A DNA stretch of 42,502 nt from an uncultured Selenomonadaceae bacterium (lineage in GTDB: Bacteria; Bacillota; Negativicutes; Selenomonadales; Selenomonadaceae): positions 1 through 42,502 of the forward strand of contig CAJOCT010000004.1 in the NCBI GenBank assembly GCA_905236725.1, written 5' to 3'. Every line of letters starts with the position of its first letter. Positions within the stretch are counted from its first letter, which is position 1. Positions 1 through 42,502 of the stretch are shown one piece after another. The notes under the pieces were generated by a model. It was not told where the DNA came from. It made no database searches and saw nothing but the letters and a program-made list of their open reading frames with translations. Both the position numbers and the translations under genes were made by a program.

Positions 1-7
1 AATTTTG

Positions 8-922
8 TCAAAGAATTTCGCCGCGCAGAATTTGCAAAATTTTTTTCATGTCTTCGGGCAACGGCGCGATAAAATTCATTTCTTGATTAGTTTTCGGATG
101 AAATAATTTTAATTCGTGAGAATGAAGAGCCTGCCCCTGAATGTCGAAAATATTTTTTCGTGAAGTGTATTTCGTGTCGCCAAGAAGAGGATGACCGATT
201 TCTTTCATGTGAACGCGAATTTGATGAGTTCTGCCCGTTTGAAGTTTACATTCAATGTAAGTAAAATTTTTAAATCGCTCCAAAACTTTAAATTCCGTGA
301 CGGCGGGTTTTCCGTCCGAAGTCACCGCCATTTTTTTTCTGTCGTTTTTGTCTCGACCGATTGCGCCCGTGATAATCCCCGCGTTATCGGAAATTTCTCC
401 GTGAACAATCGCCAGATAAGTCCTCCGCGCAGTCTTATTTTTAATTTGTTCGGCAAGATTTACATGAGCAAAATCATTTTTCGCCGCAACCATAACGCCG
501 GAAGTGTCTTTGTCGAGTCTGTGAACAATTCCCGGTCTTTTAACGCCGTTAATCCCGGATAAATCTTTGCAGTGATATAAAAGTGCGTTGACCAAAGTCC
601 CGCTCTTGACGGTTTCGGCGGGGTGAACAGTCATTCCCCGCGCCTTGTTGATGACGATAATATCCGCGTCTTCGTACAAAATACTCAGCGGCAAATTTTC
701 GGGCAAATATTCAGTCTCAACAGAAATAATTTCTTCGACGGAAATATTTTCTCCGCCGCAAAGTTTGTAACTCGGCTTAAAAATTTTTCCGTCAACTTTT
801 ACAAGCCCGTCGGAAATAATTTTTTGAATGTGAGAGCGCGACCAATCAGAAAATTTTTCGCTTAAAAAAATATCAAGCCGAAAATTTTTTTTACTCGGCT
901 CAACTTGAAAATTTTTTATCAT
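8..922 (-). CDS. rluD: RluD-family 23S rRNA pseudouridine synthase
   Basis: Isomerises uridine to pseudouridine in 23S rRNA (RluA/RluD family; helix 69 is the usual RluD target). The 304-residue protein has an N-terminal S4 RNA-binding domain (about residues 14-60, with RLDIFLSEKF and GLVKVDGK) and a catalytic domain with the signature HRLDKDTSG, whose Asp137 is the catalytic residue. The frame extends 17 codons upstream, but ATG at 922 is preceded by GGGTGA at good spacing and begins the homologous part. The stop lies at the window edge, so downstream operon partners cannot be seen. Exact target assignment (RluD versus another RluA-family member) is inferred. Confidence 0.9.
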   Translation of the reverse strand: MIKNFQVEPSKKNFRLDIFLSEKFSDWSRSHIQKIISDGLVKVDGKIFKPSYKLCGGENISVEEIISVETEYLPENLPLSILYEDADIIVINKARGMTVHPAETVKSGTLVNALLYHCKDLSGINGVKRPGIVHRLDKDTSGVMVAAKNDFAHVNLAEQIKNKTARRTYLAIVHGEISDNAGIITGAIGRDKNDRKKMAVTSDGKPAVTEFKVLERFKNFTYIECKLQTGRTHQIRVHMKEIGHPLLGDTKYTSRKNIFDIQGQALHSHELKLFHPKTNQEMNFIAPLPEDMKKILQILRGEIL

Positions 923-1006
923 AAAATCACCCGAAAAAATTTTTTCGCCCCGACAAAATTTATTCCTGCACAAAAAAATTTTTATTGAAAATTTTCAGAA
1001 AATACC

Positions 1007-1035
1007 TTGACGATTTCACGCAAAAGTTTTAAACT
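1007..1035 (+). promoter_or_regulatory. Sigma-70-type promoter of the lactate dehydrogenase gene
   Basis: TTGACG, a 17-bp spacer and TAAACT lie 66 bp upstream of the ATG. The leader behind it contains a small GGGGT/ACCCC hairpin (1049-1061) followed by a run of seven T (1068-1074). Confidence 0.7.
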
Positions 1036-1100
1036 AATCGACGTTAAGGGGGTGAAACCCCGCGAAGTTTTTTTCAGTTATGTAAGGGAGGAATTATACA

Positions 1101-2060
1101 ATGGGCAATCGCAGAAAAATCGTTGTCGTCGGTACTTCTAACGTCGGTTCGGCAGTCGTCAACAAACTTGCAGATTTCCAGCTCGCTTCGGAAATTGATT
1201 TGATCGATCTTAATCAGGATAAGGCTTGGGGTGAGGCTACCGATTCCAGCCATGCGACCGCTTGCGTTTACAGTACAAATATTAAATTCCGCGCTACCGA
1301 TGACTACAGCGTCTGCAAAGATGCCAATATCGTTATCATTTGCGCAGGTCCGTCGATTCGCCCGGGTGAAACTCCCGACCGCTTGAAACTCGCCGGCACC
1401 AACGCAAAAATCATGAGCTCCGTTTTCGGTCAAATTTCCAAATACACCAAAGACGCGATCATTATTCTCATCACCAACCCGCTCGACGTTGCGACTTATG
1501 TTGTCAGCACTCAATTTGATTATCCGCGCGAAAAGATTTTCGGAACAGGTACAATGCTTGAAACTTATCGTCTCCGCCGTATCCTTGCGAACAAATACGA
1601 AGTCGATCCGAAAAATATCAACGGTTATGTTCTCGGCGAACACGGCAACGCGGCTTTTGTTGCTTGGTCGGCTTGCGGTTGTGCAGGTTTCCCGCTTGAA
1701 AAACTTGATGAATATTTCCATCACACCGCTCCGCTTGACAAAAAAGAAGTCGAGCAGGAACTCATTCAAGTTGCCTATGATGTTATTAACAAAAAAGGCT
1801 ACACCAACACTGGCATTTCAATGTGTGCTGTGCGCTTCGTAAAAAGCGTGCTTTACGACGAACATACTATTCTTCCTTGCTCCGCTGTTATGAACGGCGA
1901 ATACGGAATTTCCAACGTTGCACTCTCAATTCCGCGTATGATTTGTGCGGACGGCGTTATGCGCAATTTTGAAATTCATTTGACTGATGACGAACTCGAA
2001 AAGATGAACAAAGCGGCGCAATCTGTCCGCAGTGCTCTTGACGGTGCAGGCATTAAATAA
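1101..2060 (+). CDS. L-lactate / L-2-hydroxyacid dehydrogenase (LDH superfamily)
   Basis: NAD-dependent reduction of pyruvate or another 2-oxoacid to the L-2-hydroxyacid, cytoplasmic, likely fermentative. The 319-residue protein has a Rossmann motif GTSNVG (11-16), the NPLD turn (126-129), substrate-binding Arg157 and proton-relay His181 in LGEHGN. The specificity loop CAGPSIRPGETPDR is two residues longer than in classical LDH and lacks its Gln102 equivalent. Together with the GEHGN..FVAWS stretch this resembles L-2-hydroxyisocaproate dehydrogenase of lactobacilli (comparison from memory). The residue at the position of catalytic Asp168 reads Glu154. Start is ATG after AGGGAGG. The gene is monocistronic, with a promoter at 1007 and a terminator at 2086. 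Precise substrate is uncertain. Confidence 0.85.
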   Translation: MGNRRKIVVVGTSNVGSAVVNKLADFQLASEIDLIDLNQDKAWGEATDSSHATACVYSTNIKFRATDDYSVCKDANIVIICAGPSIRPGETPDRLKLAGTNAKIMSSVFGQISKYTKDAIIILITNPLDVATYVVSTQFDYPREKIFGTGTMLETYRLRRILANKYEVDPKNINGYVLGEHGNAAFVAWSACGCAGFPLEKLDEYFHHTAPLDKKEVEQELIQVAYDVINKKGYTNTGISMCAVRFVKSVLYDEHTILPCSAVMNGEYGISNVALSIPRMICADGVMRNFEIHLTDDELEKMNKAAQSVRSALDGAGIK

Positions 2061-2085
2061 ATTTGACTGATAAAAATCGGCAATA

Positions 2086-2126
2086 AAAAAATCTCGGTTG
2101 CAGAAATTGTTTCCGAGATTTTTTAT
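2086..2126 (+). terminator. Rho-independent terminator after the dehydrogenase gene
   Basis: AATCTCGG pairs with CCGAGATT across a loop of about 15 nt, followed by a T-rich tail. It separates the dehydrogenase gene from the endonuclease gene. Confidence 0.8.
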
Positions 2127-2144
2127 TTGCTGAAAATTATAATC

Positions 2145-2173
2145 TTGACAACAAAATTCCTCTCTGTTAAGAT
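2145..2173 (+). promoter_or_regulatory. Strong promoter of the GIY-YIG endonuclease gene
   Basis: Consensus TTGACA, a 17-bp spacer and TAAGAT, 47 bp before the ATG. The close match to consensus shows the endonuclease gene is an independent transcription unit. Confidence 0.75.
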
Positions 2174-2219
2174 TTGCACTGTTGAAATAAAACAAAAATC
2201 TCAGAGAGGAGTTTGTATT

Positions 2220-2927
2220 ATGAATGATAGCAAAAAGATTTCTCGTTGTCAAATTACGGGATCGATTTATCTCATTTACTGCAACGTCACAGAAAAATTT
2301 TATGTCGGGCAGACGATTCAAAAAGTTTCGGAGCGTATGGGAAAACATAAAACCGGCGACCAGTACATTGACAAAGAGATTCAAAAAATCGGTTGGGAAG
2401 GCAATTTTGATTATTTTATCCTTGATGAAAATGTTCCGATTGAAAATCTTAACACGTTGGAACAATTTTGGATTAAATTTTTCGACTGCATGCACCCGAA
2501 CGGCTATAATTTGACGAGCGGCGGACAATCGCGCTTTGCTATATCTGATGAACTTCGCGCCAGACGCAGTGAACTTTTTAAAGGCGAAAGAAATCCGAAT
2601 TATGGAAATCATTCGCCGCAATCTGAAGAAATTCGCGCCAAAAAAAGTGCGACTGCGAAAGCCAAAGGAATCAGACCGCCTGTTATGTGCGGTGAAAAAA
2701 ATCCGAATTACGGAAAAAATTTTTCCCCAGAACATCGCGCAAAACTTTCAGCCGCCAAAAAAGGTAAAGCTCCTTGGAATAAAGGCAAAAAATGCCCGCA
2801 CGTTACAGAGGCTAAAACCGGTAAACCGTGTGCGGAAGAAACGAAAATTAAAATTCGCGTCACACTGATTAAAAAAGACATCATAAAAAAAATTTTGACG
2901 GCGTTGATTGAATTTCTTTCGCAATAA
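2220..2927 (+). CDS. GIY-YIG endonuclease with NUMOD3 repeats (homing-type)
   Basis: A 235-residue site-specific DNA endonuclease of the kind carried by phages and mobile introns. The N-terminal GIY-YIG nuclease domain is seen as GSIYLIYCN..KFYVGQT (residues about 11-31). It is followed by two NUMOD3 DNA-binding motifs with the NPNYG signature, then SPEHRAKLSAAKKGK and a basic WNKGKK stretch. The start was set at ATG 2220 behind AGAGAGGAG; the frame is open 31 codons further upstream but that part has no homology-like features and covers the promoter. It stands alone between housekeeping genes with its own promoter and terminator. No intron or intein is visible around it, so it is probably a free-standing mobile nuclease gene. 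Confidence 0.85.
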   Translation: MNDSKKISRCQITGSIYLIYCNVTEKFYVGQTIQKVSERMGKHKTGDQYIDKEIQKIGWEGNFDYFILDENVPIENLNTLEQFWIKFFDCMHPNGYNLTSGGQSRFAISDELRARRSELFKGERNPNYGNHSPQSEEIRAKKSATAKAKGIRPPVMCGEKNPNYGKNFSPEHRAKLSAAKKGKAPWNKGKKCPHVTEAKTGKPCAEETKIKIRVTLIKKDIIKKILTALIEFLSQ

Positions 2928-2974
2928 AAAAATCTCTTGCAAAAAATTTTTTCTCACTGCCGGAGATTTTTTTA
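2925..2974 (+). terminator. Terminator after the GIY-YIG gene
   Basis: AATCTC and GAGATT arms enclose a loop that itself contains an AAAAAATTTTTT palindrome, followed by a run of T. The same AATCTC/GAGATT arms occur in other terminators of this window. Confidence 0.65.
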
Positions 2975-3018
2975 CGAAAATATTTTTGAGCCAACACGAC
3001 ATTATCTAAAAATTTTGC

Positions 3019-3047
3019 TTGTCTTTTTGGTTTTGACAAAGTAAAAT
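3019..3047 (+). promoter_or_regulatory. Promoter of htrA-rlmH
   Basis: TTGTCT, a 17-bp spacer and TAAAAT, ending 18 bp before the htrA start codon. A short leader with GAGGTG as the ribosome-binding site follows. Confidence 0.6.
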
Positions 3048-3065
3048 TGGCGACGAGGTGAAAAA

Positions 3066-4172
3066 ATGAAATCCGGAAAATTTACAAAATTGTTTTTCGC
3101 GGCGACGCTGTGTACCGCGCTTTTGTTCAGCGGTTGCGAAAAAAATATCGACGAATCTCCCGACGGCGCGAAGGCTATAAAAACTTCCGCCGAAGCCGCC
3201 GTCAATTCTTCGGCAAAGTCTTCTGACGCAAGAAATACCCCGGCGGTTCGAGTGGCAAAATCCGTCGGGCCTGCGGTGGTCGGCATTACGAACAAAGCCG
3301 TTGCGCGGGACTTTTTTAACAGAACTTTCGAGACTGAAGGCGTGGGTTCCGGCGTTATTTTTCGCAAGGACGGTTACATTGTCACGAATAACCACGTCAT
3401 TTCCGGCGCGAAGGAGTTAATAGTTTCTCTTTCTGACGGAAACAGTTTGACGGGCGAACTTGTCGGCGCGGACGAAATGACTGACATTGCCGTCGTAAAA
3501 GTCAACGCGAAAGATTTACCCGTTGCAAAGTTCGGAAATTCCGATGATGTTATGGTCGGCGAACCTGCGATAGCTATCGGCAATCCGATGGGCTTGGAGT
3601 TTCAAGGCTCTGTCACGGTCGGAGTTATCAGCGCGTTAAACAGAACTCTTGAACTTAACGACAGGCGCGTAAAACTTTTGCAGACCGACGCGGCGATAAG
3701 TCCCGGCAATTCCGGCGGCGCACTCGTCAACGCTGACGGCGAAATTATCGGCATCAACAGCGCGAAACTTGCAACGAACGGCGTTGAGGGAATGGGTTTT
3801 GCAATCCCGATTAACACCGTGCAAGCCGTTATTGATGAGCTTATGGAAAAAGGTTACGTGGCGCGGCCTTATCTCGGCGTGACGATTTTTGACAAGCAGA
3901 CCGCCGCTCGTTACGGATATTCTTTGAGCATTGAGCGCGGCGTTTATGTCTTTCAAGTCGAAATCGGCGGACCTGCGGACAAGGCGGGACTTCAGCGCGG
4001 CGATATTTTGTTAAGCATCGACGACAAGGAAGTTAATTCCGTCACCGAAGTAAGAAACGACATTGCGGCGCGAAAAGTCGGCGATAAAATTAAAATAAAA
4101 TTTGACCGCGACGGCAAAGAAAGCACGATTGAAGCCGAACTCCGCGAAGTTCCGCAACCCGGCAATCAATAA
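3066..4172 (+). CDS. htrA: HtrA/DegP-type serine protease, lipoprotein
   Basis: Envelope quality-control protease that degrades misfolded exported proteins. The 368-residue protein starts with a lipoprotein signal (lipobox LFSGC, lipidated Cys24) and a Ser/Ala-rich linker. The trypsin-like domain follows with the triad His110 (VTNNHV), Asp140 (MTDIAVV) and Ser216 (SPGNSGGAL). One PDZ domain lies at about 268-360. A lipid anchor instead of the more common N-terminal membrane helix is a modest variation. The stop codon overlaps the rlmH start by one base (TAATG), so the two are translationally coupled; htrA next to rlmH is a common Firmicutes arrangement. Confidence 0.93.
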   Translation: MKSGKFTKLFFAATLCTALLFSGCEKNIDESPDGAKAIKTSAEAAVNSSAKSSDARNTPAVRVAKSVGPAVVGITNKAVARDFFNRTFETEGVGSGVIFRKDGYIVTNNHVISGAKELIVSLSDGNSLTGELVGADEMTDIAVVKVNAKDLPVAKFGNSDDVMVGEPAIAIGNPMGLEFQGSVTVGVISALNRTLELNDRRVKLLQTDAAISPGNSGGALVNADGEIIGINSAKLATNGVEGMGFAIPINTVQAVIDELMEKGYVARPYLGVTIFDKQTAARYGYSLSIERGVYVFQVEIGGPADKAGLQRGDILLSIDDKEVNSVTEVRNDIAARKVGDKIKIKFDRDGKESTIEAELREVPQPGNQ

Positions 4173-4618
4173 TGAAAATTACGATAGTTGCAATCGGTAA
4201 ACTTAAAGAAAAATTTTTGGTCGAAGGTGTCGAGGAATATCTCAAACGCCTTCGACTTTTTTCTAAAATCGAAATTCGCGAAATTCCCGAGTGCAGAACG
4301 ATCGACGAAGAGGGCAAAAAAATTTTGGCGCAAATCCCGAAAGATTCTTTTGTTTTTGTCCTTGACGTTGCGGGAAATCCGATTACTTCCGAAAATTTTG
4401 CAAAAAAAATTTCCGATCTGAACTTGCGCGGAATCAGCAATTTGACTTTTGTAATCGGCGGCGCGTTCGGTTTGAGCGAAGAAGTCAAAAAAATTTCCGA
4501 TTTTCGTATGAGTTTGTCAGAAATGACTTTTACTCACCAAATGGCGCGACTTATTCTTCTGGAACAAATTTATCGGGCGTTCAAAATAAATCGCGGCGAA
4601 CCTTACCATAAAATTTAA
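4172..4618 (+). CDS. rlmH: 23S rRNA pseudouridine-1915 N3-methyltransferase RlmH
   Basis: SPOUT-class methyltransferase that methylates pseudouridine 1915 in helix 69 of 23S rRNA using S-adenosylmethionine. At 148 residues it is slightly shorter than the typical 155-159. Visible family motifs are LDVAGNPITSE (substrate-side strand), the FVIGGAFGL knot loop that binds SAM, and the C-terminal end MARLILLEQIYRAFKI..GEPYHK. The start overlaps the htrA stop by one base and no separate promoter is needed. A terminator follows directly. Interestingly, the RluD-type enzyme at the start of the window would make the pseudouridine that this enzyme modifies. Confidence 0.95.
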   Translation: MKITIVAIGKLKEKFLVEGVEEYLKRLRLFSKIEIREIPECRTIDEEGKKILAQIPKDSFVFVLDVAGNPITSENFAKKISDLNLRGISNLTFVIGGAFGLSEEVKKISDFRMSLSEMTFTHQMARLILLEQIYRAFKINRGEPYHKI

Positions 4619-4619
4619 A

Positions 4620-4653
4620 AATCCCTTCAAAAATTTTGTAAGGGATTTTTTTT
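4620..4653 (+). terminator. Terminator of htrA-rlmH
   Basis: AATCCCTT pairs with AAGGGATT around a 12-nt loop and is followed by an uninterrupted run of T. Confidence 0.8.
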
Positions 4654-4680
4654 GCCGAAAAATTTTTTGAAGGTTATAAA
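4652..4680 (+). promoter_or_regulatory. Probable promoter of the chemoreceptor gene
   Basis: TTGCCG, a 17-bp spacer and TATAAA, starting inside the T tract of the preceding terminator. Confidence 0.5.
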
Positions 4681-4737
4681 ATTTTTTTCAAGAAATAAAG
4701 GAAAAATTTTTGACTTCGGCGAGTGGAGATGATTTTT

Positions 4738-6423
4738 GTGAGTTTGCAAAAAAAAGCGGTTGTTTACTTCAACTTCGCGGTGATTGCGGCGTGTATTTTA
4801 ATCGGCGTTTTGGGTTACAGGAGTGCGGCGAACGGTTTTGCCGTCTCCCTGCAGATGAAAGCCCATTCAAACGTTAAATCCGTCGCGGAAATTATCAACG
4901 AACGATACCCCGGCGAATGGAACATCACGAATAGCCAACTTTACAAGGGCGAAACTCTTATGAACGGCAACGAACCGATTGTGGATTTTTTGAGCGAAAT
5001 TTGCGAAGGTCACGTTACAATTTTTCAGAATGACACGCGAGTTGCAACGACCGTTAAAAATGAACACGGTCAACGCTCGACGGGAACTAAGGCTTCGGAA
5101 AAAATTATTTCGGAAGTTTTGACGGCGGGAAATTTTTTCAGCGGTACGGCGGAAGTTGTCGGCGAGCCTTACGAATGTTCTTACTTGCCGATTAAAGACG
5201 GCGGCGGAAAAATTATCGGAATGCTTTTTGTCGGATTGCCCGATAAATCTCTTGACCACATTCAAAACGATTTTATTTTTTCGACAGTCGCAGTAATTTT
5301 TTTGATAATTCTCGTCACGGGTTTTATTTCTTGGCGAGTCGTCGGAAAAACTTTGTCTCCGCTCTCTCGTATAATAAAAGTTGCTGACGATATTGCAAAA
5401 GGAAATTTGCGCGGGGAAAATTTGTCGGCTGACACGAAAGACGAAATCGGCAGGCTGTCTTCGAGTATAAACGGAATGAAATCGGAATTGCGCACGCTGA
5501 TAAATAATGTTTTGGAAATCGCTGAAAAAGTTGCCGCCTCTTCTCATGAACTCACCTTTAACACTTCACAGGCAAGCGAAATGGTTAATCAAGTCGCGCA
5601 GAACGCTTCCGAAATGAATGACGGTGCGGTAAAACAAACTCGTACCATCAACGACTTGCAGAACGTTGTCGATAATATGCGCTCGACAATGCACGAACTC
5701 CATGCAAGTGCGCGAGAAATGGGGTTCGTTGCGAAAATCAGCCAAGAGAAGGCGGCAACCGGTAAGGAGAAAGTTGACTTTTCAATCGAACAGATAAAAA
5801 ATATCGCGCAGAAATCTCACGAATCGGCGCAAGTCGTTGACAATCTCGGCAAACGTTCAAAAGAAATTGAAACCATCGTCGATACAATTTCAGATATTGC
5901 CGCGCAGACGAATTTGCTTGCGTTAAATGCGGCGATCGAGGCGGCTCGCGCAGGAGAGGCGGGCAGAGGTTTTGCAGTCGTTGCCGATGAAGTTCGTAAA
6001 CTCGCCGAACAATCCGCAACCGCCGCGCAAAATATTACCGAACTGATTCAAAAAATTTTGGACGATACAACTTCTGCGATTGAGTCAATGAAACTCGGCA
6101 CGGCAAGCGTTGAGGAAGGTGCGGCATCGGTTGCGGCGACGGGTGAGGCATTTGCGGCAATCGAAGAGCAGGTTGACAACTTGAACAAAAATATTCAGCA
6201 GTCGATTGATTTTATTGAGTCCGTCAACACTGCAAGCCATCAAATTTCCGACGCAATGTCAACTCTTCAAGAAATCAGCAAAATTTCTGCGGATGAAGTT
6301 CAAAGCGTCACCGCCGCCACTGAAGAAGAAACCGCCGCAATTCAAGAAATTTCGGAATCGGGACAACAACTTTCAGACTTGGCGCAAGAAATGCATAACG
6401 AAGTTCAGAAATTTCAAATTTAG
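4738..6423 (+). CDS. Methyl-accepting chemotaxis protein with Cache-type sensor
   Basis: Transmembrane chemoreceptor that controls CheA. The 561-residue protein has TM1 at about 6-27, then an extracytoplasmic single-Cache domain (sCache_3-like: the pattern [28 protein letters not shown]). TM2 lies at about 180-201, followed by a HAMP domain and a long cytoplasmic coiled coil. The signalling tip is present ([38 protein letters not shown]). GTG at 4738 was chosen because GGAG lies 9 nt upstream; GTG 4723 and ATG 4729 lie in or before this site. The ligand is unknown. No other chemotaxis genes are in the window. Confidence 0.92.
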
Positions 6424-6451
6424 TGGATAGTGGACAGTGGATAGTGGACAG
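6421..6451 (+). repeat. Four-unit heptamer tandem repeat at the end of the chemoreceptor gene
   Basis: Alternating heptamers GTGGATA / GTGGACA / GTGGATA / GTGGACA run from 6423 to 6450. The last base of the chemoreceptor stop codon TAG is the first base of the array. Similar short repeats abut stop codons at 18354 and 23997. Confidence 0.85.
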
Positions 6452-6477
6452 GGAATGGAATTTTTCACGCATCTATC

Positions 6478-7956
6478 TTAGCCGAAAAATTTATTTAAAG
6501 TTTCTTCATCGGATTTTTTCCCGAAATATGAGCCGATTAAAAATAAAATCAGTGAACAGGTTATCCCGATTGTTATTTGATGCAGATTCAAAATTTTAAA
6601 TCCCGCCGCTTGAGTCGCACAATAAATTATCGTTCCGCCGACCATTGAAAGTTGTGCGCCGAATTTATTTGCGCCTTTCCAAAAAAGTCCGAGTAAAAGC
6701 GTCCAGAAAAAAGCCGTCTCCAGCCCGCCGAATGCAAACATATTTATCAGCCAAATTAAACTTGGCGGCGTCAATGCGATTATAAAAACCGTTCCGCCGA
6801 TTACCGCAGTTGTCATCATCGATAAAATTCTTAACTTGGAAGTTTCGACAGGTTGAGAATTTTTTTCTTTGTAATGCAAGTAAACATCTTTGACAATCGC
6901 ACTCGACGCAACAATTAAAAGTCCCGAAATTGTCGAAATTGACGCGGCAAGCGGTCCGATTATCGCAAGTCCGACCAATTCTTTCGGCATAACCGTTACA
7001 ATCGTCGTTGGGATAATGTTATCGACTCCGCCGTAATCCGCAGGACTGCCGGGCAAAACTCCATGCGCCAAAATCCCCGTGAAATTTATTCCGATATTCA
7101 TAAAACCGACGACAACCGTTCCGATTAACATCGCGTCGTGAAGTCCGTGAGTGTCTTTGTAAGAAATTCCGCGAACGACGGATTGAGGCAGGGCGATTGT
7201 GCAAATTCCGACCAAAAGCCATTGCGTGAAATAAATCGTCCACGGCATATTCCCGAAACTGAACGGTTCCAACATTTCGGGATTATTTTTTTCAATCGTC
7301 AGCATAATATTTTCATAACCGCCGCCCGCGTCCAAAACATATTTCAGAAGCAGAACAATTCCCGCCATCATAATCAGCGCACAACAAGTATCCGTCAAAG
7401 CAACCGCGCGAAATCCGCCGATAGAAGTGTAAATTACGACGACAAGCCCGAATAAAATTAAACCGGTCTCGTAACTGTAACCCGTCACCGCAGAAAATAA
7501 TTTTGCGCCGCCGACAAATTGCGCCGTCATCGTCCCGCAAAAAAATAAAACTATCACGAATGCGGAAATTGCCGCGAGAAAATCCGATTTAAATCTTTCT
7601 CGAATTATATCAACAACCGTCACCGCGTTAAATTTTCTTGCCAGGAGTGCAACTCTTTTTCCGAAAATTCCCAGCACCAAAAAAATCGCCGTCACTTGAA
7701 CGACTGCCATATAAATCCAGCCGAAGCCGACTTGATAAGCCATTCCCGGACCGCCGACGAAACTTGAAACAGAGCTGTACGTCGCAACCGTCGTCATCGC
7801 CAAAACAAATCCGCCGAGTTCGCGATTGCCGATAAAATAACTGCCGACAAAATTTTTTCCCGCCTGTTTGTGACGTACAAAAATACTTATTCCGACCATA
7901 ACCGCCATGAAAAAAATCAGCGGCAAAAGTGCGGACAAACTTCCTTGCTCACTCAT
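6478..7956 (-). CDS. panF: Sodium/pantothenate symporter
   Basis: Sodium-driven uptake of pantothenate, the vitamin precursor of coenzyme A, in the cytoplasmic membrane. The 492-residue protein belongs to the sodium:solute symporter family. It shares PanF-like landmarks: ATYSSVSSFVGGPG near the N-terminus, LARKFNAVTVVD, GGFRAVALTD, RGISYKD and LNMFAFGGLE-like IWLINMFAFGGLE near the C-terminus, with about 12-13 hydrophobic helices. ATG 7956 follows GGTGA and overlaps the yhdT stop by 8 bp, so the genes are coupled. The yhdT-panF pair is the same as in enterobacteria, which supports the substrate assignment. Confidence 0.88.
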   Translation of the reverse strand: MSEQGSLSALLPLIFFMAVMVGISIFVRHKQAGKNFVGSYFIGNRELGGFVLAMTTVATYSSVSSFVGGPGMAYQVGFGWIYMAVVQVTAIFLVLGIFGKRVALLARKFNAVTVVDIIRERFKSDFLAAISAFVIVLFFCGTMTAQFVGGAKLFSAVTGYSYETGLILFGLVVVIYTSIGGFRAVALTDTCCALIMMAGIVLLLKYVLDAGGGYENIMLTIEKNNPEMLEPFSFGNMPWTIYFTQWLLVGICTIALPQSVVRGISYKDTHGLHDAMLIGTVVVGFMNIGINFTGILAHGVLPGSPADYGGVDNIIPTTIVTVMPKELVGLAIIGPLAASISTISGLLIVASSAIVKDVYLHYKEKNSQPVETSKLRILSMMTTAVIGGTVFIIALTPPSLIWLINMFAFGGLETAFFWTLLLGLFWKGANKFGAQLSMVGGTIIYCATQAAGFKILNLHQITIGITCSLILFLIGSYFGKKSDEETLNKFFG

Positions 7957-8212
7957 TTTTTTCACCGCCCAGATCAATATTTTTGAAAAGTTTTTTACTC
8001 AAAATAAAACTAATCAGAATCGCGAAAATCCAAACGCCGATTGAGCCGAGAAAAGCCCACAAAGGCAGATGAAAAATTTTCACGTCGAGCGAAGAAGTCC
8101 CGAAACCCGCAATCAGCCAAAAAATAATCAGCCCGACAAGCGCAAGTCCCGTAAAAATTGCCTCACGTCTCACCAGACTGAATTTTTCCGCGTCAGTCAA
8201 AAATTTTTTCAT
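7949..8212 (-). CDS. yhdT: YhdT/DUF997 small membrane protein
   Basis: An 87-residue membrane protein with two hydrophobic helices (about 20-38 and 52-71), characteristic of the DUF997/YhdT family found immediately upstream of panF in many bacteria. Its biochemical role is not known; by position it is a partner or accessory of the pantothenate symporter. It starts at an ATG with a strong AGGAG site and overlaps panF at its 3' end. Confidence 0.85.
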   Translation of the reverse strand: MKKFLTDAEKFSLVRREAIFTGLALVGLIIFWLIAGFGTSSLDVKIFHLPLWAFLGSIGVWIFAILISFILSKKLFKNIDLGGEKNE

Positions 8213-8258
8213 TAAAACTTTCCTCCCGTCTTGTTCGTTAAAGATACAAGCTGTGAAA

Positions 8259-8329
8259 TAAAAAAATGCGAGTTAAAAATTTTTTTCGCGCATAACGTCT
8301 GAAGTACGTTTGCAAAATTTTTAACTCGC
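8259..8329 (-). promoter_or_regulatory. Hairpin leader with terminator-like tail upstream of yhdT-panF
   Basis: A perfect 16-bp inverted repeat (arms 8314-8329 and 8268-8283, beginning GCGAGTTA and ending TAACTCGC) lies on the minus strand, with a second stem AACGT/ACGTT inside its loop. The outer arm is followed by ATTTTTTTATTT. It sits directly behind a promoter (8332-8360) and 47 bp before yhdT. It can act as a leader attenuator or yield a short RNA; which one is not decided by the sequence. Confidence 0.5.
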
Positions 8330-8331
8330 GT

Positions 8332-8360
8332 ATTATAGAGAAAATTTTTATTGCTGTAAA
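8332..8360 (-). promoter_or_regulatory. Promoter of the yhdT-panF leader
   Basis: On the minus strand TTTACA, a 17-bp spacer and TATAAT. Transcription would begin within the first bases of the inverted repeat at 8329. Confidence 0.6.
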
Positions 8361-8410
8361 TTGTTGCGAAAAATTTTTTATGAAAAAAATCCTCCCGAAA
8401 AAAGTCATTA

Positions 8411-8438
8411 TAAAAGCCCCGCAAAAACCTGCAGGGCG
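8411..8438 (-). terminator. Terminator of tRNA-Thr
   Basis: On the minus strand GCCCTGCA pairs with TGCGGGGC (one G-T pair), followed by TTTTAT, 12 bp behind the tRNA 3' end. Confidence 0.7.
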
Positions 8439-8449
8439 TTGATTTCATA

Positions 8450-8525
8450 TGGAGCCGACTGTCAGACTCGAACTGACGACCTGCGCATTACGAATGCGCT
8501 GCTCTACCAACTGAGCCAAGTCGGC
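8450..8525 (-). tRNA. tRNA-Thr (anticodon CGT)
   Basis: A 76-nt cloverleaf on the minus strand. The acceptor arm GCCGACT pairs with AGTCGGC, the anticodon stem GCGCA/TGCGC encloses loop TTCGTAA (anticodon CGT, reading ACG), the T arm contains GTTCGAGTC, and CCA is encoded. It has its own consensus promoter and terminator. Confidence 0.97.
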
Positions 8526-8535
8526 AACTTCGCGG

Positions 8536-8564
8536 ATATTATCACAAATATTTTAACTTGTCAA
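8536..8564 (-). promoter_or_regulatory. Promoter of tRNA-Thr
   Basis: On the minus strand consensus TTGACA, a 17-bp spacer and TAATAT, 10 bp before the mature tRNA 5' end. Confidence 0.75.
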
Positions 8565-8567
8565 TAT

Positions 8568-9626
8568 TTATTCGTCCGTGCTGTAGCTTGTTATGGAAAA
8601 ATTTTTATTTCTGTTCAAATTTATTTCATCGCCGCTTTCGGTGACGATAGTCGGCATTGCGGAAAAATCTTTCGGGTAAAAAACGACTCGACCTTTTTGC
8701 CCGTTGCTCAAAGTGACAGTCGAACCGATTAAACTGTCTTTGATTCGCGTGAAAAGCGGAACGCAGACCGCCGGATCAAAAATTGAGTAAACATCTTTCG
8801 TAAAATATTGAACTGCGTCGAAGGGAGTTTTTTTCACGTTGCCTTCGCGCTCGGAAGTCAAATTGTCGTAAGCGTCCGCAACTGCAACGACTCGGGCGAA
8901 GGGATGAATTTTTTCGCCCTTCAAATGCTTCGGAAAGCCGTTGCCGTTCATTTGCTCATGATGATAGCGAACGATTGACGGAATCGGCTCTTCAAACTCC
9001 AATTTTTTCAGCAGATTAAAACCTTTCTGCGAATGAGTTTTATAAATTTCAAGTTCTTCCTCGCTCATATCTTCGACGCGTTTATTCATCAACTCGGCGG
9101 AAAATTCGGTTTTGCCCACGTCGTGAAGAAAAGCGGCGGTGACAATCGTGCGAATATCTTCCCACTTGTAATGCATCCACTTTGCGATAATTCCGGAAAA
9201 AATTGCGACGCGCTCGGAATGAAGGGCCAAAGTCGTATTCATATGCGCAAGGTTGAAAAGATAATTAACAGACGCGTGATTGTCCGCCATAGGCAAAATA
9301 TTCGCGGCAAGTTTCGCAGTGGTTTCCTTTGCTTTTACTCCGTCGTTGAGTTCGTTGAAAACTTGTTCGGCAAGTTTGGAAACTTTTTTGAAATCGTGAG
9401 TGAAAGCAGAATCTTTTTTTACAACTGCCGCCGCCTGCTGAAAATTTTTACTCAAATCAAATTCGTCTTTTATGAAAACTGCGGGAACGTCCAACTTTTT
9501 CAATCGCTCGATATTTGCTTCGGTCAGTTCGGTATTTTCCGAAAGAACGATGATGAATTGATCGTTGGTGACTGTTCTCGCCAAAACCATGCCGACTTTT
9601 AATTCGTCTACAGAAACGGCTTTCAC
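8568..9626 (-). CDS. HD-GYP-type phosphodiesterase-like protein with degenerate GYP motif
   Basis: Probable cyclic-di-GMP turnover or signalling protein, 352 residues, cytoplasmic. The N-terminal part has the DELKVGMVLARTV segment common at the start of HD-GYP proteins. The HD domain follows with HSERVAIF, the metal pair in AAFLHDVGK (His168, Asp169) and HHEQMNGNGFP at about 222-232. In active HD-GYP enzymes the last motif is normally HHExxDGxGYP, so Asp to Asn and Tyr to Phe changes are present and activity is uncertain. GTG 9626 is the likely start: GGAGG lies 8 nt upstream, inside an open frame that begins with an ATG lacking its own binding site. Confidence 0.8.
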   Translation of the reverse strand: MKAVSVDELKVGMVLARTVTNDQFIIVLSENTELTEANIERLKKLDVPAVFIKDEFDLSKNFQQAAAVVKKDSAFTHDFKKVSKLAEQVFNELNDGVKAKETTAKLAANILPMADNHASVNYLFNLAHMNTTLALHSERVAIFSGIIAKWMHYKWEDIRTIVTAAFLHDVGKTEFSAELMNKRVEDMSEEELEIYKTHSQKGFNLLKKLEFEEPIPSIVRYHHEQMNGNGFPKHLKGEKIHPFARVVAVADAYDNLTSEREGNVKKTPFDAVQYFTKDVYSIFDPAVCVPLFTRIKDSLIGSTVTLSNGQKGRVVFYPKDFSAMPTIVTESGDEINLNRNKNFSITSYSTDE

Positions 9627-9647
9627 TTCAAAAACCTCCATTCAAAC

Positions 9648-9676
9648 TTGCAAAGAAAAATTTAATCAAGTATAAT
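9648..9676 (+). promoter_or_regulatory. Promoter of the amino-acid ABC transporter genes
   Basis: TTGCAA, a 17-bp spacer and perfect TATAAT, 43 bp before the start codon, in the gap between divergent genes. Confidence 0.75.
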
Positions 9677-9718
9677 TCAAAAGCTCAAAAAACACAATGA
9701 AAGGGAGATTTTTTTAAG

Positions 9719-10534
9719 ATGAAAAAAATTTTTTTGGCGATGACCCTGTTACTGACAATGCTGTTTACGGGTTGCGGCGGTGATCAGCCGAAAGATTCGG
9801 GCGGTGCAGGAAAAACCGATCAGAAAAAAATTGTCGTCGGACTCGATGACGAATATCCGCCGATGGGTTTTAAAGATGAAAAAAATGAAATCGTCGGTTT
9901 TGACGTTGACCTGGCAAAAGCCGCGGCGAAAAAACTTGATATGGAAGTTGAGTTTAAGGGAATTGACTGGTCAAGCAAAGAGGCAGAATTAAAATCCGGG
10001 CGCGTCGATGTTCTTTGGAACGGCTTGGATATTACTCCCGAGCGCAAAGAAAATATGTTGTTCAGCGATCCTTACATGGATAACCGTCAAATTATTTTCG
10101 TTCGCAAGGGCGGAGATGTTCAAATTTCTTCCGAGGCTGAACTTGCGGGCAAAGCTGTCGGAACTCAAGCGGCTTCCACTGCCGAAGATTACATCAACAG
10201 CCAAGAACAGCTCAAAAATTCTTTCAAAGAATTTAAAACTTACGGCGATTACATGAGCGCGTTTATGGAACTTGAAAACGGCAGAATGGACGCTGTAATT
10301 TGCGACGAAATTGTCGGCCGTTATTACATGTCGAAACACCCCGATAAAATCGAAGCTCTTGACGTGACTGTCGGACCCGTGAGCGAATTTGGTATTGCCT
10401 TCGCAAAAGAAAATACCGCTCTTCGCGACAAAGTTCAAAAAGCATTTGACGAAATTATCGCGGACGGCACGGCAAAGAAAATTTCTGAAGAATGGTTTGG
10501 CGTTGATTTGCTCAAAACAAAAGACAAAAAATAA
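9719..10534 (+). CDS. Polar amino-acid ABC transporter substrate-binding lipoprotein
   Basis: Captures a polar amino acid (family 3 solute-binding protein: glutamine, cystine, arginine and similar) outside the membrane. The 271-residue protein has a lipoprotein signal with lipobox LFTGC (Cys19), then the typical GLDDEYPPMGF and GFDVDLAKAAAKKL segments, and the ligand-pocket region DVLWNGLDITPERK, where family members usually show N-x-T-x-T-x-E-R. A second lobe has GKAVGTQAAST. ATG follows AGGGAG. The permease gene begins 9 nt after the stop. The exact amino acid cannot be read from the sequence. Confidence 0.9.
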   Translation: MKKIFLAMTLLLTMLFTGCGGDQPKDSGGAGKTDQKKIVVGLDDEYPPMGFKDEKNEIVGFDVDLAKAAAKKLDMEVEFKGIDWSSKEAELKSGRVDVLWNGLDITPERKENMLFSDPYMDNRQIIFVRKGGDVQISSEAELAGKAVGTQAASTAEDYINSQEQLKNSFKEFKTYGDYMSAFMELENGRMDAVICDEIVGRYYMSKHPDKIEALDVTVGPVSEFGIAFAKENTALRDKVQKAFDEIIADGTAKKISEEWFGVDLLKTKDKK

Positions 10535-10543
10535 TTTCTGCTG

Positions 10544-11188
10544 ATGGATAAATTTTTCAACATGACGCTCCTCATCATGGAAGGAGCGGAAGTCACGCTG
10601 ACAATTTTTTTCGTGACGTTGCTTTTAAGTTTACCGTTGGGCGGATTGGCGGCGTTGGGCAGAATTTCCACCTTCGCGCCGATAAGATATTTAATGGAGT
10701 TTTACGTATGGATAATGCGCGGAACTCCTTTAATGTTGCAACTTTTATTCGTTTACTTCGCCCTGCCGATGGTCGGAATAATGTTGCCCGACGTGGCGGC
10801 GGCACTTCTCGCCTTCACGCTGAATTATGCGGCGTACTTTGCGGAAATTTTTCGCGCAGGCATCCAGGCAATTCCGCGCGGGCAGTACGAAGCGTCAATG
10901 GCACTCGGTTTGAAACATTGGCAGATGATGCGCCACATAATTTTCCCGCAAGTCTTGCGCGTCGTCCTCCCGCCGATTTCAAACGAAACAATAAACTTGG
11001 TCAAAGATACTTCGCTGATTTATATTTTGGCGATGAACGATTTATTGAGAGTTGCGCGGACGATTGTTCAAAGAGAATTTGACATGACACCGTTTGTAAT
11101 CGCCGGAATTTTTTACCTCGCGATGACTGCGATTTTGACTTGGATATTCAAAAAACTTGAACAGCGTTACGGCTCATATGAAACCTAA
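10544..11188 (+). CDS. Polar amino-acid ABC transporter permease (HisM/GlnP type)
   Basis: Membrane component that moves the amino acid delivered by the preceding binding protein. At 214 residues it has the family's usual size and about five hydrophobic helices. The sequences VWIMRGTPLMLQLLFVY and FRAGIQAIPRGQYEASMALG are typical, the latter leading into the EAA loop that docks the ATPase. The Shine-Dalgarno sequence is weak, so translation may depend on coupling with the upstream gene. No ATP-binding subunit follows; the next gene is a cell-wall amidase. The ATPase must be supplied from elsewhere. Confidence 0.9.
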   Translation: MDKFFNMTLLIMEGAEVTLTIFFVTLLLSLPLGGLAALGRISTFAPIRYLMEFYVWIMRGTPLMLQLLFVYFALPMVGIMLPDVAAALLAFTLNYAAYFAEIFRAGIQAIPRGQYEASMALGLKHWQMMRHIIFPQVLRVVLPPISNETINLVKDTSLIYILAMNDLLRVARTIVQREFDMTPFVIAGIFYLAMTAILTWIFKKLEQRYGSYET

Positions 11189-11210
11189 ATTTTTAAAGAG
11201 GGGGCTTGGA

Positions 11211-12584
11211 ATGGTTAGGAAAGTATGGCTGAGTCTCCTGATTTTTTTGTTTATGGGCTCGGTCACGGCAAGCGCGGCAAGATTGGAAAATGTTCGGCAC
11301 AGTTACGGCTCGGGAACTTTAAGAATCGTTTTGGATTTGACCGAAGAAATTGAATTTGTTGAGTCGACTGCGGAAAATCCTTCGCGCTCGATTATCGACT
11401 TGCAGAATACAACCGTCAGCAACGAATTTCATAATTACTTTAAAGAATTAAATTCGACGGCGGCAAAAAAAATCAGGGTCGCGCGGTTTAACGATTCGAC
11501 TGTCAGAGTCGTTATCGAAACGATGGCGGCGATAAAAATTTTTAAACTCAACGGCGGACCTTCGGGTCACAGAATTGTTATCGACGTTGGCAACGCCGAT
11601 TTCAAAGAAAATCCCGAATTAAACAAAGCGCAAACTGATGCCGAAAAGAAAGCCGCCGAAGAAAAAGCCGAAGCCGAAAAGAAAGCCGCCGAAGAAAAAG
11701 CTGAGGCAGATAAAAAAGCCGCTGAAGAAAAAGCTGAGGCAGAGAAAAAGGCCGCCGAAGAAAAAGCCAAAGCTGAGAAAAAAGCCGCCGAAGAAAAAGC
11801 CAAAGCTGAGAAAAAAGCCGCTGAAGAAAAAGCTAAAGCAGAGAAAAAGGCCGCCGAAGAAAAAGCCAAGGCTGAGAAAAAGGCCGCCGAAGAAAAAGCT
11901 AAGGCCGAAAAAAAGGCTAAAGAAAAAGAACGCAAGGAAAAAGATCGCAAAGAAAAAGACGATTCGCCCAAAGACGTCGACGAGGAAATTAAAGAACTCA
12001 CCGGCTTGAAAGGAAAAATTATCGTACTCGATCCGGGTCACGGCGGAAACGACGCGGGCGCAATCGGTCCGACAGGCGTTATGGAAAAAACCGTCACACT
12101 TCGCGTCGCCCTCGAACTCGAAAAACTTTTGAGGGAAAAAGAAGCTGTCGTCATCATGACGCGCACGACCGACAAAACTGTTTCGCCGAAAGGCTCAAAG
12201 GCCTCCGACATCGAAGAACTGCAGGCGCGCTGTGACGTTGCCAACAGAGAAAAGGCAGATATTTTCATCTCGATTCACGCGGACAGCTTCACCAATCCTG
12301 CGGCACGCGGCACGACCGGTTATTATTACGCGAAAAGTGACACCGACGACGGCAGAAGGCTGGCGGATGCAATTCGGCGCGGACTTTGTGAGCAAATTAA
12401 AACTCCGAGCCGCGGAACAAAGCCCTGCAATTTTTACGTCGTCAGGCACACGGACATGCCCGCAACTTTATTGGAACTTGCTTTTATTTCCAATCCCGAA
12501 GAAGAAAAAATTCTCGACTCCGAAGACGGTGTAAAAAAAGCCGCTCAAGGAATTTTGGACGGTATCGAAGATTATTTCGGCTGA
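11211..12584 (+). CDS. N-acetylmuramoyl-L-alanine amidase with AMIN domain and hendecad-repeat linker
   Basis: Secreted zinc hydrolase that cuts the amide bond between muramic acid and the peptide stem, probably during cell separation. The 457-residue protein has a signal peptide (cleavage near ASA-A, residue 24), an AMIN domain (about 25-125), and an Ala/Lys/Glu linker of eight 11-residue repeats (144-231) plus a degenerate ninth. An Amidase_3 domain follows with His277 (DPGHGG), Glu292, His356 (SIHAD) and catalytic Glu422 (LLELAFISN). ATG 11211 has GAGGGGG 6 nt upstream; the open frame extends 18 codons back into the permease gene. A terminator follows at 12591. Confidence 0.9.
   Translation: MVRKVWLSLLIFLFMGSVTASAARLENVRHSYGSGTLRIVLDLTEEIEFVESTAENPSRSIIDLQNTTVSNEFHNYFKELNSTAAKKIRVARFNDSTVRVVIETMAAIKIFKLNGGPSGHRIVIDVGNADFKENPELNKAQTDAEKKAAEEKAEAEKKAAEEKAEADKKAAEEKAEAEKKAAEEKAKAEKKAAEEKAKAEKKAAEEKAKAEKKAAEEKAKAEKKAAEEKAKAEKKAKEKERKEKDRKEKDDSPKDVDEEIKELTGLKGKIIVLDPGHGGNDAGAIGPTGVMEKTVTLRVALELEKLLREKEAVVIMTRTTDKTVSPKGSKASDIEELQARCDVANREKADIFISIHADSFTNPAARGTTGYYYAKSDTDDGRRLADAIRRGLCEQIKTPSRGTKPCNFYVVRHTDMPATLLELAFISNPEEEKILDSEDGVKKAAQGILDGIEDYFG
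11640..11930 (+). repeat. 33-bp in-frame tandem repeat in the amidase gene
   Basis: Eight complete units (11640-11903) encode AEKKAAEEKAE or AEKKAAEEKAK, with synonymous differences and one Asp variant, and a degenerate ninth runs into a KEKERKEK tail. An 11-residue period suits a right-handed or straight coiled-coil rod. The number of copies may vary between strains. Confidence 0.9.
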
Positions 12585-12590
12585 TAAAAT

Positions 12591-12638
12591 AAAAAATCTC
12601 CTGCGATAAAAAAAAATTATCACGGGAGATTTTTTTTA
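12591..12638 (+). terminator. Terminator after the amidase gene
   Basis: AATCTCCTGCGATAA and TTATCACGGGAGATT form a long, slightly mismatched stem followed by eight T. It may also serve the minus-strand gene ending at 12679. Confidence 0.8.
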
Positions 12639-12678
12639 TTTGAGAGAAAAAATTTTTTTGTCCGCCGCACTTGTCGAA

Positions 12679-13404
12679 TTATCGCCTGCCAAAAATTTGT
12701 TGATTTACATAATTTTTGTACTCCGCCTCCGTCATATCGGCGATAATTTCAACTTTTATGCCTTGACCTTCCAAAAAATTTTTGTACTGTTGAATACTTT
12801 CATCTTTCAATTTTTGAATATCGACAGTCTCTTTGGTGAAAGTATCTTCTTTTGAAACCAGTTTTTGCGCGTCCGAATCAATTTTGCATTCCAAAACTTT
12901 TATGTCATCGCCGTCGGGAACTTTGACGGAAAACTCAAGATTTTTTCCGCTCTTCGACATACTGACATCAAAACTTCCGTAACGCCACAAAAGTTGACTC
13001 GGCGAATTTTCTGCAAATTTTGTATTGGTTAACTCATAAGAATCCATCTGCGCGGATTTTTCATCTTTTATTTTGAGAAAAGTTATCGCCATGACATTTC
13101 CCGAAGAATCTTTTTTGACGCAATACCATTCGCCAATCAAATTATTTTCGGCGGCAGGTTTATTTTCTGTGACGGGCGGTTTATTTTCGCTTGAAGTATT
13201 ACTTCCTCCGGAAAGAGCAATCATCAAAATAAACGAAGCCGCGCAGACCGCTCCGATAATTTTTTTTGTCTTGCTGACCGACAAATAATTTTCATCGCTC
13301 TCATATGATTCGCCCGCCGCCTTTCGTGCATTGGCTTTTTTTCTCCAGAAAACTATAAACGCGACCAAACTCACAAGCCAAACTAAAAAAAATAATACGC
13401 TCAT
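12679..13404 (-). CDS. Uncharacterised membrane-anchored protein
   Basis: I do not recognise a family. The 241-residue protein has two hydrophobic helices (about 2-19 and 48-65) separated by a short charged loop. A Ser/Asn/Pro-rich linker (TENKPAAENN) and a domain beginning NLIGEWYCVKKDSSGN follow; the alternating pattern of strands (LIGEW..., ITFLKI, ...LECKIDSDAQKL) recalls small lipocalin-like or copper-amine-oxidase-type beta folds, but that is only an impression. It starts at an ATG behind GGAGGGTG. It lies just downstream of another exported protein gene (25-bp gap), suggesting a two-gene envelope operon. Confidence 0.65.
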   Translation of the reverse strand: MSVLFFLVWLVSLVAFIVFWRKKANARKAAGESYESDENYLSVSKTKKIIGAVCAASFILMIALSGGSNTSSENKPPVTENKPAAENNLIGEWYCVKKDSSGNVMAITFLKIKDEKSAQMDSYELTNTKFAENSPSQLLWRYGSFDVSMSKSGKNLEFSVKVPDGDDIKVLECKIDSDAQKLVSKEDTFTKETVDIQKLKDESIQQYKNFLEGQGIKVEIIADMTEAEYKNYVNQQIFGRR

Positions 13405-13429
13405 TTAAAGTTTCACCCTCCCAAAAAAT

Positions 13430-14578
13430 TTAATCCGCGTAACGAATACTGATATACTCAACTAAATTTTTGCCCTCTTCGACTGCAAAACGAGTGATGA
13501 TTTCTTTTCCGGAAAATTTTGAGCGATACTCATACATTTCAAGACCTTTGTTTCGATAAATAGAATAGTCTTCGCCGTAAGCCGCAACAAAATTTTGAAT
13601 GGTTGAGCCGACGTGAATCCCGCGAGAAGTTAAATAATTTGAAGAGTATGAAATTATACAAGCCGCCGCGTCGTGATTATAATCCACTGTCAACGCGTCG
13701 CCATATGAACAGCGTGAAAAACCGGTCGGCGCAACATCTTTTTTTGTCGGCTCGCCAAATTTTCCGTTGACTGAATTTATAGAATCGCCCAAAGAAATTC
13801 CGCCGATTGAAATTTCGTTATCGGCTTTCGTCGCAGAAGGTTGAGGCGTTTCGACTTTATCAACATTTTTTTGCGGGGATTGAGTTTGAGGCGGCTTTTG
13901 AGTTTGAGGCGGTTTTGAATTTGATGAACTTTCGCTTCGTTGACAAATGTCTCCGGCATCTTCGGGCAACATTTCAATTCCCGCCGCTTCCAAAACTTTC
14001 GCGATTGCGGCGGCTGAAGATTTATAACGGTCGTCTTGTTGTTTACCCTTTGCCGCCAAAAGTGTCGCGTCAGCCATCACCACGCCTTTGCTCGCGTCTT
14101 TATCGTACGGCGCAATAAACATGTCGAAATATATTTCAAAAAGTCCCTGTCCCGCGTCGATGTTATGTTCTCGGAGCTCGGCAAATTTTTTTACAATTTT
14201 ACTTTCGGCGTATTTTTCCAAATCGTGTTCATATTTCATTACATAACCGCTGATCGTCGCACTTGTCGCCATTCCTCCGATAAGCGGAACCCTCGAAATA
14301 AAAGCGAGTGCGGGCGTAATCGTGCCTTGAAAAAATTTTGTCCTTTGCTGAATGATGGGACGGGTTTTTTCAACGTAATTTCTTAAATTTTCCAACTCCG
14401 CGGGGTCTTGAATGCCGGCAATAATTTCCTGTTCGAGTTTGGTGTCGTCGGTTTGCATTAAACCCTGCGCCGCGTTTATTGCCAAGTCCGCAGTCTCGGA
14501 AATTATCGCGTGAGTTGTCGAAACATTTGCGAAAAAAATTCCAAAACTCAACGCGAGGCAAGCGAAAAATTTTTTCAT
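13430..14578 (-). CDS. Uncharacterised secreted protein with C-terminal SmpA/BLIP-like repeats
   Basis: A 382-residue exported protein. The signal peptide ends near THA-I (residue 24). An alpha-helical N-terminal domain (about 25-210) is followed by a Pro/Gln-rich linker (PPQTQKPPQTQSPQ) and a C-terminal domain. The C-terminal domain has two similar halves, ISIGGISLGDSINSVNGKFGEP and IHVGSTIQNFVAAYGED, in the style of SmpA/BamE or beta-lactamase-inhibitor-protein folds. ATG 14578 has a GGAGG site at ideal distance. Function is unknown; the fold suggestion rests on the LGDS...FGEP pattern only. Confidence 0.65.
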   Translation of the reverse strand: MKKFFACLALSFGIFFANVSTTHAIISETADLAINAAQGLMQTDDTKLEQEIIAGIQDPAELENLRNYVEKTRPIIQQRTKFFQGTITPALAFISRVPLIGGMATSATISGYVMKYEHDLEKYAESKIVKKFAELREHNIDAGQGLFEIYFDMFIAPYDKDASKGVVMADATLLAAKGKQQDDRYKSSAAAIAKVLEAAGIEMLPEDAGDICQRSESSSNSKPPQTQKPPQTQSPQKNVDKVETPQPSATKADNEISIGGISLGDSINSVNGKFGEPTKKDVAPTGFSRCSYGDALTVDYNHDAAACIISYSSNYLTSRGIHVGSTIQNFVAAYGEDYSIYRNKGLEMYEYRSKFSGKEIITRFAVEEGKNLVEYISIRYAD

Positions 14579-14720
14579 AAAAATACCTCCTTTGAAAAGA
14601 AAAAAATCTATTTTGAAATTTTACAGTTGAACACATCTCAAAAACTATTCTACAAAATTTTTTTTTAAAAGTACTTACCCCGCAGGTAAGAATTTTTATT
14701 TTTTTATTGAATTATTTCGA

Positions 14721-14763
14721 CAAAAAAAATCTCCGACAAAATTTTCGTCAGAGATTTTTTTTA
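14721..14763. terminator. Bidirectional terminator downstream of ribD
   Basis: AATCTCCGAC pairs with GTCAGAGATT around an AAAATTTTC loop, flanked by A and T runs on both sides. It terminates ribD on the minus strand and shields the secreted-protein gene that follows at 14578. Confidence 0.75.
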
Positions 14764-14777
14764 TGAGAAATTTTAGT

Positions 14778-15854
14778 TTAAATATAACCGCCGATTAAAA
14801 AGTCTTCGCCGATTTTTTCGACAGAAAAATTTTTTAATTGCACCGCGTCAGAAATATTTTCAAAGCCCGCGCCCTCGACGGCAGTCAAAGAATTTTTTCC
14901 GCCAATGATCTTCGGCGCAATGAATGCAAAAATTTTATCGACCAAATTTTCTTTCAGCATGGAAAAATGCAAAGTTCCGCCGCCCTCAAGCAAAATCGAA
15001 GTTATTTCACGTTTTGCAAGTTCTTTCATCAAAAAAGTTAAATCAACTTTTTCGCCGTCAGTCTCAATAATTTCCACGCCGCAATTTTTCAGCGCGGAAA
15101 TTTTTTCACGCGGCGCATTTTTCGTCACGGCAAGAATATTTTTCGCAAGCCTGTCACGAATAATTTTTGAGTCGAGAGGAATTTTTGCTAAGCTGTCAAC
15201 AATAATTCTCGTCGGATTTTTTCCGTCAACAAGTCGCGTCGTCAAACTCGGATTATCCGCCAAAACCGTCCCGATTCCGACCATAATCGCGTCAGAAATA
15301 TCGCGCAGATGATGAGAAAATTTTCTTGATTCTTCGCACGAAATCCATTTTGATTGACCTGTCACGGTTGAAATTTTTCCGTCGAGAGAGCAGGCAAATT
15401 TTGCGGTGACGAAGGGAATTTTTTTTGTAATCCATTTAAAAAAAACTTCATTCAAAACTTTTGCCTCGTCCTCCAAAATTCCGACATTAACTTCGATTCC
15501 GGCGGATTTTAAAATTTCAATGCCGCGCCCTGAAACTTTCGGATTCGGGTCTTTCATCGCGATAAAAATTTTTTTTATTCCCGCGTCAACAATTTTATTC
15601 GCACAAGGCGGAGTTCGTCCGAAATGTGAGCAGGGTTCAAGAGTGACATACATCGTCGAATTTTTCGCGAGTTCGCCCGCCATATTCAGCGCGTGAATTT
15701 CGGCGTGAGGAGTTCCCGCCTTTCTGTGCCAGCCTTCCGCAATAATTTTTCCGTCCTTGACAATCACCGCGCCTACCAGCGGATTCGGCGAAGTTCTTCC
15801 CTCAGCATTTTTCGCAATTCTCAACGCCTCGCGCATAAAAATTTCATCAGACAA
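14778..15854 (-). CDS. ribD: Bifunctional riboflavin biosynthesis deaminase/reductase RibD
   Basis: Catalyses two consecutive steps of riboflavin synthesis: deamination of the diaminopyrimidine intermediate and NADPH-dependent reduction of the ribosyl side chain. The 358-residue protein has an N-terminal zinc deaminase domain (His50-Ala-Glu52, then Cys75 and Cys84 in PCSHFGRTPPC). Its C-terminal reductase domain carries AKFACSLDGKIST and LLEGGGTLHFSML. TTG 15854 is the likely start, with AAGGGAGG 7 nt upstream. The upstream gene stops at 15869, so the two are close enough to share a transcript. No other riboflavin genes and no FMN riboswitch are nearby, which is unusual as rib genes often cluster. 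Confidence 0.93.
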   Translation of the reverse strand: MSDEIFMREALRIAKNAEGRTSPNPLVGAVIVKDGKIIAEGWHRKAGTPHAEIHALNMAGELAKNSTMYVTLEPCSHFGRTPPCANKIVDAGIKKIFIAMKDPNPKVSGRGIEILKSAGIEVNVGILEDEAKVLNEVFFKWITKKIPFVTAKFACSLDGKISTVTGQSKWISCEESRKFSHHLRDISDAIMVGIGTVLADNPSLTTRLVDGKNPTRIIVDSLAKIPLDSKIIRDRLAKNILAVTKNAPREKISALKNCGVEIIETDGEKVDLTFLMKELAKREITSILLEGGGTLHFSMLKENLVDKIFAFIAPKIIGGKNSLTAVEGAGFENISDAVQLKNFSVEKIGEDFLIGGYI

Positions 15855-15868
15855 AATTTTTCCTCCCT

Positions 15869-16978
15869 TCAATCGACAACTTCGGCACCTTCAACCAGCC
15901 AATCGATATTTTTCAAAAGTTCGTCGTCGCTTATGACCTCGTTTTCTTCACAACGCAAATTTCCCTTGTTATCATAAATTTCGTCGCAAAAAATTAAATT
16001 ATTTCCGCTAGTCAATTCCGTGTAAATCGACGACAAAATCACTCGCGAATGCGTATCGATAACATCCGAATAATCCGAAAGCATTATTGCCTGTTGCCGC
16101 GTATCGATCCAATAATTTCTGAGCGAAACCAAATCGCCTTTCAAATATTTTTGCAAAATGTCATCGTAAAATAAATCCCAGCGGCAAATTACCGAAGCCA
16201 GATAATGATCTGAATAATTTTCCAAAAGCGCGTTATAGGCGATAAAATCCACGCCGAATTTTTCCGCAACCTTGCCGACCGCGTCTTCGTTTTGATGGTA
16301 GGTCAAAACATCCGCGTTATATTTTTCTATCAAAATTGCCGCATTTTTTTCCTCGACTTCTTCGTTTTGCCAAGCACCCGTCCACATAACGAAAACTTTT
16401 GCGTCCGGGTTTGTCCGCCGAACTCCGAGCGTGAAGGCGTTTATACCGCGATTGACTTGGGAATTCGGCATTGCCGCAACGTATCCTATCGAATTTGTTT
16501 TCGTTCTCATTCCCGCCAGCGCACCCGAGATATAACGCCCTTCGTACATTCTTGCAAAGCACGAAGTCAAATTTTTTGCCTGCTCCAAACTCGACGTGCT
16601 TACAAAAGTTACATTCGGATATTTTTCCATCAGCGGCAAAACTTCTTTCGGATAATTAAAACTCAACAAAAAAATAATTTTCGCGCCTTCGGAAATTAAA
16701 TTTTCGACCGCTTCGGGACACTTGCCGGAATTTTCGGGGATATTGTATCTGCACAAAAGTTGTAAATTTAAACCTTCGCAAGCCTTTTTTATCCCCCTGT
16801 AATGCGATTCGTTCCAGCCTTTCTCATTGATGTCGCCGGTGATTATAAAACCGACTTTATTTTCTTCCCATTCCAAATCTTCGTCAATATAAAAATTCAT
16901 CAAATAAATTGCCGAAAGAATTGAGAAAATAACTACTCCGATCAAGATTTTCAAAAATTTTTTCTCATAAATGTTCAC
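15869..16978 (-). CDS. BMP-family (Med-like) substrate-binding protein, membrane-anchored
   Basis: A 369-residue protein of the basic membrane protein family, which binds nucleosides or related ligands for ABC uptake. The N-terminus holds a membrane helix (about 8-28) without a lipobox, so it is anchored rather than lipidated. The binding fold shows VGFIITGDINEKGWN, the GRYISGALAGMRTKTNSIGYVAA hinge region and GINAFTLGVRRTNP. GTG 16978 follows AGGTGA; an alternative start 15 codons upstream lies next to a terminator. No permease or ATPase genes are adjacent, so it is an orphan binding protein or acts as a sensor, and its ligand is unknown. Confidence 0.8.
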   Translation of the reverse strand: MNIYEKKFLKILIGVVIFSILSAIYLMNFYIDEDLEWEENKVGFIITGDINEKGWNESHYRGIKKACEGLNLQLLCRYNIPENSGKCPEAVENLISEGAKIIFLLSFNYPKEVLPLMEKYPNVTFVSTSSLEQAKNLTSCFARMYEGRYISGALAGMRTKTNSIGYVAAMPNSQVNRGINAFTLGVRRTNPDAKVFVMWTGAWQNEEVEEKNAAILIEKYNADVLTYHQNEDAVGKVAEKFGVDFIAYNALLENYSDHYLASVICRWDLFYDDILQKYLKGDLVSLRNYWIDTRQQAIMLSDYSDVIDTHSRVILSSIYTELTSGNNLIFCDEIYDNKGNLRCEENEVISDDELLKNIDWLVEGAEVVD

Positions 16979-17003
16979 GGTCTCACCTAAAAATTTTTCG
17001 ACG

Positions 17004-17034
17004 AAAAAAAAAGCGCAATTCATTCAAACTGCGC
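17004..17034 (-). terminator. Terminator of glyA
   Basis: On the minus strand GCGCAGTT pairs with AATTGCGC around TGAATG-type loop sequence, followed by nine T. It lies 18 bp beyond the glyA stop. Confidence 0.8.
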
Positions 17035-17051
17035 CAAAAAATTTTTTTTAA

Positions 17052-18293
17052 TCAGTACAGCGGATATTTTTCACAGAGCGCGGCGACTCTTTCGCGTGCC
17101 TGAATTTTTTTATTTTCGTCAGTCGGATTATCCAAAACAAGTGCGATAATATCGGCAACTTCCGCCATATCATTTTCTTTAAATCCGCGAGTGGTCAGCG
17201 CGGGACTTCCGAGACGTAAACCGCTGGTAACGAACGGACTGCGCGGCTCGAAAGGAATTGTATTTTTATTTGCCGTGATATTCACTTCGTCAAGAAGATT
17301 TTGAGCCTCTTTGCCCGTAATATTTTTTGCAGTCAAATCGACAAGCATCAAATGGTTATCAGTTCCGCCCGAAACAATTCTGAAACCGTCCGCCGTCAAT
17401 TTTTCCGCAAGAACTTTCGCATTTTTGATAACTTGTTCGGCATAAATTTTAAATTCGGGCTGAAGAGCTTCGCCGAGCGCAACGGCTTTTGAAGCGATAA
17501 CGTGCATCAAAGGTCCGCCCTGAATGCCGGGGAAAATCGCTTTGTTAAATTGTTTGCCAAATTCCGCGTTGTTGCAAAGAATCATACCGCCGCGAGGTCC
17601 GCGCAGTGTTTTATGCGTTGTCGTGGTGACAACATCGGCATAGGGCAGGGGATTGGGATGAAGTCCCGCCGCAACAAGTCCCGCAATGTGCGCCATATCA
17701 ACCATTAAATACGCGCCGACTTTTTTGGCAATTTCGGAAAAGCGCGGAAAATCCAAAATCCTCGAATAGGCCGACGCGCCTGCGACAATCAATTTCGGTT
17801 TATTTTCGACGGCGATTTTTTCAAGTTCGTCATAGTCGATAGTTTCGGTATCTTTCGCCACGCCGTACGGAATAATTTTGAAATATTTTCCGCTCATGTT
17901 GACGGGTGAACCGTGCGTCAAATGTCCGCCGTCCGTCAAATTCATTCCCAGAACAGTATCGCCGGGCGTTAAAAGTGAGAAGAAAACCGCCATATTTGCC
18001 TGTGCGCCGGAATGAGGTTGAACATTCGCATATTCCGCGCCGAAAAGTTTTTTTGCTCTGTCAATGGCGAGTTGTTCGACAACGTCAACAAATTCGCAAC
18101 CGCCGTAATATCTTTTGCCGGGATAACCTTCAGCGTATTTATTTGTCAAAACACTGCCCTGCGCTTCCATAACAGCGCGACTGACGATATTTTCCGACGC
18201 GATTAACTCCAACTTCGTACGCTGGCGATTGAGTTCACTTTTGACAGCCTCAAAAACTGCCGAATCTTTTTTCAAACCTTCATTCAAGTTCAT
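17052..18293 (-). CDS. glyA: Serine hydroxymethyltransferase
   Basis: PLP enzyme converting serine and tetrahydrofolate to glycine and methylene-tetrahydrofolate, the main source of one-carbon units. The 413-residue length is normal for bacteria. Visible motifs include [40 protein letters not shown] and the PLP lysine Lys228 in [14 protein letters not shown]. The ATG has AAGGAG about 13 nt upstream, a longer than average gap. It lies downstream of ftsL on the same strand, separated by a short repeat region, and ends at a clear terminator. Confidence 0.97.
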
Positions 18294-18333
18294 TCTTGAA
18301 AATTCACTCCTTCAAAAAAATTCTATGAAATAA

Positions 18334-18383
18334 GTTAGGGGTCAGAGAAAAAACCCCTAACCCCTAACTCCTAATTCCTAACC
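18334..18383. repeat. Heptamer repeat with hairpin between ftsL and glyA
   Basis: Four heptamers CCCCTAA, CCCCTAA, CTCCTAA, TTCCTAA run from 18354 to 18381. An inverted copy TTAGGGG at 18335-18341 can pair with the first CCCCTAA. The array lies within 8 bp of the ftsL stop codon, which lies at 18389 on the minus strand. Confidence 0.85.
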
Positions 18384-18388
18384 ACTAT

Positions 18389-18787
18389 TCAATGTTCATG
18401 TGAAAAATACATTCGTCGCGGAATGTCCATGCCCAGTTCGTCCTCTGCAATCTGCTTTATTCTGCTTGGAGCTTTTAATTTTGCAATTTCGATTCTCAAC
18501 CGCTCATTCTCTTGCTCCAAAACTTCCGCCTGATTCTGCGTGGCAACAAGCGCATATCCGCGACTTGCATTTATTCCGCTGCGAACGACTACCAACATCG
18601 CCAAAACCGAAATGATTATAAACGCAACTCGACAGCGCGATCTCAGAAGGTGATCCAATTTCGGGCGGCGGCTGATAATTCTTAGCTGACTTTCTTCCTG
18701 TGCCCTTTGAAATTCGCCGTAAGTGATGATTTTTTCGCGCCTCGATTGAGTTTGCATTTTGGGTTTCGGTGTACGTCTCACCGCCAT
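18389..18787 (-). CDS. ftsL: Cell division protein FtsL
   Basis: Small bitopic division protein that forms a complex with DivIC/FtsB and activates septal peptidoglycan synthesis. The 132-residue protein has a basic cytoplasmic N-terminus, one membrane helix (about 54-71) and an extracytoplasmic leucine-zipper-like coiled coil (AEVLEQENERLRIEIAKL). It ends in the typical IKQIAEDELGM segment. Sequence alone could also fit the related DivIC; the position directly after rsmH is the reason for calling it FtsL. ATG follows AAAGGAGG. The expected next gene, a division penicillin-binding protein, is absent. Confidence 0.85.
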   Translation of the reverse strand: MAVRRTPKPKMQTQSRREKIITYGEFQRAQEESQLRIISRRPKLDHLLRSRCRVAFIIISVLAMLVVVRSGINASRGYALVATQNQAEVLEQENERLRIEIAKLKAPSRIKQIAEDELGMDIPRRMYFSHEH

Positions 18788-18817
18788 AATTATCCTCCTT
18801 TGAAATCTGAAACAACT

Positions 18818-19744
18818 TTAAGCGTTAAAAATTTTTTCAGCCGCACGGAGTTTTGCAGACTTCGCGCGGGAATTTTCTTTCAGTTCGTCACCGGTCGCAG
18901 TTTGAGCCTTGCCGAGAATTTTTATTTCGGCTTTATGTCCGCACACGCAGACGGGAAAATTTTTCGGACAGGTGCAACCTTGAGCAAGATTTTTGAAAGT
19001 GTTTTTGACAATTCTGTCCTCCAGCGAATGAAAAGTTATAACCGCAATTTTTCCGCCGACTTTTAAACGTCTGACGGCTTGAGTAATCGCATCGCTTAAA
19101 ATTTCAAGTTCGTGATTGACTTCGATTCTGACCGCCTGAAAAATTCTTTTCGCGGGATGACCGCCGTTTTTTATGTGCGGCGCGGAATTTTCGATAATTT
19201 TCACAAGTTCGCCGGTTGTTTTAATCGGTCTCGATTTAATTATTGCGGCGGCGATTCTTTTGGAAAATCTTTCTTCACCGTACTCGCTGAAAATTTTTAT
19301 CAGTCGGGTTTCGTCGTAATTGTTTATAACATCAGCCGCAGAAAATTTTTGCGTCCGATCCATTCGCATATCCAAAGGCGCGTCGTGAATGTAGGAAAAA
19401 CCGCGCTCCGCAGTGTCGATTTGATGAGAAGAAACTCCCAAGTCGAAAATTACGCCGTCAATTTTATCGACGTTCAAGTTGTCCAAAATTTTTTCCAGAT
19501 GACTGAAATTTCCGTGCGCGATTTCGACTTTGCATTTCAGCGCGGACAATTTTTTTTCAGCCGCCCGAATTGCCTCAAGGTCTTGGTCAATTCCTATCAA
19601 AAATCCTTCCTCGCTCAAAAATTCGCCGATTTTTAAAGCGTGACCGCCTCCGCCCAGTGTGCAATCCAAATAAATTCCGTTCGGTTTCGGCTGAAGAATT
19701 TTCAAAACCTCATCCGGCATCACACTTTTGTGTTCAAATTTCAA
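18818..19744 (-). CDS. rsmH: 16S rRNA cytosine-1402 N4-methyltransferase RsmH
   Basis: Methylates N4 of C1402 in the decoding centre of 16S rRNA with S-adenosylmethionine. The 308-residue protein begins with the typical HKSVMPDEVLKIL, has the SAM-binding LDCTLGGGGHA (about 26-36), GVIFDLGVSSHQID, and the RIEVNHELE and ITFHSLEDRIVK signatures. A Cys-rich stretch CTCPKNFPVCVCG lies near the C-terminus. It starts the rsmH-ftsL pair with its own promoter (19784-19812). mraZ, usually upstream, is missing. Confidence 0.96.
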   Translation of the reverse strand: MKFEHKSVMPDEVLKILQPKPNGIYLDCTLGGGGHALKIGEFLSEEGFLIGIDQDLEAIRAAEKKLSALKCKVEIAHGNFSHLEKILDNLNVDKIDGVIFDLGVSSHQIDTAERGFSYIHDAPLDMRMDRTQKFSAADVINNYDETRLIKIFSEYGEERFSKRIAAAIIKSRPIKTTGELVKIIENSAPHIKNGGHPAKRIFQAVRIEVNHELEILSDAITQAVRRLKVGGKIAVITFHSLEDRIVKNTFKNLAQGCTCPKNFPVCVCGHKAEIKILGKAQTATGDELKENSRAKSAKLRAAEKIFNA

Positions 19745-19783
19745 ATTTTCATCACGATTTCTAATCTGTTTTTAATATTCCTT

Positions 19784-19812
19784 TTTATAGCAGAAATTTC
19801 ATTTATATGCAA
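19784..19812 (-). promoter_or_regulatory. Promoter of rsmH-ftsL
   Basis: On the minus strand TTGCAT, a 17-bp spacer and TATAAA, about 40 bp before the rsmH ATG. Confidence 0.6.
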
Positions 19813-19886
19813 GAAAAATTTTTCAGCAAAATTTCATTGACCTGAGTGATAATAAGAAAAAATTTTTTTGAAAGGAATGTGGTTTT

Positions 19887-21948
19887 GTGGACGCAGACAA
19901 AAAGACTTTCGACGAGTTCATGGACGGCAGCAAATTTTTTACAATACCTGTTTATCAGCGAAAATATGATTGGCATCAAGCGCATTTCCAACAACTTTTT
20001 GACGACATCAAAAAAATTATCGAGAATGATAAACCGCATTTTCTCGGAACTTTTGTTTATCAGCAAAAGAAAAATAATTACGTCATTGTTGACGGTCAAC
20101 AGAGAATTACCAGCCTTGTTTTGCTTGCCAAGTCGCTCTGTGATCTGATTGATGACGAAGAGCTGAAGGAAGAAATTCTGGGAAGATATATCAAACACAG
20201 TATCGGCAAGGGCATGAAAGATAAATGTAAACTCATTCCGACCGAATACGACAGAGATGTTTTTGAAAAAATTATGGCTCACGATGATTTCAATGAAAAC
20301 TTTTTTAGCGATCCTGAAAAATCTTCGGTGATGTACAGAAATTTTATTTTCTTCAGAGAAAAAATTTCCGAGCGTGAATACTCTCCGCAAGAAATTTATG
20401 AGGCGATTCAAAAAATTGATATTGTCCGAATAAATATCGAAACCGGCGAAAATCCGCAAGAAATTTTTGAGTCTTTAAATTCGACCGGCTTATATTCTCA
20501 CTCAATCCGATTTATTCAGAAATTATTTGCTCATGTCGTTGGATTACGAAGATCAGGAAATACTTTACAAAAAATACTGGCTGGAAATTGAAAAATTGCT
20601 CCGCTATTCCGAAGACATCGAAAAATTTATGGTTCAATACTTAATGGTCAGGCGCAAATCCGATTCCGTTACAATGGGAAATAAAAAAATAAAGTTGTCC
20701 GATAAAAATCTTTATGAGGTTTTCAAGCGTTATTTTGTAGAAAATTATACTGATTCCGATAAAAGCAAAAATGTTGAGGCGTGTTTGAAAGATATTTATC
20801 GTTACGCAATATTTTACAAGAAGTTTTCTTTCAATGACGAGAATGTTTTTGATAACTTGTCGGCATTGGAGAAAAAATTTTTTGAACTCACTTATTTAAT
20901 TAAGGCTTCGGGTGCTCCGATTGTTTTGATGTATCTCTATGATAAGTACGAGAAAAAATTTTTTAACGAAGAGACTTTTATAAAATTTGTCGAAATAATG
21001 ATTTCGATGGCGTTTAGAGCGAAAGTTTGCGGCTACAAAGGAATAAATTCGCAATTTGCGTCAAATTTTATTGCGCGTTTGGATAAATCAGATTTCTTCA
21101 ACGAAGACATTTTTTGGCAAATGATCACTGTCGGCAAGAAAAACAATCCTTTCCCCGATGATAACCTTTTCAAAGAAAATTTAATGACGACAGATCTCTA
21201 TTCAAGAATAAATTGCAAATATTTGCTGTATTCTTTAGAAAAAAATTCCGAACACCCGCACGAATTGCCTTCATATTCCGTCGGAACCATCGAACACATT
21301 ATGCCGAAAAGTCTGACACATTGGAAAAAATATTTGGAAGAAAAAAACGACCTTGCCGCTCATGAGATTTTTCTTCACACTTTGGGAAATTTAACTTTAA
21401 CTGCTTATAATTCCTCGTTGAGCAATTCAATTTTTGAAAAGAAAAAAAAGGAATATGCAAAGTCAAATTTTTTCTATACCAGAAGTTTAAAAGATATTAC
21501 CGATTGGACTTCAAAGCAAATTAAAGAACGCGCAGAAAAATTGGCGTGTGAGGCGTTAAAAATTTGGAACTTGCCGGAAAAATACAGTTTTGCCTCCGTC
21601 GATGCGAAAAATATTTTTACGCTTGAAGACGATTTAGAAAATTTCACGGGTAAAAAACCCGCATTGCTTTCAATCTCCGACAAAGAACACGAAATCAAAA
21701 CTTGGCGTGCCCTGTTGGAAGAAGTCATAAAAAATCTTTATTCGCTTGACAAAGAAATTTTTGAGTTGGCGGCGCAGAAAGAAAATATCCCCTCAAAATT
21801 GTTTTCAACCGGTTTTGGCAAAATAGATCCGACTTTTTTCATGAGTACGGAGCGTTGTTTGCGGATAACTAAAATTCTCGTGGAAAATTTTGACTCAATC
21901 TGCGGGACAAATTTTAAAGATGAAATTTGGTTTACGCTGAAAAAATAA
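19887..21948 (+). pseudogene. DUF262-DUF1524 (GmrSD-like) protein gene, frameshifted
   Basis: Looks like a single protein of the DUF262/DUF1524 type, related to GmrSD restriction of modified phage DNA. The first part starts at GTG 19887 after AAGGA and holds IPVYQRKYDW, FLGTFVY and the signature VDGQQRIT (Asp69-Arg73). Near 20490, right after ESLNSTGL, the frame changes by one base: the next frame reads ILTQSDLFRNYLLMSLD, the expected continuation. The second part carries the HNH-like nuclease motif IEHIMPKSL and LGNLTLTAYNSSLSN, then an unassigned C-terminal domain of about 110 residues, ending at 21948. One extra T in CTTATATTC would explain it. No slippery sequence was seen; a sequencing error is possible. 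Confidence 0.75.
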
Positions 21949-21952
21949 TTTG

Positions 21953-21980
21953 TTGACGCAAAAATTTTTGGTGATATAAT
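21953..21980 (+). promoter_or_regulatory. Promoter of the DUF1858 gene
   Basis: TTGACG, a 16-bp spacer and perfect TATAAT, 25 bp before the start codon. Confidence 0.75.
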
Positions 21981-22005
21981 TCCTTGACTTGAAGGAGGAA
22001 TTTTT

Positions 22006-22239
22006 ATGACGATTACAAAAGATATGAGCATTATAGAGGTCGTGCAGAAATATCCCGACACCGCGATGGTTTTTATGTACGCGGGAATGGGCTGTCTCGG
22101 TTGTGCGGCGGCGCGTTTTGAAAATATTGAGCAGGGAGCAACTGCGCACGGAATTGACGTTGACGCTTTAATTGACGCTCTCAACGAAGTTGTTGCGGCA
22201 TCTGACGAAGGCGAAGAACTTCAAGCAGCTGTTCAGTAA
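22006..22239 (+). CDS. DUF1858 redox-disulfide small protein
   Basis: A 77-residue DUF1858 protein, the kind described as a hybrid-cluster-protein-associated redox disulfide domain. It begins ITKDMSIIEVVQKYP, has the paired cysteines Cys30 and Cys33 in GMGCLGCAAARFE and continues with GATAHGIDVDALIDALN, as in family members. It is likely a small cytoplasmic redox or metal-binding protein in anaerobes; its partner is unknown and no hybrid-cluster protein gene is in the window. It is a single-gene unit with a strong promoter, an AGGAGG site and a terminator at 22261. Confidence 0.85.
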   Translation: MTITKDMSIIEVVQKYPDTAMVFMYAGMGCLGCAAARFENIEQGATAHGIDVDALIDALNEVVAASDEGEELQAAVQ

Positions 22240-22260
22240 AAAATTTTTTGAACTAAAAGA

Positions 22261-22294
22261 GTCCTCGCAATTTTTTTTTGCAGAGGATTTTTTA
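22261..22294 (+). terminator. Terminator after the DUF1858 gene
   Basis: GTCCTCGCAA pairs with TTGCAGAGGA (one mismatch) around a T-rich loop, then runs into T. Confidence 0.75.
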
Positions 22295-22317
22295 TTTTTT
22301 TTGGAGGAAAAATTTTT

Positions 22318-22878
22318 ATGATAATTTTGGCATCGGCATCACCGCGCAGAAAAGAACTTTTACAAAAACTTTGTGACAAATTTTTAATCGACGCAAGTGA
22401 TGCGGAAGAAATTCAATTTGCGGACAGCCCGAAAGAATTGGCGATAAAAAATGCGGTCTTCAAAGCTCAAAAAATTGCGGAAAAATATTCTGCCGAAGAT
22501 ATTGTTATCGGCGCGGATACGATTGTCACTCTGGACGGAAAAATTTTTGGTAAGCCGAAAGATAAAAATGGCGCAAAAAAAATGTTGCGTGAACTTGCCG
22601 GAAAAAAGCACGAAGTTATAACCGGACTTGCAATCATTCACGAGAAAAAAATTTTCACCGCCGCAGAATCAACCGAAGTTTTTTTCGGCGAAATGACTGA
22701 TGAAGAAATTTTTTCTTACGTCGAAACGGGTGAGCCGCTGGACAAATCCGGTTCATATGCTCTTCAAGGCGGCGCGGCGAAATTTATTGAAAAAATTAAC
22801 GGCGATTGGTCAAACGTCGTCGGGCTTCCGCTTTATCGCTTGAGACTTTTGGCAAAATCTGCGGGAATTTTCATTTAA
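22318..22878 (+). CDS. maf: Maf-family nucleotide pyrophosphatase
   Basis: Hydrolyses non-canonical or excess nucleoside triphosphates (dTTP/UTP type in the YhdE branch) to monophosphates, a housecleaning role once linked to septum formation. The 186-residue protein shows the N-terminal signature ILASASPRRKELL, the GADTIV catalytic segment, GKPKDKNGAKKMLREL, and the YVETGEPLDKSGSYALQG region with the GDWSNVVGLPLYRL end. ATG follows TTGGAGG. Substrate branch is inferred from general similarity only. Confidence 0.92.
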   Translation: MIILASASPRRKELLQKLCDKFLIDASDAEEIQFADSPKELAIKNAVFKAQKIAEKYSAEDIVIGADTIVTLDGKIFGKPKDKNGAKKMLRELAGKKHEVITGLAIIHEKKIFTAAESTEVFFGEMTDEEIFSYVETGEPLDKSGSYALQGGAAKFIEKINGDWSNVVGLPLYRLRLLAKSAGIFI

Positions 22879-22884
22879 AAATTC

Positions 22885-22913
22885 TTGTCAGAAAAATTCA
22901 AGTCGGGTATAAT
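22885..22913 (+). promoter_or_regulatory. Promoter of the solute-binding protein gene
   Basis: TTGTCA, a 17-bp spacer and perfect TATAAT, 39 bp before GTG 22953. Confidence 0.7.
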
Positions 22914-22952
22914 TGCGACGATAATTTTTTTTTTTGCGGGGAAGGTGATTTT

Positions 22953-23996
22953 GTGCGACGATATACAATCTTGCTCTTAACGGCGTTTATGTTGGTCTTG
23001 AGCGCGGCGGCGGGCATGAGCTTTCGAGTCGGAGCGGATGAAAAATCTTTCGGTGTGCCGATGCAGGAATTGACGGCATATACAACACTTCCTGCAGAAA
23101 CTGTAACGACTTTGGCGGACGCTTACGAAAAAAACAGTCGCGTCAGAATAAATTTTGTTCCGCTCGCTCAAAAAGATTTAATTCAAAAAATGCGCGATGA
23201 TGCGGTTTCGGATCCGACCGTCGTTAAAACCGTCGATGTCGTTCTTGCTGACAGCGAAGTTTTGAAGAAGGCGGCAGGTTTTAATTTGCTCAAGCCCTAC
23301 ATTTCCGAAACAAACGACGCGGTCAAAAATGATTTCAAAGACGAAAATGACCGCTGGATCGGCGTTTGGTATGACCCTGTAATTTTCTGCGCGAATAAAG
23401 ATTATTTGAAAAAAATTCCCGACATTCCCGACACTTGGGAAAGTTTATCGAAGTCAACGGCGCGAATCGGAATAACCGATTTTATGGCGGCGGACGCTTC
23501 CGCAAATTTGATGTTGCAGATGATAGAAAATTTCGGCGACGTTAAAACTTATGAAATTTTGAGCAACATTCACCCGAAAGTCGTTCAGTACGCGAAATAT
23601 TTATCTAATCCTGTCCGTCAAGCCGGAATGGGCGAGGCGGATATTTCTGTTGCAATCGAGAGCGAGACTTTGCGATACATTCAAGACGGTTACCCGCTGA
23701 AAATAATTTATCCCGAAGACGGCACTTCATATTTGTTAACGGGTTTCGGGATTGCGACGAATGACGCGGCAAAAAGTCAGGCGGCGGCGAAATTTGCGGA
23801 TTGGCTTTTGAGTGACGAAGCACAGATGACTTTGCAACGAAACGATTTTTATTTTATCTCGACAAATCCGCAGACACTTGCCTATAAAACTTTTGCGGGA
23901 AAAAATCTTGTGTTGTTCAATCATTCGCAAATTTTCACCGATCAACAGCGCGAAACTTTTTTAAATCGCTGGGTGAAGGAAATCAGATTTAAATAG
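22953..23996 (+). CDS. Family 1 extracellular solute-binding protein, orphan
   Basis: A 347-residue exported binding protein in the style of iron(III)/polyamine or thiamine transporters. The signal peptide runs to about residue 27. The mature part begins with an ELTAYTTLPAETVTTLADAYEK strand-helix unit, where family members scan for a metal or small ligand, and continues with WIGVWYDPVIFCANKDYL, IPDTWESLSK and a C-terminal AAAKFADWLLSDEAQ. It lacks a lipobox. GTG 22953 was chosen because AAGGTGA precedes it and a promoter lies just upstream. No permease or ATPase is adjacent, so its ligand and transporter are unknown. Confidence 0.8.
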   Translation: MRRYTILLLTAFMLVLSAAAGMSFRVGADEKSFGVPMQELTAYTTLPAETVTTLADAYEKNSRVRINFVPLAQKDLIQKMRDDAVSDPTVVKTVDVVLADSEVLKKAAGFNLLKPYISETNDAVKNDFKDENDRWIGVWYDPVIFCANKDYLKKIPDIPDTWESLSKSTARIGITDFMAADASANLMLQMIENFGDVKTYEILSNIHPKVVQYAKYLSNPVRQAGMGEADISVAIESETLRYIQDGYPLKIIYPEDGTSYLLTGFGIATNDAAKSQAAAKFADWLLSDEAQMTLQRNDFYFISTNPQTLAYKTFAGKNLVLFNHSQIFTDQQRETFLNRWVKEIRFK

Positions 23997-24068
23997 TAGG
24001 CAGATCGATAGTAAGTAGATCGATAGTGAGCAATTTTTTTACTGCCAATCTGCCGATCTGTTGATCTG
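23997..24068. repeat. 15-bp direct and 8-bp repeats with inverted arms after the binding-protein gene
   Basis: Two 15-bp copies, CAGATCGATAGTAAG and TAGATCGATAGTGAG, lie at 24001-24030 directly after the stop codon. They are followed by octamers CTGCCAAT, CTGCCGAT, CTGTTGAT at 24042-24065. GGCAGAT (23999-24005) and ATCTGCC (24048-24054) are inverted and can form a hairpin with seven T in the loop. Confidence 0.8.
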
Positions 24069-24089
24069 AAAAAGAAGGGGAAAAAAATT

Positions 24090-25415
24090 TTGAAAGCGGG
24101 AATTATCAGCTTAGGTTGTGCAAAAAATTTGGTCGATACCGAAGTTATGCTTGGAATTATGCAGAGCCGCGGCGTTCAGATTACGCCCAACCCTGCGGAG
24201 GCGGATATTTTAATTATCAACACTTGCGCGTTTATCGCGTCGGCGAAGGAAGAATCTATCACCACGATTTTAAATTTTGCCGAATACAAAGACGCGGGGA
24301 ACTGTCAATCTTTAATCGTGGCGGGCTGTCTGGGTCAACGTTACAAAAAAGAACTTTTGGACGAAATGCCGGAAATTGACGCGATTATCGGCACGGGCGC
24401 ATGGCACAGAGTTATGGAGGCGATAAATTTAACTTTGCGCGGCGAAAGAGTTATTTTAATCGGCGACAAAGAAATTATTTATGACGCGAAAACTCCGCGC
24501 CTCCGCACAACTCCGAATTATACCGCTTACGTGAAAATTGCCGAAGGTTGCGACCACTCCTGCGCTTTTTGTGCGATTCCTCTCATTCGCGGCAAACAAA
24601 TTTCCCGAAATATTGAAGACATTGTCGAAGAAGTCAAACAGCTTGCGGAAGACGGCGTTAAGGAAATAAATTTAATCGCGCAGGATACAACGAATTACGG
24701 CCGAGATATTTACGGAAAGCCGCGCCTTGCCGATTTACTCCGCGAACTCGTCAAAGTCGAAAAAATTCAGTGGATCAGAATTTTGTACGCTTACCCGCAG
24801 ACTTTCACCGACGAACTTATTGACTTGATGGCGAGCGAAGAAAAAATTTGCAACTATGTCGATTTGCCTTTGCAACACGCGGCGGACAGCGTTTTAAAGC
24901 GTATGCACCGCCCCGATACGAAAGAATCGATTGAAAAACTTTTGAATAAACTCCGCAAAAAAATTCCCGGCGTGTCGATTCGTTCAACTTTTATGGTCGG
25001 ATTTCCCGGCGAAACTGAAGAAGAATTTAACACGCTGAAAAATTTCTTGCAGGAACAAAGATTGGATAAAGTCGGAATTTTTGTTTATTCGCCTGAAGAA
25101 GATACGCCCGCTTACGAAATGGAAGATCAAATTTTGGAGGACGTTGCGCAGGAGCGTTATCATGAGCTGATGAGTATTCAAAGTTTGATTTCGCAGGAAA
25201 TTAACGAAAGTCTTGAGGGAAAAGAATTTGACGTTCTGATTGAGGGCAGAGATCGTGAAGTCGAAGAGGTCGTCGCGGGAAGAAGTTATCGCGAGGCTCC
25301 CGAAGTTGACGGACAAATTTATATCGAAAACGACAAAAAAAGTTTGGCGGGGGATATTGTCCGCGTGAAAGTCGTTGCCGGCTTTGCTTATGACATTGCC
25401 GCCGAAAAAATTTAA
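24090..25415 (+). CDS. rimO: Ribosomal protein S12 methylthiotransferase RimO
   Basis: Radical-SAM enzyme that adds a methylthio group to the conserved aspartate of ribosomal protein S12. The 441-residue protein has the N-terminal domain with Cys10, Cys46 and Cys80 for the second iron-sulfur cluster, the radical-SAM motif CDHSCAFC (Cys154, Cys158, Cys161), PLIRGKQISR, and a C-terminal TRAM domain (about 375-441). Opening with KAGIISLGCAKNLVDTE separates it from the related MiaB. TTG 24090 has GAAGGGG about 9 nt upstream. Confidence 0.95.
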   Translation: MKAGIISLGCAKNLVDTEVMLGIMQSRGVQITPNPAEADILIINTCAFIASAKEESITTILNFAEYKDAGNCQSLIVAGCLGQRYKKELLDEMPEIDAIIGTGAWHRVMEAINLTLRGERVILIGDKEIIYDAKTPRLRTTPNYTAYVKIAEGCDHSCAFCAIPLIRGKQISRNIEDIVEEVKQLAEDGVKEINLIAQDTTNYGRDIYGKPRLADLLRELVKVEKIQWIRILYAYPQTFTDELIDLMASEEKICNYVDLPLQHAADSVLKRMHRPDTKESIEKLLNKLRKKIPGVSIRSTFMVGFPGETEEEFNTLKNFLQEQRLDKVGIFVYSPEEDTPAYEMEDQILEDVAQERYHELMSIQSLISQEINESLEGKEFDVLIEGRDREVEEVVAGRSYREAPEVDGQIYIENDKKSLAGDIVRVKVVAGFAYDIAAEKI

Positions 25416-25428
25416 AGATAAAAAAACC

Positions 25429-25459
25429 CTGTCATAAAATTTTTTCTCGTGAATATAAT
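25429..25459 (+). promoter_or_regulatory. Promoter module of leader-peptide gene 1
   Basis: CTGTCA, a 19-bp spacer containing TTCTCGTGAA and TATAAT, then GAAGTGAAAA. The same layout and spacing recur at 25847 and 26350. Confidence 0.7.
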
Positions 25460-25509
25460 GAAGTGAAAACAAAATTTCATAAAAATTTTTTTTTAGGAGG
25501 TCGATTAAA

Positions 25510-25803
25510 ATGAAAGATGAAAAAATTTTGCAGGGAGAAATTTTGAGCGATGAGGAACTTGAAAACATTTTTGGAGGCTCAAAGGGTTACGTTTATTATG
25601 CTCGCGTAGAAAGACCCGGCATTGACGGCTACTATCTTGTATTCAGCGAAAAACCTATGTCGAAGGAAGAAGTAAGATTTTGTGTGTACACTACACCGCA
25701 TATCATTTCCCCATTTATCGACTATAAAGACAAAGCCAAATTTTTAGATATAGCAAAAGCTAAAGGTTATGAAGCTATCGACTGTGACAAGATGAAAAAT
25801 TAA
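25510..25803 (+). CDS. Double-glycine leader peptide 1 (putative exported peptide)
   Basis: A 97-residue protein of unknown function. Its N-terminus (MKDEKILQGEILSDEELENIFGG is the extent, residues 1-23) looks like a double-glycine leader cut by C39-type peptidase transporters: an acidic LSDEELE helix ending in Gly22-Gly23. The remaining 74 residues begin SKGYVYYARVERPG and contain two cysteines but share nothing visible with the following two peptides. A strong AGGAGG site precedes the ATG. It is the first of three cassettes with near-identical promoters between rimO and cinA. Peptide bacteriocin, signal or RiPP precursor are all possible; no transporter or modifying enzyme is in the window. 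Confidence 0.7.
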   Translation: MKDEKILQGEILSDEELENIFGGSKGYVYYARVERPGIDGYYLVFSEKPMSKEEVRFCVYTTPHIISPFIDYKDKAKFLDIAKAKGYEAIDCDKMKN

Positions 25804-25821
25804 AAAATTTTTTGAAAAATA

Positions 25822-25848
25822 ATTCTCGGCGAGCGTCGAGATTTTTTT
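25822..25848 (+). terminator. Terminator of leader-peptide gene 1
   Basis: TCTCGGC and GCGTCGAGA form a short stem followed by seven T, which run into the promoter of the next gene. Confidence 0.65.
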
Positions 25849-25877
25849 GTCATAAAAATAATTTTCGTGCATATAAC
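25847..25877 (+). promoter_or_regulatory. Promoter module of leader-peptide gene 2
   Basis: TTGTCA, a 19-bp spacer containing TTTTCGTGCA, and TATAAC, then TAAGTGAAAA, the same arrangement as the neighbouring cassettes. Confidence 0.7.
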
Positions 25878-25907
25878 TAAGTGAAAAAATTTTAGGAGAT
25901 GATTAAC

Positions 25908-26264
25908 ATGAAAGACGAAAAAATTTTGCAAGAGGAAATTTTGAGCGAAGAAGAACTTGAACAGGTCGCAGGCGGAACTCCCGGTGAAACTGCAGATGAC
26001 AGCAGATTTTTAAATGTTTTGTTGCAAGGAACAAAATATCATCAATGCGATCGCTACGGCTCATTTAGAATTTTCTTCAACCAAAGAGGTGAGATCAATG
26101 ATGTTGCGAAGTCGTGGGAATCTCTCGGCATTAAATTTTTCCATGGTGAAGGACTGTCAAACATATATTCTTTAAACGGCAAAAACCTTTCACGCGATGA
26201 GGCTTGGGAATACGCACAAGACAAAGTCGGAAAACATTTGACTAAAGCGCAGTGGGATTGGTAA
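25908..26264 (+). CDS. Double-glycine leader peptide 2 (putative exported peptide)
   Basis: A 118-residue protein whose first 23 residues nearly copy peptide 1 (shared MKDEKILQ, then EEILSEEELEQVAGG) and end in a double glycine. The following 95 residues (starting TPGETADDSRF, ending WEYAQDKVGKHLTKAQWDW) have one cysteine and a charged, probably folded character. They resemble no family that I recognise. ATG 25908 was chosen over the in-frame ATG at 25899 because the AGGAG site overlaps the latter. Leader conservation with core divergence points to a leader-guided export system rather than to a shared function of the mature parts. Confidence 0.7.
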   Translation: MKDEKILQEEILSEEELEQVAGGTPGETADDSRFLNVLLQGTKYHQCDRYGSFRIFFNQRGEINDVAKSWESLGIKFFHGEGLSNIYSLNGKNLSRDEAWEYAQDKVGKHLTKAQWDW

Positions 26265-26281
26265 AAAAAATTTTGTAAATA

Positions 26282-26326
26282 AATCCTGATGGCAAAAAGT
26301 CGTCGGGATTTTTTTATTTGACGCAG
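26282..26326 (+). terminator. Terminator of leader-peptide gene 2, left copy of a flanking direct repeat
   Basis: AATCCTGATGGC and GTCGTCGGGATT form the stem, followed by seven T and ATTTGACGCAG. A diverged copy lies at 26677-26719, so the third cassette is bracketed by direct repeats. The TTGACG at its end has a TAAAAG 17 bp downstream and could be a weak promoter. Confidence 0.7.
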
Positions 26327-26349
26327 AAAAAAAAATTTTTTAAAAGAGT

Positions 26350-26380
26350 TTGTCATAAAAATATTTTCCGTGCATATAAT
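26350..26380 (+). promoter_or_regulatory. Promoter module of leader-peptide gene 3
   Basis: TTGTCA, a 19-bp spacer containing TTTTCCGTGCA, and TATAAT, then AAAGTGAAAA. The ribosome-binding stretch TTTAGGAGGTCGATTAAA is identical to that of peptide 1. Confidence 0.7.
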
Positions 26381-26427
26381 AAAGTGAAAAGAAAATTTCA
26401 AAAAAAATTTTTAGGAGGTCGATTAAA

Positions 26428-26613
26428 ATGGCAAATCGTGAAGAAAATCTCAAAAAAATCAATGCTGAACTCGAAAAGTTGAGCGATGATGAACTCGAAA
26501 AAATTGCGGGCGGCTTTTATGCTCGTTCTAACGTCGGCGATGTTAAACCGGACGTTAATTCTTCAAATCCTGCGGATCCTAATCAAAGTCGGATAATTCA
26601 TTGGACTGCGTAG
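26428..26613 (+). CDS. Double-glycine leader peptide 3 (short putative exported peptide)
   Basis: A 61-residue peptide. The leader (residues 1-29) has a different start from peptides 1 and 2 but the same end, KLSDDELEKIAGG. The 32-residue mature part, FYARSNVGDVKPDVNSS through IIHWTA, has no cysteine, is rich in Asn, Asp, Ser and Pro, and ends in a hydrophobic tail. It is the most bacteriocin- or pheromone-like of the three in size. Immunity and export genes are not seen nearby. Real expression is supported by a promoter module, AGGAGG site and terminator of its own. Confidence 0.7.
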   Translation: MANREENLKKINAELEKLSDDELEKIAGGFYARSNVGDVKPDVNSSNPADPNQSRIIHWTA

Positions 26614-26676
26614 ACAAAATTAGGTTATTGATTAGTAAACGCGAAAAAAATCTAAAAAATCATCTGACACAAAAAA

Positions 26677-26719
26677 AATCCCTTCGGCAAAAGTCGTTGG
26701 GATTTTTTATTTGACGCTG
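26677..26719 (+). terminator. Terminator of leader-peptide gene 3, right copy of the direct repeat
   Basis: AATCCCTTCGGC and GTCGTTGGGATT form the stem with AAAA loop, then six T and ATTTGACGCTG. Its TTGACG serves as the -35 box of the cinA promoter. Confidence 0.75.
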
Positions 26720-26739
26720 TGAAGAAATTTTTATAAAAT
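26711..26739 (+). promoter_or_regulatory. Promoter of the cinA-like gene
   Basis: TTGACG, a 17-bp spacer and TAAAAT, ending 18 bp before the TTG start. Confidence 0.65.
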
Positions 26740-26757
26740 ATTTCCGAGGTGATTTGT

Positions 26758-27225
26758 TTGGAAAAAATTGTCGGCGATTTACTTCGCGAAAAAAAATTGA
26801 CAATTTCTTGCGCGGAAAGTTGCACGGGCGGACTTTTGACAAGCAATCTGACTGACGTTGCGGGAAGTTCCGATTATGTCAAAGGCTCGATTGTCGTTTA
26901 CTCAAACGAAATAAAAATTTCCGCGCTCCACGTCAAAGAAGAAACTTTGAAAAATTTCGGCGCGGTAAGTTATGAAACTGCTTGTGAAATGACGAAAAAT
27001 ATTCGTGAACTTTTCAAAACTGACATCGGCGTGGGAATTACGGGAATTGCCGGACCCGGCGGCAGTTCAAAAGAAAAACCTGTCGGGCTGGTTTATATCG
27101 GAGTCAGCGATAAAAATAAAATCGACGTGCAGAAATTTAATTTTTCGGGTACTCGAACGGAAATTAAAAATAAATCTGTTGACACGGCTTTAAAAATGAT
27201 TCAAAATCTTATCGAACAAAATTGA
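26758..27225 (+). CDS. pncC: CinA C-terminal-type nicotinamide-nucleotide amidase
   Basis: Deamidates nicotinamide mononucleotide to nicotinate mononucleotide, recycling pyridine nucleotides. At 155 residues it contains only the CinA C-terminal domain, as in PncC/YgaD. Signatures are SCAESCTGGLLTSNLTDVAG, the YVKGSIVVYSNEIK segment, AVSYETACEM and the GITGIAGPGGSS-KPVGLVYIG block. TTG 26758 has GAGGTGA 5 nt upstream; the in-frame GTG at 26749 lies inside that site. In many Firmicutes cinA follows rimO and pgsA; here the leader-peptide island sits in between. It is followed 15 bp later by a secreted-protein gene, so the two form an operon. Confidence 0.9.
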   Translation: MEKIVGDLLREKKLTISCAESCTGGLLTSNLTDVAGSSDYVKGSIVVYSNEIKISALHVKEETLKNFGAVSYETACEMTKNIRELFKTDIGVGITGIAGPGGSSKEKPVGLVYIGVSDKNKIDVQKFNFSGTRTEIKNKSVDTALKMIQNLIEQN

Positions 27226-27240
27226 TTGGAGGAAATTTTT

Positions 27241-27903
27241 ATGAAGAAGATTTTTTTTGCTTTGACGGTGCTTTTAACTTTTTTGACGGCGACGGCTTTT
27301 GCGGCTGAAGAAAATTCCGCTCAACCGCCCGCAGAAAATTCGGTTTCACAGGCTTTTGAATACACCAGTCAAACTTTCGGCTTCAAAATTTCTTGTCCCG
27401 CCGTGCCGAAAGTTGTTGTAAATCCTTTTGAAGACCCCAAAGAACGCGGCGAACTTTTGGTTTTCGCAAACGACGGAATAAAAATTTTGTACGGTTATCA
27501 AATTAAACTCGATGCTTTCGACAATAAAGACATTCCCGATTTGAACAAGGCGAATAAAAAAACTCTCGACGCTTACCTTGAAAAACTTCGCCAACAAAAT
27601 GTTTATGAATATGCCGAAATCACAAATATTTCTCCCGACAACAAAGCGATTTTTGCCGTCACCGCCAAAGAAATGGAAGTCGAACTCGACGACGGCGAAA
27701 TTGGCACGGCGACTGCCGATACTCAAAACGCGATCGCTTTTTTCCGCACGAAAAGCGGCCGTTGCATCTCGATTCAATTCATAACCGATACGCTTGACGA
27801 CGAGGCGATTGCAAATTTCAGCAAATCCGTTATGAGTTACCGTGACGCTACTGACCTTGCAATGCCCGATAAAAAATCTGATAAGAAAAAATCTAAAAAA
27901 TAA
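27241..27903 (+). CDS. Uncharacterised secreted protein
   Basis: A 220-residue exported protein of no family I recognise. The signal peptide ends near AFA-A (residue 21), and a Pro/Ala/Ser linker follows. The mature part begins AFEYTSQTFGFKISCPAVPKVV, a pattern seen in PsbP- or lipoprotein-like folds in which a domain opens with SxxxGFxIxxP, and contains alternating strands and a helix (IANFSKSVMSYR) near its end. The last residues are lysine-rich (DKKSDKKKSKK). ATG has TTGGAGG 9 nt upstream. It shares the transcript of the cinA-type gene and ends at a terminator. Confidence 0.7.
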   Translation: MKKIFFALTVLLTFLTATAFAAEENSAQPPAENSVSQAFEYTSQTFGFKISCPAVPKVVVNPFEDPKERGELLVFANDGIKILYGYQIKLDAFDNKDIPDLNKANKKTLDAYLEKLRQQNVYEYAEITNISPDNKAIFAVTAKEMEVELDDGEIGTATADTQNAIAFFRTKSGRCISIQFITDTLDDEAIANFSKSVMSYRDATDLAMPDKKSDKKKSKK

Positions 27904-27928
27904 TTTCTTGACTTGAAAAAAATTTTTC

Positions 27929-27960
27929 CGCTCGATAAAAAAAGTCGGGCGTTTTTTTTT
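27929..27960 (+). terminator. Terminator after the secreted-protein gene
   Basis: CGCTCGA pairs with TCGGGCG (one G-T pair) around an A-rich loop, followed by nine T. Confidence 0.75.
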
Positions 27961-28028
27961 GTTCAAGTCAAGCAGGAAAAAATTTTTTTAGCGTGAAAAG
28001 AATTTTTCTGAAATGGAGGATAAATTTT

Positions 28029-28922
28029 ATGGCGATTTTTAAACTCAAACCCGCTTGCAAAAATTATATTTGGGGCGGAAGAAAACTTATCGACGAGTAT
28101 AAATTTGAAACGAACGAAAAAATTCTTGCCGAAGCGTGGATGCTTTCCGCTCACAAAGACGGAATGTCGATTATTACTTCGGGAAAATTTGCAGGTAAAA
28201 CTTTCGGCGAATATCTTCAGCAAGAAAAAATTTTTGAAAAATTCCCGATTCTGATAAAATTTCTTGACGTTAAAGATAAAATTTCCGTCCAAGTTCACCC
28301 CGATGATTCTTACGCGCTGAAAAATGAAAATCAATTCGGCAAAAATGAATTTTGGTATATCATCGACGCGGAGCCGAATGCGTACATTTATTACGGCTTC
28401 AAGAAAAAAATTTCTAAAGAAGAATTTAAGCGGCGAATTGAGGAAAATACTTTGCTCGAAGTTTTGAACAAAATCAACGTCAAGAAAGGCGATAGTTTTT
28501 TTGTATCTTCGGGAACTTTGCATGCGGCGGGTTCGGGAGTTCTGATTGCGGAAATTCAGGAAAATTCAAACGTCACGTACAGGGTTTTCGATTACGGACG
28601 TGACAGACCTTTACACATTGAAAAAGCTCTGGACGTTACAAAACTTGAACCGAGTTTAAACGCAAAAAATTTTCCGCACCTTGCCGACTGTAAATATTTT
28701 ACCGTCGATAAAATAAACCTTGACGGAAAAATTCTTTCCGAAATCGGCGGCACGGTTGACGAAAAAAATTCTTTGAGCGTTGTAATTTTGGAAGGGCTTG
28801 GAAAAATTTTTGCATGTGGCGAAGAAGTAAATTTTCAAAAAGGCGATTCGATTTTTATTTCCGCAAACAGCGGCGACTGGAAAATTTGCGGAAGTTGCGA
28901 CGCACTTTTGACGACGATTTAA
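28029..28922 (+). CDS. manA: Mannose-6-phosphate isomerase (class I)
   Basis: Interconverts mannose-6-phosphate and fructose-6-phosphate, feeding mannose into glycolysis or providing precursors for surface sugars. The 297-residue protein is of the short Firmicutes type. The zinc site is visible as Gln88 and His90 in SVQVHPDD, Glu107 in KNEFWYIID and His165 in SGTLHAAGSG. The AEIQENSNVTYRVFDYGR block follows. ATG 28029 follows TGGAGGA; the frame is open 12 codons further upstream, but those codons contain the ribosome-binding site. ilvB begins 22 bp after the stop. Confidence 0.92.
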   Translation: MAIFKLKPACKNYIWGGRKLIDEYKFETNEKILAEAWMLSAHKDGMSIITSGKFAGKTFGEYLQQEKIFEKFPILIKFLDVKDKISVQVHPDDSYALKNENQFGKNEFWYIIDAEPNAYIYYGFKKKISKEEFKRRIEENTLLEVLNKINVKKGDSFFVSSGTLHAAGSGVLIAEIQENSNVTYRVFDYGRDRPLHIEKALDVTKLEPSLNAKNFPHLADCKYFTVDKINLDGKILSEIGGTVDEKNSLSVVILEGLGKIFACGEEVNFQKGDSIFISANSGDWKICGSCDALLTTI

Positions 28923-28944
28923 AAAATTTTTGGGAAGTGGTTTA

Positions 28945-30615
28945 ATGATAATGAGCGGAGCAAAAGCGGTTGTAGAATGTTTGCGGGAGCAGGGAGTAAA
29001 AATAATTTTCGGCTACCCGGGCGGAATGATTTTGCCGATGTATGACGCGCTTTATGACGAAAAAGAAATTAAACAAATTTTGGTAACTCACGAACAAAAC
29101 GCGGCTCATGCGGCGGACGGTTACGCAAGGGCAACGGGTGAAGTCGGAGTTTGTATGGCGACTTCCGGACCCGGCGCAACAAATTTGGTCACGGGAATTG
29201 CGACGGCTTTCATGGATTCAATTCCGATCGTTGCGATAACGGGACAGGTCGATACAAATTTGCTCGGGCGCGACGCATTTCAAGAGACAGATATTTTGGA
29301 CATAACAATGCCCGTGACGAAACATAATTTTAAAGTAAAAGACCCGCGAAAATTGGTTGAAACTATTCGCCAAGCGTTTGAAATTGCGCGAAGCGGTCGG
29401 CGCGGCCCGGTTTTGGTCGATATTCCGAAAGATTTATTTTTTGCGGACGTTGATTATAAATTTAAAAAAATCGAAGAAAAATCTTTAGGAAATCCTGACG
29501 CAGATTTTAAAATTTGTGCGGCGGAGGCTGTCGAAGAAATTTCTAAAGCCGAAAGACCCGCGGTAATTGTCGGAGGCGGAGCAATTTCTGCGGGCGCGTC
29601 GAAAGAAATTATTCAATTCATCGAAAAATATAATTTGCCCGTCGTGAATACTTTGATGGGAATCGGCGCAGTTCCTCGAAGTCATCCGCAACATCTCGGA
29701 TTCGCAGGACTTCACGGAAATAAAGCCGCCAATCACGCAATCGCGGCGGCTGATTTGGTTATTGCAATCGCATCAAGATTCGGTGACAGACAAACTGGAA
29801 ATTTGAGCAAATACACTCGCTCGAAAAAATTTATTCACATTGACATTGATCCTGCAGAAATTGATAAAAATATCGAAGGAAGTCTCGGACTCGCCGGCGA
29901 TATAAAAATTATTTTAAAACTTTTAATGCGAAATGAAAATTTTCAGCCGCGAACAGATTGGTGGAAACAAATTGAAAGTTGGAAAGAAACTTTTGATTAC
30001 GATTATCAAGTTAATCGTTTAACAGTTCCTTGGGCGATGAATCAAATTGCAAAAAAAACTGCTGGAAAAAATTTTGCTTACGCGACTGACGTCGGTCAAC
30101 ATCAAATGTGGGCGGCACTTCATTTAAAAGTTGAAGAGCCTCGAACTTGGTTTACTTCCGGCGGACTCGGCACGATGGGTTTCGGACTTCCCGCCGCGAT
30201 GGGTGCGCAAATTGCTTTCGGAAATTCTCGCAGAGTTATTTCAATTTCCGGCGACGGCGGAATAAAAATGACCGGAAATGAATTTTTTACGATTTCGCGA
30301 TTAAATTTGCCGATAATTTCTTTAATCGTAAATAATTCTTCGCTCGGAATGATTCGCCAACTTCAAAAAGTTATGTACAAAGAAAAATATATCGCTTGCG
30401 AATTTGATTTTGAAATGGATTTTGTAAAATATGCGGAAAGTTTCGGAATAAAAGCGACTGCGGTTTCAACTCAAGAAGAATTTGCCGCCGCGCTCGAAAA
30501 AGCTCTTGCCGATGAAAAAAATCCTCGCGTAATTGTTTTAAATGTTTGGCGAAGTTTTGTTGAGCCGATGACGAAAGGAAACGCGCGAATTGATGAATTT
30601 GTAGAATTTAAATAA
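28945..30615 (+). CDS. ilvB: Acetolactate synthase large subunit
   Basis: Thiamine-diphosphate enzyme that condenses two pyruvates to acetolactate in valine/leucine synthesis (or pyruvate with 2-oxobutyrate for isoleucine). At 556 residues it matches biosynthetic large subunits. Visible are the catalytic Glu50 in VTHEQNAAHAADGYARATG, the TSGPGATNLVTGIA and GRDAFQETD segments, and the cofactor motif GDGGIKMTGNEF...NNSSLGMIRQ. ATG 28945 has GGAAG upstream; another ATG lies two codons later. The regulatory small subunit (ilvN) does not follow, so it is either encoded elsewhere or missing. Confidence 0.93.
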   Translation: MIMSGAKAVVECLREQGVKIIFGYPGGMILPMYDALYDEKEIKQILVTHEQNAAHAADGYARATGEVGVCMATSGPGATNLVTGIATAFMDSIPIVAITGQVDTNLLGRDAFQETDILDITMPVTKHNFKVKDPRKLVETIRQAFEIARSGRRGPVLVDIPKDLFFADVDYKFKKIEEKSLGNPDADFKICAAEAVEEISKAERPAVIVGGGAISAGASKEIIQFIEKYNLPVVNTLMGIGAVPRSHPQHLGFAGLHGNKAANHAIAAADLVIAIASRFGDRQTGNLSKYTRSKKFIHIDIDPAEIDKNIEGSLGLAGDIKIILKLLMRNENFQPRTDWWKQIESWKETFDYDYQVNRLTVPWAMNQIAKKTAGKNFAYATDVGQHQMWAALHLKVEEPRTWFTSGGLGTMGFGLPAAMGAQIAFGNSRRVISISGDGGIKMTGNEFFTISRLNLPIISLIVNNSSLGMIRQLQKVMYKEKYIACEFDFEMDFVKYAESFGIKATAVSTQEEFAAALEKALADEKNPRVIVLNVWRSFVEPMTKGNARIDEFVEFK

Positions 30616-30651
30616 ATTTTTCAAAAAAAATAAAAATCAGAGAGGTTTTTA

Positions 30652-31455
30652 ATGCTTCAAGATATAACGCTGGGACAATTTTTTCCCGGAAATTCAATTT
30701 TGCATAAACTTGACCCGCGAACGAAAATAATTTTGCTTTTCGCGTTGATGATTTTAATTTTTGCGGCGGACGGAATTTTTTCCTACACATTTTTAATTTT
30801 TTTCACCGCCGCAATAATTTTTTTGTCAAAAATTCCGCCGCTCACCGTTTTAAAATCAATCAAGCCGTTAATTTGGATAATTTTATTCACGCTTTTAATT
30901 CATTTCGTCAGCCACGACGGAGAAATTTTAGCAAAATTTTTTATTTTTAAAATCACGGACGAAGGAATAAAATTTGGAATTTTTATAAGTTTGCGGCTGA
31001 TTTTGCTGATAATTTTTTCAAGTCTTTTAACTTTCACAACCTCGCCGATACAATTAACCGACGCGATGGAAAAAATTTTGTCGCCGCTGTCAAAATTCGG
31101 AGTTCCCGCGCACGAAATTGCGATGATGATGACAATCGCTTTGAGATTTATTCCGACTTTAATCGAAGAAACTGAAAAAATAATTAAAGCGCAAAAATCT
31201 CGCGGAGTAAATTTTGAATCGGGAAATATTTTTAAACGAATGAAAAATTTTGTTCCGATATTGGTGCCGCTTTTTTTGTCGAGTTTTCGACGCGCGGACG
31301 AATTGGCGATGGCGATGGAGGCGCGATGTTATCGAGGCGGCGAAGGACGAACACATATGCGTGAATTAAAATTTTTGCGAAGAGATTTTTTAGCGATTTT
31401 TTTAGTAATTTTAATAATAATTTTTGTGATGATTATGAGTTACGGAAATTTTTAA
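30652..31455 (+). CDS. ecfT: ECF transporter transmembrane subunit EcfT
   Basis: Shared membrane subunit of energy-coupling-factor vitamin and metal transporters; it couples the ATPases EcfA1/EcfA2 to interchangeable substrate-binding subunits. The 267-residue protein has several hydrophobic helices, HKLDPRTKIILLF near its start and the coupling-helix motif AMEARCYRGGEGRT near its C-terminus (usually ARGY or ARCY with a G-GRT end). In most Firmicutes it follows ecfA1-ecfA2 and precedes truA; truA is present downstream but both ATPase genes are missing upstream, where ilvB lies instead. Confidence 0.9.
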   Translation: MLQDITLGQFFPGNSILHKLDPRTKIILLFALMILIFAADGIFSYTFLIFFTAAIIFLSKIPPLTVLKSIKPLIWIILFTLLIHFVSHDGEILAKFFIFKITDEGIKFGIFISLRLILLIIFSSLLTFTTSPIQLTDAMEKILSPLSKFGVPAHEIAMMMTIALRFIPTLIEETEKIIKAQKSRGVNFESGNIFKRMKNFVPILVPLFLSSFRRADELAMAMEARCYRGGEGRTHMRELKFLRRDFLAIFLVILIIIFVMIMSYGNF

Positions 31456-31469
31456 AAAAATTTTTTATT

Positions 31470-31495
31470 TAAGCCTTCGGGCTTATTTTTTTTTT
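31470..31495 (+). terminator. Terminator after ecfT
   Basis: TAAGCC pairs with GGCTTA around a stable TTCG tetraloop, followed by a run of ten T. Confidence 0.85.
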
Positions 31496-31740
31496 GGAAA
31501 TTAAAAAATTTTTTTTGCGTAAAATTTTTTTGAATAATTTTAGAAAAATTTTTTTGTGAAAATCCTGTTTTGAGGGTTTAAGAGGTAAAAATTTTACAAA
31601 TGGCGTCAGTATGCGATTTATAAATTTTTTGAAAAGGAATTATTGTACGCCAAAAAATCAAGAGAGTTATTTTTTGTACGCCAAAAAATCAAGAGAGTTA
31701 TTTTTTGTACGCCAAAAATTATTTTTGGTAAAAAAAAATT
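31496..31740. other. AT-rich intergenic region with tandem repeat
   Basis: Gap of 347 bp between ecfT and truA without a coding frame of interest. Beyond the terminator it holds extremely A/T-rich sequence, a GGGTTTAAGAGG stretch near 31575, and the 31-bp tandem repeats listed separately. Confidence 0.6.
31640..31728 (+). repeat. 31-bp tandem repeat, two full copies and a partial third
   Basis: The core GTACGCCAAAAA recurs at 31645, 31676 and 31707 with an exact 31-bp period; the segment ATCAAGAGAGTTATTTTTT links the cores. The third copy continues instead into CCAAAAATTATTTTTGG (31712-31728), a perfect small hairpin. There is no room for spacers, so this is not a CRISPR array. Confidence 0.9.
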
Positions 31741-31747
31741 CCCTCAT

Positions 31748-31775
31748 TTGCAGGAAAAAATTTCTGTGATAAAAT
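31748..31775 (+). promoter_or_regulatory. Possible promoter of truA
   Basis: TTGCAG, a 16-bp spacer and TAAAAT, 27 bp before ATG 31803, in AT-rich surroundings where chance matches are frequent. Confidence 0.45.
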
Positions 31776-31802
31776 TAGTGAAAAATTCCGGTGTGAGATT
31801 TG

Positions 31803-32588
31803 ATGAAAAGTGACGAAAAAAATTTTTTAAAATCTCGGCGCAGAAATATTGCGTTGATTGTTGCTTATGACGGCACGAAATACAACGGTTTTCAGCGGCA
31901 AAATTTTCCGTGCGTGGCGATTCAAAATATTTTGGAGGATCGGCTGGAAAAAATTTTCGGCGAAAAAATAATTTTGACGGGATCGGGGAGGACTGACGCG
32001 GGAGTTCACGCATTCGGGCAAGTCGTAAATTTTTTTACTGACGGGCGAATTGAGGTTGAAAAAATTCCGAAGGCGGCGAGTTCGGTTTTGCCGGAAGAAA
32101 TTGTCGTTCGCGAGGCGTTTGAAGTCGATAAAAATTTTTCTGCATTGCACAGCGCGAAAAGTAAAATTTATTTGTACAAAATTCAGCGCGGAAAAATTTT
32201 AAATCCGTTCACAAAAAATTTTTCTTGGCACATTCCGTACGATTTGGACGTTGATTTGATGAAAAAAGTTTTGAAAATTATCGAGGGGACGCACGATTTT
32301 TCTGCATTTAAGGCGGCGAGTCAAACAAAAATGAATCCTGTCCGCACGATTTTTGAGGCGGATATTTTTGACGAAAAAATTTTTGACGCGGAAATTTTGA
32401 CGATAAAAATTCACGCGAGCGGATTTTTGTATCATATGGCGAGAAATATTGTTTCTGCGGTCGTTGCAGTCGGTCGAAAAAGGTTGAGCGAGGAAGATTT
32501 TAAAAAAATTTTTGTCGGCGGTGACAGAAAATTTTTTCCCGCGACTGCGCCGGCTAACGGTCTTTGCCTTTATAAAGTTTTTTATTGA
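31803..32588 (+). CDS. truA: tRNA pseudouridine(38-40) synthase TruA
   Basis: Makes pseudouridine at positions 38-40 in the anticodon arm of many tRNAs. The 261-residue protein has YDGTKYNGFQRQ near its start, the catalytic aspartate in GSGRTDAGVHA, the FSALHSAKSKIYLYKI strand and FSAFKAAS. The LTIKIHASGFLYHMARNIVSAV segment is the typical C-terminal block. The position after ecfT conserves the Firmicutes ecfT-truA order, although the two are separated by a terminator and repeats here. Confidence 0.95.
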   Translation: MKSDEKNFLKSRRRNIALIVAYDGTKYNGFQRQNFPCVAIQNILEDRLEKIFGEKIILTGSGRTDAGVHAFGQVVNFFTDGRIEVEKIPKAASSVLPEEIVVREAFEVDKNFSALHSAKSKIYLYKIQRGKILNPFTKNFSWHIPYDLDVDLMKKVLKIIEGTHDFSAFKAASQTKMNPVRTIFEADIFDEKIFDAEILTIKIHASGFLYHMARNIVSAVVAVGRKRLSEEDFKKIFVGGDRKFFPATAPANGLCLYKVFY

Positions 32589-32614
32589 ATTTAATTTGAC
32601 TTATGCGGTATAAT
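32585..32614 (+). promoter_or_regulatory. Possible promoter of mutS2
   Basis: TTGAAT, an 18-bp spacer and perfect TATAAT, 28 bp before ATG 32643. The -35 box overlaps the truA stop codon. Confidence 0.5.
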
Positions 32615-32642
32615 TTCAAAAAATTTTTCAGAGGAAGTTTAA

Positions 32643-35021
32643 ATGACAAAAAATTATTTCAGCGTTTTGGAATTTGATAAAATTCGGCAAAAGTTAAAAA
32701 GTTGCGCGACAAGTAGTTTCGGAAAAGAACTTGCGGAAAAAATTGAGCCGAATGATGATTTTGATTCCGTCAAAAAAAATTTGGAGTTAACGACGGAGGC
32801 TGTAAAAATTTTCGCGGTAAATTCGCCGCCGCTCGGAGGAATTTTTGACATTCGCGAAGTTTTGAAAAAAATTTCTCTCGGAAGTTCAGCCGACGCGAAA
32901 GAACTTTTAAATATTTTGTCCACGATGTTTGCAATGCGTAACGTAAAAAAATTTTTCAAAGAAATAGAACTCGACGCGCCGAAATTAAAATTCCGCGCCG
33001 CGCAAATTGAAATTCTCGGCAACCTTGAAAAACAACTTGACAGCGCAATCGACGAACACGGCACCGTCAAAGATTCCGCAACTTCCGAACTTCAAAAAAT
33101 TCGACGCGAACTTCGCACGGCACAAAGTCGAATTAAAACAGAAATTTTCAACATTCTTCACGATTCGGCAAAGCAAAAATATTTTCAAGACGCGATTATC
33201 ACAATGCGCGGCGACAGGTACGTTGTCCCCGTCAAGCTGGAGTACAAGGCGCAATTTCCCGGAATTGTCCACGACCAATCCGCGACGGGTGCAACGATTT
33301 TTATTGAGCCGATGGCGATTGTGAATTTAAACAACGAAGTCAAACAGCTTGAGGCGGAGGAGCGTGCGGAAGTCAATCGAATTTTGCGCGTACTTTCGGA
33401 AGCGGTAAGAAAAAATTCCGACGCACTTTTAAACAACGTCGAAATTTTGGCGCAGGTCGATTTGGTTTTTGCAAAGGCGAAATTTGCGCGGGATTTGAAC
33501 GCGACTGAACCGATTTTGGAAAAATTCACCGATTTAAAATCCGCGCGGCATCCGTTAATCCCCGCAGAAAAAGTTGTGCCGATTGACATAAAACTCGGCG
33601 AAAATTTTTCAATCTTACTCGTCACCGGACCGAATACCGGCGGCAAAACAGTTTCGATGAAAACTCTCGGACTTTTGGCATTGATGGCGCAATCCGGCTT
33701 ATACATTCCCGCCGCCTTCGGATCGAAAATTTCGGTCTACACAAATATTTTCGCGGACATCGGCGACGAACAATCAATCGAACAGAGTTTATCGACTTTT
33801 TCCGCACATATGAAAAAAATTGTCTCGATTCTTGAAAAAGTTCAATCGACGGACTTGGTTTTGCTCGATGAAGTCGGCGCGGGAACTGATCCCGATGAGG
33901 GCGCGGCTCTTGCAATGGCGATTCTTGAAAAACTTTTACAGCTGAAAACTTCGACCATTGCAACAACTCATTATTCCGAATTAAAAACTTTTGCCTACTC
34001 GACGGACGGAATTGAAAACGCCAGCGTCGAATTTAACGCCGAAACTCTTCAGCCGACTTACAAACTTTTAATCGGTATTCCGGGAGCAAGTAACGCCTTT
34101 GCAATCAGTCAAAGGTTGGGGCTCGAAAAAAATATCATCGACCGCGCTAAAAATTTCATCACCGCAGATCATGCCAACTTTGAAAAAATCGTCTCAGAAC
34201 TCGAAAGTCAGCGAATTTTTTACGAACAAAAGAACGCTGAAATTTCTTTGCGACAAATTGAAATTGACAGGCATGAGAAAAAAATTTCCGAAATGCGCGA
34301 CGAAATTGCCAAGTCGAAAGGTGAAATTATTCGCAAGGCGCGGGAAAAATCTGCGGCAATGGTCAGGGAAACTCGACGTGAGGCGGAAGAAATTATTTCT
34401 TCGCTCAAAGAACAATTCGACGATATGGGCGTTAAAAAACGTCAGCAGGCAATTCAAAACGCGCGTGATAAAATTCGCGAGGCGGAATTTGAATCAATGC
34501 CCGGAATTATCGCGGATAAATCTGTCGGCAAGCGCATCAACAAAAAATTTCTTCAAATCGGCGACACGATTTATATAAAATCCCTCGACCAAAAAGGCAC
34601 GGTCATTTCAATCGAAAAGGACGGCAAAGAATTAACCGTTCAAGTCGGCGCATTGAAAACTACCGTGAAAACGTCCGCCTGCAAATTCGTCAGTCACAAT
34701 TCCGAAGAAATTCCCGATTCTCAACCTTCGACAAGTAAAAATCGCGGCTCGGCAGGTCTCTTGCAAAAAGTTTCGACTGTCGGCCGTGAAATCGATATTC
34801 GCGGAATGTTGGTTGACGAGGCTGAACAGGTTTGCGGAAAATTCATCGACGACGCACAACTTGCCGGACTCAAACAAATTTTGATAATTCACGGCAAGGG
34901 GACGGGCGCACTTCGCAAAGGGATTCACGATTTTTTACGGCGAAATAAATCTGTTGAAAATTTTAACCTTGCCGATCTCGAAGAAGGCGGCGCGGGTGCA
35001 ACTTTCGTCGAACTCAAATGA
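32643..35021 (+). CDS. mutS2: MutS2 family endonuclease/ribosome-collision factor
   Basis: MutS-family ATPase with a C-terminal Smr nuclease domain, reported to limit recombination and to act on stalled ribosomes in Bacillus. At 792 residues it has the usual length. The ATPase shows Walker A TGPNTGGKT (about 328-336), the DIGDEQSIEQSLSTFS signature, Walker B VLLDEVGAGTDPDEG and TTHYSELK. A long charged coiled coil follows (about 515-620), then the Smr domain with EIDIRGMLVDEA and IIHGKGTGALRKGIHDFL. The Smr DLRG-type motif reads IDIRG here. A HlyD-type adaptor gene begins 15 bp after the stop, possibly on the same transcript. Confidence 0.95.
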   Translation: MTKNYFSVLEFDKIRQKLKSCATSSFGKELAEKIEPNDDFDSVKKNLELTTEAVKIFAVNSPPLGGIFDIREVLKKISLGSSADAKELLNILSTMFAMRNVKKFFKEIELDAPKLKFRAAQIEILGNLEKQLDSAIDEHGTVKDSATSELQKIRRELRTAQSRIKTEIFNILHDSAKQKYFQDAIITMRGDRYVVPVKLEYKAQFPGIVHDQSATGATIFIEPMAIVNLNNEVKQLEAEERAEVNRILRVLSEAVRKNSDALLNNVEILAQVDLVFAKAKFARDLNATEPILEKFTDLKSARHPLIPAEKVVPIDIKLGENFSILLVTGPNTGGKTVSMKTLGLLALMAQSGLYIPAAFGSKISVYTNIFADIGDEQSIEQSLSTFSAHMKKIVSILEKVQSTDLVLLDEVGAGTDPDEGAALAMAILEKLLQLKTSTIATTHYSELKTFAYSTDGIENASVEFNAETLQPTYKLLIGIPGASNAFAISQRLGLEKNIIDRAKNFITADHANFEKIVSELESQRIFYEQKNAEISLRQIEIDRHEKKISEMRDEIAKSKGEIIRKAREKSAAMVRETRREAEEIISSLKEQFDDMGVKKRQQAIQNARDKIREAEFESMPGIIADKSVGKRINKKFLQIGDTIYIKSLDQKGTVISIEKDGKELTVQVGALKTTVKTSACKFVSHNSEEIPDSQPSTSKNRGSAGLLQKVSTVGREIDIRGMLVDEAEQVCGKFIDDAQLAGLKQILIIHGKGTGALRKGIHDFLRRNKSVENFNLADLEEGGAGATFVELK

Positions 35022-35036
35022 GGAGTTGATAAAATT

Positions 35037-36299
35037 TTGGAAACGATAGATTTGACCGGCAAAGTTAAAATTCTGATTCGATTCGGCTTGATAACTTTGC
35101 TGGTTTTATCGGCGGTTATCGGTTACGCAGTTTTTCATCATTACCACGCGACGACGCATTATAAAATCACTGACGCGAAAATTAACGGCACGATGCTTTC
35201 TGTTCGTGCGCTTGCAAACGGTAAAATTAAAGAATTGCCATTTCAAGACGGCGACGAAGTTCAGGCGGGTGATGTCATTGCAAAAATTGAAGTCAGCGTG
35301 ACGGAAGAAGAAATTAAGCAACTTGAAAGCGCGGTTGAGGCGGCGAAACAAAATTATGCCGACTTGCAACAAGGACAGATGGTAAAAGTTGCCGTAACGC
35401 GACAAGTGCCGATTGCTCCGCCTGCAAATTCGCCCGGCGTAAAAAGTTCCGGCTCGAACACTTTGGCAAGTTTGGAAGAGCGCGCGAAAAGAATGGAAGA
35501 ACTTTTTGAAATGGGCGCGGTCAGTGCGGTTCAACGCGACGCGGCGAGAAAAAAATATGAGGATGCATTGGCGGAAGGTCCCGCAGAAGAAACTCCAGCC
35601 GCTCCCGCAGGTGCAACGACTCAAACTGTCACCGAATATATCGAACGTTGGCAACCGACACCTCCCGCAGTTTTGGCGACGGCTGAAAGCGCAATCAAAC
35701 AGGCCGAACTTGCTTTGAACGTTGCGCGTCAGGAAGCTCAACAGACAGAAATAACCGCGCCGTTCAGCGGAATTATTTATTATGCGGCGGCGGTTGAAGA
35801 AGATTTATCGGCCGGCGAAGTTGTTGCAAAAATCGGCAGCGGCAAAGAACTTTGGCTTGAGGCGGAAGTCACCGAAGATTTTTTCAACAAAATTTCTCTC
35901 GGCAAAAAAGTTTCGTACACAATTGACGGCAAAAATTTTTCGGGAACTTTGACGGAAAAAATTGAGCCGACAAAAGTTGAAGAAACTCCTCAAGAAGAAA
36001 CTCCGCCCGCCGAAGAAAAATTATCTGAAGAAAAACCTCCGACTGAAAATCCTCCCGCAGAAAATCAATCTGTACAAACTCCTCCACCTGCTGAAAATTC
36101 TTCAACCGAAAATCAACTTGCACCGATTCCAGAAAGTCCCGAAAAAATTCCTGAAGAAATTCCGCAACCCGAAAATAAAAATTCTTCAGACTCCGCCGGA
36201 CCGGTGAACGATAAATTTATTTTGAAATTTTCTATTCCGCCCGACAGTAAAATTGATTTTAAACCGACCGAAAAAATTACTGTCGAAGTCGATTTATAA
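35037..36299 (+). CDS. HlyD-family membrane fusion protein with Pro/Glu-rich insert
   Basis: Periplasmic adaptor of an efflux or secretion complex, 420 residues, anchored by one N-terminal helix (about 15-34). The first lipoyl half-motif (VRALANGKIKELPFQDGDEV) and its partner (ITAPFSGIIYYAAAVEEDLSAGEVV) frame a coiled-coil hairpin that has a Pro/Ala-rich loop. In the following beta-barrel region, about 80 residues of Pro, Glu and Gln (from EPTKVEETPQEE to IPQPENKNSS) interrupt two strand segments. TTG 35037 lies 11 nt after GAGGAG. No ABC or RND pump gene follows; the partner transporter is unknown. Confidence 0.82.
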   Translation: METIDLTGKVKILIRFGLITLLVLSAVIGYAVFHHYHATTHYKITDAKINGTMLSVRALANGKIKELPFQDGDEVQAGDVIAKIEVSVTEEEIKQLESAVEAAKQNYADLQQGQMVKVAVTRQVPIAPPANSPGVKSSGSNTLASLEERAKRMEELFEMGAVSAVQRDAARKKYEDALAEGPAEETPAAPAGATTQTVTEYIERWQPTPPAVLATAESAIKQAELALNVARQEAQQTEITAPFSGIIYYAAAVEEDLSAGEVVAKIGSGKELWLEAEVTEDFFNKISLGKKVSYTIDGKNFSGTLTEKIEPTKVEETPQEETPPAEEKLSEEKPPTENPPAENQSVQTPPPAENSSTENQLAPIPESPEKIPEEIPQPENKNSSDSAGPVNDKFILKFSIPPDSKIDFKPTEKITVEVDL

Positions 36300-36303
36300 A
36301 TTT

Positions 36304-36328
36304 TTGCTCGAAAGGGCAATTTTTTTTT
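36304..36328 (+). terminator. Terminator after the HlyD-family gene
   Basis: TTGCTC pairs with GGGCAA around a GAAA tetraloop, followed by nine T. Confidence 0.75.
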
Positions 36329-36340
36329 GTAAAAATTTTG

Positions 36341-36349
36341 TGTTATAAT
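36341..36349 (+). promoter_or_regulatory. Extended -10 promoter of the glycosyltransferase gene
   Basis: TGTTATAAT gives an extended -10 element with perfect TATAAT, 25 bp before the start codon. No good -35 box is seen, as allowed for this promoter type. Confidence 0.55.
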
Positions 36350-36374
36350 CGAAAAAATTTTTTAGGAGAAAATT

Positions 36375-37508
36375 ATGTATAAAAATATTTTGGTTATAAA
36401 TTTAATGCATCTCGGCGATTTAATGTTAATTACTCCGACTTTAACGACTTTGAGAAAAAATTTTCCAAATTCAAAAATTTCTTTGCTCGCCGATAAAAAA
36501 CTTGCCGACCTCGTTAAATTAAATAAAAATCTCGACGAATGTATTTTTATCGACAAAAAAGGTGCGGACGACAAATTTTTTAATTTCGTGAAATTTATTT
36601 TAAAAATCCGCGAAAAAAATTTCGATCTCGTGATAAATCTTCATCGCAATGAAAGAGCCTCCGCGATTGCGGCTTTCAGCGGCGCGAAAAAAATTGTCGG
36701 CTACTCGAAACCGATTTTTTCAATTTTTTTCACAAAAGTTTTGCCAAATCCTTCGATTGCGCAACTTAAACCAAAATATATTCCCGGAAGTCAACATCAA
36801 GTTATTTCGCACTTCGACGTTTTAAAAAATGCTGTCGGAATTGAAAAAATTTTTGATAACGGTCTTGAAATGTGGATTGACGACGCGGCAAAAAAATCCG
36901 CAGAAAAAATTTTTTCGGAAAATTTTTCTGAAAACACAAAAGTTATCGCGTTTAATATCGGCGCAAGTTGGATAACAAAAAGATGGATTGACGATTATTT
37001 TGCAAAATGCGCCGATATTTTAATTTCGCGCGGATTCGGAATTGCATTTCTCGGCGGGACGATGGACGAAAAAATTGTTGAAAGTTGTGTCGAAAAAATG
37101 CAACAAAAAAATTCTTCGCTTTTAAAAATTTTTACGGGAAAATTTTCTCTCGCAGAACTCGCAGGATTTTTAGATAAATGCGTTTTATTTTTGACAACAG
37201 ATTCCGGCCCGATGCATATCGGCGTTGCAAGAAATATTCCGATCGTAACGATGTTCGGCGCGTCACCCGTGCCGGGATTTTTTCCTTACGACTCGAAAGA
37301 TATTTTGATAAAAAGTCCGGTTCAATGTCACCCGTGCGGACAACATATTTGTCCGAAAGTCGGCGAAGAAAATTTATCTTGCATGAAAAAAATTTCTGTT
37401 GAAGTCGTGATGAAATATGTTGACGAACTTTTAAAAAATTTCGGTCAGCCTGCGGAAAAAATTCCAAAAGTTTACGGAAATTATAAATGTCGAGTTGTTG
37501 AAATTTAA
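36375..37508 (+). CDS. Glycosyltransferase family 9 (heptosyltransferase-like)
   Basis: Likely adds a heptose or related sugar to lipopolysaccharide core at the inner face of the cytoplasmic membrane. The 377-residue protein shows the GT9 start ILVINLMHLGDLMLITPTL, DLVINLHRNERAS, FNIGASWITKRW and the donor-site segment TTDSGPMHIGVARNIPIVTMFG. A C-terminal CHPCGQHIC...SCMK cysteine cluster is common in this family. Its presence argues for an outer membrane in this otherwise Firmicutes-like organism. Acceptor and donor cannot be read from sequence. Confidence 0.9.
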   Translation: MYKNILVINLMHLGDLMLITPTLTTLRKNFPNSKISLLADKKLADLVKLNKNLDECIFIDKKGADDKFFNFVKFILKIREKNFDLVINLHRNERASAIAAFSGAKKIVGYSKPIFSIFFTKVLPNPSIAQLKPKYIPGSQHQVISHFDVLKNAVGIEKIFDNGLEMWIDDAAKKSAEKIFSENFSENTKVIAFNIGASWITKRWIDDYFAKCADILISRGFGIAFLGGTMDEKIVESCVEKMQQKNSSLLKIFTGKFSLAELAGFLDKCVLFLTTDSGPMHIGVARNIPIVTMFGASPVPGFFPYDSKDILIKSPVQCHPCGQHICPKVGEENLSCMKKISVEVVMKYVDELLKNFGQPAEKIPKVYGNYKCRVVEI

Positions 37509-37526
37509 ATTTTTTGGAGGATTGAA

Positions 37527-38750
37527 ATGAAATTTAAAAAATTTTGTGCGAAATGCGGAAAAAGTTTTATAACCGAAAAAAACGAAACTTATTGTACCGC
37601 CTGCAAATTTGCGATGAGTTCGCAAAAAAAAAATAATCCCGCAGAAATTTCCAAACAGCAGGCAGTTTTAAATTATATTCGTGACAGGCAAATGAGCAGT
37701 GAAAGCCGCAGTGTTTCCGCGCAAGAAGTTATGGAAAAAGTCGGCGTGACGAAAGAATTTATAAATTCGATGGTTCGCGCGGAATTTTTTGGAAATTCTT
37801 TTAAAAACGGTGAAAAATATCCTCATCATTGCGAAAAATGCGGAAAAATTATTTTTGAGGGAGTTTATTGCGAAAATTGTTTAAAAGAACTTCGCGCGAT
37901 GTTGAAAAAAGAGGGTGAAGAGCGCGAAATAAAAAAACAACTTTTAATTGAAATGGAGGCGCAGAGAAAAAATAATAACGTGATTTTAATTGTTGACGAA
38001 AACAGATATTTCGCGGAAAAAACTCGGCAAATTATTCAAGAAAAATTTCAAAATTATAATATTTTGATTGCGAACGACGTTGAACACACGATAAATTTTT
38101 CTCACGGATTGAAAGTAAAATTGATTTTGATTGACGACGCGATAAATTTGCGCTTCGACGGATTAAAAATTTTAAATAAAATTCGCGAAGATTATGTTAT
38201 AAGCGATATGCCCGTTATCGTGACGACAAATAAATTCGACGAAGAAAAAAAATCTGCGGCTTTTAAACTCGATGCGCGCGATTATATCGAAAAACCTTTC
38301 AACGCAGAAAATTTAATTGAGCGCGTGAGCAAAATTTTATTTTCTGACGTTGAGTTTATAAATCCCATGCACAAAATTTTATTGATTGACGATAACGCGG
38401 ATGATGCGGAAATTGAAAAAAATATTCTCGAAGAAAATTTTCACTGCACTGTTTTCACGGTTGAAAGCGGAATTGAAGGTCTCGAAATTTTGCAAAACGT
38501 CGAAAATATTTCTTTAATCTGCATAAGTTTGCAAATGTCTTTTATGAACGGTTTCAGGGTTTTGGAATTTATTCGACAAAATGAATTTTTCAAAAGTATT
38601 CCTGCGGTTTTTATGATAAACTCCGAAAATTCTGATGTGATTCAGCGCATAAAAAAAAGTCCTGCGGTCGGCTATGTAAACAAGCCGGAAATTTCCGCAG
38701 GTTATTTAAATTTCTTGAAAAAATATTTGCCCAAGGAGAAAAAATTATGA
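37527..38750 (+). CDS. Zinc-ribbon/YvyF-like protein fused to two receiver domains
   Basis: A 407-residue signalling protein of unusual build. Residues 1-120 have two zinc ribbons (Cys7/10/23/26 and Cys102/105/115/118) around a helix-turn-helix-like middle (VSAQEVMEKVGVTKEFINSMV), the layout of the flagellar-operon protein YvyF. A charged helix leads into receiver domain 1 (about 152-272; VDEN, candidate phosphoacceptor Asp204, Lys256) and receiver domain 2 (about 283-400). In domain 2 the acidic pair Asp288-Asp289 and Lys386 are kept but the acceptor position is Ser334. Its stop overlaps the next start by four bases (ATGA), so it is coupled to a metal-exporting ATPase gene. No histidine kinase is nearby; output is unknown. 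Confidence 0.75.
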   Translation: MKFKKFCAKCGKSFITEKNETYCTACKFAMSSQKKNNPAEISKQQAVLNYIRDRQMSSESRSVSAQEVMEKVGVTKEFINSMVRAEFFGNSFKNGEKYPHHCEKCGKIIFEGVYCENCLKELRAMLKKEGEEREIKKQLLIEMEAQRKNNNVILIVDENRYFAEKTRQIIQEKFQNYNILIANDVEHTINFSHGLKVKLILIDDAINLRFDGLKILNKIREDYVISDMPVIVTTNKFDEEKKSAAFKLDARDYIEKPFNAENLIERVSKILFSDVEFINPMHKILLIDDNADDAEIEKNILEENFHCTVFTVESGIEGLEILQNVENISLICISLQMSFMNGFRVLEFIRQNEFFKSIPAVFMINSENSDVIQRIKKSPAVGYVNKPEISAGYLNFLKKYLPKEKKL

Positions 38751-40603
38751 GTAGCAAACAACGAAAAAATTTGTCGCGAATAATTATTTCTGCAGTCTTG
38801 ATGATTGCGATTTTTTTTATTCCGCTCGAAAAAAATGTTGAAATTTTTTTGTATTTGGCGGCGTATTTTATTGTCGGTTACGATATTTTGATAAAGGCGG
38901 CGAAGGGAATTAAAAATCTTCGTCCGCTCGATGAAAATTTTTTGATGACGGTTGCAACACTCGGCGCGATTTTTTTGAATTTTTTCGGTGAAGAAAATTT
39001 TTCCGAAGCAGTTGCGGTTATGCTTTTTTATCAGATCGGAGAATTTTTTCAATCTTACGCAATCGGCAAGAGTCGAAAAAATATTTCAGATTTAATGGAC
39101 ATTCGCCCGGATTTTGCAAATATTGAATCTGCCGGGAAAATTGAGCGTGTTGACCCGGATGAAGTTGAAATCGGGACGAAAATTATCGTTCAGCCGGGCG
39201 AAAAAATTCCTATCGACGGCGTTGTTGTCGAAGGAAATTCAACTTTGAACACTGCGGCGTTGACGGGTGAATCTTTGCCGAGAAATGTTAAAGTCGGCGA
39301 CGAAATTTTGAGCGGTTGCATAAATTTGAACGGAGTTTTGAAAATTCGCACGACAAAAAATTTTGATGAGTCGACCGCGTCGAAAATTTTGGATTTGGTC
39401 GAAAATGCAAGTTCATTAAAATCAAGGTCAGAAAATTTTATTACGAAGTTTGCAAAAATTTACACGCCGATTGTAGTTTTCTGCGCGATTTTTTTGGCGA
39501 TAATCCCGCCGATTTTTTTCGCGGAAAGTTTTTCAGTTTGGATTTATCGCGCGTTAATTTTTTTAGTGATAAGCTGTCCCTGCGCGTTGGTGATAAGTAT
39601 TCCGCTTACATTTTTCGCGGCATTGGGCGGAGCAAGTCGCGCGGGAATTTTAATTAAAGGCTCGAATTTTTTGGAAAATTTATCGAAAATTAAAACCGTC
39701 GTGATGGACAAGACGGGGACTTTGACGAAGGGAATTTTTGAAGTCGACGACATTCACGCGAAAAATTTTGACGCGGAAAATTTAATTCATCTTGCGGCGC
39801 ACGTTGAAAGATTTTCGACGCATCCGATCGGAATTTCGATAAAAAATTTTTATAAAAACGAAAATGACGGCTGTAAAATTGAAAACGTCGAAGAATTTTT
39901 CGGTCTAGGAGTCAGCGCGAAGATTAACGGCGAAACTGTTCACGTCGGCAACGAAAAATTTATGGAAAAAATCGGCGCACAGTGGAAAAGTTGCGAAAAA
40001 CTCGGGACGATAATTCACGTTGCGATAAATAAAAAATACGTCGGGCACATCGTAATTTCCGATAAATTGAAACCGCACTCGAAACAATCTGTCGAAAAAC
40101 TTTTTGCAATCGGCGTTGAAAGAATTGTAATGTTGACGGGCGACGCAAAAAAAATTGCGGAAAAAATTTCTGCGGAACTCGGAATAAAAGAATTTTACTC
40201 GGAACTTTTGCCGGAAAAAAAAGTTGAGCATCTGGAAAAAATTTTATCTGAAAAAAATTCGGGGAAAGTTGCATTCGTCGGCGACGGAATAAATGACGCA
40301 CCTGTTTTGGCGCGGGCTGACATCGGAATTGCGATGGGCGCGATGGGTTCGGACGCGGCGATAGAGGCGGCGGACGTAATTTTAATGGACGATGACCCGC
40401 TGAAAATTTCTCAAGCGATTCAAATTGCGAAAAAAACTTTGTCGATAGTCAAAGAAAATATTTATTTTTCAATCGGAGTAAAAATTTTATGTTTAATTCT
40501 GGGCGCGGTCGGAATTGCGAATATGTGGGCGGCAATTTTCGCGGATGTCGGCGTAATGGTTTTGGCGGTCTTAAATGCGATGCGTGCCTTGATAAAAGTT
40601 TAG
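38747..40603 (+). CDS. P1B-type heavy-metal ATPase (Zn/Cd/Pb exporter type)
   Basis: ATP-driven efflux of divalent heavy metal, cytoplasmic membrane. The 618-residue protein has Cys277-Pro-Cys279 in the metal-passage helix, the phosphorylation site Asp321 in DKTGTLTKG, TGES earlier (LTGESLPRN), HP in ERFSTHPIG and GDGINDAPVLARADIGIAMG. The last helix has FADVGVMVLAVLNAMR, whose Asp fits the Zn/Cd/Pb subgroup (P1B-2). It lacks an N-terminal HMA metal-binding domain. Translation is coupled to the preceding receiver protein by an ATGA overlap, which suggests a linked function. Confidence 0.92.
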   Translation: MSSKQRKNLSRIIISAVLMIAIFFIPLEKNVEIFLYLAAYFIVGYDILIKAAKGIKNLRPLDENFLMTVATLGAIFLNFFGEENFSEAVAVMLFYQIGEFFQSYAIGKSRKNISDLMDIRPDFANIESAGKIERVDPDEVEIGTKIIVQPGEKIPIDGVVVEGNSTLNTAALTGESLPRNVKVGDEILSGCINLNGVLKIRTTKNFDESTASKILDLVENASSLKSRSENFITKFAKIYTPIVVFCAIFLAIIPPIFFAESFSVWIYRALIFLVISCPCALVISIPLTFFAALGGASRAGILIKGSNFLENLSKIKTVVMDKTGTLTKGIFEVDDIHAKNFDAENLIHLAAHVERFSTHPIGISIKNFYKNENDGCKIENVEEFFGLGVSAKINGETVHVGNEKFMEKIGAQWKSCEKLGTIIHVAINKKYVGHIVISDKLKPHSKQSVEKLFAIGVERIVMLTGDAKKIAEKISAELGIKEFYSELLPEKKVEHLEKILSEKNSGKVAFVGDGINDAPVLARADIGIAMGAMGSDAAIEAADVILMDDDPLKISQAIQIAKKTLSIVKENIYFSIGVKILCLILGAVGIANMWAAIFADVGVMVLAVLNAMRALIKV

Positions 40604-40618
40604 GAGAGAAAAATTTTT

Positions 40619-41902
40619 ATGGATTTATTCAGCGCGGCTCAAGTCGCGGAAAACAAAAAAAATCAACCGTTGGCGGAGCGAATGAGACCGCAGAACTTAA
40701 AAGATTTTTTCGGGCAGGAAAAAATTTTAAAAAGTTCGCTCGGGAAAATGATTGAATCGGGAAATTTGCCTTCGCTGATTTTTTTCGGCGCACCCGGCAC
40801 GGGCAAAACTTCTTTGGCGAAAATTATAGCAAACACAACTGAAAGTAATTTTGTAAAAATCAACGCGGCACTTTCCGGAATTTCGGAACTGCGCGGGATT
40901 GTCAAGGAGGCGGCGGACAATCGAGCTTTTTATCACAAGAACACGATTTTATTTATCGACGAAATTCACCGCTTCAACAAAAGTCAGCAAGATTTTTTGT
41001 TGCCTTACGTCGAGGACGGCAGAATTATTTTAATCGGCGCGACGACCGAAAATCCTTTTTTTGAAGTCAACGCCGCGCTTTTGAGTCGAGTTAAAATTAT
41101 TCGCCTTGAAAAACTTTCTGCCGATGACATAAAAAAAATTTTGCTCAACGCGATAAACTCCGATGAAATTTTAAAAAATTTGCCGGTTGAAGACGAGGCG
41201 TTGGAAATTATCGCGGATTTTTCGGACGGCGACGCAAGAATTGCACTGAATTTTTTGGAGCAAATGAGTTTTGAAGAAAAAATTTCCGTCGAGAATTTAA
41301 AAAAACTTTTGGGCGAGCGCGTAAGAAAGTACGATAAAAAAGGCGACAATCATTACGACACGGCGAGCGCGTTTATAAAAAGTATGCGCGGAAGCGATGC
41401 GAATGCGGCGATTTTTTATCTTGCGAAGATGATTGACGGCGGCGAGGATTTGAATTTTATTGCGCGGCGGATTGTGATTTGTGCGGCGGAAGATGTCGGC
41501 AACGCAGACCCGCAAGCCTTGATTTTGGCAAACGCGGCGGCTCAAGCCGTTCAATTCGTCGGACTGCCCGAAGCGAGAATTATTTTGGCGCAAGCGGTCA
41601 CCTACATTGCCGGCGCGGAAAAAAGCAATGCGGCTTATTTGGCGATTGATTCTGCTTTAAACGACATTAAAAATAAAAAAAATTCCGATGAAGTTCCGAA
41701 ACATCTGCGCGATACAAGTTACAAAGGCGCAAAATTTTTCGGTCACGGAAAATATTATAAATATCCGCACGACTTTGAAAATCATTTTGTCAAACAACAA
41801 TATCTGCCGAAAAATTTTTCAGGAAAAAAATATTATCAGCCGACTGAACAGGGTGCGGAAAAAAAAATCAAGGAGCGTCTCGAAAAAATTTGGCGCGATT
41901 GA
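40619..41902 (+). CDS. rarA: Replication-associated recombination protein RarA (MgsA)
   Basis: AAA+ ATPase that acts at stalled replication forks, related to clamp-loader subunits. The 427-residue protein begins with PLAERMRPQNLKDFFGQ, has Walker A GAPGTGKTS (57-65), Walker B LFIDEIHRFNKSQQD, sensor 1 GATTENPFFEVN and the C-terminal tetramerisation region (MRGSDANAAIFYLAKMIDGGED, RRIVICAAEDVGNADP). ATG follows AGGAGAG 16 bp after the ATPase stop, so it probably shares that transcript. Confidence 0.95.
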   Translation: MDLFSAAQVAENKKNQPLAERMRPQNLKDFFGQEKILKSSLGKMIESGNLPSLIFFGAPGTGKTSLAKIIANTTESNFVKINAALSGISELRGIVKEAADNRAFYHKNTILFIDEIHRFNKSQQDFLLPYVEDGRIILIGATTENPFFEVNAALLSRVKIIRLEKLSADDIKKILLNAINSDEILKNLPVEDEALEIIADFSDGDARIALNFLEQMSFEEKISVENLKKLLGERVRKYDKKGDNHYDTASAFIKSMRGSDANAAIFYLAKMIDGGEDLNFIARRIVICAAEDVGNADPQALILANAAAQAVQFVGLPEARIILAQAVTYIAGAEKSNAAYLAIDSALNDIKNKKNSDEVPKHLRDTSYKGAKFFGHGKYYKYPHDFENHFVKQQYLPKNFSGKKYYQPTEQGAEKKIKERLEKIWRD

Positions 41903-41956
41903 AAAAAATTCCCCCGACAAAATTTTTTTTGATAACTTACATTTATATTTCAAAAA

Positions 41957-41965
41957 TGCTACAAT
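41957..41965 (+). promoter_or_regulatory. Extended -10 promoter of the second HlyD-family gene
   Basis: TGCTACAAT forms an extended -10 element 31 bp before the ATG; no good -35 box at 17 bp. Confidence 0.45.
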
Positions 41966-41996
41966 CAGAAAAATTTTTTTGTAGGAGGAATTTTTG

Positions 41997-42502
41997 ATGG
42001 GAGCAAAGGACAAAGCTCGAAAAGCAGGACTGGTTTTAATCGCAGTTTTCATCGTGAGCGGAATTATTTTGATGTATCGCGGCAATGACGCAACGATTTT
42101 GGCGCGGGAGAAAAAGGACGGAATTTTAACCGCCGAACAGGTGAAACTCTCTTTCGATTCGGTAGGCGGGCGAATGATTAACGAGGCTGTCAAAGAAGGG
42201 CAGGAAGTTAAAGCGGGTGACTTGGTTATGCAACTCGATCCGACTGACACAGATTTATCAATCGAAAAACTCAAGGCGCAAATTGCTCAACTCGACGCGC
42301 AAATAAAATCCACGTCGGGAAATATGAACGTGAATTTATTTAAAGTCGATAACGATGAGCAACAATCTTTTCGACAAATTGATTCACAGCGGGCACTTTT
42401 AAATTCCGCGCAGGCAACGTTAAAAAATGCGGAAATCGATTACAACAGAAAAGCGGCTTTGGTCAACGAAGGCGCAATCGCTCAATCTCAACTCGACGAC
42501 GC
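41997..42502 (+). CDS. HlyD-family secretion adaptor, N-terminal part (runs off the window)
   Basis: The first 168 residues of a membrane fusion protein; the frame is still open at the window end. One membrane helix (about 11-26) is followed by a beta segment, the lipoyl half-motif DSVGGRMINEAVKEGQEVKAGDLVMQLDP (residues about 55-83 in total extent) and the ascending arm of the coiled-coil hairpin (IEKLKAQIAQLDAQI...AQATLKNAEIDYNRKAALV). It resembles adaptors of ABC-2 type exporters. ATG 41997 has TAGGAGG 7-8 nt upstream. The transporter genes probably follow outside the window; whether they handle the peptides at 25.5-26.6 kb is unknown. Confidence 0.85.
   Translation, partial: MGAKDKARKAGLVLIAVFIVSGIILMYRGNDATILAREKKDGILTAEQVKLSFDSVGGRMINEAVKEGQEVKAGDLVMQLDPTDTDLSIEKLKAQIAQLDAQIKSTSGNMNVNLFKVDNDEQQSFRQIDSQRALLNSAQATLKNAEIDYNRKAALVNEGAIAQSQLDD

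What the first reader, a model, noticed from the sequence alone, without database searches (positions are those of the whole stretch)
25429..26719. Three double-glycine leader peptides with shared leaders and unrelated cores
Three consecutive small genes encode N-termini ending LSDEELENIFGG, LSEEELEQVAGG and LSDDELEKIAGG, followed by 74, 95 and 32 residues that show no mutual similarity. Leader conservation with core divergence is the hallmark of substrates of C39-peptidase ABC exporters (bacteriocins, signals, RiPP precursors). The cores do not match a bacteriocin class that I recognise, and two of them are large enough to fold. This is the strongest candidate for an undescribed exported-peptide family in the window.
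Basis: partly seen in the sequence, partly recalled or inferred. Interest (0 to 1): 0.75.

Follow-up and report, generated by a model that had tools for sequence, protein, structure and literature searches.

The report
Sigma-factor-controlled set of exported proteins
Three small window genes belong to a set of more than twenty small proteins that this rumen bacterium probably cuts and exports through one kind of transporter, switched on together by their own sigma factor; the mature proteins match no known family or fold, so this looks like an undescribed secretion programme in the Selenomonadaceae.

Summary
In detail: three genes (25510-25803, 25908-26264, 26428-26613, +) have double-glycine leaders and 74-, 95- and 32-residue cores without mutual similarity. 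They are not isolated. The genome has 22 such genes (plus a second six-gene set), intact NHLM-type C39 exporters, and a shared promoter, TGTCAT-N16-CATATAA, upstream of most of them. The promoter also lies between an ECF sigma-factor gene and a small conserved protein. Among 36 congeners, only the two genomes with this promoter carry close orthologues of that sigma (64-71%; others at most 51%). In other congeners the same gene family has TGTAAC-N16-CGTATAA or TTAAY-N16-CGTATAA, matching two other sigma clades; one genome with no detected sigma has neither. So a dedicated ECF sigma very probably drives a dispersed regulon of exported small proteins. Gene 2's core family occurs in six Selenomonadaceae genera; cores 1 and 3 have relatives in other species. 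Cores 1 and 2 are predicted to fold (pLDDT 87, 81) without a PDB match. No YcaO enzyme was found and no immunity gene accompanies the window precursors, so unmodified secreted proteins fit better than bacteriocins or RiPPs. Export, cleavage and function are inferred.

The parts
25430..25458 (+). ECF-type promoter element of gene 1: TGTCATAAAATTTTTTCTCGTGAATATAA (-35 TGTCAT, -10 AATATAA, 16-base spacer)
   Evidence: pattern search, 0 mismatches
25510..25803 (+). gene 1, 97 aa: 23-residue double-glycine leader and 74-residue core (25579-25800), predicted to fold
   Evidence: relatives in G034 and G013; AlphaFold2 pLDDT 86.9, pTM 0.74
25824..25841 (+). terminator-like hairpin after gene 1, followed by TTTTTTT
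   Evidence: consensus scan
25848..25876 (+). ECF-type promoter element of gene 2: TGTCATAAAAATAATTTTCGTGCATATAA
   Evidence: pattern search, 0 mismatches
25908..26264 (+). gene 2, 118 aa: 23-residue double-glycine leader and 95-residue core (25977-26261) of a large family with the pattern GI...NxY..G..IS..EA
   Evidence: AlphaFold2 pLDDT 81, pTM 0.74
26281..26311 (+). terminator-like hairpin after gene 2
   Evidence: consensus scan
26351..26379 (+). ECF-type promoter element of gene 3: TGTCATAAAAATATTTTCCGTGCATATAA
   Evidence: pattern search, 0 mismatches
26428..26613 (+). gene 3, 61 aa: 29-residue double-glycine leader and 32-residue core FYARSNVGDVKPDVNSSNPADPNQSRIIHWTA
   Evidence: core relatives in seven congeners

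Best explanation
The three genes are members of a dispersed regulon of small exported proteins in a rumen Selenomonadaceae bacterium. Step 1: a dedicated ECF sigma factor (gene on contig C21) directs RNA polymerase to the promoter TGTCAT-N16-CATATAA in front of each gene and in front of the small gene next to the sigma. Step 2: each precursor has a short leader, like the end of a Nif11 leader, that docks by L(-12) and L(-7) on the C39 peptidase of an NHLM-type ABC exporter. Step 3: the exporter cuts after GG and passes the core through its HlyD-type adaptor and a TolC-like channel to the outside. Step 4: the mature product is an unmodified protein or peptide that acts outside the cell. Shown by sequence: the gene set, the leader-core contrast, the shared promoter, its co-variation with the sigma clade, and the presence of an intact exporter. 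Inferred: that this sigma reads this promoter (about 0.85), export and cleavage (about 0.85), absence of modification (about 0.7). For function I commit to extracellular proteins used in dealing with other microbes or the host, not pore-forming bacteriocins (about 0.55).
For: 22 precursors with 62% leader and 26% core identity. NHLM exporter above all three curated cut-offs: TIGR03796 968 bits (cut-off 853), TIGR03797 718 (709), TIGR03794 213 (156), with a TolC-like protein in the same operon and four precursors next to it; catalytic residues intact. Promoter: 19 sites, 0 in the reversed control. One site lies between an ECF sigma gene and a small protein. Of 36 congeners only G013 and G034 have the element and only they have close sigma orthologues, a clade with support 99/94. 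Promoter type by sigma clade: A 48 TGTCAT and no other type; B 23 TGTAAC and no other; C 21 TTAAY and 6 TGTAAC; G028, without a detected sigma, none. The 16-base spacer is constant. Sigma and small gene sit next to the NHLM operon in G034, G031, G033, G017 and G036, and the small gene has the clade's element. Cores are predicted to fold. YcaO not found.
Against: No expression, export or cleavage data. Four genomes (G005, G014, G016, G021; 60-86% complete) have TGTAAC elements but no sigma was found, and three congeners have a sigma-like gene without the precursors. Clade C genomes also carry some TGTAAC elements. Two of the window's -10 or -35 neighbours vary (gene 1 has AATATAA), and a few precursors have no element of their own. 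No element was seen in front of the exporter genes, so the exporter may be outside the regulon. Some precursors also have a sigma-70-like promoter further upstream. LanM search had no control that rang, and radical SAM enzymes were not searched genome-wide.
Confidence: 0.78

Rival explanations
1. Unmodified antimicrobial peptides: class II bacteriocins or microcins released through a C39 exporter to kill competitors.
For: Leader and exporter are those of such peptides; weak leader-only matches to bacteriocin models. Many diverse precursors per genome.
Against: No model above cut-off. In the window each gene stands alone with its own promoter and no immunity gene beside it. Cores are near neutral, 31-103 residues, and the two tested are predicted to fold as soluble domains. 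Core families are kept across species.
Confidence: 0.2
2. RiPP precursors: the cores are chemically modified before export, as for Nif11-derived lanthipeptides and azole peptides.
For: NHLM exporters and Nif11 leaders usually go with modifying enzymes (PMC2887384). A C36 precursor has a full Nif11 domain. The 31-39 residue cores such as gene 3 have RiPP-like size.
Against: YcaO not found in the genome; LanM not found, but without a working control. Cores have few Cys and many are too long. No modifying enzyme stands beside the window genes.
Confidence: 0.12
3. The shared upstream element is an ordinary sigma-70 promoter copied along with duplicated genes, and the ECF sigma has nothing to do with it.
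For: TGTCAT-N17-ATATAA with TG before it can be read as a weak extended -10 promoter; several genes also have a sigma-70-like TTGACG-N17-TAAAAT just upstream.
Against: Spacer and 5' untranslated region vary while both boxes stay fixed. The boxes differ together at dozens of dispersed genes where the sigma clade differs, which points to a trans-acting factor. In G013 the element also precedes genes of other kinds.
Confidence: 0.1
4. The GG region is part of the mature protein and is never cut; these are cytoplasmic proteins that share an N-terminal domain.
For: No direct evidence of cleavage or export.
Against: Conservation stops at GG in every member; the leader fits the C39 docking rule; exporter operons adjoin the genes on C47 and in G282.
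Confidence: 0.05

Closest known systems
Nif11-derived precursors (N11P, TIGR03798) with the NHLM exporter (TIGR03794/03796/03797), Haft et al. 2010, PMC2887384
   Same: Last 13 leader residues match the published motif ELSDEELEAVAGG; the same exporter families; large paralogous sets scattered in the genome.
   Different: Leader 23-30 residues, not about 69; cores up to 103 residues with few Cys and predicted folds; no YcaO found; ECF sigma regulon. The window genes fail the TIGR03798 cut-off.
PCAT1 and its substrate CtA of Clostridium thermocellum, PMC6959990
   Same: Short GG leader with L(-12) and L(-7) in front of protein-sized cargo (CtA: 24 + 66 residues).
   Different: One substrate there, over twenty here; no sequence relation of cargo was tested; two-membrane export route here.
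Microbisporicin regulation by the ECF sigma MibX and anti-sigma MibW, PMC4973701
   Same: A pathway-specific ECF sigma controls genes for an exported peptide.
   Different: One actinobacterial lantibiotic cluster with its modification genes; here dispersed single-gene units and no recognisable membrane anti-sigma.
Class II microcins of Enterobacterales
   Same: Double-glycine leader and a C39-ABC, adaptor and TolC route out of a two-membrane cell (general knowledge of the family).
   Different: Antibacterial, with immunity genes; here no immunity gene in the window, near-neutral folded cores and many copies.

Membership tests
Substrates of C39-peptidase ABC exporters (GG peptides) | Leader with L(-12), L(-7) and GG at the end | tested here: met
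   All three window leaders, compared with PMC6959990
Substrates of C39-peptidase ABC exporters (GG peptides) | A C39 exporter in the same genome with intact catalytic residues | tested here: met
   C47 and C9 transporters
Substrates of C39-peptidase ABC exporters (GG peptides) | Cleavage after GG and export | not testable with these tools
   Needs enzyme assay or supernatant mass spectrometry
NHLM exporter | TIGR03794, TIGR03796 and TIGR03797 above cut-off | tested here: met
   C47 operon: 213, 968 and 718 bits against 156, 853 and 709
Nif11-derived precursor (TIGR03798) | Match to the model above 32.3 bits (long Nif11 leader) | tested here: not met
   Gene 1 11.9 bits, gene 2 not listed, gene 3 16.1 bits
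Class II bacteriocin | Match to a bacteriocin model above cut-off | tested here: not met
   TIGR01847 13.2 and 14.9 bits against 15.7; others further below
Class II bacteriocin | Immunity gene beside the precursor | tested here: not met
   Window genes stand alone; judged by gene arrangement only
RiPP precursor | Modifying enzyme in the genome | tested here: inconclusive
   YcaO absent with working control; LanM absent without one; radical SAM not tested
ECF sigma factor (C21 protein) | sigma2 and sigma4 domains, TIGR02937 above cut-off | tested here: met
   111 bits against 42.9; Sigma70_r2 and r4_2
ECF sigma regulon | Shared promoter with fixed spacing that co-varies with the sigma | tested here: met
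   Three promoter types with three sigma clades; some exceptions in clade C
ECF sigma regulon | Sigma-dependent transcription | not testable with these tools
   Needs reporter or RNA data

The most novel reading that the evidence does not exclude
The small protein encoded next to the sigma (DFSxFSK...[LM]SxDELDxVAAAGNP, 64-87 aa) is a non-cleavable mimic of the export leader. It keeps hydrophobic residues where the leader has -12, -7 and -4 but has AA in place of GG, so it could sit in the C39 peptidase or hold the sigma according to how busy the exporter is, coupling export to transcription of the substrates.
Probability: 0.15. Interest if true: 0.85.

Novelty: new variant of a known kind. 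Interest (0 to 1): 0.64.

Why it matters
It defines a large unrecognised set of exported small proteins in rumen bacteria, with its own regulator and exporter, and gives a handle to find the members: the promoter. The natural change of promoter boxes along with sigma clades at dozens of sites is a ready test case for how ECF sigma specificity evolves. Folded cargo behind a Nif11-like leader also widens what NHLM exporters are thought to carry.

Tried and rejected
Bacteriocin and RiPP classes: matches only in the leader and below cut-off. Anti-phage defence: no PADLOC match. DsbA-like core: hinted by a weak PDB profile match (E 0.046), not supported by fold search. Fold searches of both cores against the PDB: nothing below E 0.2. 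Cores as genomic orphans: rejected, relatives exist. Plain sigma-70 reading of the element: disfavoured by co-variation. C39-like proteins on C18 and C37 were set aside as not part of the NHLM operon. Hits of the element in Ochrobactrum and Sphingobium were taken as chance; one Ruminococcus-labelled hit was not resolved. Literature searches found no paper that joins these features; only open-licence papers were searchable.

Full report
What is there. Three small genes on the + strand each have a ribosome-binding site, their own promoter element and, for genes 1 and 2, a terminator-like hairpin. Their leaders end in LSDEELENIFGG, LSEEELEQVAGG and LSDDELEKIAGG and their cores have 74, 95 and 32 residues. 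The motif occurs 3 times in the window and never in 100 simulated windows. Flanking genes are ordinary: a radical SAM/TRAM protein upstream and CinA downstream.

The genome. The window lies in a 2.65 Mb draft genome (210 contigs, 97% complete). A search with one leader found leaders on nine contigs. Reading these gave 22 precursors with GG, plus a separate six-gene set on C36. Leader identity averages 62%, core identity 26%. By BLAST the 22 cores form ten groups; the largest has ten members and includes gene 2.

The exporter. Contig C47 has an operon that passes the curated cut-offs for all three NHLM exporter families, with an RND-type adaptor and a TolC-like protein, next to four precursors. 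C9 has another C39-ABC, and C46 another NHLM ABC2 next to three precursors. Catalytic Cys, His and Asp and Walker A are intact in both C39-ABCs. The leaders carry the residues known to dock on C39 domains, L(-12) and L(-7) (PMC6959990).

The promoter. The pattern TGTCATAAAA-N8-CGTG-N-ATATAA was found 19 times in the genome with up to 2 mismatches and never in the reversed control. Nearly all sites precede precursor genes. The one on C21 lies between an ECF sigma gene (183 aa, TIGR02937 111 bits) and a 77-residue protein. A scan of the GTDB-derived collection found 20 stretches, mostly from rumen Selenomonadaceae assemblies.

The sigma link. Among 36 congeners, only G013 and G034 have the element. 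They are also the only two with close orthologues of the sigma, 64% and 71% identical; the next is 51%. The three form a clade (support 99/94), with the genome's second ECF sigma, C36, as neighbour. In most other congeners the same precursors have a different element, TGTAAC-N16-CGTATAA: 168 hits against 7 control hits in congeners, 1 against 2 in 23 genomes from other genera. A third type, TTAAY-N16-CGTATAA, goes with a third sigma group. Counting upstream regions gave: clade A 48 TGTCAT and no other type; clade B 23 TGTAAC and no other; clade C 21 TTAAY and 6 TGTAAC; G028, with no sigma detected, none, but a TTGACA/TATAAT promoter. The spacer is 16 bases throughout, as is usual for ECF promoters (general knowledge). 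Exceptions: four incomplete genomes have the TGTAAC element and no sigma was found, and clade C is mixed.

The neighbour of the sigma. In G000, G034, G031, G033, G017 and G036 the sigma is followed by a 63-83 residue protein, and in all of these but G000 the exporter operon is adjacent. The small gene has the clade's element in G000, G031, G033 and G036, and a TGTCAT...CGTATAA variant in G034. Ten members align with invariant D, S, L, LD and AAG positions. Its end resembles the precursor leader with AA instead of GG. It has no significant Pfam or NCBIfam match. Its role is unknown; anti-sigma or export sensor are guesses.

The cores. The gene-2 family profile, leader included, found members in 25 of 36 congeners, up to 28 per genome, and none in 23 genomes of other genera. 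A core-only profile over 300 genomes of the class found it in six genera, all of the same family. In several of those genera the genes again have GG leaders, and G237 and G168 have TGTAAC-N16-CGTATAA promoters. The gene-3 core has relatives in seven other congeners, with conserved ends and a variable middle; gene 1 has a clear relative in G034 and a weaker one in G013. AlphaFold2 gives pLDDT 81 and pTM 0.74 for core 2, and 86.9 and 0.74 for core 1; the second rests on two sequences only. Neither has a PDB fold match.

Relation to known systems. Leader end and exporter are those of Nif11/NHLP precursors (Haft et al. 2010, PMC2887384). The window genes fail the TIGR03798 model, but a C36 gene has a real Nif11 domain and a C-terminal half almost the same as that of its short-leader neighbour, so the short leader probably derives from, or was exchanged with, the Nif11 type. 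The genes work like CtA with PCAT1. ECF control of an exported peptide is known from microbisporicin (PMC4973701), there for one cluster.

Limits. Everything rests on draft genomes and sequence comparison. Function is not shown. The promoter counts come from the loci fetched, not from every gene in every genome, and related genomes are not independent.

Noticed in passing
L134:7040-10874 (own genome, C36): A second ECF sigma with six GG-leader genes and its own AAAG small protein; two sites CTACCCAC-N16-ATATAA in this cluster are the only ones in the genome, so a separate promoter type is likely.
   Followed up: partly
L134:7339-7830 and 7921-8256: Neighbouring genes with nearly the same C-terminal half but different leaders, one a full Nif11 domain, the other short: a likely case of leader exchange or shortening.
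   Followed up: partly
L139 (own genome, C12:46000-58237): The promoter element (1 mismatch) also precedes a 731-aa and a 141-aa protein without Pfam match, in a cluster with DnaJ, FHA/YscD-like and PP2C proteins; in G013 it precedes a relative of the 731-aa protein.
   Followed up: partly
L036:2287-2571 (own genome, C56): A typical leader start (MKDDKILQEEMLTDDELEKIF) without GG runs into a Cys-rich stretch that looks like the end of a radical SAM/SPASM protein; no Pfam match.
   Followed up: no
L027:11209-11562 (own genome, C47): The core of this precursor is a tandem duplication of about 43 residues with a second GG in the middle.
   Followed up: no
L032:9599-9793 and L037:31-689: Short precursors whose cores begin with or end in TGH (for example GTGHNLRENPF...TATGH).
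   Followed up: no
L090:4074 and 4553, L089:4986: The same element precedes small proteins with Sec-type signal sequences instead of GG leaders, so the regulon may include other exported proteins.
   Followed up: no
L133:3390-19000 (G034, C15): Another ECF sigma-like gene stands next to a broken C39-ABC remnant and a locus with an RHS protein and a DUF4280/AHH-nuclease protein.
   Followed up: no
window 26711-26739: Sigma-70-like promoter TTGACG-N17-TAAAAT in front of cinA; the same sequence lies just upstream of the ECF element at about half of the precursor genes.
   Followed up: partly
window 19887-21948: What looks like one DUF262-type protein split over two overlapping reading frames: a frameshift in the gene or the assembly (family recalled, not searched).
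   Followed up: no
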